Source: Candidatus Absconditabacteria bacterium (GTDB lineage Bacteria; Patescibacteriota; Gracilibacteria; Absconditabacterales; Absconditicoccaceae). From it: a DNA stretch of 64,000 nucleotides. This document shows positions 1 to 64,000 of this stretch, piece by piece; position 1 is the first letter of the stretch, and the number at the start of each line of letters is the position of its first letter. Made by a program: the position numbers and the translations under genes. The notes under the pieces were generated by a model. It was not told where the DNA came from. It ran no database searches and worked only from the letters and a program-made list of their open reading frames with translations. The stretch is from NCBI GenBank assembly GCA_028693445.1, contig JAQUVI010000001.1, positions 62,001 through 126,000 on the forward strand, in the 5' to 3' direction.

Positions 1-75
1 GAAAATTTATATTGTGAGAATAGATTTATTTGATTGATATTGGGACTCGTTTCCATAGTATTGGTAAGCATTTAA
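1..75 (+). CDS. C-terminal end of an unknown membrane protein (partial)
   Basis: Frame 1 is open from the window edge to a TAA at 73-75 and encodes 24 residues. The last 15 or so are hydrophobic (about FIGLILGLVSIVLVSI, with one UGA read as Gly), which looks like a C-terminal membrane helix. tyrS starts 21 bases later on the same strand, so the two may be cotranscribed. The stretch is too short to name a family, and chance reading cannot be excluded. Confidence 0.4.
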
Positions 76-96
76 ATTTTTAATAAAACTTTATTT

Positions 97-1377
<1,281 letters not shown>

Positions 1378-1440
1378 TTGAGTTTTGATTCAAAGCTCAA
1401 TAAAGTTTTAGTAGGCATGGATATTAATTCTTTATTAGCT

Positions 1441-1590
1441 GAGCAATAAAAAGAATAAATAAAAGAAGGAAATCATCATCAAATCAACGTTTTTTGTAGC
1501 CAAAAAGCAGCGATACAATTGTAATTAGACTATGATTCCAAACACGATATTGCCTTGATGATTGATGAATTTTATTTATTTTTTATTGCG
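1441..1590. repeat. 150-bp MITE-like element, copy A
   Basis: A second copy lies at 17187-17336 in inverted orientation. By eye the two have equal length and about 13 mismatches. The ends of the element are near-perfect inverted repeats of each other (GCAATAAAAA...AATAAAT at the left, its complement at the right), about 22 bp long. It fills most of the gap between tyrS and the next gene. The rest of 1378-1651 shows no gene I can support. Confidence 0.75.
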
Positions 1591-1651
1591 AAGCATTTAT
1601 TTAGTTCAAAATGACAAATTAATTATATCTTTTAATCTTTTATAAAACCTT

Positions 1652-1990
1652 ATGAAAAAAATTATTATCGCTACACTAGCTATCAGTGCTATAATCCTTA
1701 CAGGGTGTACTCAAAAAACTCCAGAAGTAGATTTAGATACATTTGCTCAATGTCTTACAGAAAAAGGGGCAACGATTTACACAACTCAAACTTGTGGATA
1801 TTGTCAAAAACAAAAAGCAATGTTTGGTGATAGCCGACAATATATCAACAATGTTGATTGTAATGCACAACCAATTATTTGTTCTCAAGAAGGTATTCAA
1901 TGAGTACCAAATCGAAAAATAAACTGAGAAGATCTTATGTGATTACAATCCTTGGAAACTCTAGCAGAAAAAACAGGTTGTGAAATTTAG
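1652..1990 (+). CDS. Thioredoxin-fold lipoprotein (VKOR-associated type)
   Basis: 112 aa. A short signal peptide ends in the lipobox LTGC (Cys19), so it is probably a membrane-anchored extracytoplasmic lipoprotein. The mature part has a thioredoxin-like CGYC redox motif after TTQT, then a MFGDS-x-QYINNVDC stretch and VPN-x-KING. This matches the thioredoxin-like domain found fused to, or beside, vitamin K epoxide reductase-type DsbB proteins. Both x positions are CGA and read best as Trp (VPNWKING is the family pattern). Likely role: disulfide exchange in exported proteins. No VKOR/DsbB partner lies in the window. Stop TAG at 1988. Confidence 0.82.
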
Positions 1991-2076
1991 TTTCTCTTGA
2001 ATTAAACAAGGAAAACAATAAAAGTCTATACGAATGACCTTAAAAGGTCAGAATTTTATATTTGTATGTGTTGAAG

Positions 2077-3765
2077 ATGAAAATTGATAAAAAATGGATA
2101 TTTTTGGGGCTCTTCATTCTTTCTTTATTTTTGGTATTTTTTGTAGGAAGAACGACTGATCCTGTAACTGGTAAAAGACAATTATCTATTACTACAGATG
2201 GAGTAAAGTATTTTAGAAAAGGATTGGATGTGTCAGGAGGAACAAAATTGATATATAAAATTTGATACGAAAAATATGAACAAATTTATACAGATGCAGC
2301 AGAACTCAATGCAGTCAAAAAGACTATCGAAGATATTATTTTAAAAAATATCGATAAGAGAATTTCTAGTCTTGGAGTAAGTGATTACAAGGCTTATATT
2401 CAAAGGCTTGATGAACAAAACTATATTAATGTAGAAATTGGTGGAATTGCTGATCTTGATCAGGCAAAAGAAATTATTGGTAAAACTTTGGAATTAGAAT
2501 TTAAATTAGAAAATAAAGAAGCTATTACGCCAGCAACAATTGCGGCTAGAAAAGCAATAGCACAAAAAATATTGAATGAGAGTAAAACAAATCCAGATTT
2601 GATGTCTAAAATGTTGGAATGAAGAGCTTCAGAAAATATTTATATGTCTTTTTATTCTTGAACAATTGATGAGCTTCCGTCAATATACAAGGTTAATCAG
2701 CAAAAATTGGATACTATCAAAAAAGATGATTTTTCACAGCTTTTTGAAGGTGTTTATACAACAGTAACAACTCAAGATGCTCTTGGAAATGAAACAGGAG
2801 TAGATCTTAAATGATATTCTTTCTTTCAATTAATTGACAAATGAACAGCTGTAATTTCATGACAAGAAGAAAAAGTATATCAATTATTGGATGTCTTTGT
2901 ACAAGATAAAGTAACTTGGGTACAAGCAATTGATGATAATTGAGATGTATTGAATGGCGCTTATTTTAGATTTGCCAACACATCAACATCTCAAATTGGA
3001 GAACCAGTTGTTGCTATTAATTTCGACGAAAAATGAAAAGAAATATTCTGTAATCTTACTGATAAAAATATTGGTAATCCTATGGCTATTTTTATTGGTT
3101 GAGAACTATTAACATCTCCAGTAATTCAATCAAAAATATGTTGAGGTACAGCTCAAATAGATGGTTCATTTACTAGTGAATCAGCTAAAGAACTTGCAAC
3201 AGCGCTAAATGATTGAGCAATGCCTGCGCCACTTATTTTGATGCAAGAAGAAAAAATCAATCCTAGTTTGGGAAACAATGCTCTTGTATGAGCTATGATA
3301 GCTGGACTTATTGGTTTTATAGCAATAGCGGTAATGATGTTCATATTTTATGGATTCAAAAAAATGATTTTGACAACAGTTACTTTATTGGTATTTCTTA
3401 CTTTGTTGGCTGGATTTATTAAAATTACTGATTATGCATTATCTTTGAGTTGAATAGCTGCAGTTATCCTTGCTATAGGTATGGCGGAAGATGCAAATAT
3501 CTTGATTTACGAAAGACTCAAAGAAGAATTAGAATCATGAAAATCTGTTTGATGAGCAATTGATGCAGCAAGAGAAAGAAGTTGGTCGGCTATTAGAGAT
3601 TGACAATTAAGTACAGGTTTGATTGCATTCTTATTGTTTACTGTTGGTACTAATATGTTCAAAGGATTCTGATTTATGATGCTGGTAACTATTGCTTTAA
3701 CATTGTTGGTTAATGTTCCTTTGATTCAATCTCTTCTTCACGCATTTTACAATAGAAATAAATAA
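2077..3765 (+). CDS. secD: Protein translocase subunit SecD
   Basis: 562 aa. Part of the SecDF complex, which uses the proton motive force to pull secreted proteins through SecYEG. One N-terminal membrane helix (residues about 6-24) is followed by the GLDVSGGTKLIY signature, a large extracytoplasmic region, and a C-terminal bundle of about five helices with the conserved segment GIAAVILAIGMAEDANILIYERL. I chose the ATG at 2077; an upstream TTG at 2062 is in frame but unlikely. SecF does not follow: efp is next, 24 bases downstream. Many UGA codons fall at expected glycines. Confidence 0.93.
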
Positions 3766-3789
3766 TTTATAATTTAAAATTTACAAATA

Positions 3790-4347
3790 ATGGCCACAAA
3801 ATTAGATGTATCTGAAATAAAAAAATGAGCAATATTGGAAATTAATTGAGATCTTTTTAGAGTTGTTGATGTTTCTTTTATGCAATGTCAGCAAAGACAA
3901 GGAAACTATACTCTCAAAATGAAAAACTTGGTAACTTGATGAGTACAAAACACTCCATTTAGATCAGGAACAACATTGGATAAAGCTGATGTTATAACAA
4001 AAAATGCAGTTTATTTATACAATTCTGGAGATAGTTATTCGTTTATGGAAAACGATAGTTGAGAGATGCATGACTTGAGCAAAGATTCTATCGAAGACGT
4101 AGTACCTTACCTCAAAGAAAATATGGATTTGTACTTGATGGTATATCAAGGTAATGTGTTGAACGTAATCCTTCCTGCTACAGTAACTTATACCATCGCT
4201 TCTACAGTTCCAGGAGTAAAGGGTGACAGAGCTCAAGCTGGTAAAAAACCAGCTACTTTGGAAACTGGTTTGGAAATTATGGTGCCATTACATAAAAATG
4301 AATGAGATGAAGTGACGGTTAATACAGAGACAGGAGAAACAGTTTAG
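3790..4347 (+). CDS. efp: Translation elongation factor P
   Basis: 185 aa, the normal length. EF-P binds between the ribosomal P and E sites and relieves stalling at consecutive prolines. The three beta-barrel domains are recognisable: LKMKNLVTG and TPFRSGTTLDKAD in domain I, then LPATVTYTIASTVPGVKGDRAQAGKKPATLETG, which is split here as the conserved domain II-III segment. Oddity: the tip loop that normally reads PGKG, with the modified Lys34, is CQQR here, so Gln35 sits at the modified position with Arg36 after it. Regulated with secD by the look of the spacing; a strong terminator follows. Confidence 0.94.
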
Positions 4348-4404
4348 TTCTAAGTCATTGCGAGCAAAGCGTGCCAATCCAATAAAAAATAAATTATAAA
4401 ATAT

Positions 4405-4437
4405 AAAAAAATCTTCCTGCTTTGGGAAGATTTTTTT
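4405..4437. terminator. Bidirectional intrinsic terminator between efp and the LysM gene
   Basis: Stem AAATCTTCC / GGGAAGATTT with a short loop, preceded by an A-run and followed by a T-run. It can therefore serve both efp (+) and the convergent LysM gene (-), whose stop codon begins three bases away. Confidence 0.85.
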
Positions 4438-4439
4438 GT

Positions 4440-6278
4440 TTAGGCTGTTTTATTTAATTTATCTAATAGGAATTTACCAATTCTTCATGAATTAACAACA
4501 TATGTATATTGTTCATTTTTATCACGATACATCTGTCATTCGTTTAGAATTACATGATGTTTAAATTGTTCTACAATATTGTTGTTTCATGTAAGTTGTT
4601 TAACTTGCTCTATTAATTCTGAATTTGCTTTGTTTTTAGCGGAACTCATATTTTCTGATGAAGATGAAATGCTGTTTTTATTCGGATTTTTATTAGTAAA
4701 AATAATATCTCAATAATTATTATATTTTATTTCATATCATTTACTTTTTAATCCATTTTCTAAGGCTTCCTTTATGTTTTTGTTTTCTAAATTATTATCA
4801 ATAGTTTTATTTATTTCAGAAACTTTGTTAGTTGGACCATCTTCTTGTTTTGTTTCAGCAAAATAATCAACTTTATCAGTATGATCATAGGGGTTGTTTA
4901 TATTATTTTTGTTATCTTCTATTTGATTGTTAATTATTTTTCAATTATTTATTTGAATTTTTAATGGCTCTTTTTGACTGTTTTTTTCTGTAACAACTAC
5001 TGTTCATGTTCAATTAATATTATCCAAAGAAAATCATTTAGATTGATCTTTATATGTTAAATTGGTTTCTATGTTTTCAAATTTATAAGATATATTTCAT
5101 CTATCAATCTGAGTTCGCTCCGTCATTGGTGGATTATTAATAAATGAATCAAGTCCGTTAACCAACATGTTATTAGTTGTAGAAGCAAAAAGAGCTATTT
5201 TTGATTCATCAGACTCAAAGAATTGTTTAATTTCTTCATCAGTTTGGTCTGCTTCAAGTGTGATTGAATTTTCTGTTTGCGCTAAAATCTTGTTATTTTT
5301 CTCATTTGCTGTTTTAACAGTGTCTATAATTTTTTTATCGCCTTCGAATTTTATTGATATTTGTTCGTCTTCATTGTTGGGATTAGATATCTTATTTGCA
5401 TAAATTTTTGTTAATCATCAGTTGTTTTGTTCAAGGTTTATAGTTATTTCTTTTTGTTTTCATCAGTTTTCTAGATTTTTTTCAGTTATGTTTACTGTTA
5501 CAGGCAGTGGATTTTTATCTATTATTTCCCATTTGCCTGTATTCATGTTTAGTTTATTAAATTGTGTGTTTCAATCTGTTGAATCGTATCTAGCAAAAAG
5601 TTGATTATCTATTTTTGCATATTTAAATCCTTTAGCTCATCAGGAAATTTCTTCTCGTTGAAAATCAGGAGCTTGGTCAAATTTAACCTTCTCTTCAGGT
5701 GGAAGATTTTCTGAAGTTTTTTTAATAGTGGGTTTGGTTTTGATATTTTCAATAGTCGGTTTAGGTTCAATAGGTTTAGTCTTAATTTCAACAACAGGTT
5801 CAATAGGTTTAGGTCAAACCTCAGCTTTTATCTTAATAACATCTCCAGGATAAATCAATCCTCAGTCTGAGCGACGATTTTTTCATTTACTGTCTTTTCA
5901 ATCTTTAAACAAATCAGAATTTAAATCTTTTATTTGAGATAAAGTTATTCATTTTTCTTTTGCTATTTTTGATAGTGTATCTCATGGTTTTACAGAATAT
6001 TCAGTCGTTGATAAAGTGTTTTTTAAATCAACAACAGATTCTCTATCTTCTTGTGGAAGATTTTCTTGTTTAAGTATATCTTCTGTTGTATTTTCAATCT
6101 TTTGTTTTTCTTGTTCGTCTAAATTTTTTATTTGGTTTTCAAAATTATTCTGAATATTTTCAGAAATATTTTCATTATTATTTTTAATATCTTCTAGATT
6201 TTTTTCATAATCTTTTTTCCCTTCTTCTTTTTCTTGCTTTAGATCTATTTCTTTTTCCAAAACTTGTTCACTACCCAT
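4440..6278 (-). CDS. LysM-domain protein, 612 aa
   Basis: Open from ATG 6278 to TAA 4440 when UGA is Gly. The first 90 residues are highly charged and probably coiled coil (KQEKEEGKKDYEKNLEDIKNN). A LysM domain follows at about residues 95-150 (YSVKPGDTLSKIAKEKGITL ... LIYPGDVIKIKAEV), then a proline/lysine-rich linker (repeats of KPIEP). The remaining 420 residues are Asn/Lys/Glu-rich and I cannot assign them. LysM binds N-acetylglucosamine in peptidoglycan. There is no obvious signal peptide, so the site of action is uncertain. It is followed upstream by a small helical protein gene in the same orientation. Confidence 0.85.
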
Positions 6279-6302
6279 TTTAACATTTATAAAAAAATAA
6301 AA

Positions 6303-6593
6303 TTACATAGTTTCCAATAATTTATCTAGTTCATCCAAAGATGCTTTGTCTTGTTCTTGTGAGATGTGTTCGGCTTCTTTGACTTTTGCGAGGTATTCTT
6401 TGAGTCACATAAGTTTTTTCTTTTCGTCAGCTTCTTTGACTTGTTCCAGAGAGGTGTCGATGGTCTTGATAATAAGATCCAAAATAGCTTCATCGACTTC
6501 CATCTGATTGATGATGATAATCCATGCTCTAGCCAAATTCCAAGTATCTTTGAGCAACTCAAGAGCTTTTAGTACGTAGGTTTTTTTATCCAT
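6303..6593 (-). CDS. Small helical protein, 96 aa, unknown function
   Basis: ATG 6593 to TAA 6303, one UGA (Gly) inside. The sequence is almost wholly predicted helix with heptad-like spacing (SLEQVKEADEKKKLM, KASLDELDKLLETM) and has no Cys. It lies 24 bases upstream of the LysM gene on the same strand, so the two are probably cotranscribed, this one first. No family recognised. The 97-aa protein at 19151-19444 has a similar size and style but is not an obvious paralogue. Confidence 0.7.
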
Positions 6594-6829
6594 TTTTTAT
6601 TCTTAGGTTTGTAAAGTGGTTTTGATAGCTTTGTTATATTCTTCGACATCCCTTTCGACTACGCTCAAGGCTTTGGCTCAGAATGAAAAACAAAGTTGTT
6701 TATGTCATAATGAAGTTGTTAATTTTGAAATGATATACACAACAATTATAATCCAAAATGTGATTTTTGTCAAATTTTGATTGATTTTGTGTATTTTATA
6801 TATAAAAATATTTAGCTAAAAACAAAATT
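6594..6829. repeat. Intergenic region with a degenerate palindromic repeat
   Basis: Positions about 6640-6715 contain TTCTTCGACATCCC...GGCTCAGAATGAAAAACAAAG. These resemble the outer parts of the palindromic repeat at 18116-18201 and 38782-38871 but are shorter and decayed. The rest is AT-rich and holds the likely promoters of the two divergent genes. I see no gene. Confidence 0.4.
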
Positions 6830-7138
6830 ATGGAAACATGTATTATAAATCCAGAAAATTCTTTGAGAATAATCGATGTAATGGAACGTTTTCATGGAAA
6901 TGAGGATCGGATTGTGGTATTAATCAATCAAGATCCAATAACAAATTTGACAGTTAGAGAAAAATTATTTTTGGGTGGTGCCGCTTTTTTAATAGAAGGA
7001 GATTTGTTTAATGATAAATCAGATGTGGTGCGCCAAGAAATGTATGAAAAACTCTTTTCAATAGGAAAGAGGTTTGTTAAGGAGAGACTTTCTCTCGATG
7101 ATCAAGAAATAGCATCTTTAAGGGTTTACGTTTCGTAA
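6830..7138 (+). CDS. Small soluble protein, 102 aa, unknown function
   Basis: ATG 6830 to TAA 7136, with no internal UGA or CGA. The sequence starts METCIINPENSLRIIDVMER and ends with SLRVYVS; it is mixed charged/hydrophobic with no signal peptide or membrane segment. The stop codon lies inside the stem of an intrinsic terminator, which supports the reading frame. It precedes the groES-groEL unit but is separated from it by terminator and promoter. No family recognised. Confidence 0.7.
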   Translation: METCIINPENSLRIIDVMERFHGNEDRIVVLINQDPITNLTVREKLFLGGAAFLIEGDLFNDKSDVVRQEMYEKLFSIGKRFVKERLSLDDQEIASLRVYVS

Positions 7139-7148
7139 ACCTTTTTTT
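7123..7148 (+). terminator. Intrinsic terminator of the 102-aa gene
   Basis: Perfect 8-bp stem GGTTTACG / CGTAAACC with a TTT loop, followed by seven T. It overlaps the last codons of the gene upstream. Confidence 0.9.
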
Positions 7149-7160
7149 AAAATTTTTCAC

Positions 7161-7188
7161 TTGAAATTTTCCGAGATTTTTCTATAAA
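7161..7188 (+). promoter_or_regulatory. Likely sigma-70 type promoter of groES-groEL
   Basis: TTGAAA at 7161-7166 and TATAAA at 7183-7188 with a 16-base spacer, 50 bases before the groES start and just after a terminator. No CIRCE operator (TTAGCACTC-N9-GAGTGCTAA) is visible, so HrcA-type control is not supported. Confidence 0.55.
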
Positions 7189-7237
7189 TAGCACGTAAAT
7201 AGTTTTTGTGATATTTTATATTGTATTTTAATTAAAA

Positions 7238-7534
7238 ATGACAGAAAAAGCACAACTTATTCCATTGGAAGACCACATTTTGGTGGAGGCAATCGAAGAA
7301 GAAAACAAGACAAAATCAGGTATTATCCTACCCGAAAGCAAAGAGAAACCAAGCAAAGGAAAGGTAGTTGCTGTGGGAAATGGTAAAATTCTTGATAACG
7401 GAACCAGAGCTCCTATCGATGTAAAAGTAGGTGATACGGTTTATTTTACCAAATATTCTCCAGATGAATTGGATGTTGATGGTACCAAATATTTGGTAAT
7501 AAAACAAAGTTCTATATTAGCAAAACAAGGATAA
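7238..7534 (+). CDS. groES: Co-chaperonin GroES
   Basis: 98 aa, the standard length. It forms the heptameric lid of GroEL. Recognisable segments are IPLEDHILVEAIEEE, the mobile loop TKSGIILPES, KPSKGKVVAVGNGK and VGDTVYFTKYSPDE. ATG 7238, TAA 7532, no UGA inside. groEL follows 294 bases downstream, with a 47-aa ORF and a short repeat remnant (ACCACGCTTCGCTCGCAATGAC) in between. Confidence 0.96.
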   Translation: MTEKAQLIPLEDHILVEAIEEENKTKSGIILPESKEKPSKGKVVAVGNGKILDNGTRAPIDVKVGDTVYFTKYSPDELDVDGTKYLVIKQSSILAKQG

Positions 7535-7648
7535 TTTATTTAGTCATTTCAAACGGCAGTAAAGCAACCTATTGAAAATTAGTTATTTCAGTTTGATTAC
7601 CACGCTTCGCTCGCAATGACATCTCTTTTAATTATAATTGTACCAATA

Positions 7649-7792
7649 ATGTCACAAGAAAATTATGAAAAAGAAGTTAAGAAATTACAAGAAAGACTAC
7701 AATTCGAAGATATTGCTGATGATTTGATAAAAGATATAGAAGAAACATTACGTGACGAAAAAAATATTAATCAAGAAAAAGAATCAGATTAA
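7649..7792 (+). CDS. Possible 47-aa charged peptide between groES and groEL
   Basis: ATG 7649 to TAA 7790. The product is strongly charged and helical (MSQENYEKEVKKLQERLQFE at the start, many Glu/Lys), with no UGA. It is on the same strand, with 36 bases to the groEL start, so it could be translated from the groES-groEL mRNA. The length, composition and position make it plausible but not proven; no family recognised. Confidence 0.45.
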   Translation: MSQENYEKEVKKLQERLQFEDIADDLIKDIEETLRDEKNINQEKESD

Positions 7793-7828
7793 TTAAATTC
7801 TGAATTTTAAATTTTAATTTTAATAACA

Positions 7829-9472
7829 ATGGCAAAAACAATACATTATGGCGATGAGGCTCGCAAACATATGTTTCATGGAATTGAAATGGTAGCGAAT
7901 GCTGTCAAAGTAACTATGTGACCAAAAGGAAGAAACGTAATTTTGGAAAAATCATACGGTTCTCCAACAGTAACAAATGATTGAGTTACTGTAGCAAAAG
8001 AAATCGAACTTGAAGATAAAATGCATAATATTGGCGCTTCAATGATCAAAGAAGCAGCTGAAAAAACCAATAAAGAAGCTGGAGATGGTACTACTACGAC
8101 AGTTGTTCTTGCGCATGCAATGGCAAAAGAATGACTTAGATATATTAGGTCTTGAGTAAATCCTTTTGCTCTTGGAAGATGACTTCACAAAGCTGTTTCC
8201 AGACTTATTGAAGATCTTGCAGCAAAAGCAAAACCAATAAAAAATAAAGAAGAGATCAAACAAGTAGCGACGATTTCTGCACAAGATGAAGAAGTTGGAA
8301 CATTGATTGCAGAGGTTATGGAAGAAATCGGAAACGATTGAACTATTACTGTAGAAGAAGGTAAATCAATTGGACTTACCAAAGAAATCAAAACAGGAAT
8401 GCAATTTGACCAATGATATAGTTCTCCATACTTCGTTTCTGATCCTCAAAGAATGGAGGCGGTTGTTGAAAAGCCATATATTCTGGTTACTGACAAAAAA
8501 ATATCATCGCTAAAAGATATTCTACAACTTCTAGAAAGTGTTGCTATGAGCGGTAAAAAAGATTTTGTAATTATCGCTGAAGATGTAGAAGGAGAAGCAC
8601 TAGCTTCACTTGTTCTCAATAAAATCAGAGGAATGCTAAATGTTTTGGCAATCAAAGCTCCAGGATTTGGAGATCGCAAAAAAGAAATGCTCAAAGATAT
8701 TGCAACTGTGACTGGTGCGACATTGATTACAGAAGAACTTGGACTTAAATTGGAAGATGCTACGATAGATATGCTTGGTAAAGCTGATAAAGTTATTTCT
8801 ACCAAGGACAATACAGTTATCGTAGACTGAAATGGAGAAGAAAAAGAAATTCAAGCAAGAGCAGACACAATTAGAGCACAATTGGAAAATACAACATCAG
8901 AATACGACAAAGAAAAACTTGTTGAAAGATTGGCAAAACTTGTTGGAGGTGTTGCGGTGATCAAAGTTGGGGCTGCTACAGAGATGGAAATGAAGAACAA
9001 AAAATATAAAATTGAAGATGCACTAAATGCTACGAGAGCAGCAGTACAAGAAGGAATTGTTGCAGGTGGAGGGGTTGCATTACTCAAAGTTGCAAAAGTA
9101 TTAGATACGCTTTCATTCGATTATGAAGATGAAAATATTGCGATAGAGATAGTAAAGAATGCTATCCAATATCCAGTTATCCAGATCGCAAACAATGCTG
9201 GATACAAATGAGATCGAGTAGTAGAAAAGATCAAAGAAGAAAAAGATTTTAATCATGGATTCGATGCCAAAACTGGAGAATTTAAAGACTTAGTAAAATG
9301 AGGAATAATCGACCCTGCAAAAGTAATTAGAGTTGCTCTGGAAAATGCAGTTTCTACTGCAGCTATGTTTCTTACAACTGACGCAGTCATCGTAGATTCA
9401 CCAAAGAAAGAAGAACCACACGTTCACGCTCCAGCTGGTATGGGTGGAATGTGATGAATGGATATGTATTAG
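7829..9472 (+). CDS. groL: Chaperonin GroEL (60 kDa)
   Basis: 547 aa. The ATP-driven double-ring folding chamber that works with GroES. Conserved blocks include [20 protein letters not shown], the nucleotide motif [42 protein letters not shown] and [18 protein letters not shown]. The C-terminal tail is GGMGGMDMY, with two adjacent UGA codons giving Gly; the UGA in MGPKGRN is also at an invariant Gly. CGA at 9215-9217 falls at a normally hydrophobic position (GD-x-VVEKI), which fits Trp better than Arg. ATG 7829, TAG 9470, followed by a terminator. Confidence 0.98.
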
Positions 9473-9486
9473 AAAATTTTATGATA

Positions 9487-9516
9487 GAAAAAATCTCCCG
9501 ATTGGGAGATTTTTTG
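9487..9516. terminator. Intrinsic terminator after groEL
   Basis: Stem AAAAAATCTCCC / GGGAGATTTTTT with an ATT-containing loop. It is A/T symmetric, so it can also stop transcription of the convergent 966-aa gene, which ends at 9549. Confidence 0.88.
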
Positions 9517-9548
9517 GATTATAGACTTTTTAAAAATCGAAATTTTTA

Positions 9549-12449
9549 TTATAATTCATTAATTATATCAGTCATTGATGATTGACCAGATTGTAATCAA
9601 CTTTTATTTAAAAAATCTCTTATCATTCAGTCAACTCTAAGACTAGCATCCATTCTATTTTTTTCAGGAGTTCAAATTGCTATTGTACTAGGGTTGGTTT
9701 TATAGTTATTTAATGTTGTTTTTATTTCATTAATTTTATCATTTATTAGTTTTTCAAAATCACTAAATTTTTGATTGTTTCAGAATTTATTTTTATTTTC
9801 TATAAATTTTTCTTCTAATATTTCTAAAGTTCGTTTTTCATAATTATATTTATTGTTTTCATATTCTACATTTAGAGGGGCTTTATGTCCTTCTAATATA
9901 GAATTTATATTGTTCGATACATTATTATTTACGGTTTCTTCAATAACTTTTTCAAGATTTATTTTATTATTATTAATCGATACTTTATATTTATCACTAC
10001 CTATAGATACTTCTTGAGTCATTAAATTTGCTTCATTATCGAAACTGATTTTAATTTCATTATCTCCATCTTTGAAAACAATAGAAATTTTTTCTGAATC
10101 AGAGAAATCAAATTTTCATCAAGTTATAGGCTCTCTTCATGAAATTACTAAGTTATCTCTATAGCTTAAGAAATTTTCTACTATTTCTTCTGAATTATGA
10201 ACTACAACAATTTTTGTTTTATTGGGGTCTATTGTGGGAATTTCATAGATATTGTATTGTTTTTGATTTATTTGTAATCTAGGATTTGAATAATCAGAGT
10301 TAAATATAATATCTAGTTGTTTTTCTCAGATTTTTCATTTTACTAAAATATCTCAATTAGTAAGTTTTTCAGTAGTATCCAAATTTATATTATTATTATT
10401 TCCAGTAATATCATATTTTGAGTTTATTGTATTTAATATTTCTTGGTTTCCTGTTTCTATTCAATCATTTTGCGGTGCAACATATCATTCTTCCCAAGGG
10501 AATTGTTTTAGATCTATATCATTAACATCATTAGGTTGTGGATAACTACTATTTTGTAGTCCATCATGAGTATAAGCCCAAAATTCATTAAGAAGATTTG
10601 ATTCTGGAGTATTCCCTGTTGGATATGCGGTTGTTTTAATTTTTGTTTTCAAAGAATTAGAATCTAACGATTCTATAAAATCCATTCTTTTTTGTGAAGT
10701 ACTTCCATCATTATCAAAATGCCAAGTATATGGTATATCATTACTTTGATAAATAACTTTAAGAAATTGTTTCACTTTTTCTAAATTTTCTGGTTTATAA
10801 AAATAATTTTTCCAAAGAGTATAATATTCTGAATTGTTTTTTATTTTTGATTCAAATTCTGCATGGCGAAGTTCATGATTGGCTTCATTTACATCCATAT
10901 GTTCTACTATTGTTTGCCCATCTTTGGCGATAGAGATTTCAGCGCCATCTGTATTTTCTAATTTTTTAGCAAATAATACGTTAATAAATTCTTCACCTCC
11001 AGCTTTATCTATATATTTTTTTTGAGTTGCATCAAAAACAATTATTTCTTTTTCCAATAAATATTTACAAAATTTCTTAAAATTTTGCATATCAATATCT
11101 TTTAATTCTGAATTATTCTCGACTCATTTGAGTATTGTATTAAGTGTTTCCGCGATATCCTTTATACTATAAGATACACATCCAGAATCTCTTTTGTCTT
11201 GAGATGTAATCATATAATTTACAGAACTATAAGGCATATCTCCAGTAGCAATTATTACAGGAGCCAACATTTCTTCTATTGTTTTTTGATTTTCGGATTC
11301 AAAACAAAATAGTTTAGTTTTTGTGCTCTCTTGTAATGACTGTAATTCACCTAATGCTGTAATTTTTTCTCAATTCATTCATTGTAATTTTCATTTTAAG
11401 TCCTCATAATTATAGACTTCGGCATTTAATTCATTTCCTGTAAGCCCTTCTGTCTCAGTTTCTTCCTTTTCTGGTGGAGTAGGAATAACAACTGGCTTAT
11501 CTGATTTCTCAGTTTTTTTTACAGGTTTTGTTTCTTCTTTTTTTGGAATTAAAGTGATTATTGTTTTTGCTGTTGGTCATTTTCACAAAATCCTTTCTTG
11601 TAAGTCAAAAGAATCTTTTCAAGAAATTAAAGTTGGATTATAATATCGTGTTTTTAATCAAAAATCAAGTCTAAAATTAGGATTAAATCCTGATAAATCC
11701 TCATCTGTTTCATCAAATTCTATTTCTACAGTTTTTCCGCCAATATTACTTTTTAAAATAACTTTACTAGGTGTTGTTAAGGTTTTGTCAATTTTTTCAG
11801 CAGTTCGATCTCCTTTTGGTAAAATATATTGTGCTCCTATTTCTGCTAAAAGTTTCTCGCTTTCTTTTAGTTTATCAGCAAGTTTAACTTTTGGATTTAG
11901 ATCGATTCATGTAATAATAGGCTGCTGATTTAATTTTTCCAAAATTTTGGTCAAAGTTTCTTTTCCAGCTCGTCAATCTTCAACTAATTTGTTATTTGGA
12001 TTGTTTTTATTCCATTGTTCTTGAAAATCTTTTACAGCTTTTCGCGTATTACTTCTAGAGTAAATTTTTTCTTTTTCTGCTTTTGTGGTAACAGCTCTTC
12101 ATTCAGTTTGATCAGAACCTTTCATATATATACCATCAATTACTCAAGGCTTAAATCCTAATTTTGTCAAAGCAATTTGTAGACTTAATGTTAGTCCAGC
12201 TCATTGTTTTTCAAAAGCTTCTGTATGTCATTCTTTTGATATAAAATCAACAGTATCTTGTAAAACATTTTTTACGTGATCCATTGTGAATTTTTGCTCC
12301 ATAATTTCGTCAGCATTTGAAGTGTTGATTATAGAATTTTTTAGTGTTTGCAAATCTTTATTGCTATCAGCGTATACTTCAGCAATTTTATTTTTTACCC
12401 AATCTTTTTTGTTTACGCTTTCATGAATATCTGTAATTTTTTCACTCAT
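9549..12449 (-). CDS. 966-aa protein: peptidoglycan-binding-like region plus HExxH metallopeptidase-like region
   Basis: One frame is open from ATG 12449 to TAA 9549. I checked every codon for UAA/UAG and found only UGA inside. Residues about 80-160 look like a PG_binding_1 domain (LQIALTKLGFKPGVIDGIY ... TRKAVKDFQEQWN ... DGRAGKETL). A Pro/Lys/Glu-rich linker follows. Residues 525-529 are HELRH (codons 10863-10877), followed by AEFE, and 93 residues later NEFWAY supplies a candidate third zinc ligand (Glu622). The C-terminal 300 residues are Asn-rich and unassigned. There is no clear signal peptide. It may be a cell-wall-acting zinc peptidase; that is inference from motifs only. Confidence 0.85.
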
Positions 12450-12564
12450 TTGTAAAAATTAATAGTAAAATCCTTACTATAATTGTAATCCAAAACGTAA
12501 AAATTGCAAATTTTTGAGAAGAAAAATCTGTTTTTTTAATTGTAAGAAAAATAGTTGATCAGAA

Positions 12565-12651
12565 ATAGATTCCCGCCGCAGCTTCGCAACAAAGCGGGAA
12601 TGACACGGGACAATAGATTCCCGACCCAATTTCTTGAAGCGGCAATGACAT
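12565..12651. repeat. REP-like double palindrome
   Basis: Two imperfect hairpins in a row: AGATTCCCGCCGCAGC...AAAGCGGGAATGACA, then AGATTCCCGACCC...AAGCGGCAATGACA. The same CCCGC...GCGGGAATGACA pattern recurs at 35893-35977 and, shorter, at 36820-36852 and 53487-53521. All are intergenic and no coding frame is conserved. Confidence 0.65.
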
Positions 12652-12652
12652 A

Positions 12653-12681
12653 AAAGAAAAATGCCCCTTTTGAGGGCATTT
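12653..12681 (-). terminator. Intrinsic terminator of the PKD-protein gene
   Basis: On the minus strand: stem AAATGCCC / GGGGCATTT with loop TCAAAA, followed by a T-rich run. It sits 23 bases beyond the stop of the 1415-aa gene. Confidence 0.85.
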
Positions 12682-12703
12682 ATGTCTTCCATTTTTTTTT
12701 ATT

Positions 12704-15700
12704 TTAAGTGGATGTTCAACCTCATTCTTGTTCTTCTTTTTCTTGTTTTAGTTTGGCTTTTACTGCGAAAACTACGACAAGACCAATAAATCCAAAAACA
12801 ATAATACCCAAAACAATAAAAATTATTTTTAATCGATTAGTTGATTGCTCTCACTGTTCTACTGGAATATCATCTGGCACTGCTCTTATATCGGTAGTAT
12901 TACAAAGATCACTTGGAATAGAGTACAAACTCATAATTTTACATATATTTGATACAACTATTTCATCCATATCGGTTTTGTCTATTTGTGTTGTTGTTGG
13001 TGTTTGTCATTCTGGGGCAACACTTTTACTAATCACATTTACTATTTTCTGTAAAACTTCTTTCCTTTTGTCTTGTTGACTGATATTTAAAGAAGCATCT
13101 CATTCGACATTTTCAAATTCTTTAAATAATCAATCAATATCTATAGCAAGGTTTGTAGGTAAAATAGAAAGAATATCTTGCTTTGCAATACCATATTCTC
13201 CAAGTCATTCAGCAGCTGCAGTTGATCTGTTGGAAAGTTCCAAAAATATCTTTTTGAGCATATCATCTTGTTGTTCGTTTAATTTTATAGTATTTCTTCA
13301 AATATAATCTTTTAGAGAAACAACATTTGAAAGAGTTGATTGTGTGTCAGAAAGATTATCTCTAGTGGATTTTAACATATCTTTGAACGTTCTATTGGTT
13401 CCAGTAAATCGTTCTGGTCAATTAAGTTCTTTCAGTAATAAACTAATCTGATCATATACTTTTTTATTTTCTGGACTCAGGGCAACTTCAAAATCAATAA
13501 ATCAAACCATAAAATCTTTGGATACCAATTTTTTGTTTCTATCAGAATAATAAAGTCTTCAAACTATGCTATCATATTGTGGTTCATATTTCTGTTGATA
13601 TAACATATTACATTGAAAATCTGCATCATCCAAAGGATTTCAATTTCAATTTGAATCCTCGCTTACATCTGTATCAATATAACAAGGACCAAGATTTTCG
13701 TTGTGTTTTATATAAAATAATATTGTATTTTCCAAACTATTACCCACAAAAAGTTCTATTCAACCAGTTGTTATAGTAGCTTCAGGTATAGATAAAAATT
13801 GATAGTCTTTTGTTGTTGCGCCTGTTTCTACGTTAATAACCAATCTTTTTTTTGCTTCATTTGCATGTTCATCAGATAAATCTATTGATGCGAAATATCT
13901 TCACGGAGCAGGATAAATGTAAGAAAAAGCAGAACCTGTTTTTACTGCGTTTAAATCAGTACATGTTTTTACGTCAGGACAAATTCTTTTTTGAGAAATA
14001 TCTCCAAGGCTTACATCTCTAAATATTGCAAAATTACCATCATTTGCAAATAATAATCTAGGTTTTAGGCCGTTTCTTACTATAATAGTTCATCATTGTG
14101 AAACTCATCTATATCATCTATAAAGAACTGATGCTCTAGGTCTAAAACCACTTACCTCACTAGGTTTTGTATAGGCATATGTTACACGATCTTTTTTTGT
14201 TACCAAATCCCAAGTTCCATCACCATCAAAATCATAATAAATGGTTCTCTCTTTTACAAAATCTGGTCTATCAGAAATTACTTTTGATATAACCTCAAAT
14301 GTTACCTCATCTCCAACTTCAACAGCAGAACTGCTCATTCTAAGCGTTACCAACGGTACATCTGGTCTAGATGAATCAGGAGGAAAAAATACAATAGGTC
14401 AGTTTCAAATTATTTCTTGGCTAGATATTTTTCATTCATCATTATCATACATCATTACACCAAAAGAATATTCACCAGGAATTTTTGGCATAGAGAAAAA
14501 TGCATAAGGAATATCTCCTGGAGTAATTTTTGTTTCAATAAATCTAGTAGGATCATCTTTGAGATAATAATACCATTTATAATAAGAAATAAATCAGTCA
14601 GGATCTACTGTATTTGTAGCAGAGACTTTTACTATCAAAGGATCAAACGGGCTGTTGAAAATATCTCTTACTTGTGTTTCATTGAATCCTACTCACATTT
14701 GATTTCCATATTGAGGGAAAAATAATATAATATTGTCCAATTTTGGTAATGAGTTTACCACGCGAAACCAAATTCTAGCTGTATTATTTTTACCTATTGA
14801 TGTATCTTCTGCAGTAAGATCAATATAATTACATCATAATTCATCAAATTTATATAGGAAAGTTGTGTTTTTATAAATTTCTTTATTTCTTGGCTGGAAG
14901 AAAAATTCTAAATCTGATTTTTCTCATTTGGTATTTACTGACAATTTTGGATCAATCAATACTTCTTGATATCTATCAATCTGATATGCTGGATGTTCAA
15001 CAAATCACGAAATAGGATCTCATTCTCTACATATTTCATTTTGAGTAAGAATAATATTGCTTTTATCAAAAACCTCAAAACCAGCTATTGGATAATCTTT
15101 TTCACCCACAAATACTGTTTTAGTTATTTCATTATAAGTTTCGTTTTCTCAATTTACCTTTAATCTTACATTGTAAATACCTGTCTTTTTATATAGATGA
15201 AATATAGTGTCAGATTGAATTGTTCTTTTGTCATTATCTCAAAAATCCCATTCATAAGACAATATTGGTTGATTGGTTTTTACCGTAAAATTCATAGAAT
15301 TTCATCGTGTCATTGCTATTGGTGTAGCTACTATTTCAGGTCTCAAAATAGATTTAATTTCTATTTCTTTTTCTAATTCAGACATTTTTCAATACTGATC
15401 TTTTACCATAAGTTTGTATTTGAATTTTCATATAGAATTAAATTCTGCAATAATTTTTCCATTTTTTTCTTCTGTAGAAACTATATTTACTTTTGCTGTC
15501 TCAGGGAAAAACCATTGATATTCAAGACTATCTACACCATTTGTTTTGTCCATATCAGAACTAATTGTTGCGTCAAACAAAAATTTTGAAGGATGCAATC
15601 GTTCATTGGATGGATTTACTGTAAATTGTGGAATAGGTTCTGTAGATTCTACATAAACTTGTACAGTATCAATATTTGTTTGTCCAAGACTATCTTCAAC

Positions 15701-16951
15701 AGTTAGTTTTATAGTATAGAAACCAGGATTTTTAAATTGTTGCTTAATATCTTTTCATTGATATGTTTCCAATTTATTTCCGTTTTGATCAAAAATTTCC
15801 CAAGTATAAAGCTTTATTGATGAGACAACAGAATAAGATGTGCCTGCATCAAATCCAAAAGCTGTTGAGGTGTTTCCTTTTTCTGGTATTTGTTTTATAA
15901 TTGCAACTGGATCTGATGAAACAAGATCAAAGGTCTCAGTTGTTTTATTGTTTTCGTTGTCAAAAACAGTTAATGTTACTTTGTATTCTCATTTTCAAGG
16001 AAGTGAGACTCTAATTAATTCTGGTTTTCCATCACCATCTCTAGCGTATTTAAAACCATCTCTTGAAGTAATTTCCCAACGATGAGCAATAATTTGTCTT
16101 CATCACATAGCAATAGTTGATGTTGCATCAAAAACTATTCATTTTTCAGCTTCCATAGTTCATATTTTAACTTTTATATTTTTATCCATTTTTTGTCCGT
16201 TTGCATGGACAGATGGAATTGCTGATTTTGGTGTAACATCGATAGAAACTGTTTGATCTCCATCCAAAATTCATTTTTGTTTGTTTGAACTTCTGACAGT
16301 TAAATGTACTATATAATTTCATTCTTTCTCGAATGTATATGTCAAAACAGGTCAATTACCTATAATCTGATCAATTCAATTTATATCTCTATAATACCAA
16401 AAGAAATTTCTAGAAGGTATGGTCTCATTTGATGGATCTATACTTCATCTTCAATCAAAAGTTATAGCCAAAGGTGCTGGTCATGTTTTTGGAGATGCTG
16501 TAGCTTTTGGCGATGTTGTATATTGAGAATTGATTTTTTTCAATACATCAGTAAATGGTTTATAGCAATTAGACATAAATGATGAAAATAATGATCTATA
16601 CATAGGATCATTTTGAGAAATGTTTCAAAGCTGACTTGATAATAAATTACATTGTTGATATGTCACTTTAAATGCATAATCTTGAGGTAATTTTGGGAAA
16701 AGATTGGTGAAACTAGAATTTAATTCTTTAAATTTGTCAGGATGTATGTTATTTCAAAGCTTTGTATAAGCATCAATTTCTACAAAAATTCCCAAAACCT
16801 TTTCCCATGATTCTTTGATTTCATAGTTTGCTATATATTCGTTTGGAACTGCTGCTTGCGTCGTTTCTTTGATTGCCAAAAAAGATATTCATGCCAAAGA
16901 AAACAATCCAACAATTAATGTTACGACAAAGTGATGTTGAAATTTGTTCAT
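12704..16951 (-). CDS. 1415-aa secreted PKD-repeat surface protein with C-terminal anchor
   Basis: ATG 16951 to TAA 12704, with only UGA (Gly) interrupting. A signal peptide (FVVTLIVGLFSLAGISFLA) is followed by an unassigned 120-residue head and then a series of PKD/Ig-like repeats, each carrying the tell-tale F-x-W-x-F-GD or YTFEKEGNYIVHLTV pattern (YEWDFGDNDKR near residue 565, YYDFDGDGTWD near 904). The C-terminus has one membrane helix (IIFIVLGIIVFGFIGLVVVF) and a basic/acidic tail, so the bulk should face outward. PKD repeats commonly serve in adhesion or as spacers. No catalytic motif seen. Own transcription unit, ended by the terminator at 12653. Confidence 0.9.
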
Positions 16952-17186
16952 ATATTAGAGATTACAACTAAAAATCTTATCTAAATTATACTTTTTTTCT
17001 CTTATTTTTCAAAGAACAGGAAACAATTCTGATTATTATTGGTTGACATTTTGTTTGTTTTTGCTGGGATGTTGGTTGGTTATGTTTTTGGATAGCTAAA
17101 ATAGGTGAGCGCTTACATTTGCCTGTGTTTTCTACCATTAAGAAAATATCCCATCGAAGCAAAAAATAAAAAATGTTTAATTCTCT

Positions 17187-17336
17187 CGCAATAAAAAACA
17201 AATAAAATTCATCCATCATCAAGGCAGTATCGTGTTTGGAATTGTAGTCTAATTACAATTGTATCGTTGCTTTTTGGCTACAGATGATGTTGATTTGGTG
17301 ATGATTTCCTTCTTTTATTTGTTTTTTTTATTGCTC
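17187..17336. repeat. 150-bp MITE-like element, copy B
   Basis: Inverted relative to copy A at 1441-1590, same length, about nine in ten bases identical by eye, with the same terminal inverted repeats starting GCAATAAA. The core TACAATTGTAATTAG is unchanged in both copies. No transposase is present in either. Confidence 0.75.
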
Positions 17337-17379
17337 GAATAATCAGTCAGTAAAGTTTATAAAGTTCTTAAGGTTTAAA

Positions 17380-17437
17380 TGCTAAGTACTAAGCTCTAAG
17401 TTCTAAACTCTAAGTTCTAAGCTCTAAGCTCTAAAAT
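17380..17437. repeat. Short tandem repeat of CTAAGCTCTAAGTT-like units
   Basis: Six or so imperfect copies of CTAAG(T/C)TCTAA in a row. The same word appears in inverted form beside the 21-bp array at 62849-62975 and between tRNA genes at 40840-40912. Confidence 0.65.
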
Positions 17438-17525
17438 ATAAACTAAACTTAACCTTGAAAACAAAAAACCATTTCCTACAATCCAAGGAGCCAATATTTT
17501 TTATATTGTTATGATTTTTATAAAA

Positions 17526-18077
17526 ATGGACATTACTCCATATAAACAACAAATGCAAAAGGCAATTGAATACCTAGAAAAAGAATTAAAATGACTTCAA
17601 ATGTGAAGAGCATCAGCTTGATTGGTAGAAAATATTGAAGTAAATCTCAGTTATGGATGATCATTAAAGATCCCACAAGTATGACACATTACAATAATGG
17701 ATGCTCAGACAATCAAGATTGAAACCTGGGATAAAGGAGAACTCAAAAATGTAGAAAAAGCAATTTACGATTCAAATTGTGGCTTGACACCAAAAAACGA
17801 ATGATCATATATTATAATCAAAATTCCTCCTTTGACGCAAGAAAGAAGACAAGAAATTGGTAAACAAGTTAAAGCAATAGGAGAAGAAATCAAAGCTCGT
17901 ATTAGACTTGTGAGACAAGATGCTATGAAAGATACCAAGAAACAATTTGATGACAAACTCATTGGTGAAGATGCACACAAAGCCAACGAAAAAGAAATAG
18001 ACAACTTGGTTAAATCAATAAACGACAATATAGATTCTATCGTAAAAATAAAATCAGAAGATGTTATGAAAGTATAA
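17526..18077 (+). CDS. frr: Ribosome recycling factor
   Basis: 183 aa, typical length. With EF-G it splits the post-termination ribosome. Conserved features are MGRASAGLV near residue 27, IKIPPLTQERRQEIGKQVK and the RLVRQDAMK segment in the three-helix stalk. ATG 17526, TAA 18075, with several UGA as Gly (for example both Gly in GLQMGRASAGL). yidC follows on the same strand after a 160-base gap filled by a palindromic repeat. Confidence 0.96.
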
Positions 18078-18115
18078 TTTAAACAGTAGATTTGTATCTA
18101 TCTTAATTACTTTTT

Positions 18116-18201
18116 GCTTCGTCACTCTGAATGTAATGAAGAGTATAAGCAAGGAAGTTCTATTATGCTCTTCGATAAACTCAGAGCGACAAAGAGAATT
18201 A
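18116..18201. repeat. Palindromic intergenic repeat, copy 1
   Basis: GCTTCGTCACTCTGAATGTA...CTCAGAGCGACAAAGAGAATTA. The two halves are imperfect inverted repeats. Close copies lie at 38782-38871 (same strand) and 39600-39688 (inverted). Probably folds as a long hairpin if transcribed. Confidence 0.7.
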
Positions 18202-18236
18202 TTAAGTATTTAAAATTTTATCTATAAAAACTTACA

Positions 18237-19028
18237 ATGAATATTTTTTCACTCTTATTTACAGAAATTTTATACCGTCCAATTTTCAATTTGATGGTTG
18301 TTTTCTTGGCTATTTTTTGATGAAATTTGTGAATAGCTATCATCCTGTTGACAGTTATTACTAGATTAGCAATGATCAAACAGACATCTATTGGAAACGA
18401 TATGCAAAAAGGGATGGGTGATTTGCAACCAAAACTTCAAGAAATTCAAGAAAAATACAAAGACGATCCAAAACAACTTTCAGCAGAAACTATGAAAGTT
18501 TTCAAAACTCATGGTAAATGACCCCTCAAAGGTTGTTTGATGATGTTGATTCAAATACCAGTTTTTATCTGACTTTTCACAGTTATTAGAAAAATATCAA
18601 ATAATCAGATTCCAGCTGAATGGTTATATAGTTTTATGCCATTTGGAGCAAAATACCTAGATCCAGCAAACATCAATCATATGTTTTTGGGAATAGATTT
18701 ATTGGCTACAAAAAACATTGTTTTGACTGTTGTTGCTGCTGTGTTTACTTTCCTTCAAATGAAACTTACAACAATTGCAAAACCTATGACTCCTACAATT
18801 CCTGGAGCCAACACCCCAGATATGTGAAAAATGATGTGATTTATGAATATCTTTATGGTGTTTATGATAGGTTCGTTTGTTTATGGTACTCAAGCTTGAG
18901 TTGGACTTTATATAGCTACAACATCAATATTTAGTGTAGCACAATATTCTATCCAATACAGAGCATTACTAAAAGTAAAATTTTTAGAATGGAAAAATAA
19001 AGGTCAAAATATGATAGTTGGTAAATAA
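18237..19028 (+). CDS. yidC: Membrane protein insertase YidC/Oxa1
   Basis: 263 aa, the short Gram-positive-like form without the large periplasmic domain. It inserts and folds membrane proteins, alone or with SecYEG. Five membrane helices can be seen: the first near residues 12-40, then VIGLF-type helix after KGCLMMLIQIPVF, and three towards the C-terminus. Family segments are KMQEIQEKYKDDPKQLSAE-like (here PKLQEIQEKYKDDPKQLSAE), MKVFKTHGKGPLKGC and the conserved positive residue in the inner groove (RLAMIK). It is not a lipoprotein. ATG 18237, TAA 19026. Confidence 0.95.
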
Positions 19029-19102
19029 TTTTCAGTCATTACGACTTTGTCTTCCCAGCATTGCCAGTTGGAGAGCAGGGATGGAGTCGGAATCTAATAT
19101 AA

Positions 19103-19134
19103 AAAACCCCTGATTAGTTTCAGAGGTTTTTTTT
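19103..19134. terminator. Intrinsic terminator between yidC and a convergent gene
   Basis: AAAAAACCCCTGA / TTTCAGAGGTTTTTTTT stem with a short loop. The A-run and T-run make it usable from both sides: yidC (+) and the 97-aa gene (-). Confidence 0.8.
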
Positions 19135-19150
19135 GAAAAAAAGATTAAAT

Positions 19151-19444
19151 TTATTTTTTAAAATTAGAAAGATATCATTCTTCAAATTCTTTGAGAATTT
19201 CTACAAAATATTCTTCATAATTTGGAATCGCTTTTTGACAAAGAGCATTAAATCACTGGCTATCAGCTTTTGATAAAAGTAATTCAGCTTCTTCTCTTTG
19301 TTCTGGGGCTAGTTTAAGTGCTATTTTTGTGATAATACGTTTTAATAAAATAGGTTCAATTTCTTTGATCAGATCTTCATGATCTTCTGGATGAAATCAT
19401 GCTTCAATAAGCATATCTACGATAAATTCTTGAATATTATTCAT
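19151..19444 (-). CDS. Small acidic helical protein, 97 aa (DUF5663-like)
   Basis: ATG 19444 to TAA 19151 with three UGA as Gly. It opens MNNIQEFIVDMLIEAGFHPE and has KLAPEQREEAELLLSKAD, patterns that resemble DUF5663, a small Patescibacteria family of unknown function; I recall this from sequence style and have not tested it. No membrane segment. It is the last gene of a long same-strand block, 25 bases after the 1340-aa gene, so cotranscription is likely. Confidence 0.75.
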
Positions 19445-19469
19445 AATATTTTTGTTTACATAAATAAAA

Positions 19470-22400
19470 TTATTTTCCTGTTAACCAACTGTATGTTGGT
19501 GTTGGAGATGTTGATGCTGGATTGTTTTTGTCAGTAATAACAATAGTTGGATCTGGTACAGGATCTTCTTGTGTTGTTTCTATTGGTTTTCAAACCTCAT
19601 TTTTATTTGGTTTCATCCTTTCTATAAAAGTATTTGCAAAGACCGGCATACCAACTCCATCTAGCCAATAATGTCTATTACAAATTTCTTCTGGGGTAAA
19701 TATTGTTGTTCATCAAACGGTAGTCATTTTTGTAAGTTGTTCTGTTAGTCTAGATCAAACTCAACTATCGTTTCCTATAAACAAATGACCATAATATCAC
19801 ATTTTCATTTTTTCTTCAGCAGTGAATGTTGCGATACTATTTGGATCGGCTATAAATTTTTGTAAGTCTGCCAAGATTTTTGCTCATTCGCCTTCGTTTA
19901 TCAATCCAATTTTTGGACTAGATAGGAATGCTTCAGCTGTTTTTGCTGCTGGACTTGTTGATGTCAAAGAATTTATGTTCGCATCCAAAAGTTGTCTTTG
20001 GAACTCACTTCATCATTCATTCAATGTCCATAAAGTATCTTTCATAAAATCATGCATCCATGAATTAAGCTGTGTATCTTGCCATCACATTTCATTTTTT
20101 ACAATAGTTCGCCAAGCATGTTGATTGTATCAATCTGCACTAGCAGATGTAGGGGCGTTTTTGAGAGCATTTTCGATATTAGTTATGTTTTGTTGTGTTG
20201 CTCACGCATTTGCAAGAGATGTTTTAACTTCTTCATGTAAAGCTAATTCATCTGTTCAAGGTACAACAATTTGAGTTCATCCACACGGGTAATTACCGAA
20301 AATTCAGCTACCCAAAACATATTGAAGTCCTACTGCTGTTCATGCATAAAGCATACCTGCTCATATTCCATATTTCAATTCTAGATTTCTTCTTTGAGTT
20401 TTGAAATTTTCCATAGAAGTATCATAATCTGTTGTCAAATCTCCTACCAAAGAAGTGTATTGTGTGTTTCATCTAATTGTTGCAATATCTGTTCCAAGTT
20501 TTTCTGCTCACTGAGTAATTGCGGTGTAAAGATTTCTCATATCGATTTCTACTTTTGTTTTGTCTTGTGATGCAACAAAGTTGTGTCCAGTTTTTTTGTA
20601 GTAATCAACTCTCGCCAAACCATTTGACAAATAATTACGAAGTGCTGCCTCTTCTGTAGGAGGTAAAGCACCAGGAATAGCTACAAATCTATTGATAAAT
20701 TCTGTCAGTCTTGTTGTATCGGCTACGTTTTTTTGTGTTGATTCTTGATAAAGTTTGAATTGTCTTTTTGCTTTATATTTTCTCCAACTATACCAAGGAG
20801 CATTATTCATTACTGTTTTGATATTATCCATAGCTTGTTTTTCTATATTTAGACCATGTGTTAGGCGTTTTTCTTGTCCTTTTTGTTCTTTGGTATAATG
20901 GGATGCTTTTTTGGCAGCGGTCATCATTCCTATTTTTGTAGCGATTAGTCATGTGGCAGTAGCTGCTCATGCAACTCAACCTATCAATCATCCTGTTGCC
21001 AAAATTCATGTACCAGCCAAGATGCTTCAACCTACAGTTAAATATGGGTGTCTATCCATCCATGCGCCAAATTTATACCAAAATCATCTTTCTTTGTCTT
21101 TGTTGTTTATTTCATAAGCACCTGTTGTATTATCCAAAAGTTGTAATTGCATTTGTAATGTTTTTACATCTTCATTTAGTAACCCTTGTTGATGTTTTAT
21201 AATTTTGTTGATTTCAATTGGATCGTTGATATTATCCAGAATTTTTTGTATATAGTTAGGATAATTCTTTTTGGTTTCTGTAAAATATTTTCCAGTGATT
21301 GTGTTTAGTTGTGTTTGAAAATTTGTTGCATTATAAGTAGTTCCTGTAACTAATAATTTACTGATTTCATCTACCATAGTGTACTCAGCTTTTTCATTTT
21401 TTAGTTTCAACAAAATATTGGAAGCAAGATAGTCCATATTATTATTTCCTATAATAGCTGTCACTGTAGGATCTAGGCGTAAAATATTATTAAATTTTGT
21501 CTCAAAATCTCTATCCAACATATTGGTAGTCAAAAATGTTTTACACAAAAGATCTATATCTGGATTTTGATGATTAGTAAGTCTTCTTGTTATTGCGCCA
21601 TTCCAATCTCCATCACTAGATTCCATTTCATGTCTATCAGATGCAAAAACTACATCTTCACGAGTAAGATCTACATTTCATTTTACTGATGAAAGATGCC
21701 TATTTCTTCTTTGTTGTCTACGAAGAGATCTAAGAGCAAATGTTTTCATTCTTTCTCGAGCTTTTCGAGTTTTTGCATCGAACAAATTTAACTTACCCAA
21801 AGCTTCATACTCTTTTCTCGCTAATTCTTCAGCTCTATGATTTGCTTCTTCAAGATGTACGCTTTCTACATTTGAAATGGTTGCAGTTCGTTCTTTTTTT
21901 TGAGTGATTGGAGGAGGGGGAGGTGGTGGTGGAATAGGATCATCATCTTCAATATGAGGATCTAAAGCTAGTTGTTCTTTATGACGAGGTAATATTTTCT
22001 GAGGTCATGGTCAAGGATTTAAAGCCTTTTGTTTTTCATCTTCAATATGAGGACCTATTTCTTTTTGTTTTTTTCTCCTTACAACATGATAAACTGTTTT
22101 ATCTTTTACTCTATTTTGAAGAGCTTCTTTATAAATCAATAATCTTTCTTGTTCAACTACTTCAAGATCTCACTTACTTGATAATTGATTGAATAAATCT
22201 TTTAGTTTCTCCAAAGTCATATCTTCGGATAATAAATTTTCTTTTGCTATAAGTCTTGCTAAATCTATAGGAGCAAGTATTCAATCTTTTACTATTTTTT
22301 GTTTTTCTTTTAGTTCTTCAATTTCTTTTATTATTTTTTCTATAAATTCTGTATTAAACAATCATCCAGAAAGATTTTCTCATAATTTAATATACTCTAC

Positions 22401-23492
22401 GTCATAACCAGCTTTTTTTAGCGATTCTTCACATATTTTTGCTTCAGTTTCTAGTTCTTCTTCTGATTTTATATTTTTTCATGGTTCATCGTTGTTGATT
22501 TGAATCCAATATTTTTGATCCATAGGCACATTTTCTGGTCGAGAAATAATAAGCATTTCAGAAAATTGTGTATCTAGTTTTTCTAGTTCTTTTTTGTCTC
22601 ACTCATTTTGTAAATATTGTTCCAAAAAGTTTGTATAAATTTCTTTATTTTTTTTGATATCAATAAAAACCCCAGATTGGATTTCTATTTCTGAAATATT
22701 CGAAAATCCACTTCATTCTCTAAGTTCTCTGATTTTGTCTGCCAAATTATCTCTATTTACCAATAATCATTTCCTCAAAATTTCTTTTGATTCTGGTGTC
22801 TTTTCTACGGTGTTTTCTTTTTCATCTTCTTTAGTCTCTTCAATTTTACTTGTTCAATTATTTTGGTTTTCATTACCATTATCTTCGGTTTCAGGTTTTA
22901 AATTATTTTCATCTTCTGTATTGTTTTTCTTTGCTTTTCTTTCTTCCAATTCTTTCTTTTTTTTAGCAAGAGCTTCATCTATTTTTCTTTGCTCTTCTTC
23001 TGTTCGTTTGATTAGAGAGAAAAATTTGTTTTTGCGTTTTTTTTGCAATAATTCAATTTTATCTTTATATGTTTGATCTTGATTTAACTCTTCATAAGCT
23101 TTTTCAGCTACAACTTTATCATCTTCAAAGGTAATCATATTACCACTATCCAAAATCAATCTTTGCGCCAAAGCCCAATCAGTCCCTTCTATTCATTTTT
23201 GATTATTTTCTCACAAAAAATAATGGTAACTATCAAAAATATTACGATAACTATTTTGATCGATTGTTATAGCGTTTCAATCAACTTTTACTTCATTTGG
23301 TATATTTCATGTTTTTTTCCTTGATTCAAAAATTTGATACGCAATATCTCCAATTTTCATTGGTTTGCGCTTGTTTAAACCAAGTGTTTCAAAAACCTCA
23401 AGCTTTGCTTGAGCAAGAATTTTTTCTTCTTTTGAAGCATTGCTTTTTAGAAGTGATTGTTGATTTAGAAGATTGTAGGTTGGCTTACTCAT
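19470..23492 (-). CDS. Giant 1340-aa protein of unknown function with central hydrophobic segment
   Basis: ATG 23492 to TAA 19470. I checked the frame in detail over 19.4-21.1 kb and it matches the open pieces further up; only UGA interrupts. The N-terminal 450 residues are Glu/Lys-rich and probably coiled coil (KKRKNKFFSLIKRTEEEQRK), followed by a proline tract (IPPPPPPPPI) and an Arg-rich stretch. Around residue 830 is a Gly-rich hydrophobic segment (LTVGGSILAGTGILATGGLI) that may span or enter a membrane. The C-terminal part ends with SPTPTYSWLTGK. No catalytic motif or signal peptide. Not recognised. It is next to the 889-aa gene, separated by a terminator. Confidence 0.82.
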
Positions 23493-23552
23493 GATAAAAA
23501 AATATTAATAAAATACCTTAAAATAATTCTACTTCCTTTTCTCAAAAAAAGC

Positions 23553-23581
23553 AAAAAATCCTCCGGAGTGGGGGATTTTAA
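23553..23581 (-). terminator. Intrinsic terminator of the 889-aa gene
   Basis: On the minus strand: AAAATCCCCCACTCCGGAGG then ATTTTTT, a GC-rich stem followed by T-run. It lies 27 bases beyond the stop at 23608. Confidence 0.8.
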
Positions 23582-23607
23582 GGTTGACATTTTGTATAAA
23601 ATATATA

Positions 23608-26277
23608 TTACATTCTTCTATTCATTGCTTTTATCATTCTTCACATAATCATTGGATTCATAAAAATTTCTTTGGTTTCTTCTGGTGTACACATACGTCT
23701 TCATCCTCTTGCATCTACATCATCAAGTTCTGTCTTTCTTATTATACGATTATTTCTACCATTCAAAATATTCCCTGGATCTTCAGGAGTAATAACACCA
23801 AATTCTCCATCTTCATCCAATACATAAATATTTTGTGTCAGAGGATCGCGAACTCAAAAATTACTACGATTTATTTTATTATTTTCTCTAAGTTTTTTCG
23901 TCATTTCTTCATAAAAAGCTCAAACAATTTCTCTTTCCATTCCGTCAAATATTCTGATTTTATTTTTTCTATATTCCAATAATTTTCATAGATTTTTGCC
24001 TGAGATTTCTATATCTCATTTTTTCAAAGTAATGTTGTTTTTTTCAAACGAAATTTCCACATCCCCAACATTTGTTGTAAAATCAAATTGACGAACAGTT
24101 CTCAGATTCATAACTGTTTTGATAGGAGATGTCCAGAAAGAATTTGCAGAAACATTGGTCTTCAATAATCTAGACCTAGTTGCGTTTCTATAATTCTCGT
24201 GATATTGATTCATTGAAAAATTAAAATGATCCATAAGAGAATCTATAGCTGTCTGCAATGATCTACTATTTCACATTCCATGGAATGTATTTGTAGTCAC
24301 AAAAGAATCATAATCAAATAGTACATTTTCTGTCCTTGTTCCTCATGTATCATTTGTTTCAATTAGAAAAATATTTTCTTTGTTCATTATTATTTCTCTT
24401 TGTAGAGCTGTACCTGGTACACGATAATTCAAAGAAAAGTTTTTTTTCTTTGATATTTGTATCATACTAACCATCATGTTGTAGACAATATGAGCCCTAA
24501 CTTTGAAATCAGGAATGTCAGGACAATTGAGAATCTTTCTTGCCAAAGTAGAAACTTCTCATTGTTTTAACGTTATACTTTTTCTTCTATAACGTTTATC
24601 ATTTTCTGGAAAATCTATAGTCACATTTATATTGTTTTTTCCGCTAATATTTGTTTTGAGGTCGTATTTTACAGGTTCTGGATTATTTAAATCAGTGATT
24701 CTAGAATTGGTAGAAATGTCGACAGATTGGTCTTTTATTTCATGACTTGCTCAGTTATAAAATCTCATATAGCTTACATCAGGACGACCAAAAGGGATTC
24801 ATAAAATACGTCTTCTTCTATGTTTTATCATTTGATCATTGGCTCAAATATTTCATTGTATAGCATCATTGATTCTTGCACCTCAAACAATTTCATTATC
24901 ATTTCTTCTTTGTTCTATTGCTGTCAAAAAACTACTTAATTCTGTTTTTAAACGCATATTGTTTGGTACAGAATTTGTCAACAATTCATTTAATCCATAT
25001 TTTAGATATTCTTGTACGCTATTGTTTAGGTTATTGTGTACATAATTTTGATAACTTATATTGTCCCTGATTACATTTGGATCATTATTCCAAGTGCGAC
25101 TATCATGTGCAAACCAATCACGAAATGTGTTGTAAGTGTTTATATTTGTTATGCTTGTTGCAATAGGTCAAGTACTCAAAAAATTTCTATATATTTGTTG
25201 ATAAAGTTCTTCTTTGATTTCGTTTTCTTTACCATTTTTTTTACCATATTCTTCAAGCTGTGAAAACCTGATTCCATCAAGATGTTTCAACGCTTCAAAA
25301 ACTGTTTCTCTTTGTAGAGAAGGAAGTCTGTTGTTGTATTGTGTTACTAATTCGTTTTCTACTATATTTCCTGGTGCTGTTGTATTGTATGTATCAATTT
25401 GTATTTGACGAAGTGCTAGTGTATCCATAGGAATTGGTGCCGGTCCATTTCTTAATTGTAATTGAAATTTTTTATTGCATACAAGATTAACGTTGTTTAC
25501 TCAAACAGCGGCTGCTGGATAAGTTCCATTGATAGATAGTTTAAGTGGTTGAGAGAGATCAACAGTTGGCGGTGTTATTATTAGATTTGTGAGATCAAGA
25601 GTTCTAGTACCTAAGTTAATTCATGAAAGAGTAGCTGTTTGTCATCATATTTGGATCGTATAATTTCCTCCTGTAACAGCTAAGGGTTGTCATTGATCAT
25701 CACATAATGTATAATTTGCATTTGGGTTTCAAGGAGCTGTTTTAAATAATCAATCTAAATTCTGATTAATATTTGCTATTCATGCTCTAGCGGTTCAAAC
25801 AGGTGTTGTAATATCAAGGTCTACATTTCCCATTCTTGATCAAGTATTGAAATAATTTGCATATGTTGTTAGGTTATTATATTCTGTTTGTCTATTTATT
25901 ACATTTGTAGATCATGCTCAAGGAAATAATGCTGTACCACCAGTTATTCTAAGTAAATTAGTTCTATCTCTTCCTATTTCGGCACGTCTTGTTGAACTTG
26001 ATGCCCCTGTGGGTAGTGCTGCTTCATCAGTGTTTAATTGAGTAATTTCATTTGCAGCATCAGCAACTAAAGCTCATGTTTGCAATCTATTTCTCACATT
26101 TTCTATATCTATTTTTACTTCATCATCTACAAAAAGATTATTCCCTGTGTGAAGATTATTGAATAAATCCAAAGATCTTGCAGCAGTGATTTTATTTATT
26201 TCAGAAACATTAGACAAATCATTAAGTTTTGTCTCAGCTGTTTTCAGATGTGTTTTTGCTTTAGTATTGTCACTCAT
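23608..26277 (-). CDS. 889-aa protein of unknown function
   Basis: ATG 26277 to TAA 23608; I checked the frame codon by codon over nearly all its length and only UGA occurs. The N-terminal 70 residues are helical (MSDNTKAKTHLKTAETKLND). Around residues 180-280 are beta-rich, Ig-like stretches (NYTIQIGGQTATLSGINLG, LKLSINGTYPAAAVGVNNVN). The rest is mixed and Asn/Arg-rich (MIKHRRRRILGIPFGRPDVS). There is no signal peptide or membrane helix. It follows the Lys/Glu-rich 298-aa gene by 22 bases, so the two are probably in one operon. No family recognised. Confidence 0.85.
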
Positions 26278-26299
26278 TTTTCCTTATAATAAATAAAAC

Positions 26300-27196
26300 C
26301 TATTTTCCTCCTTTTTTATAATTCCATTTAAATTTTCCCGCATATTTTTTCATATCTTCTTGATATTTTGCCCAGATTTTTTTCATAGCTTCTCCTCATG
26401 ATGGGAAGTTTAGAATATCGAATCAAAAATATTTCAGAGATCTTCAAGCCATTTTTAGTCAATTTCGTGTTGCTCTAAAAGGATATCTAATTAGATTTCC
26501 TGCCTGTGTAGATGTTTTTCCCAAGAAAGAACCGATTGATCAAAAGAATCATTTTTTCTCTGATTTCTCTTTTTTCTTATCTGCTTCAATATCGTCGCCT
26601 TCTTTTTCTTCTGATTTTTCTGATGCTTTTTTCTCGCTTTTTTTCTCATCATCTTTTTTATCTTTTGATTTTTCTGATTCTGGTTTTTTTCCAGATTCTT
26701 TCTTGTCTTCAGGTTTTTCATTTTTATCTTCAGACTTTTTTTCTTCTTTTGATTCTAACTTTTTATTATCTTTTTTTTCATTTTTTTTCTCATCATCTTT
26801 TTTATCTTCTTTGAGTTCTTCTTTTTTCTTTTCAACTTCCTTTTTTTGTTTCTCTGATTCTTCGTGTTTTTTTACATTTAGATCTAATCGTTCGTACATA
26901 TCTTTGTGAATTCAAAGTCTTTCAACTCATTTACCATCTCTTAAAATTTCCATAGCTTCATCATAAGATTTTGCATCTTTGAAATTGTCTGGTAATTTTT
27001 TTTGTAAAGTTTCAAGTACCCCTTTTTTTGTTAAATCAGTAAAAAGTGTTGCAAAATCTTCTTCTTGCTTTTTAAAATCCTTATGTCATTTTACTTCTCA
27101 TCTTGGTTTTTCTGGTTTTATCTCTTTTTCTTTTTTCCCGCTTTCAATTTTTTTCTTGCTTTCATCGACATCGGTGCTTGGTTTGTTTCCTGCCAT
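26300..27196 (-). CDS. 298-aa protein with very Lys/Glu/Ser-rich coiled-coil middle
   Basis: ATG 27196 to TAG 26300. Residues about 1-100 have a globular look (FATLFTDLTKKGVLETLQKK). Residues 105-215 are almost only K, E, D and S (EKKKEELKEDKKDDEKKNEK), expected to be a long disordered or single-helix spacer. The C-terminal 80 residues return to a normal mix with aromatics (LGKTSTQAGNLIRYPFRATR) and end YKKGGK. Separate short frames in this area are parts of this one gene joined through a UGA at 26549. Unknown function; likely cotranscribed with its neighbours. Confidence 0.8.
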
Positions 27197-27212
27197 AATA
27201 TATTTTTATTGG

Positions 27213-27545
27213 TTAAAAGTTTGCTGTATCTTCAAGTTTTGCTTCATGAATTTCTTTGTCTTCTACTAGATAATCCGTTATCAAATCATTTGCAATTTCC
27301 TCGAGCATAGTATAATATTTTGATACATTAATCTGACAATACTCTCGGAAATACTCTTCACTTTCAGATTGTTCTTCGATTTTTTTTAAATCTTCTTCTG
27401 TCAGTATTTCACTAAGTTGTTCATAAAAAATATCTTCTACAATTGATTCTACAATATCTTCATCAAGATAATGATCTTCTATTGGAGATATTTCTTTGAT
27501 AGTATCTATAATATATATAGCAGCTTCTTTTGGGGTTGGTAGCAT
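27213..27545 (-). CDS. Acidic helical protein, 110 aa, unknown function
   Basis: ATG 27545 to TAA 27213, no UGA. Very acidic and helical (SIVEDIFYEQLSEILTEEDL), with no Cys or membrane segment. It lies 16 bases before the 298-aa gene and 21 bases after the 276-aa gene, so it sits inside the same transcription unit. The style resembles the 97-aa protein that ends this block. No family recognised. Confidence 0.7.
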   Translation of the reverse strand: MLPTPKEAAIYIIDTIKEISPIEDHYLDEDIVESIVEDIFYEQLSEILTEEDLKKIEEQSESEEYFREYCQINVSKYYTMLEEIANDLITDYLVEDKEIHEAKLEDTANF

Positions 27546-27566
27546 GGTAAAATTTTATTTATAAAG

Positions 27567-28397
27567 TTATGCAGCAATTTTAGTTTCCAAGGGTTTTGAT
27601 ATTTTATCAAAATATTTATTTGCAGACTCAGCAACCTCTTTTTTAATTTGTGTTTTTAGTTCTTTTACTGTAGGAGAATCATTATCTTGCGGATTCATAT
27701 CATTTATTGCTTTTTGTATAGCATTTTTGTTTTCTATTATTTGTTTTTCTCACATAGTAGAGAAGTTTGTGAGGTTTTTCATAAATAAACTAGCTTTTTT
27801 TAGACTAGCCTTTATTTTTCATCATTTCCAAAACCTAGTTTTTGTCAAAAAATAAGCCAAAGCTTTTTTTGGATTTTCACCAAAAAAAGATTTAAACTTA
27901 TTTAGAGTTTTTCTAAGATATTTACGCCTTCCTTTTTCTACAGGATTTATAATTCTGATCATTTTCTCATCTTCCATAAGTTTTTCGTTGTATTTTTGTT
28001 CTAATTCTTTCTTTTTTTCTTCACTTTCTTGTAGCTGTTTCATAAGATCTTGCATTGTCTTGTTCTGGGTAGAATTGTTTTGTTGGTTTTTAGAATTTAA
28101 TTTGTTGTATTCTCTCATATGAGATTCCAAAAGTTTTTTGATATCACTTTTTTTAATATCTCATTTTTTGTTCAAAAGGTTTTGTATTTTTTTTAGGCTT
28201 GTTTCATTCTTTTCGCCATTTTCTTTGTTTTCATAATCTCTATCCAAAAGCTCGTTTGTCAATAAACGTATTTTTTCTTTATCTTGTGAAGAAATTGCAT
28301 CAACAAGATTCTTGTTTAACTCAGCCAAAGACAAGCTTTTAATGTTTTTTTCTAAGTTGTTTTGATTGTTGTTTGATGAAAGGCCGCTATTATTCAT
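27567..28397 (-). CDS. 276-aa Lys/Asn-rich helical protein, unknown function
   Basis: I chose the ATG at 28397 (MNNSGLSSNNNQNN) because the upstream extension is hydrophobic and unlike the rest. TAA at 27567. It contains several heptad-like helices (KQLQESEEKKKELEQKYNEK) and basic patches (VEKGRRKYLRKTLNKFKSFF). Two UGA codons join the visible pieces. First gene of the 28.4-23.6 kb unit; an MFS gene lies upstream on the same strand. Not recognised. Confidence 0.75.
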
Positions 28398-28523
28398 TAT
28401 AAAATTTATAAATTTAAAAGTCTTCAAAACCAATATTACTCGACAAAAAAAAATTGTCAATTTCCCCAAAGAAAAATCGATAATTAAAATTGACATAAGA
28501 TATAAATATGATATAGTATGTTT

Positions 28524-30227
28524 TTACATGCTATTAACTATTTTTCTTGTTCTTAATATTTTCATTCTATATTTCATTTTTTTGGTTATTCACCAAATAG
28601 CAAGAACAAAAACTCATAAACCAACAACAAGAAATGCCATTTGCATTCCAAATATTGTAGAAATAATACCAAATCCAATACTTCATGCTATACTTCAAAC
28701 TCAACCAACAAATGTTTGTACCCCAGTTATAGAACCAGAATTATTTTTTGTTGAATGTTCTGTAATTAATGCAGAAATAGCTGGTCTAATTATCGACAAT
28801 CCCAAAGAAATTCCAAATGAAACAATCATAATTCCCAAAAATGAATGTTCAAAAGCCAAGAAAGCATAAAGAAAAGATAAAAACAATAACACTACTGCTA
28901 CAAACAATTTTTTATCAAAACGCTCACTCCAAGTTGCGGTAAAAAAGTTTGTTAAATATGGTAATCTCATTAATGCAAAAAGAAATGCCACTTGTGGAAG
29001 TCAAAGGTTGTTTTCTACAGCAACCAACGGAATAAAAAGAAATCAAACATATGATAAAATATTAAACAATCATTCGAAACCAAGAGAATACATAAATGAA
29101 CGAGATTCTGATTTTAATACAATAAACGTTCTAATAAATGGTTTTAATGAAAAAACTCTTTTAATAAAATCCAACAGAAAGCTGTCTTTTCACAAAATTT
29201 CTTTTATTTGTTTTTTCTTTATGATTGGTATTTTTTTATCACTAAATAATGATAAAATAGTAAACAAAACAATAAATAAATATAGATAAGGTAAGCTAAT
29301 CCATTTTACCAAAAACGCTCAAATGACAGCTCAAACCACAAGTGCTGCATTCATGCTTGAGAAATAAAGTCATCGAGAATTTTCGGAATGATGTTTGTCT
29401 GTTGTTGTGCGAATATATGATTCATAAGTTATGTAAAGAGTCGCAGAGGCTATTCAGTTAAATACTACAGCAATCAATAAAATTTGATGATTTCTCAAAA
29501 TTCAAGCCAAGAAAAACAATATACCACAAATTATATACATTATTTTACTCAAAAAAATTACCGCTTTTCTATCTGTGTTGTCATTTAATTCTCAAATAGG
29601 AAGTGCAAAAAGTAATCTGCTAAGTGGTAAAATAGCTCCAATTAAAGATATCCAAAAAACATTATTTATAACTTCTTTGATATATATAGAAAAATATACT
29701 TCTGCCCCAAGTCCCCATCAAAAAATAAAAAGAAACAAAGAAAATGAAATAGCTCTTATAGAAAATGGTATTGATCACAGCTTTTTTTTGACAATTGATA
29801 TTAATCAATTATTTATTTCTTGGTCTTTGCTTTGAAATAGTTTGTCTTTTACAATAACCAGTTTCTTGTTTATATCTTTTGCAACGTCTTCTGTTTTTTC
29901 TTTTATTGTTTCGATTTGCTCTTGGGTTGTCTCTTTTGCTTCTATTAAATTTTCTTTTACAATATCTTTGGCTTCAATCAAAGATTCTTTTATGTCTTCT
30001 TTTGCTCTTTCTACATCTTTTTTGCGGAAAATTTTATTTTTTTTTGCAACAAATTTTTCTTTGGCGTTTACAAAAAAAATTTTGGTTTTTGTAAAAAAAT
30101 TATCTTTTCTTTTTACAATATTCTCTTTTGTTTTTTTGATTTTTGATTTTATAGAAGCAAATATATTCTGAATTTTTTCAACACTAAAGGTCTTTTTTTC
30201 TTCTACAGTTTTGTTTTCCTTGTTCAT
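28524..30227 (-). CDS. MFS transporter with 140-residue lysine-rich N-terminal extension
   Basis: ATG 30227 to TAA 28524, 567 aa. Residues about 1-140 are Lys/Glu-rich and amphipathic, with repeated 11-residue-like units (KESLIEAKDIVKENLIEAKE). A UGA at 29805 joins this part directly to a 12-helix major facilitator domain of about 420 aa. MFS motif A is seen as GELNDNTDRKA near residue 213. C-terminal helices end KMKYRMKILRTRK. Substrate unknown. Read with standard stops, it would appear as two genes, which is how the extension could be missed. An independent start for the MFS part would have to be a weak TTG or GTG, so fusion is favoured. Confidence 0.82.
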
Positions 30228-30373
30228 ATATTACTTTTAAATTATATTAAAAATTTCTTAACCACATTTCCAATTATAACAAAAATTTCTTTTCTGTCAA
30301 AAAATCCTCGAAAATTTGCAAAATTTTGATTTTGGTGTAGAATTGAGAGTGAATTTTATTTGTTAGAGAAATA

Positions 30374-33304
30374 ATGGTAGGTGGCTTATGAGAAAACAAT
30401 ATTAGCTATTCAAACGAATGATTTTATAAATCATCTTATTTATCTGAAATAAAAAAAAATGAACAAACAGAAAAAGTAGATGGAAAAATTTCTCCCCAAG
30501 AAAATATACAAAAAACATTAGATAGTTTAAAAACAAAATCTCCTGATGAAACTAAAAGTATAATAAGTAATATACCGATAGAATTATTAGTCCTTGCTTA
30601 TAAAAATCCTCAGCATCTCAATTGACTAAGAGATTTTCCTTTGGAAAATAAGATTGCAATAATCGAATTATTAGGAGAAAACACAAAATTTCTAGATGCA
30701 GTAAGACAATGAAATCAAGTAGATACCGATATAAGAATTACAATTAAAAGAGCTATTTTTAATACAAATATAGAATCAGAAAATAAAGAATGGATAAAAA
30801 AAATTGTTACATCATCAAAGGAAAATAGAGAAAAAATAGGTAAAATAGAAAAATATTTTGTAGTAAGTCAAATTATAAACTGATTGGGATATGATCGAAA
30901 TGTTATATCAAAAGATAAGAAAATCATAAAACAATCAACAATAGAAAAGGAAAACTATCCGGATGATTATACTTGAATATGAACAACTACAAATGAAATT
31001 ATAGCAAGATGTTTTTTAAATAAAATGTTAGATGTTTGAAAATATCTAAAAAATGCTTCAAAACAATGAATAATTAGCCAACAAAAGTTGGATATTATTT
31101 GGAGCTATGCTAATAGTTGATGAAAATTAGTATGACTCATCAGATCTTTATCTTACTTAGATGAAGAAAATCAAAAAAGAATCAATAATTTAAGTGATTC
31201 TTGATTATTGGTTTTCCTTGATAAATTAAATAATGATCCAGATATAAAAGAAAAAATTAATAATATAATAGGATATTCTGTAGATGAAAAATTTGCAAAG
31301 AGAGTTGCACAACTACTAGTTACAGAGTCATCTATACAAAATATTTTCAAAATAGCTGAACAAGAGCTTAAAGATAATCCCAATTTTCAATCAACAGAAG
31401 AATTTCAGAGAATAAGGAATGATTATATTACAGGGAAAGCTAAAAAATTATATGAAGCAAAATTAATAAAAGAGTCGCCAGATTTATTAGACGTAAACTG
31501 ATCTTTAAAAAAGAGAAAAATAGAAGAAAAATGGAATAGTTTATCGAGTGAAGAAAAACTAGTATATCAAAAAGAAGCTTCAAAATTAAATTCACAAGAA
31601 GAACTTAATATTTTCAACGAGGTCGCCCAACGTGGAGCACAGAAAGCTACAGAAGAACTAGCTAGAGTAAAAGCAAAAAAAGATGGGGTTGATTTTGATC
31701 AACTTACAAGTAATGAAAAGCAAATAAGAATGTATGATGTGTCTGACGTTGCTGTTAAAAATTATATTGCTCCATATACAAGTAAAGAGAGAATGATTAT
31801 TGTTGAACAACAATTAAACACTGTTCGCAATCAAAATGATCAAGAATTATTGATTGCTGCTGAAAAATACGGATTTTCAGGAGATCTTAAGAAAGTTCGA
31901 TGAGAAGAATATTATCAAAAAGTCGAATCCCAATATCTACAATCATACGATCAAAATTTTTCACAAACAGAATCTAATTATCAAAAATCTAATTTGTGAT
32001 CAGTTATAAACGGTGAAATATTCTGAAATATAAATAATGAGAATAAAATTTTTGGTGATAGAAAAATTTCAGAAGAAACTTTAAAATGATGATTGTCAGA
32101 AGAGGATTATAAAAAATATTTTAATAAAATTTATCCTAACGAAAAAATAAAAAATACAGGAGAAATTGAAAATACAAAACAAGAAAAGCCAAAAGATGGT
32201 TTATACAACGACACAAATAAAATAATAAAAAAGGAATTCAAAAACAGAATTATTTATTTTTTATGAAACTGTTTTGATGTAAAATTAGATAATGAATCTC
32301 AAGAAACACTTTTAAAAAGTTTTAATTTCGAAGAAAAAGATTCTTGAGAAAAAAAAGATAACTGAGAAATATCTCTTACATGAAAAGATAAGAATGGTAA
32401 AAAAATTAAAATTTATTATAATACAGAAACATGATTAGTTAATGTTGGAAAGTGGATAAATGTTGATAATAATTCAGATAGTGTAGATATAGATAAAAAA
32501 GATGAAAATAATTTATCTTTTGTAAAATGACCAAGAATAGATGATTTTTATGACAAAGCAAAACGCATATGATATTCTGATATCTTGAAGAATGACAAAA
32601 TAAATTCATCTGATGACTACAAAAAAGAAGTTATCAATCAGTTGAAAATTTTAGCACCATTGGAAAATCAATGAGATATTGCAAAAGAAGAATTAAATAA
32701 AAATTTCCTTATAAATATAGCTTTACAAGATGTTGCCGATGTAATATGAATAAGAGATTTGGTTGAAAAAGGATCTGAAATTAGCTCAGAAAATAAGAAA
32801 TTATTTTCTCTTTTATCAAGAAGTTTTTCTACATACGATAAAAAGCAAATAGATGATTTTAGAGGTGTTTTGAAATTTATTACAAATTATAACGAGGAAG
32901 TCTTATCTAAAAAAAACTTAGATAAAAAATCACCTCAATATATTGACAACCAACTTGATGATCTTGAAAAATCTATATCAAACGATAATTATAAAAACGT
33001 TAAAGATGTAACAAAGATTTTGTTCGAAAAAATAAACAAAGAAAAAGAGTCTTGATCATTTAATGGTGGTGTGTTGAATAGTTTTTTTAGTTCATTTTTG
33101 AGTAATAAAGAAGGTTTCTCATGAAGCAAAAACTCTATTATTGATACGAACAAACTTTTAACATATCATGAAGATCTTTCTCAAGAAAACAAAACAGATC
33201 AAGAGGTTGAATATATATCTGTTCTAAATGAAAATATGTCACCTTATTTAGCAGAATATTGAATTGATGAAGATTTGAAATTAGTAAAGCCCAACATAAC
33301 ATAA
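30374..33304 (+). CDS. 976-aa protein of unknown function
   Basis: ATG 30374 to TAA 33302 with many UGA (Gly). Largely helical, Lys/Glu/Asn-rich, with no signal peptide or membrane segment. Representative pieces: GLRDFPLENKIAIIELLGEN near the N-terminus, RIRNDYITGKAKKLYEAKLI in the middle and KSPQYIDNQLDDLEKSISND near the end. It is transcribed divergently from the MFS gene and lies 78 bases before der. The overall style matches the large proteins at 19.5-28.4 kb. No domain recognised. Confidence 0.82.
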
Positions 33305-33382
33305 AATCATATTTTCTCGCATTGCTTTTTTCTCGCAAAAAACTAAAATCAAATCGCTAATTTTTATGTAAACAAAAATCCT

Positions 33383-34858
33383 ATGCAAATTTGACTTGTG
33401 GGTTCTACAAACGTCGGGAAATCAACATTATTCAATAGATTAATCAGACAGTTTAGAGCAATTGTAACTGATATTCCTGGTACCACAACAGATATTTTAT
33501 ATCACAGCACCTCTATAGATGATTTGGGGGATGTTGTTTTTGCCGATAGTCCATGACTTTTGGAATTTCATGACGAACGACCATTTATCCAAAAAATCAT
33601 AGATGAATCACATGTTATACTGTTTGTAATAGATGATGTAGTCGGTATAACAGCCAAAGAACAACATATTTTCGAATATATTCAAAATTCTAATAAAAAA
33701 AATCAGACTATTTTGGTTATCAATAAATTGGATAAAAAACGAAAGGAAGCAGAAACAGAGCTTGCATTGTCCGAATATTATTCTTTGGGATTTCAAGATG
33801 TTGTCGGAATTAGTGCAAAGACCAAAAGGAATCTCTGAGAATTACAAGATATTCTTATCAAGAAAAAATACCTTTTGGAAAGCACCAAAAAGAAATCAAG
33901 AGAAGATGAATTTACAGACAAACAAAGAGTTTCTAGAGACAATGGAATCCCTATTGCAATCCTTGGTAAACCAAATGCTGGAAAATCAACATTGCTAAAT
34001 ACATTAGTCGGGAAGCAACTTTCCAAAGTAGAAAATATTCCAGGCACAACTCGTGATTATGTAATTTGATCATTTAATATATGAAATATCCCTTATACAA
34101 TTTACGATACGGCATGAATCAAAAAAAATTCAACCATGCATGTGATCGAAAAAATTGCATTCAAAAAAACTATGGATATGCTCGAATATGTGAGACCTGT
34201 TGTAATTTTTGTAATAGATGCAACATTGGGTATTTCACACAGAGATATGACCTTGTTGGAAGAAATTAATCGCCTTGCATTACCAATTATTTTTGCACTC
34301 AACAAATCTGATCTTCTTTCCAAGAAAGAAATGGAGAATATAATCAAAGCTACTCAACGCATGATGGATTTTGCAAAATATATTCCAATTATGCCGATTT
34401 CTGCACTCAAAGGAACATGAACAAATGAATTTTTTACGTTTGTACACGCACTTCGTAAAGAATCAGAAAAAAGAATCGGGACAACAGAACTCAACAAAAT
34501 TATTACTACAGAATTTTTCCAAAGACCACCAAGGTTTCCCAAAAATAAAATTTGTAAAATTATGTATATAACACAAGTTGATATAAACGCACCAACTTTT
34601 CTTGTTTTTGTAAATCACAAAACCAGGGCAAATTTTTCATTTAAAAAATGGATAGATAATTCTATTAGAAAACATTTCTGATTTGTTGGAGTTCCTCTCG
34701 TGATTAGATTCAAAGACCGCAAAGAATGAAACGAAGATCGTTCTGCACCAGGAGAATCAATAGAAACATTGGAAAAAATCAAAGAAAAACGTGCAGAAGA
34801 AATGGAGAGAAAACAAAAAAGAGTTTTAGTGAAGAGAAAAATTAAAAAAGCAAAATAA
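33383..34858 (+). CDS. der: Ribosome assembly GTPase Der (EngA)
   Basis: 491 aa. Two tandem G domains plus a C-terminal KH-like domain, acting in 50S subunit maturation. First G domain: P-loop GSTNVGKST (residues 6-14), TTTD, D-x-PGLLE, NKLDK. Second: [25 protein letters not shown]. The KH part contains RPPRFPKNK and [17 protein letters not shown] 34856. Internal UGA codons are at expected glycines (DTAGI, GLVG). tsaC follows after 21 bases, suggesting an operon. Confidence 0.96.
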
Positions 34859-34879
34859 TATTATATAAATATCCTATTT

Positions 34880-35872
34880 ATGATTATACAGCCATCTTAC
34901 CAAACATATCTTGACGCCAAACAAATTCTCACCAACTGAGATCTTGTTGCTTTTCCTACTGAAACAGTTTATGGACTTGGAGCCAATGCACTCGATATAT
35001 TGGCAGTTAAAAAGATTTTTGAAACAAAAAAAAGACCACAAAGAAATCCTATAATTGTTCATGTAGGATCTATTGATCAAATTGGAGAATATGCAGAAAT
35101 AATTTCACCGTTCGAAGAAAAAATCATCAATACACTTATGCCTGGCCCAATAACAATTCTCCTCAAAAAGAAAAAAATTATTTCTGATATCGTGACTGCG
35201 GGGAGCGAATTTGTTGGGATAAGAATCCCAAGTAATAAAGTGGCATTGGATTTTTTACAAACGGTTGAGCTCCCCGTCGCTGCACCTAGTGCAAATATTT
35301 CTACCAAACCTAGTCCAACTTCCGCGCAAATGGTGGAAAGTTATTTTCACGAAGCGGTTCCTATGATTATTGATGGTGGGGCTTGTGATGTGGGTATCGA
35401 ATCAACCGTTGTCAAAGTTGAATGAAGCCGTATTGTTATCACAAGACCCGGGTTTATTACCGCCGAAGATATTCAATCACTTTTTCCAGAAAATATTCAA
35501 GTCGAATATGCCCAAAGCATCTCAGAAATCACGCCATGAAATATGTTCAAACATTATTCTCCAAACTCAAAAATACAATTATTACAAAATACAAATCAGA
35601 TTCCATTTCCTTTATCAAATAGCAAAACAGCAATCCTCGTTACTCAAGAACGAATTGACAATCACAAAGACCGAGTTACCCAGTTCGTGGCGCAAAACTG
35701 ATCCCTGTATCTTCGATGAACTAAATCCCACCTCCTTACCTGCGCCAAATCACTTTTCTCCTTCTACCACCAAGCCGACAAAGATCATATCTCCGATTTA
35801 TTCGTCGAGCCCCTGGAGGAAAAATGACTCGGCTACGCCATCATGAACAGAGTCAAAAAATCCACTGAGTAA
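34880..35872 (+). CDS. tsaC: Threonylcarbamoyl-AMP synthase (TsaC/Sua5, long form)
   Basis: 330 aa. Makes threonylcarbamoyl-AMP from threonine, bicarbonate and ATP, the first step of t6A37 modification of ANN-decoding tRNAs. The YrdC domain (residues 1-200) has VAFPTETVYGLGANAL, KKRPQRNPIIVHV, MPGPITILLK, VGIRIPSN, APSANISTKPSPTSAQ and GIESTVVKVEG. After the linker (GNMFKHYSPNSKI) comes a C-terminal Sua5 domain ending GLGYAIMNRVKKSTE. ATG 34880, TAA 35870. Confidence 0.95.
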
Positions 35873-35892
35873 AATAGATCTTAAAATTTATA

Positions 35893-35977
35893 TGTCATTT
35901 CCGCTTTGTCGGTTGGGGCGGAAATTCAAATTGATCAGCTAGATTCCCGCCGCAGTTTCTTGAAGCGGGAATGACAG
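35893..35977. repeat. REP-like double palindrome
   Basis: GTCATTTCCGCTTTGTCGG...GGGGCGGAAATT followed by AGATTCCCGCCGCAG...TGAAGCGGGAATGACA. The first half matches 36820-36852 and the second matches 12565-12610. Sits between tsaC and lspA. Confidence 0.65.
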
Positions 35978-36011
35978 AAACGATAAATAACTTTATAAAC
36001 TAATATTAACT

Positions 36012-36452
36012 ATGAAATCAATTTTCAAAAAAACCATCCTACTAATAATTTTAATCTGACTATTCCTTTTTATAGATCTTCTCACAAAATATTTTTTCTA
36101 TGATCTCAAAATAGCAGAAAGTTTATTATTTATCAATCCAGTCCTAAATACTTGAGTTTCACGATCAATACCTGTTCATGCTATAATTTCTATTGCTATA
36201 GCAATATTCGCATTAGTCTTATTTATTTGGTTATACTTTAAAAAATATATTTCATTAATTATTGCAACACTTCTAATTGCAGGTACACTTTGAAATATGA
36301 TAGATAGGATTCGATTATGAGGAGTTAGAGATTTCTTGATGCCGTTTGATTGGTTCCCTGTTTTCAATATCGCAGATATTTTTTTAAACCTTTGAGTTGT
36401 AGCTTATCTACGAAAAGAATTTTTTACTTGAAAAAACAAATTGAAAAGTTAG
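36012..36452 (+). CDS. lspA: Lipoprotein signal peptidase II
   Basis: 146 aa with four membrane helices. Cleaves the signal peptide from diacylglyceryl-modified prolipoproteins such as the two found in this window. Motifs: FIDLLTKYFF near the N-terminus, NTGVS-x-SIP, GTLGNMIDRI with GGVRDFL (catalytic Asp) and FNIADIFLNLG (second catalytic Asp). CGA at 36162-36164 after NTGVS fits the aromatic usually seen in N-x-G-x-(A/S)-(F/W). ATG 36012, TAG 36450. The DUF3127-like gene follows after 40 bases. Confidence 0.94.
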
Positions 36453-36492
36453 AATTAACCAAACACGTATTTTATATTATTAGAAAAATATT

Positions 36493-36810
36493 ATGCACTA
36501 CCAAGGAATCGTAAAGTTTATTTGACAAAAGGAGTCAATTGCTGAAGGCGTAGAAAAACAAACTATCGTTTTGGAAGAAAACACAGACAGAGAATTCAAA
36601 GGAAGTCTAGCTGTAGATTTCTTTAGAGACAAAATCCAATTATTGGAAAATGTAAAAGTTGGTGATTTAGTTACAGCTCATTTAAACACAAGAAGTAATG
36701 AGTCGAAAAATCAACCAGGAAGATATTTCAATAGTATTACTTGCCGAAGAATCGAAACAGGAAATCAATGAGCTCCTGCGCAATCTTCAAATGATGATTT
36801 GCCTTTCTAA
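36493..36810 (+). CDS. DUF3127-like OB-fold protein (possible ssDNA-binding)
   Basis: 105 aa. The pattern KGSLAVDFFRDKIQLLENVK ... VGDLVTAHLNTRS ... GRYFNSITC-x-RIE matches DUF3127, an SSB-like OB fold. CGA at 36745-36747 is at the conserved Trp of AW(K/R)IE. The C-terminus DDLPF is the acidic SSB-type tip that recruits partner proteins. Probably a small single-strand DNA-binding protein, but a true SSB may exist elsewhere. ATG 36493, TAA 36808; a REP-like palindrome and a terminator follow. Confidence 0.8.
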
Positions 36811-36819
36811 ATCATCGAT

Positions 36820-36852
36820 GTCATTTCCGCTTCGTCAGTTGGGGCGGAAATC
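36820..36852. repeat. REP-like short palindrome
   Basis: GTCATTTCCGCTTCGTCAGTTGGGGCGGAAATC: stem ATTTCCGC / GCGGAAAT. Nearly the same as 35893-35925. Confidence 0.65.
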
Positions 36853-36864
36853 TATTATCATATA

Positions 36865-36889
36865 AGCCTCTCTTGTAGAGGTTTTTTTT
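36865..36889 (+). terminator. Intrinsic terminator after the DUF3127-like gene
   Basis: AGCCTCT CTTGT AGAGGTTTTTTTT: six-pair stem, five-base loop, eight T. Confidence 0.85.
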
Positions 36890-36962
36890 GTTTTAAATTA
36901 ATTGACTTTATTTTACTTTTATTTATAATAACAAAAATATTTATAATTTTATTAAAGATTAA

Positions 36963-37541
36963 ATGGCTAATAAACCAAAAATTCTTTCAAATGGATTAGA
37001 TCAAGTTGCAAAAAGAGGCGAACGATATAGACAAGAATTATTGAAAGAAGATATTTCTCAACAAATTAAAGAATCTTTTGATGGTGAACCAGAACTTCCT
37101 ATGTGAGAAAATGATTTTTTTATTGATGCAGAATCTGATAAATCTGTTGTTGATCGGTTTTTAAAAAATAGCAAAGGTCTTCCTATGGAACAAATTGGGA
37201 AAATGTTAAAAGATAAACAAATTATTTCATGTGAATTATTTAGAACAAAAAAATTAAAAAGTAGTTGGAATACAGCTGTATGACCAGCAGTTCCAATAGA
37301 TACTATTTCATTGGGATCAGTATTGACGCAAAAAGATATTCCCATAGATGGATATGATATTACTTATATTACTTTCAGAAAACTAAGAACAGTAGGTTGG
37401 CCAGAAGTAAAAATATCTTTACAACAAATAGGTTTTCCTGGTGAATGATCAATGTTGCCAAAATATGTAGTATTTCATAATGAATTAACAGAAAAAAATA
37501 TTGAAGAAATAAAAAATCTTTCAATATGATCTATTATTTAA
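36963..37541 (+). CDS. 192-aa soluble protein, unknown function
   Basis: ATG 36963 to TAA 37539. Starts MANKPKILSNGLDQVAKRGE; the C-terminal two thirds look like a compact mixed alpha/beta fold (SLGSVLTQKDIPIDGYDITY). It contains both CGA (GE-x-YRQELL) and one of the rare CGG codons (37155-37157, VVD-x-FLKN), each of which fits Trp. No signal peptide or membrane segment. Flanked by terminators on both sides, so it is a single-gene unit. Not recognised. Confidence 0.75.
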
Positions 37542-37550
37542 AAATAAAGA

Positions 37551-37578
37551 TACCCCCTTCATTTAGAGGGTTTTTTTT
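37551..37578. terminator. Intrinsic terminator between convergent genes
   Basis: TACCCCCTTCATTTAGAGGG followed by nine T: a CCCT/AGGG-centred stem. It overlaps the stop codon of the minus-strand glycosyltransferase at 37577. Confidence 0.75.
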
Positions 37579-38704
37579 ATTCTTGTAAAAAATGTTCTAA
37601 ACAGAAAATTTTCTTTTTTGATATTTGATGGGAATCATGGAGGATTTCAACCAAGAAATTTGAAGGGACAAGATGTTTGTCTATTTTAGTAAGACGTTTT
37701 TTCAAAAAAGAAAGAGATAAATATTTACCAGCAACAAACAAAAAAACCGTTGGATGAATTGATTTTACCATAGAAAGGAAACTAAATAAAGTAAGTGGTG
37801 TTTTAACTTGTTGTTCGTAAAGAAGTTTTTTTGGAAATGGGAAAAAATATCCCAAATCATGATACATCATCCATCTTTCTTTTGCACAAAATTTTCCTAT
37901 CCAAACCGGCATCCATCCAAGCCATCTTAGAGTGCTATTATATCGTATAATATCTGGTTTTCGGTCTTTGCAAAATCTCCATAAAAGAAAAGAATCTACA
38001 AAATTAAAAACCCCCCATCATATTCCAAATAATTTTTTTATTTTCCCAAAGATTCCTTTTGGTAAACTTCTTCATCGAATTTTTACTTCATATCAATGTG
38101 CCTCCAAAAGTTCTTTTACATCATGAATATATGTTTCAATACCTCAAACCTTATTTATAAAATCGCTTACAAGCAATATTTTTTTATGTTTGCCAACCAA
38201 GGGAAGCAATTTTATAATCCGATTTTCTTTACTATAATTTTTTGTATCAACAATAGGTTTTCTTTTTTTTGTTTGGTCTTCCAACAAATTTAACACACAA
38301 TTAAACAATTTTTCATCAGTACAAAGTCATTCACAATCTTCCAAATTTAGATCGTCTTCTATAAATGGAACCAATCCTCCTTTTTTATATCAAATTACTG
38401 GCAATCACCAGGAAATAGCAGTCAAAGCGGTCAATCAAAATGTCTCCAAAAATGTTGATGGCATCAAACAATAATCGCAATTTTCCACATATCTTTTGAT
38501 CTCAGGCAAAGTTTTCCACCCAAAAAAATGGATATTTTTTGATTTTTCTGCCAATTCTTTTAGCTCTTCTTCATAACTTCCGGCACCAAAAACAAATAAA
38601 GAGAAAGGCAGATCTCCTCTATACAAAAACATACGAATCATGCCAAGAATCGCATCAAATCATTTTTCCCTCTCTAATCTTCCAAAATATAGGAATCCTT
38701 TCAT
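37577..38704 (-). CDS. Glycosyltransferase with GT-B halves in swapped order (GT4-like)
   Basis: 375 aa, ATG 38704 to TAA 37577, no UAA/UAG inside. Residues 1 to about 165 look like the usual C-terminal, nucleotide-sugar-binding half of a GT4 enzyme: FGRLEREKGFDAI, FVFGAGSYEEELKELA, FFGWKTLPEIKRYVENCDY, LMPSTFLETFGLTALTAISW, GLPVIGYKKGG. Residues about 174-375 look like the usual N-terminal, acceptor half: KKILLVSDFINKVGGIETYI and ending near VPSNFLVEIL. That is the reverse of normal order. CGG at 38219-38221 lies in the linker. Likely role: cell-surface glycan synthesis. An alternative is a truncated first enzyme fused to a truncated second. Confidence 0.85.
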
Positions 38705-38781
38705 AGTATGGTTTATAAAGTTGTTAAAGTTCATAAGGTTTAAAAGATGTTTACTGTTTTTGTGGTTCTGAACAACTTCTT

Positions 38782-38871
38782 GCTTTGTCACTCTGAATGT
38801 AATGAAGAGTATAAGCAAGTTAGACTTCTCTTATGTTCTTCGACTATAACTCAGAACGACAAAGAGAATTA
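38782..38871. repeat. Palindromic intergenic repeat, copy 2
   Basis: GCTTTGTCACTCTGAATGTA...CTCAGAACGACAAAGAGAATTA, close to copy 1 at 18116-18201. It ends immediately beside the trmD stop codon. Confidence 0.7.
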
Positions 38872-38874
38872 AGA

Positions 38875-39567
38875 TTATAAATCAACAGAATTATGTTTTT
38901 TCCATTCCTCAATTTTCTTTGTATGTCCGCTCAAAAGAATTTCTGGGACTTTATATCTTTCTACAATATCTGGTCTTGTGTATTGCGGATATTCTAAGTT
39001 ATTCATATTTTTTTCTATACTATAACTTTCATCTTTTCGACTATTTTCTTCTTTGATTACATTTGGAATCAATCTTACAATGCTTTCGGTCATTGTCATA
39101 GCAGGAACCTCACCTCCAAGAGTAATAAATTTCCCTAGTGAAATTTTTGCAAAATGTTTTGGATATTGGTCTATCATATATTGTTCAAAACGATAATCGA
39201 TTCCTTCATATCTTGCACACACAAAGATAATGTGTTTCATTTTTGCAAATTCATGAGCATGGTTTTGACAAAATATATCTTTGCTTGGAGAAAGAAAAAC
39301 TATTTTTCGTTTTTTACATCTTTTGCTAAGTTTGTTTGTTTTGATAACTGATTCAATAGCATCTATCAATGGTTGAGCCTTCATAAGCAATCAAGTTCAT
39401 CATCCATAAATTTCATCATCCACTTGTTTATGTTTGTCTTTACAAAAATTTCTAGGATTTACAGATTCAAACCAAAGTAGTTTTTTTTCTTGTGCTTTCG
39501 CAATCAATGATGTCGTCAAAAAGCTTTTAAATATTTCTGGAAAAATAGAGATATAAGTTATTTTCAT
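38875..39567 (-). CDS. trmD: tRNA (guanine37-N1)-methyltransferase
   Basis: 230 aa. SPOUT/trefoil-knot enzyme that methylates G37 of tRNAs reading CUN, CCN and CGG from S-adenosylmethionine, preventing frameshifts. Motifs: MKITYISIFPEIF, VDDEIYGGGTGLLMKAQP (Gly codons are UGA), FVCARYEGIDYRFEQ, KISLGKFITLGGEVPAM and LEYPQYTRP. ATG 39567, TAA 38875. Normally it sits with rpsP/rimM/rplS, but here it stands alone between two copies of a palindromic repeat. Confidence 0.96.
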
Positions 39568-39599
39568 GGATTAGAGGGGTTAGGTAGAATAGATATTCT

Positions 39600-39688
39600 T
39601 TTTGTTGCTCTGAGCTAAAACCGAAGAGCATAAGAGATCTTATGATTGTTTCTATTCTCTTCACTGTGTTCAGAGAGACAAAGAAACA
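39600..39688. repeat. Palindromic intergenic repeat, copy 3 (inverted)
   Basis: Read on the minus strand it gives TTGTCTCTCTGAACACAGTG...CTTCGGTTTTAGCTCAGAGC, a diverged copy of the repeat on the other side of trmD. Confidence 0.6.
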
Positions 39689-39705
39689 ATCTAATTTTGT
39701 CTAAA

Positions 39706-40113
39706 TTAAAGTCCTTTCGCAATATACTGGACAACTCTAATAATAGAATACGAAGAAACAACAATCAATAGTCCAATAAAAGAATTTTTGATTCCAGCTT
39801 TTGCTTTTGTTGGATCTTTTCCAGTTGCTCCTGCAAAAATAAACATCAAGCCAGAAACTACTAGTGCAATTGTCACAATAGTTCATATGAAAAATGTAGC
39901 TGATAATAATATATCTTGTACAAATAATTCTGGAGAACTAGCATCAGCTATACTTGTTCTAATACCCAAAAATTGATAAATATTAAATTTGCATTGTCAA
40001 TTCAAAAGACAGTCTTGATCCATTGTTATTCACATAGGTTGCTCGTTTTGAGCAAAAGATATTGAGTTAAACAAACCTATTATTAAAATTAAAAGTCAAA
40101 ATATTTTCTTCAT
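39706..40113 (-). CDS. Small pilin-like membrane protein (T4SS pilin type)
   Basis: 135 aa. Signal peptide GLLILIIGLFNSISFA followed by AQNEQ, then two membrane helices (ATFFIGTIVTIALVVSGLMF; FIGLLIVVSSYSIIRVVQYI) joined by the short loop GATGKDPTKAKAG. This layout and loop match the TrbC/VirB2-like T4SS_pilin family that is frequent in Patescibacteria. It may form a surface filament or pore. No virB/tra partner is near, so it is an orphan here. ATG 40113, TAA 39706. Confidence 0.8.
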
Positions 40114-40269
40114 ATATATATAAGGTAGAAAAATAAAATCAGATTCTAAATTTTGTTTCTTATACATATTTTAGTTTTTATTGCAAATCTAATCTCTTTT
40201 GTTAGTATATAGTCTACTAGTCATTAGTTTGACTTTAAGATTTTCGACTTTAAAACTTTTGATTAAACC

Positions 40270-40563
40270 ATGTTCCTACTAAAAGATAAACTTCGTCAAG
40301 TTATATCAAAAAAGCATCTTACAAAAAACATGACATGAGTTATAGCTCTCAATGCTGTTAGAGATTATTTTTGATTTACAAACAATCCAATGTTGTTGGA
40401 TTGATCTTTGAGATTTGATATTCTTTTTATAAAGACAACCCAACAACATATAAAGATAAAAATTTTTCAAGAAAAAAAAGAATTACTCAAGAAAATAAAC
40501 GAATCATTACAGTCTGTATGATACGATAAAAATATCAAAGATATTCATATAAAACAAAAATAA
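40270..40563 (+). CDS. 97-aa DUF721/DciA-like protein (tentative)
   Basis: ATG 40270 to TAA 40561, five UGA as Gly. The C-terminal half, LRFDILFIKTTQQHIKIKIF then EKKELLKKINESLQSVGYDK and IKDIHIKQ, has the L-x-V/F ... ELL-KIN-L ... I-DI pattern of DUF721, a family that includes DciA, a replicative helicase loader. The N-terminal half is less typical. It precedes the tRNA cluster. The family call is uncertain; the gene itself is well supported by its frame. Confidence 0.6.
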
Positions 40564-40571
40564 AAATTCCC

Positions 40572-40601
40572 TTGCATTTTTTGTCTATATTTGTATACAA
40601 T
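40572..40601 (+). promoter_or_regulatory. Candidate promoter of the tRNA cluster
   Basis: TTGCAT at 40572-40577 and TACAAT at 40596-40601, spacer 18, about 68 bases before tRNA-Ile and just after the DUF721-like stop codon. Confidence 0.5.
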
Positions 40602-40668
40602 GTTCCGCTTCGACAATTTTTGTGTTACAAAAATTTGTTATATATTAATAATTAATAAATCGTTATAA

Positions 40669-40745
40669 GGGCATATAGCTCAGTTGGTTAGAGCGCATCT
40701 CTGATAAGGATGAGGTCGGTGGTTCGAGTCCACCTATGCCCACCA
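40669..40745 (+). tRNA. tRNA-Ile (GAT)
   Basis: Full cloverleaf: acceptor GGGCATA / TATGCCC, D arm GCTC-GAGC, anticodon arm CATCT-CTGATAA-GGATG with anticodon GAT, T arm GGTGG-TTCGAGT-CCACC. Discriminator A and an encoded CCA. Confidence 0.97.
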
Positions 40746-40756
40746 TATAAAAATAA

Positions 40757-40831
40757 GCCAGGGTAGCTCAGTGGTAGAGCAGAGGCCTGAAAAGCCTTGT
40801 GTCGGCAGTTCAATTCTGCCTCCTGGCACCA
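40757..40831 (+). tRNA. tRNA-Phe (GAA)
   Basis: Acceptor GCCAGGG / TCCTGGC (one G-T), D arm GCTC-GAGC, anticodon arm GAGGC-CTGAAAA-GCCTT with anticodon GAA, T arm GGCAG-TTCAATT-CTGCC. Encoded CCA. Twelve bases after tRNA-Ile. Confidence 0.97.
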
Positions 40832-40839
40832 TTCTTATC

Positions 40840-40912
40840 TAGGATTTAGAACGTAGAACTTAGATGGTAGAAAAAATCTAAGCTCTAATTACTAAACCCT
40901 AAGTTCTATAAA
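40840..40912. repeat. TAGAACTTAGATGGTAG / CTAAGTTCTA inverted repeat
   Basis: Contains one unit of the 21-bp repeat arrayed at 62849-62975, followed by its inverted word (ATCTAAGCTCTAA, CTAAGTTCTA). It lies between tRNA-Phe and tRNA-Pro. Confidence 0.6.
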
Positions 40913-40916
40913 GTCT

Positions 40917-40990
40917 CGGGGATTAGCTCAGATGGCTAGAGTGCCTGGTTTGGGACCAGGAGGTCGCGAGTTCGAGTCCCGCATCCCCGA
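40917..40990 (+). tRNA. tRNA-Pro (TGG)
   Basis: Acceptor CGGGGAT / ATCCCCG, D arm GCTC-GAGT, anticodon arm CCTGG-TTTGGGA-CCAGG with anticodon TGG, T arm GCGAG-TTCGAGT-CCCGC with mismatch at the edge. Discriminator A; no encoded CCA, unlike the two tRNAs before it. Confidence 0.95.
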
Positions 40991-41216
40991 ATGTCTACAT
41001 TTGTCTATTGTTATAATCGCTAGTACAATGATCTATTTCTTAGATTAATTACAGCGAACAACGTTTCGAAAACAGTGATGTGCTCAAAATAACGAGCAAT
41101 CATAGGTTACGAGACAAAACTTTTTTTTACAAAAAAGACTTGCAATAAAAAGACAAATCAGTAAACATATTCAGATTGTTAAAGTATTTAATTTTAATTT
41201 TTTAATACATTTTGTT

Positions 41217-42395
41217 ATGGCAAAATTACACGTAAATGTAGGTACTATCGGTCACGTAGATCATGGTAAAACTACATTAACAGCTGCAATTACAACAGTT
41301 GCTGCTACAAAAGGATTTGCAAAAGCTACTGCTTATGATGCAATCGACAATGCTCCAGAAGAAAAAGCAAGAGGAATTACAATCAACACAAGACATGTTG
41401 AATACGAAACTGACACAAGACATTATGCCCATATTGATTGTCCAGGTCATGCCGATTATGTTAAAAACATGATCGTTGGTGCTGCTCAAATGGATTGAGC
41501 TATTCTTGTTGTGGCTGGAACAGATGGTCCAATGCCTCAAACTAGAGAACACATTCTTTTGGCTAAACAAGTTAATGTGCCAAAAGTTGTAGTATTCTTG
41601 AATAAATGTGATATGGTTGATGATCCTGATATGTTAGAACTTGTTGAAGAAGAAATTAGAGATTTGTTGAAAAAACAAGGATATGGATTGGATACGCCAG
41701 TACCTATTATTAGAGGATCTGCTTTGAAAGCAGTTGAAAATCCTACTGATGCTGAAGGGGCTGCTAAACCTATTTGGGAATTATTAGAAGCTCTTGATAC
41801 TTATATTCCAGTTCCAGTAAGAGATAATGAAAAACCTTTCTTGATGCCAGTTGAAGATGTTTTCTCTATTAAAGGTAGAGGAACTGTTGCTACATGAAGA
41901 ATAGAAAGAGGTATTATAAAAATGAACGATGAAATTGAAATTCTTGGTCTTGGAGCTGAACCACAAAAAACAGTTATTACAGGAGTAGAAATGTTTCACA
42001 AACAATTTGATACAGCAGAAGCTGGTATGAATGTTGGACTTCTTCTTAGAGGTATTGATAAAGATAATATTGAAAGAGGACAAGTTCTTTGTAAACCATG
42101 AACTGTAAAAGCTCACAAGAAATTTGAAGCTGAAGTATATGTATTGAAAAAAGAAGAAGGTGGAAGACATACTCCATTTATGACATGATACAGACCACAA
42201 TTCTATATGAGAACTACAGATGTTACTTGAAATATTACATTAAAAGCAGGTGTTGAAATGATTATGCCTGGTGATAATGCGAAAATAGATGTTGAACTTA
42301 TATATCCAGTTGCTATGGAAGAAGGTTTGAGATTTGCAATTAGAGAATGAGGAAGGACTGTTGGAGCGTGAGTTGTTACAAAAATTTCTGATTAA
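41217..42395 (+). CDS. tuf: Elongation factor Tu
   Basis: 392 aa. GTPase delivering aminoacyl-tRNA to the ribosome. G motifs: [10 protein letters not shown] (residues 18-27), [33 protein letters not shown] and GSALK. The UGA in [20 protein letters not shown] and others in domains II and III (TGRIERG, PGTVKAH, TGYRPQF) are at invariant glycines and give the cleanest evidence for UGA=Gly. ATG 41217, TAA 42393. The 226 bases upstream hold no gene; the S10 cluster follows after a hairpin. Confidence 0.99.
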
Positions 42396-42402
42396 TTTAT
42401 TA

Positions 42403-42442
42403 CTTAGAGCCTGGTTCCGTTTTTGCGGAGCTAGGACCTAAG
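42403..42442 (+). other. Long hairpin between tuf and rpsJ
   Basis: Arms CTTAGAGCCTGGTTCCG and CGGAGCTAGGACCTAAG pair with two mismatches and two G-U pairs over 17 positions around a short T-rich loop. A T-run (TTTTTTATTT) follows about 9 bases later. Could be a terminator for tuf, an attenuator of the ribosomal protein operon, or an mRNA processing site. Confidence 0.7.
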
Positions 42443-42473
42443 TGTTAAGTTTTTTATTTACTTGTTTTTTGAT

Positions 42474-42821
42474 ATGTCAGAAAAGAAAATAGTCGTTAAA
42501 ACTAAAAAAGATACAAAGGCGAAATTGAGAATTAAGTTAAAAAGTTATGACGCAAAAATGCTAGAATCTTCTGTTGGAAAAGTTATTGGTTTGCTTATCA
42601 AATCATGAGCTGAAGTTAAATGACCAATACCTTTGCCAAAAAAAAGAAAATTATATACTGTTTTGAGAGCAAATTTTAAACATAAAGATGCTAGAGAGCA
42701 ATTTGAAAGAATTACTTACTCTAGAATGATAGATGTTGTAGAAACTGGCTCAAAAACTATGGAATATCTCCAAAACTTAGCAATACCTGTTTGAGTTATG
42801 GTGGATGTTAAGGTTTTTTAA
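42474..42821 (+). CDS. rpsJ: 30S ribosomal protein S10
   Basis: 115 aa. Core starts at AKLRIKLKSYDAKMLESSVG and shows GPIPLPKKRKLYTVLRANFK, HKDAREQFERITYSRMIDVV. A 15-residue Lys-rich N-terminal extension (MSEKKIVVKTKKDTK) makes it longer than the usual 102 or so. S10 also serves in NusB/S10 antitermination. First gene of the ribosomal protein cluster. ATG 42474, TAA 42819. Confidence 0.96.
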
Positions 42822-42859
42822 TCTAGATTTTTCTTTTAATTTAATGAATAATTGTACTA

Positions 42860-43462
42860 ATGAATAAATGATGATTCGTGGTAAAAAAACAAGAAATGAC
42901 AAGAGTTTGGGTTGATGATAAATTTGTCCCAGTAACTATAGTAAAGGTTATGCCACAAGAAATAGTAAGATATAAAACAGATGAGAAAGATTGATATACG
43001 GCAGTAGTTATTTGACTATGAAAAAAAGAAAAAGAAACTAAAAAATGAAAAAAGATAGTGTACAAAGATACTGTAGAATTTAAAGTAGAATCTGATTATA
43101 TTCAAAACAATCAGATTGGTAAAATTTTTGATTTAGATATCGTGCAATGAATTGAATCAGTTGATGTTGTTTGAGTATCAAAATGAAAATGATTTCAAGG
43201 TATGGTTAAAAGATGTCACATAAAAGGATGATGAGCTACTCATGGTCATAAGTTTACAAGAACTTGAGGTTCAAAAGGAAATAGAAAACCAAGAAGAACC
43301 TTGAAATGACATCCTCATGCTGGACATATGTGAGTTGATCGTGTTACTTTAAAAGATATTAAAGTGTTAGATGTTATAAAAACAGATAAAGAACAGCTTA
43401 TTGCTTTAAAATGATCTTTGCCATGAGCTTACAATGGTATGTTAAAAATCAATTTAAATTAA
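42860..43462 (+). CDS. rplC: 50S ribosomal protein L3
   Basis: 200 aa, many UGA as Gly (GGFVVKK start, KGKGFQGMVKR). Conserved core HKFTRTGGSKGNRKPRRTL and GHPHAGHMGVDRVTLK. ATG 42860 was chosen; an ATG at 42844 runs into a TAA at once. Binds 23S rRNA near the peptidyl transferase centre. TAA 43460. Confidence 0.94.
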
Positions 43463-43509
43463 TTATTGTGTCTTTGAAATTAATTCTTAATTCTTAATTT
43501 ATATAAAAA

Positions 43510-44139
43510 ATGGTATATTCTGTAGATATATATGATAAAAAATGAAAAGTTGTTTCTACCATAGATTTAAATGGAGATGTTTTTGCAGACGAAAATATAA
43601 ATGAATGATTGATTCATGAGTATGTTCTTTTGCAATCAAGTAATGCTCGTAATAATATTGCTTGTACAAAATGAAGAGGTGAAATAGCATGATCTGGAAG
43701 AAAAATATTTAAACAAAAAGGGACAGGAAATGCTAGGGCTTGAGATAGAAATTCACCAGTAAGAAAAGGTTGATGAGTTGTTTTTTGACCTAGATGAGAA
43801 AGAAATTTTGAAAAAGCTATGAATAAAAAAGCAAGAAGATTAGCATTAATGGGTATTATTACATTGAAAGCAAAAGAAAAATCTATTTTATGATTAAAAG
43901 ATTTTGATCTATCTAAGCCAAAAACAAAAGATCTTCTTGATGTGGTAAAAAACATTTGAATTGATGGTAAAAAAACATTGTTTGTTTTGGGTTCTAAAAA
44001 TGAAAATATTGAAAAATCTTTAAGAAATATTGTAAATGTAAAATATATTACAATAGGGTATCTTAATCCTTTGGATATAATGTCTGCAAAAAAAGTTGTA
44101 TTCTTTGAAACAGCTTTAAATGCAATTAATTCAAAATAG
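43510..44139 (+). CDS. rplD: 50S ribosomal protein L4
   Basis: 209 aa. Conserved loop KGRGEIAGSGRKIFKQKGTG and NARAGDRNSPVRKGGGVVFG, which lines the exit tunnel; most of those glycines are UGA. C-terminal part has KKTLFVLGSKNENIEKSLRN and NPLDIMSAKKVVF. ATG 43510, TAG 44137. In E. coli L4 represses its own operon; nothing here shows whether that holds. Confidence 0.95.
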
Positions 44140-44164
44140 TTTATTTGATCTTACGAAAATAAGC

Positions 44165-44506
44165 ATGGTATTCACTAAAAAATTACAACAAAGAGCTAAA
44201 AAAAATATTGAGAATAAAATAGTAAAAAAATTCTCAATATATGATGTTATTTTGGCTCCTATAATAACAGAAAAAACATACAAATTCCATGATGCTGCAA
44301 ACAAATATTGTTTTAAGGTACACAAAGGTGCTAATAAAAACGATGTAAAAGCAGCTATTCAATATTTGTATAAAGTTACTCCTGAGTCTGTAAACATAGT
44401 AAATGTTGTTTCAAAAAATAGAACTCAGAGAGGTTTGGTTAGAAAGGCTTATAAAAAAGCTGTTGTTACTTTGTCTAAAAAAGACAAAATAGAAATCGGA
44501 TTGTAA
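44165..44506 (+). CDS. rplW: 50S ribosomal protein L23
   Basis: 113 aa from ATG 44165 (a longer frame from 44120 overlaps L4 and is less likely). Core: YDVILAPIITEKTYKFHDAA, YCFKVHKGANKNDVKAAIQY, VVSKNRTQRGLVRKAYKKAV. The Lys-rich N-terminal 20 residues exceed the usual length. L23 forms the tunnel-exit docking site for SRP and trigger factor. TAA 44504. Confidence 0.94.
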   Translation: MVFTKKLQQRAKKNIENKIVKKFSIYDVILAPIITEKTYKFHDAANKYCFKVHKGANKNDVKAAIQYLYKVTPESVNIVNVVSKNRTQRGLVRKAYKKAVVTLSKKDKIEIGL

Positions 44507-44537
44507 GATATATTTATGTTTTGATTAGTATTTAAAA

Positions 44538-45386
44538 ATGGCAATAAAAAAGTACAAACCGTATACGCCTTCTAGACGTTTCATGGTTGGATATGATTTC
44601 AGTGATTTAACATCTAAAAAACCAGAGAAATCTTTGGTGGTTTCTTTGTGAAGAACTGGATGAAGAAATAATCAATGAAGAGTTACTTCTAGATGGATGT
44701 GATGAGGTCATAAAAGACTATACAGACTTGTAGATTTTATTTGATATGATAAAATAGACATTCCAGCTAAAGTAGCGTCTGTTGAATATGATCCTTATAG
44801 AACAGCAAGAATAGCTCTGTTAAATTATGCTGATTGAGAAAAAAGATATGTATTAGCATGGAAATGAATTGTTGTTGGTGAAGAAGTTATGTCAGGAAAA
44901 GATTCTCCTATCAAAGCTTGAAACAGAAAACAGCTAAAAGATATTCCAGAAGGTATGAATATTTTTGCCTTGGAAGTGACTCCTTTCTCAAAAGGTAAAT
45001 TGATAAAAACTGCTTGATCATATGCTAGTATTGTTGGTAGAGATGAGCAACAAAAAAAAGTGTTTATCAAAATGCCTTCAAGAGAAGTAAGAAAATTTGA
45101 TGAAAATTGTTGGGCTACTATATGAGAAATATGAAATGATCAACACAAAAACATTGTTATTGGTAAAGCATGAAGACAGAGATGGATGGGTAAAAAACCA
45201 AGAGTTCTTGGTAAAAATATGAACCCTGTTGATCATCCACATGGAGGTTGAGAATGACACTCTCCTATTGGTTCAAAAAGATGACCAAAATCATTTGCTT
45301 GAAAAAATGTTTCTGCAGGAATTAAAACTAGAAAAGGTGGAAAATGGTCTACAAAATTTATTGTTTCTAATAGAAATAAAAAATAA
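44538..45386 (+). CDS. rplB: 50S ribosomal protein L2
   Basis: 282 aa. [60 protein letters not shown] and [20 protein letters not shown] are all hallmark L2 segments, with most glycines coded by UGA. The conserved His in HPHGG is present. L2 is needed for subunit joining and peptidyl transfer. ATG 44538, TAA 45384. Confidence 0.97.
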
Positions 45387-45414
45387 TTACATATTTTAAT
45401 TATTAGTTTATATC

Positions 45415-45672
45415 ATGGTAAGATCGCTAAAAAAAGGTTTTTATGTCAACCCAAAAATAGAGAAAAAAGTTCAAGGTATGGTTTCGTCTTGAGACAAAAA
45501 AGTTATAAAAACTTGGGATAGAGCATGTCAAATTACTCCAGATATGTTGTGATTTACATTTGCTGTTCACAATTGAAAGCAATTCGTAAGTGTATATATA
45601 ACTGAAGATATGATGGGTCATAGATTGGGAGAATTTGTTCCAACTAGAACATTTAGAGGTCATCCATTTTAA
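45415..45672 (+). CDS. rpsS: 30S ribosomal protein S19
   Basis: 85 aa. [69 protein letters not shown]. Sits in the 30S head and contacts S13 and A-site elements. ATG 45415, TAA 45670. Confidence 0.95.
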
Positions 45673-45705
45673 TTGACTTTGTTTTAAATCTAAAAAAGAT
45701 TAATT

Positions 45706-46044
45706 ATGAATAATAGTATGTCAGCTACATTGAAATATGCATTGGTTTCTCATATAAAAATGGAACTAATGGCAAAGTTAGTTAGATGAAAAAAAGTGCA
45801 AGAAGCTTTGGATGCATTGCAATTTTTACCAAAAAAATCTGCAAAAACATTACATAAGGTTATTAAATCAGCAGTTAATAATGCGGTAAAAAATGCAAAC
45901 AAAGATATAAATTCCTTGTATATCCAAACTATTGATGTTTGAGGTGCTCCAAAACTTAAAAGAATAAGATTCACATCAAGATCAAGAATTAGTCATTATG
46001 CTAAGTATAGATCTTTTGTGAGAGTGGTTTTAAATAGTAAATAA
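45706..46044 (+). CDS. rplV: 50S ribosomal protein L22
   Basis: 112 aa from ATG 45706; a second ATG at 45718 is possible. AKLVRGKKVQEALDALQFLP, KKSAKTLHKVIKSAVNNAVK, and the beta-hairpin and C-terminus PKLKRIRFTSRSRISHYAKY. L22 lines the exit tunnel with L4. TAA 46042; rpsC starts nine bases later. Confidence 0.94.
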
Positions 46045-46052
46045 TCTTTGAT

Positions 46053-46721
46053 ATGTGACAAAAAGTAAATCCAGTTTGAATGAGAGTTGGTATCGTAAAG
46101 TCTTGGCCATGTGAATGGTATTGAAAAACAAAGGCTATGTGATCTGATTTTTTCGTTGAAGATATAAAATTAAGAAGATTTATAGAAAAGGCTTTTCCTA
46201 GAACAGGAATTTCAAAGATTGTTATTAGAAAAACCAATAAAGAATGAGAAATCATTATATTCACTTCAAAAGTTGGTGTTTTGATGGGTAAGCAATGAGC
46301 AAAAATTAAAGAATTTGAAGACGATCTAAAAAAGAAATTTGGAAAAGAATTTAAGGTAGTTATAAAAGAAGTTAGAAATCCAGAATTGTCTGCTAAAATT
46401 ATGGCTGAATTTATTGCCGCTCAACTTGAAGCTAGAATGCCTTATAGAAAAGTAGCAAAAAATGTTCTTCAAAAAATAATAGAAAAATGAGCTGCTGGTG
46501 CAAAAATTCAAATTTGATGAAGACTTGGATGAACTGATATAGCAAGATCTGAAAGATTTATTAATTGAAGAGTGTCTTTACAGACATTTAGATCAGATAT
46601 TGATTATTGTCACTTGCAAGCTATGACAAAGTATTGAGTATTATGAGTAAGGGTTTGGATTCAAAAATGAGTGTTAAACACAAAAAGCTCAGCAAATAAC
46701 AATAAAAAAATAGTATTATAA
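46053..46721 (+). CDS. rpsC: 30S ribosomal protein S3
   Basis: 222 aa, starting MGQKVNPVGMRVGIVKSW (both Gly UGA). KH domain VGVLMGKQGAKIKEFEDDLK, C-terminal domain AAGAKIQIGGRLGGTDIARS and LQAMTKYGVLGVRVWIQKGV. Forms part of the mRNA entry and helicase site. ATG 46053, TAA 46719. Confidence 0.96.
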
Positions 46722-46747
46722 GTTTTATTTAATGTGGATGTATAAAA

Positions 46748-47167
46748 ATGTTGTTAACTCCAAAAAGATGGAAATACAGAAAACCAATAATTAGATCTTT
46801 GAAATGAAAAAGTACAAGATGAACAAGTGTATCATTTTGAGATTATTGATTGAAAGCTATAACTAGTGGTTATATTTCCAATAAACAAATAGAGGCAGCA
46901 AGAAAGGTTATAGTTAGACATATAAGAAAAGTTGGTAAAATATGGGTTAGAATATTTCCTGATACGCCATTTACTAAGAAATGATTAGAAATGCCGATGG
47001 GTACTGGAAAAGGAGATGTAGATATTTACACTGCTCCAGTAAGAAAGTGAAAAATATTATTTGAAATAAGTTGATTAGATGAAGAAGAAGCAAAAAAAGT
47101 TTTGATTAGTGCATCCAAAAAGCTCCCAGTAAAAGCAAGAGTCGTTGCAAAAGGAGAAATAAGATAG
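46748..47167 (+). CDS. rplP: 50S ribosomal protein L16
   Basis: 139 aa. MLLTPKRWKYRKPIIRSLKG, SFGDYGLKAITSGYISNKQI, EAARKVIVRHIRKVGKIWVR, MPMGTGKGDVDIYTAPVRKG. Organises the A-site region of 23S rRNA. ATG 46748, TAG 47165. Confidence 0.96.
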
Positions 47168-47193
47168 TTTTATTTGTTTTATCATTTGGTACA

Positions 47194-47421
47194 ATGAAGT
47201 GAAAAGCATTGTTTATGAAAGAGTTATCTTCAAAGTCAGTAAAAGAACTTGTAGATATGAGAAGAAAAATGAAAAAAGAACTTTTTGAGTTGAAGTCCAA
47301 AAATGCAATAAGAGGACTAAAAGAAACTCATAAAATTTGAGATACAAAAGTGAAGATAGCTAGGATAAATACTCTTTTAGCTCTTAAAATTAAAGAAAAA
47401 TATGGCAATAATATGAAATAA
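47194..47421 (+). CDS. rpmC: 50S ribosomal protein L29
   Basis: 75 aa, with KELSSKSVKELVDMRRKMKK, ELFELKSKNAIRGLKETHKI and VKIARINTLLALKIKEK. Two-helix hairpin protein at the tunnel exit. ATG 47194 (a second Met is at residue 8). TAA 47419; its last 20 bases overlap the start of rpsQ. Confidence 0.93.
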
Positions 47422-47656
47422 GAACATAAAGGAACTTATCTGAGAGGTTATCAGTGATAAAACAGATAAAACTCGCATAGTTTTGGTAAAAACTGTAAAA
47501 GTTCATCCATTATACAGAAAGAGATTTATCGTAAGAAAAAAATATTATGTTCATGATGAACAAAATGTTTCAAAAATATGAGATATGATAAAATTTAGAG
47601 AAGTAAAACCAGTTAGTAAACTTAAAAGATGGTCTTTAGTGGAAAAAACTAGTTAA
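47402..47656 (+). CDS. rpsQ: 30S ribosomal protein S17
   Basis: 84 aa. The ATG at 47402 lies inside rpmC in another frame and is the only in-frame ATG giving a full S17: MAIIGNKNIKELIGEVISDK, TRIVLVKTVKVHPLYRKRFI, YYVHDEQNVSKIGDMIKFRE, PVSKLKRWSLVE. TAA 47654. The 20-base overlap suggests translational coupling with L29. Confidence 0.95.
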
Positions 47657-47684
47657 AATATATTTATTTGTTTTTTAAAAAGCA

Positions 47685-48065
47685 ATGTTAAAAACTGAAT
47701 CAATTGTTACTGTTGCTGATAATACAGGAGTAAAAAAAGTTAAAATAATCAGAATATTGAAATCTTCTATGGCAAGAACTGCAAGAATAGCTGATATGGT
47801 TGTGGTAGCTGTTCAAGAAGTTGCTCCAACATCAACAATTAAAAAATGAGAAGTTGCTCAAGCAATGGTAGTAAGAGTAAGAAAAGAAATAACAAGAAAA
47901 GACTGAACATATGTGAGGTTTTGAGACAATGCTGTTATTCTTATGTCAAAAGATGCAAAAGGAGAAGTTAAGCCTATATGAAAAAGAATATTTGGTCCTG
48001 TTGCAAGAGAATTAAGAGATTTGTGATATAGAAATATTACTAATATGGCCGAAGAAGTTGTATAG
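47685..48065 (+). CDS. rplN: 50S ribosomal protein L14
   Basis: 126 aa. MLKTESIVTVADNTGVKKVK, ARIADMVVVAVQEVAPTSTI, KKGEVAQAMVVRVRKEITRK, DNAVILMSKDAKGEVKPIGK, RIFGPVARELRD. Binds at the subunit interface. ATG 47685, TAG 48063. Confidence 0.96.
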
Positions 48066-48107
48066 TAAACAAAATTATATCGGCTTTTACATTGTTATAT
48101 TTGTTTA

Positions 48108-48398
48108 ATGAAAAAATTAAGATCTGGAGATCCAATCATGGTAATCGCAGGAAAATATAAAGGGAAAATTTCATCTATAGAAAAAATAGACGAAAACAAA
48201 GTATGGGTAAAATGACTTAATGAGGTAAAAAGAGCTATGAAATGAAAGGGGTTTGTAAAAAAACACCTTCCTATAAATATTTCCAATGTGATGTATTATG
48301 ATGAAGTATCAAAAAAACCTTCAAAATTAAAAATCATATCAAATAAAGAAGGTAAGAAAGTTAGAAAAATAGCAAAAACAGACAAAGAGATTAAATAA
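48108..48398 (+). CDS. rplX: 50S ribosomal protein L24
   Basis: 96 aa. KOW motif [20 protein letters not shown], then [20 protein letters not shown] and [12 protein letters not shown]. Assembly-initiating protein near the tunnel exit. ATG 48108, TAA 48396. Confidence 0.93.
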
Positions 48399-48424
48399 TT
48401 TTATTGTGTTTAATTTTAAAATAC

Positions 48425-48964
48425 ATGAGTGCACTAAAAAAGTTCAATAAAGAAGTTGTTCCTTCTTTAAAAGAAAGGTTGGGAGTAAAGAATATAAACT
48501 CAGTACCTAAACTAGAAAAGGTTATTGTTTCTATAGGTATTGGATCTTTGGCAACTAGAAAATCTATGAAAGATTTTGATGAATTTGAAAAAAATATAAT
48601 AAAAATAACATGACAAAAACCGACATTAATCAAATCTAGAAAATCTATTTCAAATTTTAAATTAAGAGAAGGAATGCCTGTTATGTACAAGGTAACTCTT
48701 AGAAGAGATAGAGCTTATGATTTTTTGGATAGATTTGTTAGAGTAGCGCTTCCTAGACTTAGAGACTTCTCTGGATTGTCATCTAAATCTTTTGATCCAA
48801 AATGAAATCTAAATATTGGATTAGCAAATTACAATATATTCCCAGAATTAGATGTTGATGATGTAAATATTCCTATGTGAATACAAATCACTATTGTTAC
48901 GTCAACAACTAGTACAGAGAAATCAAAAGCTTTGTTGCAAGAATTGTGATTTTTGTTTAAATAG
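48425..48964 (+). CDS. rplE: 50S ribosomal protein L5
   Basis: 179 aa. [100 protein letters not shown]. Binds 5S rRNA. ATG 48425 chosen over an upstream non-ATG start. TAG 48962. Confidence 0.96.
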
Positions 48965-48993
48965 TATAACTTTAATTTATATTAATCATCCTA

Positions 48994-49209
48994 ATGGCAA
49001 GAACTGCATTGAAAGAAAAACAATGGAAGATGTTTGAAAAAAGGTTTATAAAAGGCCAAGATTTAAAACATCCTACAAAATATTACAACAGATGTAGATT
49101 ATGTTGAAGATCAAAATCATATATCAGAGATTTTGGTATTTGTAGAGTATGTTTGAGAACATACGCAAGAGAAGGATTAATTATGTGATTAAGAAAAGCA
49201 AGCTGGTAA
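48994..49209 (+). CDS. rpsN: 30S ribosomal protein S14, zinc-binding form
   Basis: 71 aa with four cysteines (C34, C37, C50, C53) in CRLCGRSKSYIRDFGICRVC, the zinc ribbon of type Z S14, followed by LRTYAREGLIMGLRKASW. About ten residues longer at the N-terminus than the 61-aa norm. ATG 48994, TAA 49207. Confidence 0.95.
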
Positions 49210-49239
49210 AAATTTTTTATTTTGTGAATGTTGCAAGTA

Positions 49240-49644
49240 ATGAGTTATGTTAATGCCCCTATTCATGATTTGTTAATTAGAATTAAAAATGCTTATATGG
49301 CAAGAAAACCTATTGTCGAATGAGTATCTTTTTCTAAATTTAAACAACAAGTACTTGAATTATTAAAACAATATGGATTTATCAGAGATATTGAAATTAT
49401 CGAAGAGGATTGAAAAAAGATGATAAATATTCATCTAAATCCTGTAAAAGATTCTGTTAACGATATTCCAAATGTGAAGTTTTATTCAAAACCTTCTAGA
49501 GCTTGGTATGTAAGATCAAAAGATATTCATACAGTTGCTGGATGAAAAGGTATTGGTATTATTTCTACAAGTCAAGGATTAATGGCTTCTCATGTTGCAA
49601 AACAAAAAAAAATATGATGAGAACTTATAGCAGAAATTTATTAA
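49240..49644 (+). CDS. rpsH: 30S ribosomal protein S8
   Basis: 134 aa. MSYVNAPIHDLLIRIKNAYM, FSKFKQQVLELLKQYGFIRD, VKFYSKPSRAWYVRSKDIHT, GGKGIGIISTSQGLMASHVA, GGELIAEIY. ATG 49240 is preferred; an in-frame ATG at 49228 would add four residues. TAA 49642. Confidence 0.95.
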
Positions 49645-49715
49645 TTAAAAAATAAAATCTGAAGAAATATCTTTGTTTAGATATTCGTTCGACGTTTTAT
49701 TAGTAAATATACATT

Positions 49716-50261
49716 ATGTCAAAAATTGGTAAGAAACCTATAATTATAAAAGATGGTGTTGAAATAAAAATCGACAAAAAAACCGTATTTGTAAAATGAC
49801 CCAAATGAGAATTGTCTTATACTTTACTTGATGGCGTAAATGCAAAAGTAAATGAATGAGCTATAGAAATAAGCATAGAAAGTGATGACAAGAAAAATCT
49901 TCGAGGATTAACAAGAACGCTTGTATCAAATATGGTAGATGGTGTTACTACAGGATTCGAAAAGAAATTACTTGTAATGTGAGTTTGATATGCTGTAAAA
50001 AAAGAATGAAACGCACTTCAATTATCTTTGTGACTTTCTCATAAAGTTAAATTTGAGGTACCTTCATCTATACAATCTGAAGTTGAACAAGACGCAAAAG
50101 GTAATTATGTTATTATTCTAAAAAGTATAGACAAACAACATCTTTGAGAAGTTGCTTCAAAAATTAGGGATCTTAGAAAACCAGAACCATATAAATGAAA
50201 GGGTATTAGATATTTTGATGAAGTTGTTAAATTAAAAGCTGGAAAAACAGCTAAAAAATAG
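49716..50261 (+). CDS. rplF: 50S ribosomal protein L6
   Basis: 181 aa. MSKIGKKPIIIKDGVEIKID, VKGPKGELSYTL, LTRTLVSNMVDGVTTGFEKK, LLVMGVGYAVKKEGNALQLS, EPYKGKGIRYFDEVVKLKAG. CGA at 49902-49904 precedes GLTRTL, where many relatives have Trp or another aromatic (LWG-T-R). ATG 49716, TAG 50259. Confidence 0.96.
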
Positions 50262-50303
50262 TTTAATCTGATTGTAAATATTTATTTGTATTGTATTAAA
50301 ATC

Positions 50304-50663
50304 ATGCAAAATTTGAAACCAACAAACAAAGGGAAATTAGCTAATTTCTTGAGAAGAAAAAATAGGGTAAATGCTATCATAAAATCACAGCATCCTGATT
50401 TTAGAATTGTTATAAATAGATCAAATAGATATGTTAAAGCTCAATTGATAGATAAAACTTGAAAAATTATTGGTTTTGTTTGTGATAAAGAACTTAAATG
50501 AGAAAATAAATCACAAAAAGCTCATGCAGCATGATTGGAATTAGCAAAAACAATTAAAGATAAAAAAATAGAAAAAGTTGTTTTTGATAGAAATGGTTTT
50601 TTGTACCATGGAAGAGTAAAATCATTTGTTGAATGATTGAGAGAAGGTTGAATAATTTTGTAA
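50304..50663 (+). CDS. rplR: 50S ribosomal protein L18
   Basis: 119 aa. [71 protein letters not shown]. Binds 5S rRNA with L5. ATG 50304, TAA 50661. Confidence 0.95.
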
Positions 50664-50693
50664 ATATTATTTATTATATAATTTATTGTCCCA

Positions 50694-51401
50694 ATGAAAG
50701 GTGGAAATAAAGATAAGACAAAAAAAGAGTTTGATGAACTTTTGTTAGAAGTAAGAAGGGTAACAAGAGTTACTACATGATGAAGAAGAATGTCTTTTAG
50801 GGCAACAGTTTTGGTTGGAAACAGAAAATGAAAAATCTGACTTTGAGTTGCAAAAGGAGCCGATGTTTCTATCGCAGTATCCAAGGCTTCTCGTGAAGCA
50901 TACAAAAATATGTACGTTGTTCCTTTGACAAAAGACAATACAGTTCCTTATATGACATCTACAAAATATAAATCATGTTTTGTTAAATTGTTACCAGCAA
51001 AAGCTGGTACTGGTCTCAAGGCATGATCAGCTGTTAGAGCTGTTTTGGAATTAGCATGATACGAAAATATGTTGTCAAAAATAGTATGATCAAATAACAA
51101 ATTAAACAATGCTATAGCGACAATAAAATGACTATCAAGTTATAAACATAAAGATTTTTTTGCAAGTATGTTAACTAAAAAAGGTTCAAAAGCGGAAGAT
51201 AATACAACAGAAGTAGTGGATAAGAAAACAACTGAAAATACACAAGAACCAAAAATAGAAAGTAAACCAGTATCAAAAGCTACTCCAAAAATAGAAGAAA
51301 AAATAGAAAAGGTAGCCAAACCAGCTGCAAAAAAACCAGCTGCAGAAAAAGCGTCCAAAGCAGAAAAAAAACCAGCTACAAAAACAGTAGCTAAAAAATA
51401 A
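50694..51401 (+). CDS. rpsE: 30S ribosomal protein S5 with Lys/Ala-rich tail
   Basis: 235 aa; the core (residues 1 to about 160) has VRRVTRVTTGGRRMSFRATV, GNRKGKIGLGVAKGADVSIA, VVPLTKDNTVPYMTSTKYKS, PAKAGTGLKAGSAVRAVLEL. The last 75 residues are an added Lys/Ala/Pro/Glu tail (KPAAKKPAAEKASKAEKKPA). A related tail ends the next gene, rplO. rpmD (L30), usual in this spot, is missing. ATG 50694, TAA 51399. Confidence 0.95.
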
Positions 51402-51426
51402 CTTTTAATTATTGTGCTTATAGCCA

Positions 51427-52104
51427 ATGGAATTACATACACTTAAAAAAAGCAAATGAATTGTTTGAAAATCAAAAAGACTTTGAAGATGAAATGGTTC
51501 TTGAAAAGGAAATTATTCTGGGAAAGGTCTTAAATGACAAAAATCAAGAAGTGGTTCAACAACAAAACCATTTTTTGAATGATGACAAACTTCTATAGTT
51601 CAAAGAATACCAAAAGCAAAATGATTCAAAAGACATTTTAAACTTATCAAAGAAGTAGTTATTGTAAATCTTTGACATCTTGATAATGATGTAAGAATCG
51701 TTGAAGGTATGGAAATAACAAAAACAATTTTGAAAGATTTATGATATATCAAAAAAGCTACATCTTATGTTAAGCTTCTTGGGAATTGAGATTGGACTAA
51801 GAAAGTAACTTTTGTTGATATAGATTCTTATTCAAAATCAGCACAAGAAAAAATAGATAATCCTTCTGCAAAAAAAACACCAAAAAAATCTGCAGAATCA
51901 AATGTTGAAACAAAACCAGTAGCAAAAAAAGTTACTGCAAAAATAGAAGAAAAAGATGTTAAACCAGTTTCAAAAAAAACTGAACCAAAATTAGAAGATA
52001 AACCAACAACAAAGAAACCAGCTGCAAAAAAGGTTGTAGAAAAAGCATCAAAAGTAGAAAAGAAACCAGCTACAAAGAAACCAGCTGCAAAAAAAGCTAA
52101 ATAG
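51427..52104 (+). CDS. rplO: 50S ribosomal protein L15 with Lys/Ala-rich tail
   Basis: 225 aa. Its Gly-rich N-terminus GRGNGSGKGNYSGKGLKGQK needs UGA=Gly at many positions; standard reading destroys the gene. Then PFFEGGQTSIVQRIPKAKGF, KRHFKLIKEVVIVNLGHLDN. The C-terminal 85 residues form a tail (KPAAKKVVEKASKVEKKPAT) related to that of S5. ATG 51427, TAG 52102. Twenty-four bases before secY. Confidence 0.94.
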
Positions 52105-52128
52105 TTTTAATGAATTACTTTTTTATTC

Positions 52129-53484
52129 ATGCAGAAATTTATCAAAAAGGTTCAAGATATTTTTGAAAATAAATCACTTAAAAAGAAGATTATATTTACA
52201 TTGGCAATGTTGGCTTTGTATAGACTTTTAGTCTTTATACCAGTTCCATTTGTAGATATTACTGCGTTGATGAGTAAAACTATCGATGCAACATGATCTG
52301 GACTTTGATATTTTGTGATGCTTCTTTGATGAGCGTTGGATAGCTTTTCTATCATAGCGATATGACTAGCTCCATATATCAATGCATCAATCATTATGCA
52401 GCTTATGTGATCTGTTATTCCAAAGTTGGAAGAACTTACAGAACAAGGTGAAGCTGGACAACAAAAAATTCAACAATACACAAGATATCTTACATTACCA
52501 TTGGCATTTGTACAAGGTATTGGAATGGTATATTTCATAAATTATATGTTGGGTGGAAATATTATTGCTACAACATTACCAAACATAATTCTTTCTGCTT
52601 TTGTAATGACAGTTTGAGCAATGGGACTTATGTGGATATGAGAACTTATAACAGAAAAATGAATTGGAAACTGAGTTTCTATTCTTATATTCGCTTCAAT
52701 CGTTGCCGGAATTACTCAACAAGTTTATTGAGAAGTTTCATGAGCAACTAATTTGTGGTGAGTATTGGTATTTATGTTGGTTATTGTCTTGTGATTGATA
52801 TTACTTTCTATATTTATTTTAAAATCGACAAAAGAAATTCCAATTATATATTCTAGAAGAGGTAAAGTACAAGAATCATCATTTCTTCCAATTCCTATGA
52901 ATCCAGTTGGAATGATACCAATTATTTTTTCTATCGCATTTGTTTCGTTCCCATATCTTCTTTCTAAATTGATTGTTCAATTTCAACCTATGAATGAAAG
53001 GCTTATGGCAATGGCAAATTGGATAGAAGTAAATCTGAATATATATACACAAAATCCTGGACCATTAGCAATATTATTCTATTTTGTTCTTATAGTAGTC
53101 TTTACGTTCTTCTATACTCTTATTGTATTCTCTCCTGATAAAATCAGTGATAATGTACAAAAAAGAGGTTGATTTATTCCAGGAATTAGACCAGGAAAAG
53201 AAACAGCAAAATATATTAATTGAATTTTGATGCATTTATGTCTTTGGTGAGGTATTTGATTGGCATTAGTAGGTATCTATAGTTATATCTGGACATATAT
53301 ACCATTTGTACAAGATATTATACAAGCAATCTGATCTCTTCCAATGGTAGTTACAGGTTCATGAGTAATTATTATAGTATGAGTTGTTACAGAAATAATA
53401 AATAAAGTAAAAACAGAAATGCTTATGCAAAAATATGATAGTAGTGACTTAGACAAACTTTCAGAAAATATCAATAAATTATAA
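52129..53484 (+). CDS. secY: Protein translocase channel SecY
   Basis: 451 aa with ten membrane helices. Core of the Sec translocon. FTLAMLALYRLLVFIPVPFV, GYFVMLLGGALDSFSIIAIG, LAPYINASIIMQLM,  PKLEELTEQGEAGQQKIQQY, GNGVSILIFASIVAGI and the cytosolic loop after DNVQKRGGFIPGIRPGKETA are typical. ATG 52129, TAA 53482. Last gene of the cluster: adk, map and infA do not follow. Confidence 0.97.
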
Positions 53485-53530
53485 AGATGTCATTCCGACC
53501 TTGTCTGTTGGAGTCGGAATCTTAATTTCT

Positions 53531-53561
53531 AAAAAGATGACATTAAAACGTCATCTTTTTT
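53531..53561. terminator. Intrinsic terminator after secY
   Basis: AAAAAGATGAC / GTCATCTTTTTT stem with an eight-base loop, preceded by a REP-like palindrome at 53487-53521. Symmetric, so it also fits the convergent sdpI-like gene. Confidence 0.88.
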
Positions 53562-53588
53562 GTTATTTCAAAAACTAATCCATCTAAT

Positions 53589-54242
53589 CTATCTAATCCC
53601 TCTATTCCTAAACAACCAATACGAATATATCATAGGAACGAGAACAACAATAATCATCGTGATAATAAAGGTAACCGCTATATATTTCAGAATAAAAGCT
53701 TCTGCCAAAAAGATTAATCAAGCTATTACCCAAAGCCAGCCACTGAGTCTATGTGTTTTTTTCCAAACATCTTCATCTGCGATAGTTCGTGGAGTTTTTA
53801 TTCCAACAAAAAAGTTGTGTTTTATTTTGCCCATATAATTTCCCATCAAAACAAACATTGCACCAAGCCCAAACAACATAAAACTATTGATTGAATACTC
53901 TGGATTGAGAATCATAAAAAGGCTTATAAAGTGTGCATATGCCATAAATCAAATTATTGTACATTGTATAATTTCCCAAGTATTTCCAAATTTTTCATAA
54001 TTGGCTTTCTTTGGGTCTATTTTTGGTAAAAATCGAAACAAAACAATTATTGCCATAACAATTAGCGGTATACTAAAAACGGCCCCCATTTTTGTTCAAT
54101 AGCCATCGACCTGACCTTGGATATTTCGATGTCTAGGAGTTGGTTCTGGAAGTTGGTCATACACTGCTCGTCCTGTCAAAAGCATAGCGACTACCAGTCA
54201 AAGTTTTATCCCCAAAAGGGCGAGAGTTTTTTTACTTGTCAT
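53589..54242 (-). CDS. sdpI: SdpI-family membrane protein
   Basis: 217 aa, six or so membrane helices. The N-terminal DUF1648 motif reads LPEPTPRH-x-NIQGQVDGYGTK, where x is CGA (54126-54128) and the family has Trp (HWN-x-x-G). The C-terminal SdpI part has GNYMGKIKHNFFVGIKTPRT and W-x-KTHRLSG. In Bacillus, SdpI gives immunity to the SdpC toxin and recruits the repressor SdpR to the membrane. ATG 54242 overlaps the end of the regulator gene by 11 bases. TAG 53589. Confidence 0.9.
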
Positions 54243-54501
54243 TGCGTTTATGGTATAAAGATAAAAAGTAATTCATAACTTCTTCGAAGACACTGGTATT
54301 GAGCGAATAAAAGACGAATTGTCCTTTTCTCTCATCACTCACAAGATCTGCTTTTTTGAGCACAGAAAGATGATGTGACATCGCTTCTTGCGTAATAGAA
54401 AAATAAGTCTGAAGATCTTTGACTGACATATCTTTGGTTTTCAAAAGTTCCAAAATCTGTCTTCTATTGGGATCAGATAGTGCTTTGAAGAGATTATTCA
54501 T
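54232..54501 (-). CDS. ArsR-family repressor (SdpR-like)
   Basis: 89 aa winged-helix regulator: MNNLFKALSDPNRRQILELL, MSVKDLQTYFSITQEAMSHH, LSVLKKADLVSDERKGQFVF, YSLNTSVFEEVMNYFL. It lacks the metal-binding Cys of ArsR/SmtB (ELCVCDL). This fits the SdpR group. Overlap with sdpI points to a two-gene autoregulated operon. ATG 54501, TAA 54232. Confidence 0.93.
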   Translation of the reverse strand: MNNLFKALSDPNRRQILELLKTKDMSVKDLQTYFSITQEAMSHHLSVLKKADLVSDERKGQFVFYSLNTSVFEEVMNYFLSLYHKRNDK

Positions 54502-54567
54502 ATATTATATAAAGATATAAACAGATGTTTATATATCGAAAAAATGGAAAAATTCAAGAGATTTTTT

Positions 54568-55446
54568 TTATTCACAAAAATCAGCAGAGATCATCCGTTT
54601 TTCACGCATTTTAAATGCGGGTATTGTCTGTCTTTTTGCTTTATTGAGTGAAGAATTGATGTTTTTGTGATTATTTTTTGCTCGCTGATTCAAGGTAATT
54701 ATCTTTTTTGCTGTAAGAAGAGTTATCTTTTTATGAAGTGATTCCATGAGAAGCAATGCAAAAATTTCTGTAAACTTATCATATTTATTCTTCATTACAT
54801 AACTATCAAACAAAGGATAATAATCTGATTTTTTATTTTTATTGGGAATACTTATCGGCGGATAACCCAATTTCATAAGTTGTTGGTTTATTAAAACTCT
54901 TCCTATTCTTCAATTTCCATCACAAAAAGGGTGAATAGTCTCAAATTCTGCATGAAAATACGCGATATTGTCCAAGAAATACAGGTCATTATTATTGTAG
55001 GTATTTACCAAATCATTCATTAGTTCATGGACAAAAGCAGGATTTGCTCCGATATGTCCTCATACTTTCACTCGTTCTTTCCCACATCTAAAGCGTCCAG
55101 CTATTTTATTTTCTATGTCTGTAAGTAATGTTTTGTGAAGAGATAAAATAAGCTCGATAGTCAATTTCTGATTTGGAATATGGAGTAGTTGCTCGATAAT
55201 ATATGCGAGATTTTTGGCTTCATAAACTTCACGAAGATTATAATTTCTTCTGAGTTGATTATATATTAATATCTCTTCGGTATCTTTGAGTGTGAGTGTT
55301 GAATTTTCGATAGCATTGGAATTATAAACCATCTCCGGAATTTCAGCAACAGCTATCTCAATCAATGCGCTTTCATGTGCTTTTTTGAGTTTTTGATAAC
55401 TTTGCATAAGTTGATCAATCTTATCTTTTGTTGACTGATATATCAT
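54568..55446 (-). CDS. Fic-domain protein (AMP-transferase type, N-terminal inhibitory helix)
   Basis: 292 aa. Fic motif HPFCDGNGRIGR at about residues 172-183, whose Gly after N is UGA. The self-inhibition motif (S/T)xxxE(G/N) is present as SNAIEN near residue 42, so activity is probably held back until released. CGA at 55072-55074 (GKE-x-VKVGGHIG) fits the Trp of the Fic family N-W-IGG pattern. Fic proteins transfer AMP or other nucleotides to protein hydroxyls. I chose ATG 55446; a TTG at 55458 is in frame. No antitoxin gene adjoins. TAA 54568. Confidence 0.92.
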
Positions 55447-55520
55447 TTTACTATACAAAAGGTAAATACGTGAAATTTACATAAAAAAACATATTTTTCA
55501 CGTATTTGATGATATTGATT

Positions 55521-55552
55521 TTGATAGATTTTACAAGCATTTCTTGTATAAT
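55521..55552 (+). promoter_or_regulatory. Weak candidate promoter upstream of the 281-aa gene
   Basis: A perfect TATAAT at 55547-55552 with TTGATA at 55521-55526, but the 20-base spacer is too long for a standard promoter, so only the -10 element is convincing. Confidence 0.35.
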
Positions 55553-55594
55553 TGTGGGTTATTTTTACTTGTAATAATAACATAAATAAACATT

Positions 55595-55705
55595 ATGTCA
55601 ACCACTAAATTTTACAAAACTTCTCAAAAATTTGAAAGTTTTTGAGAAAAGGAATATAATAAGATGTGTTTTACTTTTTTATTACATACCAATGGCACCA
55701 ATTAA
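55595..55705 (+). CDS. Possible 36-aa leader peptide
   Basis: ATG 55595 to TAA 55703, one UGA. The sequence MSTTKFYKTSQKFESFGEKE then NKMCFTFLLHTNGTN matches nothing I know. Its end overlaps the start of the 281-aa gene by 14 bases, which would allow translational coupling. Could be chance. Confidence 0.3.
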
Positions 55706-56537
55706 ATTTGAACTTACCTCAAACAATGTATGAAAGCTTACAAATGATGAACTAATGGTAGCAATCCAGGAAGCACAAAAAAGATCTTTATTGGATAATT
55801 TTAAAAAAAAGGAGAAATCCGAGAAAGCGGAAGATAAAAAATCCTGAGAATTATTGCTTTCTTATCTTAAAAACAAAATTTTATCAAAACCAAATATGTC
55901 TCCTACAGACAAGGAAAATATGAAGAAAAGTATTAAATATCTTGTAGATAACAAGATTTATACTTCTGGAAATCTCGAAAAACTAAATGCTATAAATTAT
56001 GGAACTAATTTTATCGAAATTGGAGGAGTGAAATTCTCTAGAGAAAAGCTTATCCCTAAAGAAAAATTCAAACCAGTAGCAAATCAATATGGTGTCTTTG
56101 AAAGTAAAAAAGAATGAATCTTTAAAAGTAAAAAAGAACACATCTTTAAAACAAATTATAATGGAAAAGATGAATATTATCTTTCTACTGATGCTTATAT
56201 CAAGGAAGCTAAAAAACAAGGTAAAAAGGTAATTAAAGATGAAGATATCAGGAAAGCTTTGGCTTGTTTACCAACAGAGTTTGAATTTAAATCTGACTAT
56301 AAATGGTGTGGATCAGCTTATATCTTATGAAATATCTTAAATTTGTCAATGTCTGGGTATGTGACTACCGACGGTAAATGGTGGGAAAAAGATAACCATG
56401 GATATCTCAGTTCTGCTTCTCCATCTCCAGTCTATGAATATGATGTGCGAGCGTTATCATTCAATAATTATAAAGGTGGATTAGATAATAATCACAATAG
56501 ATTTACTACCAATCCTTGTTTGTACATTGTAGAGTAA
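55692..56537 (+). CDS. 281-aa protein with possible C-type-lectin-like (FISUMP/DUF1566) C-terminus
   Basis: ATG 55692 to TAA 56535. Residues 1-150 are Lys-rich and helical and include a short repeat (FESKKEGIFKSKKEHIFK). The last 70 residues run GYVTTDGKWWEKDNHGYLSS, then YDVRALSFNNYKGGLDNNHN and finish TNPCLYIVE. The order G-Y/W-x-SS, R-x-L-x-FNN, NN-x-NR, C resembles the end of FISUMP/DUF1566 proteins, which take the CLec fold. The Asn-rich tail is also where diversity-generating retroelements mutate their targets, but no reverse transcriptase or template repeat is seen here. Function unknown. Confidence 0.75.
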
Positions 56538-56752
56538 CTCCTGTCTTCATATGACTATTTGTCCCTTTGACTATTCGACTATTTCAAAGCTCAAAAAATA
56601 TTTGCGGAGAGAAAATGCAAGGCAGACAATATGTTTGCCTTTTTTTTTGTGAGAAAGGCCTCAACAAGAAAATATTTAATATATTAAAAATATTTGCAAT
56701 TTTGTAGAAAATCTTTATTATATTAAAAATTTACAACATAAGATCTAATATT
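56538..56752. other. Gene-free spacer with a terminator-like hairpin
   Basis: After a run of TGACTATTTG-like words (TGACTATTTGTCCC, TGACTATTCGACTATTTC), the sequence AGGCAGACAATATGTTTGCC followed by nine T is a plausible terminator (stem GGCAGAC / GTTTGCC, about 56619-56650) for the 281-aa gene. The rest is AT-rich and probably holds the promoter of the ATPase gene. Confidence 0.6.
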
Positions 56753-57937
56753 ATGAAAATTATAAAGAGAAAAGAATATATAGACAATATCAGACATTAT
56801 CTTTGAATACCTTTGGTAAAGATAATTACTGGTCAGAGAAGAATATGAAAATCAGTGATTTTATCCCAACTTATGGATGAGTTTTCTCCCAAAGAAACAA
56901 TATATATCAACAAAGAATTGTCAGAATGGTCTCATGTTTCCGAAGATTATCATTTGGAGAAATATTTGGAAGAAGAAATAAAAATTGGCAAAAAATATAT
57001 TTTTATTGATGAGGTGCAAAAGATTTTGCATTGGGAAAACGCTTTGGTAAGCTTATTGTCTAAATATGGAAATAAAATAGATATTATTGTCACAGGATCA
57101 AATAGTAGGATGCTTTCCAAAGAATTGGGAACATATCTTGCAGGTAGAAATGTGCAAATACATATTCACCCTTTTGGCTACGATGAATATAGATTTTTGT
57201 TTGATTTGGATATAAACAGAGAATCTTTTGAACAATTTTTGAAAGCAGGAACTTTTCCGGCAGTTTATCAGCTACCAAATGAAATTCAAGAAGTCTGGAC
57301 AAAACAACTTGTTGATTCTATATTTATCAAAGAAATTTATAGCAATTATACTATAGATCATACTGATGTACTTTTGGATTTGTTTGCATACCTAACCAAT
57401 ACTATTGGTAGCAAAACAAATATATCAAATATTCAAAAACACCTAGAAAAACAAGGAAGAAAAGTAAGTGTAGTAACTCTGAATACCTATGTTCAGTATC
57501 TCAAAGACGCATATCTGATATATGGTGTTTCTGGATATGACCTCCGAGGTAAGAAGTTTTTTGATAAAGAACAAAAATATTATATTAGCAATCCAGCTAT
57601 GAGATTTTTTCAGCATTCTCGAAAATATGATGTTATGTGATCAATATTAGAAAATTATATATATCTTGAAGGCAAAAGGTATTGACGAACAATGTCAGTA
57701 GCAAAAATAAAAGACAAAGAGATAGATTTTATAGCAGAAAAAAATAATGAGAAGATGTATATCCAAGTAGCATATGAATTATCTTCGCCAGAAGTAATTG
57801 AAAGAGAATTTTCTAGTTTGGAAATGATCAAAGATTCTCGAAAAAAATATGTAATCAGTATGGATTCATTTGAGTGAGTCAATGAAAACGGTATCCATCA
57901 AATCAGTGCATGGAATAGTTATAAAATTTTTTCATAA
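56753..57937 (+). CDS. AAA ATPase with DUF4143-type C-terminus
   Basis: 394 aa. Walker A TGQRRIGKS at residues 26-34, whose second Gly is UGA; Walker B KKYIFIDEVQ near residue 88; sensor-like IIVTGSNSRMLSKELGTYLA. The C-terminal half has the DUF4143 pattern NISNIQKHLEKQGRKVSVVT ... KDAYLIYGVSGYDLRGKKFF ... YYISNPAMRFF and a PD-(D/E)XK-like end (KIKDKEIDFIAEKNNEKMYI QVAYEL). This large family is common in anaerobes and candidate phyla; its role is not settled. ATG 56753, TAA 57935. Single-gene unit. Confidence 0.9.
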
Positions 57938-58007
57938 ATCACCTTTACATTGTTTTTCTACTTCTTTTTCCTAAACTCAACTCACCTTTAAAATTTATAA
58001 GAATCTT

Positions 58008-59549
58008 ATGAAATCACTCAAATGAATCAAAATCGAAAAAATCTGATACGGAGGAATTGGGCTTGCTAGGATGTCAGATGGCAAGAGAATTTTGATAAAA
58101 TGATGAGCTTTGCCTGGAAGTGTGGTAGACCTCAAAATTGTAAAACAAAAGAAAGACTACGTAGAAGCACATATCACAGAAATCAAAAGTTATGACAAAA
58201 ATATTATAGATGCCAAACCGTTTTGTCCTCATTTTTTCTCATCACTAGAAAACAAAGAACTTACGGATCAAGAGAAAACAACTATCGGTTGCGGAGGATG
58301 TAAACGACAAATGATGAGTTATCCAAACCAACTCAACCTCAAACAAGCAATTATCGAAGATGCCTTTACTAAAATAAAAAAACTAGTTCCAGAATTAGCA
58401 ATTCTCTCTATTATTTGATCTCCTCAAGAGAAAAACTATAGAAACAAAATCGAATTCAGTTTTGGAAAATATGTAGTGAAACAAGATGATAAATTAAATT
58501 TTTTATCAAATCGAAGCCTGGGTTTTCACAAACAATGAGAGTTTAGCAAAATTGTAAATATTCAAGAATGTGGATTGATTTCTGAGAAAGCAAATCAATT
58601 ATACGCATATATCAGAAATCTTTTGCAATCGTCAGAGTTGCCAGTTTATGACCAGAAAACTCACAAATGATTTTTTAGGCATTTGGTTATTAGAGAATGA
58701 ATAAACACAGACCAAATGCTTGTTAATCTAGTTGTTTCTGATCGATTTTTGGTTGCGGAAAACAAAAAAGATCAACGAGACGCCTTATTAAATAAACTTC
58801 AAAACGATGAATATATCAAACAAACGATTACAACATTGGTTGTTACTTACAATAACTGATTGGCTGATATTACTCGTAGTCCAGATAGCGAAACCAAGAT
58901 TATCGCAGGGGAAGGCGTGATTTACGATAAACTTATTTTTCAACAAGAAAATAATTCTGAAGACAATCAAAAATCAGCTACTATCGAAGTAAGTTTTAGA
59001 ATTTCGCCGTTCTCATTTTTTCAAACAAATACTTTGGCTGCACAATTGCTATTCCAAACTGCAGCAAAAATGACAGGTTACACAAAAGGTACAATCTTGG
59101 ATTTGTATTGTGGGACTGGAAGTATTGGAATCAGTTTTCTCAAACTTGGAATGTGAGATAAACTCGTAGGTATAGAAATTGTAGAAGAAGCAATTGTCGA
59201 CGCTTGGCACAATGCAAAGATAAGTCTGGGGGATCAAGAGGTATTCTTCGCAGCTACTCCCGCAGAGAAAGCATTTACGACAGTACCAGAAATTACGCAG
59301 AAGCTGGAAGACTTATGACTAGTCGTCGTTGATCCCCCAAGAGATTGACTCCACAAAAACGTAATCACTACCCTTTGAGACCTCAAAAAAGAACATGACT
59401 TCAAACTCCTTTATATCTCGTGCAATCCAGTAACTATGGCGAGAGATATCGAACTGCTTTTGCAACAAGGATTCTCTCTCAAACAAATCCAGCCTGTCGA
59501 CATGTTCCCTCAAACTCATCATATTGAGACTATTGGAGTGCTAGGATAA
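58008..59549 (+). CDS. rlmD: 23S rRNA (uracil-C5)-methyltransferase, RlmD/TrmA family
   Basis: 513 aa. TRAM-like N-terminus, then the Fe-S cluster cysteines: PFCPHFF, then CGGCK-x-QMMSY and later NIQECG. x is CGA (58305-58307) where the family has Trp (CGGC-x-WQ). SAM domain: TILDLYCGTGSIGISFLKLG, VVDPPRDGL, and the catalytic Cys in YISCNPVTMARDIELLL; the C-terminus ends QPVDMFPQTHHIETIGVLG. Transfers methyl to U1939 or a similar uridine; exact target (RlmD, RlmCD or TrmA) cannot be decided. The cluster cysteines are more widely spaced than usual because of an insert. ATG 58008, TAA 59547. Confidence 0.9.
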
Positions 59550-59616
59550 AATACATTGATTTATTATCAGAAATCCTTAAACCAAAAACCATCTTTTTAT
59601 TTAATAATTTAATTCA

Positions 59617-60279
59617 ATGAAAAAATATCTTTTGATAGGAGTGGTGACATTGTCGTTAGCTCTTGCTTGATGTAATCAAACTTCAAATCCTGAAGAAGAA
59701 CAATCAACACCAATCTCAGAAAACACAAATCAAGAAGAAACTTTATCTCTTAATTCTCCAGAAATGTGTGCAAATGTAATAAAAGATTATTTAGCAAAAG
59801 CTGATCTTAAATGAAAATGAACAAAGAAGGTAGAAAAATGACATGAAATCGTAGTTCATTATGTATGAAGATTGAATGATACAGAAGTTTTTGATACAAG
59901 TGTAGAAGAAGTAGCAAAAGCCTGCGGAAAACATCACCCAGCAAGAAATTACAACGAATGACTTGCATTCAAAGTTGGCGCTGGACAAATGATAGCTGGA
60001 TTTGATAAATGAGTAGAAGGAATGAAGGTTGGACAAACAAAAACCATAACTATTCCTGCAAAAGAAGCTTATGGAGAATGGTCAGAATCAAATATTGTAG
60101 AAATAGAACTTAGTAATTTACCAGAATGAAATTATGAAAAATGAATGAAATTATATAGTGAAATGTGACAAACATTTACTGTGCATGAGGTAAAAGAAAA
60201 AACAGTTATGCTTGATTCTAATCACGAATTAGCAGGTAAAGATTTGATTTTTGATATAACTCTTGTAGAAATTAAATAG
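59617..60279 (+). CDS. FKBP-type peptidyl-prolyl isomerase lipoprotein
   Basis: 220 aa. Signal peptide with lipobox LALAGC, in which the essential Gly before Cys19 is a UGA codon. After an acidic linker comes an FKBP domain: VVHYVGRLNDTEVFDTSVEE, FKVGAGQMIAGFDKGVEGMK, VGQTKTITIPAKEAYGEWSE, then a SlyD-like continuation with VMLDSNHELAGKDLIFDITL. It should be anchored on the outer face of the membrane after LspA cleavage and help fold exported proteins. ATG 59617, TAG 60277. Confidence 0.93.
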
Positions 60280-60309
60280 AACGTTAGGTTTTAGAACTTT
60301 AGATATATG

Positions 60310-61422
60310 TTAAAATATGATTGTAAAATCCCCAATGGTTGATGCCTGTTCATTGGTGGATTTTTTTATAAAAATTTTTACGTTGTAATCACCAACAAGT
60401 CATATTCACTGTAATGTAAAAAAGCTATCAGCAACTGGTTGAGGAAAAGAAAATTGATATTCTAAAAAAGGATATATATTATCGTTATCAGTACGAAGCA
60501 TATTAACTATACCTATTCATAATTCAAGTCATGTTATTGATGATGAACTTAGAATCTCATTAAATGTTTGGGTTTTTATATCTTCTGATTCTTCAGATAA
60601 TACATTATGCTCTGTTAATATATTTTGAACATTTACCAAAGGACTAAAATTTTTGCTTGTATCTCAAAAATATAAAGATCATGTTTCATTAATAATTTTT
60701 TCTCTAATAGCGATATCTCTTTGTTCATCAACAATTCATCAACTATAATAAAATATTGAGATATTTGGTACAATAGAAAAAGATGTTCATTCTCGGTTTC
60801 AATCAAAAACTCGGTTTACTACAATATCATCCTTTATACCATCGTCATCATGATCACAAGTTTCACATAATAATTCTCAGTCAAATCTTGAAACAACATC
60901 AGGTGGTAATCTAATATTTCAACTAAAACTACCGCCAGAAAAATATTTTATATTTGATATTCAAGTATAATATAAATCAACATCCACAGTATCGTCCATG
61001 CTAAAAATAATTTTTTCTGACATATAATACGAAAGCTTATTATAGTTTTTACTATCAGTTCAACTAGTGAATAAGTAATCAACATTTCATTGTCAGCTTT
61101 TTGGTATGTTGTTTGTTCTAGAATTTATTGTCCATGCAAATCAATTTTTTGAAGAAGAAAAAAATCAGAAATCTCAAGTTATTTGATCACTATTTGGTCC
61201 AAAACTTTCTCATTGTAAAAATCAACCCGATCATTCAAATCATGGTTGTTTATTTTTTAATATAAGCTGAGCTCTTTCTATTCATCCTAATGCTCAATAA
61301 TACGCACTATTAAAATATACTATATTTCAAATATTTTCCATAAATGGAGCAAAAGTTGAGTATATCACACTCAATATGCCCATTAGAACTGCTAATAATA
61401 TTAGAATAAAAACGATAAACAC
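60310..61422 (-). CDS. PilX-like pilus or surface protein with N-terminal anchor
   Basis: 370 aa from GTG 61422 (a TAA sits two codons upstream, so the start is fixed to GTG unless it is much shorter) to TAA 60310. An N-terminal hydrophobic helix (FIVFILILLAVLMGILSVIY) is followed by an extended soluble domain. GNREGTSFSIVPN-like and FNSAYYGALGGIERAQLILK segments recall PilX/PilW-type minor pilins of Patescibacteria; the latter is the type IV pilin spine continuation. CETCDHDDDGIKDD is a Cys pair plus an Asp-rich loop that could bind calcium. Two CGA codons near it fit Trp. Precedes an O-antigen ligase gene, 52 bases apart. Confidence 0.75.
60325..60367 (+). terminator. Intrinsic terminator after the FKBP gene
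   Basis: Arms AAATCCCCAATG and CATTGGTGGATTT with a 13-base loop and seven T. It lies inside the last codons of the convergent PilX-like gene. Confidence 0.75.
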
Positions 61423-61474
61423 TTTTTAATAGTTAAATAGTTAAATATTTCTTTGATTTTGTTCTTATATATTT

Positions 61475-62818
61475 CTATGCTAATATTTTTTTATATTGTC
61501 CATAAACTAATCCAAACATTGCCATAAAAGGATATACAATCATTCTATCTACAAAACTATGCAAAACTAATCAACAAATACCAAGGCCAAAGATTCCCAA
61601 AGATAAGCTAAATAAAACATATCCCAAATATTTTTGTTGTTTTGTTTCTTTTTCCAAAAAACTTTTACGTAAAGCAATCCATCCAATCCACATAAACCAT
61701 ATATACAATATCATCCAAGCTATAAAACCAAAAATGCCGTATTCAATCCAAATTTGTAAAAATTGATTTTCTGGATTATATTCTTTATTTTCTCCTAAAT
61801 GGTGAGAAGCAGGTCAGGCTGTCCCTGGTCATTCTCCAAATCGAGTGTGGTCTTGAATTTTTTCTATAGCAAGTTTAAGATTTACAAGGTGTCATGTATT
61901 GGAAAACTGTCTATGAATTATTTGATCTCTTCCAATATATGCTACTCATCAAAAAATCAATACAATAGGTATTCATCAATAAATAAATGCTTTTTTGATA
62001 TCTTTTCTGTATTCTATCAATAATAAAATTCAAGTTTGAACTATCCAAGCAATCCATGCTGCTCTTGAAAATGTGGAAATTATAGCTAATCAATAAAGTC
62101 ATCATCAGAAAACAAAAGCTTTCCATCATCTTCTTTTTATAGCCAATACAAAAAATAATGGCCAAAAAGCAACCAAAAAGAAACCCCAACTTATAGGTCT
62201 TTCAAATAAAAACTGGTTACGAACATATCATTGATTGTATTGAGAATAATATGCGGCAGGTGGGGCTATGCCCATATCTCATTCGTAATTATACTGATTG
62301 TATCAAGCAAATTCTAATAGTCTTGGAACAAAAAAAACTACAGCCCACCAAAATAAACTTCCCCACAAAAGCCATCAAATAATTTTACTCCACCATCTTT
62401 CCATAGCTACTTTTTGATCAATAAACTCCCAAGAAACCACAGAAAAAATAAGAAATATTACAAATCATGTAATACTATATCTGAGCGAAATTATTGTTGC
62501 ACTAAGTCATGTTTGAGTGATAGCCAATCCATTTAAAATACCAAGAACACCAAAAAACAAAGTTAATATAACAAATCGTTTAATATCAAGTTTTTCCAAA
62601 AGAATTTTCCATATTTTATGTGTTCGTGTTCGATAACAAACCAAAATAAATAAAATCAGAATTATTATTTCCTTCCACATCCAAACTAAAGACCAAATTG
62701 GTCAATTTCGTCAAAGTCCAAATCCAACAAATGTTTGTAAAAAAAATTGTAACAACAATCCAACGAAAAATATTTTAATCAAGATCAATAATATATTTTG
62801 GATTTTTTCTTTCGTCAT
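61475..62818 (-). CDS. O-antigen ligase / polymerase family membrane protein
   Basis: 447 aa with about ten to twelve membrane helices and a long external loop. Wzy_C features: TFSRAAWIAWIVQTGILLLI, GRDQIIHRQFSNTGHLVNLK, the loop FGEGPGTAGPASHH and ENQFLQIWIEYGIFGFIAWM. Family members join or polymerise lipid-linked glycans on the outside. CGA codons fall in aromatic-rich membrane-edge stretches, again fitting Trp. ATG 62818, TAG 61475. mraY lies upstream on the same strand, separated by the tandem array. Whether it ligates an O-antigen or makes another glycan cannot be told. Confidence 0.88.
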
Positions 62819-62848
62819 TTTTTGATTTTAAAGTCATAAAGTTTATAG

Positions 62849-62975
62849 ATGGTAGTAGGTAGAACTTAGATGGTAGTAGGTAGAACTTAGATGGTAGTAG
62901 GTAGAACTTAGATGGTAGTAGGTAGAACTTAGATGGTAGGAGGCAGAACTTAGATGGTAGAAATAATCTAAGCTC
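62849..62975. repeat. 21-bp tandem repeat array
   Basis: Five direct copies of ATGGTAGTAGGTAGAACTTAG (the fifth has two changes) and a partial sixth, followed by the inverted words TCTAAGCTCTAAGTTCTAAG. The array can therefore fold on itself. Located between mraY and the O-antigen ligase gene. Confidence 0.9.
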
Positions 62976-62992
62976 TAAGTTCTAAGCTCTAA

Positions 62993-64000
62993 TTAAGAGA
63001 GTTGATAAAAGATTGCAATCAAAGTAATAGCAGCTAAAATTCATTGAAGCATCCATGCTTTCATTACAATAGTATGTTCTGCTATTCACTTATATTCCAA
63101 AAGATGATGAAGCGGAGATGTTGGAAAAAGTTTTTTTTTGAGATATTTTTTGGAAAGAATCTGTAGAAAACTTGATCAAGTATCTACGATAAAAAGCCCA
63201 AAAATCACCAAGAAAGGTATAAATATTCCCATTCTCATATTGAGAATATAGAGCAAAGACGAAAGCAATCATCCAAGTGCTAAAGCTCAACTATCTCCCA
63301 TAAAAATTTTGGCGGGATTGATATTGAAAAACATAAACGCAATAAGTGTTGCTATTGTTATACCGATAATCGTCGTTGCCAGATATGTCCCGTTTACAAA
63401 CAAAACAACAGCCAATACAAAAAGTATGATACTCATAAGTCCTCAAGCTAATCCATCAAGTCAATCCGTGATGTTAATAGCATTTACAATACTTATTGTT
63501 ACAAAAAAAGTCAGAATAGGGAAAAAGATTCCAACGTCGATTTTGCCAGCGATAGGCCAAAGATTGATATAATCTACGCCAAGTTTGGCGTAAAACCATC
63601 GACTAATAAACCCAGCAAACAAAAACATTCCAATGAGTTTTGCTTTTGCACTAAGTCATTTTGTTTTTCATTTTCCTCTAATATTGAGAAAATCATCAAT
63701 GATTCAAATAAGTCCCATACTAAAAAAACCAAACAACAAGACATATGTTTCTGATCTAGTGACAAGCGAAAAATTTGTCCATCACTTCCATTTTAAAAAG
63801 AAAGAAACGCCTATCATAATAGCCATTATCAATATGAAAAGTCATCATCACATCGTAGGAGTTCCTGCTTTATGTTTGTGAAGCTGTGAATATATAGGAG
63901 AACTTTCACCAGTAACTGAAGCCTCGCGTATTTTTTGTCCAGCTTTGAGGTTTCTCAAAACACGAATATATAGAGGATACAAAATCATAGCCAAAAAAAA
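62993..64000 (-). CDS. mraY: Phospho-N-acetylmuramoyl-pentapeptide transferase (partial)
   Basis: The 336 codons seen run to TAA 62993; the start is beyond the window. Integral membrane enzyme that makes lipid I from UDP-MurNAc-pentapeptide and undecaprenyl phosphate. Motifs: LHKHKAGTPTMGGG, GIIDDFLNIRGK, NAINITDGLDGLAGGLMSII, NINPAKIFMGDSGALALGGL and SPLHHLLEYKGIAEHTIV, with the catalytic Asp residues and HHxxE all present. Many Gly are UGA (three in a row in MGGG). Shows that the cell builds its own peptidoglycan precursors. Confidence 0.95.

Follow-up and report, generated by a model that had tools for sequence, protein, structure and literature searches.

Whether the two domains of a GT4-type glycosyltransferase can naturally stand in reverse order along one chain is the question raised by a gene in the window, the 64,000-nucleotide stretch of Candidatus Absconditabacteria DNA analysed here. 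The GT4 family of glycosyltransferases is very large, and its N-domain-then-C-domain architecture is normally taken as fixed. In the first-pass annotation, the gene was read as a glycosyltransferase with its two GT-B halves reversed, arising either by natural circular permutation with cuts at the domain borders or as a domain-swapped fusion dependent on pairing with another chain. The former reading is supported by Pfam matches, by the conservation across 63 genomes of domain order, exact termini and motifs, and by structure prediction. Taken as a whole, including the closure, role and origin proposed below, the gene very probably encodes a GT-B glycosyltransferase of GT4 type that has undergone natural circular permutation.

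The reading frame of the protein exists only under genetic code 25, in which nine TGA codons are read as Gly. In this frame, on the minus strand, the motifs originally quoted are all present: FGRLEREKGF at residues 7-16, FGLTALTAISWGLPVI at residues 89-104 and KKILLVSDFINKVGGIETYI at residues 174-193. Pfam bears out the reversal, with PF00534 (Glycos_transf_1, the GT4 C-terminal domain) matching residues 4-147 (E 1.8e-18, 67.1 bits against a curated cut-off of 26.4) and PF13439 (Glyco_transf_4, the GT4 N-terminal domain) following at residues 186-366 (E 1.2e-7, 32.3 bits against a curated cut-off of 28.5). Because this is not the canonical N-then-C order, the protein is treated as a permuted derivative of GT4 and not as an ordinary member. 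The Glyco_tran_28_C and Glyco_transf_28 models, which recognise a MurG in locus L089, gave no Pfam match in the window protein up to E 10. The features of the gene are collected in Table 1.

Table 1. Features of the permuted glycosyltransferase gene (positions in the window; residues of the encoded protein)
Feature	Position	Strand	Basis or remark
Permuted GT4-type glycosyltransferase gene	37577..38704	(-)	375 aa under code 25; ATG at 38704, stop 37579..37577
GT-B C-terminal (donor-binding) domain, placed first, residues 1-158	38231..38704	(-)	PF00534; structural match 2bfw
Junction, residues 154-174	38183..38245	(-)	Helices 154-157 and 159-170, then linker into N-domain strand 1 (DSSP, model)
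GT-B N-terminal (acceptor-side) domain, placed second, residues 173-375	37580..38188	(-)	PF13439; own model compared with MshA
GRLEREKG motif, residues 8-15	38660..38683	(-)	R9, E13, K14, G15 invariant among permuted relatives
EX7E position, residues 87-95	38420..38446	(-)	E87 present; T95 in place of second Glu
GGIE motif, N-domain loop, residues 187-190	38135..38146	(-)	Conserved-motif comparison
Invariant His-Asp, residues 282-283	37856..37861	(-)	Candidate active-site pair, N-domain side

The distribution of the reversed order was assessed in several ways. A first search, covering 99 relatives, retrieved matches spanning the full length of the protein (query residues about 4-375, in a single frame), with identities of 28-76%, from dozens of further genomes. 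Inspection of the loci at ORF level then found the permuted form as one gene in 41 of the 49 genomes of the host family f1 (SR1/Absconditabacteria), a count that includes G032, with an apparent frameshift near the start, and G003, cut by a contig end. The remainder of this family comprises three genomes with split genes (G006, G012 and G018), four without an orthologue and one, G021, in which the normal order is seen as a canonical N-C fusion gene. Within the Gracilibacteria family f22 the permuted form occupies one ORF in 21 of 27 genomes, the others having an in-frame TAG (G103), a frameshift (G126) or, in four cases, no such gene, and a third family, f23, contributes a single permuted genome, G247. 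A separate contig scan agreed, locating the permuted form in SR1, Absconditabacteria and Gracilibacteria, with many of the genomes being those already counted. Elsewhere in the class and phylum the best matches are canonical, N-then-C. TGA recoding is present without permutation in family f14 of the same class, where L181 and L182 (genomes G162 and G165) are GT4 genes in canonical order that contain many in-frame TGA codons.

These results bear directly on the suspicion that a frameshift, a wrong genetic code or an assembly join, for which positions 38180-38225 had been singled out, merely mimics a reversed protein. The source is MAG data and some relatives do carry defects, namely the frameshift of G032 (L025), the TAG of G103 (L192) and the frameshift of G126 (L139). 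Nevertheless, C-then-N order in one gene recurs across 63 independent genomes, among them the single-contig G002, G007 and G011 with full-length permuted matches. In addition, no missing half lies up- or downstream in the window and reading TGA as Gly yields long frames throughout the surroundings. An artefact of this kind was accordingly rejected, its probability being practically negligible.

In structure prediction, AlphaFold2, given a single chain and a 38-row alignment, produced a confident model (pLDDT 93.8, pTM 0.89). Its first half matches the C domain of Pyrococcus abyssi glycogen synthase (2bfw; VIA Z 18.0, 152 aligned, rmsd 2.1), and residues 1-177 match residues 223-409 of MshA (3c4q_A; Z 16.3, 171 aligned, rmsd 3.2). 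The N-domain modelled alone (pLDDT 90.2) matches residues 1-197 of MshA (3c4q_B; Z 12.8, 161 aligned, rmsd 3.1). Both Rossmann domains of the GT-B fold are thus present, each half matching the corresponding domain of one solved enzyme, which excludes the pair of unrelated folds that might otherwise have been suspected. Since the two halves match MshA 223-409 and 1-197, they account for nearly the entire canonical enzyme with its order swapped. The MshA comparison was made half by half, so that the relative placement of the halves comes from the single-chain model.

The same correspondence weighs on the idea that the protein is a chimera, its halves drawn from different glycosyltransferases and fused by chance, with no single ancestor that was permuted. 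The halves are detected by separate Pfam models, as in any GT4, but they match complementary portions of a single enzyme, MshA. Furthermore, when the phylum was searched with a separate profile for either half, the same canonical proteins, in G446, G460, G372, G373, G473 and G594, were among the best. Because their nearest canonical proteins are shared, the C- and N-halves come from one GT4 subfamily. The distances of the two halves also co-vary (r 0.86; Mantel 0/2000). We regard the chimera as very improbable.

How, then, might the halves be joined? In the mechanism that we propose, the donor-binding C-terminal Rossmann domain comes first and its last helix, with a short linker, would lead into strand 1 of the acceptor-side N-terminal domain. 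In the model, helices 154-157 and 159-170 of the junction probably represent the cross-over helix. The new chain ends would sit at the site of the normal N-to-C linker. Measurements consistent with this were made on 109 loci, which overlap and hence are not independent. Nearly all permuted loci have their start Met 0-8 residues ahead of the C-domain (15 at most), and the permuted proteins end a median of two residues past the N-domain, while canonical relatives mostly have 13-24 residues separating the domains. The N-domain of the window protein itself stops about where the canonical N-to-C linker would start.

The usual cleft is most likely formed by the two domains of a single chain closing on each other, as the pTM of 0.89 and the short junction suggest. 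The competing picture is of a domain-swapped protein or one with an obligate partner, whose halves pair with a second copy or another chain and which works only as a dimer. It draws on the relatives G006, G012 and G018, in which the halves are separately encoded, and on the Alg13/Alg14 system, in which GT-B halves form heterodimers (PMC8993221). Set against it are the monomer model, in which pTM is high and residues 171-180 have a mean pLDDT of 95, and the shortness of the junction in the window protein. The partner chain initially suggested is therefore not needed, a single chain being confidently predicted as a compact two-domain protein, and we retain it as a distinctly unlikely alternative to closure within one chain.

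On that arrangement, GRLxxEKG and E87 would bind the nucleotide-sugar, and GGIE together with His282-Asp283 would complete the active site. The permuted clade keeps GRLxxEKG, the first EX7E Glu, GGIE/GGxE and the His-Asp pair. EX7E with both Glu residues is not found in the window protein, where T95 replaces the second. This change to T, N, S or I is confined to the SR1 crown subclade that holds the window; deeper permuted members have Glu or Asp. The second Glu of EX7E contacts the nucleotide in GT4 enzymes, and because it is replaced here, activity in the window's subclade is likely but not assured. Activity and use of a nucleotide-sugar donor are both inferred.

The loss of this Glu, and its replacement across the subclade by residues other than the Glu or Asp of deeper members, could alternatively mark a degenerate or re-purposed protein, still binding a sugar-nucleotide but no longer transferring the sugar. 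The remaining motif residues are, however, invariant and the gene is retained in nearly every SR1 genome. Moreover, dN/dS for the two halves is 0.12 and 0.13 against G002 and 0.15-0.29 against G001, with looser values at the junction (0.42 and 0.32, respectively), all of them rough as dS exceeds 1. Both halves are thus under purifying selection, and loss of transfer in the subclade seems unlikely.

Turning to the origin of the permutation, a concatenated-domain tree separates the permuted enzymes and their variants, as a single clade, from the canonical outgroup (100/100). The variants are diverse. In G006 the C and N genes are adjacent, with about 10 bases between them; the C-half gene there (L036:1943-2827) has an insertion of some 130 residues within the C-domain. 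In G012 the N and C genes are unlinked, on separate contigs, the C gene being complete and the N gene lacking an ATG start near a contig end with adapter-like sequence. G018 has an N gene alone: no C-domain partner was found in this genome, which is 76% complete, and the two best candidate matches were rejected, being without TGA codons and in full-length frames of canonical size. Within the tree, the SR1 clade encloses G012 and G018 (95/82), and G021 and G006 group with some Gracilibacteria (83/87).

The split and canonical relatives G006, G012, G018 and G021 point to fission and re-fusion: a canonical GT4 enzyme was most likely split into two genes, and these joined up again in reverse order before SR1 and Gracilibacteria diverged. 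This route is a proposal, to which permutation through duplication is a possible alternative. As to direction, a path from canonical through split to permuted and a scheme with later reversals are both compatible with the trees, since AU tests reject neither a position of G021 external to every permuted form (p 0.45) nor a clade of permuted forms only (p 0.23). Tentatively, and with rather more doubt than confidence, we may picture one lineage repeatedly re-wired, in which the canonical form was split and then permuted at the base of SR1 and Gracilibacteria, splitting again in G012, G018 and perhaps G006, and re-fusing canonically in G021. If true, such repeated re-wiring would constitute a natural experiment on how far a two-domain enzyme tolerates changes of topology.

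The junction is lengthened in L069 and L072, where it contains translated hairpin-rich DNA. It looks as though the halves had trapped intergenic or palindromic sequence between them, but insertion at a later time would account for it equally well. In-frame translated hairpin palindromes are seen more widely within the glycosyltransferase genes (L069:4526-4640, L072:4523-4640, L074:4871-4900, L075:1860-1900 and 2166-2220, L076:2439-2480). They encode peptides such as PPTPLYQGGN and PPSQGGN, sited at the C/N junction or in loops, and resemble palindromic elements inserted into ORFs. Viral origin or spread of the permuted gene was also considered, and rejected: one scan of viral contigs gave four partial C-domain matches and no full-length relative.

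Gene neighbourhoods offer some hints as to role. In the Gracilibacteria loci L078, L082, L084 and L088, an O-antigen ligase gene (Wzy_C) immediately precedes the permuted gene or has its end overlapped by it, and a pilin-like gene carrying an N-methylation motif comes next in L082 and L088. Nucleotidyltransferase genes are found near the permuted gene in L089 and L091, and in the latter an undecaprenyl-phosphate translocase-like gene adjoins it. The SR1 context (trmD, a T4SS pilin-like gene and others) indicates no clear role. Our best guess, by inference only, is that the enzyme probably transfers sugar in the assembly of a surface glycan, whether lipid-linked or pilin-linked. Within the window, an O-antigen ligase domain (Wzy_C) is encoded at 61712-62098 (minus strand), about 23 kb from the glycosyltransferase gene, and a small membrane protein upstream of trmD (39709-40167, minus strand) matches a type IV secretion pilin weakly, scoring under the Pfam cut-off. 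Two GT4 genes without TGA codons on the 10 kb contig C5 of G000 (L004 and L005) probably come from another organism, that genome being listed at 6% contamination.

The conservation of the permuted form, alongside split and canonical relatives, suggests that the GT-B cleft is independent of chain order, and the clade offers a natural panel of proteins for testing GT-B closure. The enzyme is kept in nearly all genomes of SR1, a group with very reduced metabolism. In practical terms, annotation or alignment that assumes domain order will misread permuted GT4 genes.

Among known systems, the closest in fold are the GT-B enzymes of GT4 itself, such as MshA, PimA, PimB' and the neighbour glycogen synthase. 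With these the window protein shares both Rossmann domains, GRLxxEKG, the first EX7E Glu, the GGIE loop and the HD pair on the N-domain side. It differs in its reversed order and in its termini at the N-to-C linker site, and its subclade lacks the second EX7E Glu. In open-licence literature the sole permuted or reversed GT-B enzyme that we found was Alg13/14, with no GT4-type or bacterial report, although this is weak evidence of absence. What appears to be new here is a GT4-type enzyme that is naturally permuted throughout a clade which also contains split and canonical versions.

The Alg13-Alg14 proteins of Entamoeba histolytica and Dictyostelium are described in PMC8993221, citing Bickel 2005 and Averbeck 2007, as reverse-order fusions. 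The likeness is considerable, a split GT-B enzyme having been re-fused with its donor half first (PMC8993221), but that lineage is MurG/GT28-like and amoebozoan, whereas the window enzyme is GT4-type and bacterial and is the standard form across its clade. The two-gene halves EpsE/EpsF and Alg14/Alg13 similarly resemble the split variants G006 and G012, yet they belong to a different GT family, while our split forms sit within a clade of fused permuted enzymes. Finally, fission followed by fusion is a general mechanism of circular permutation (review PMC3320104), and the glycosyltransferase clade likewise holds split forms and both orders of fusion side by side.
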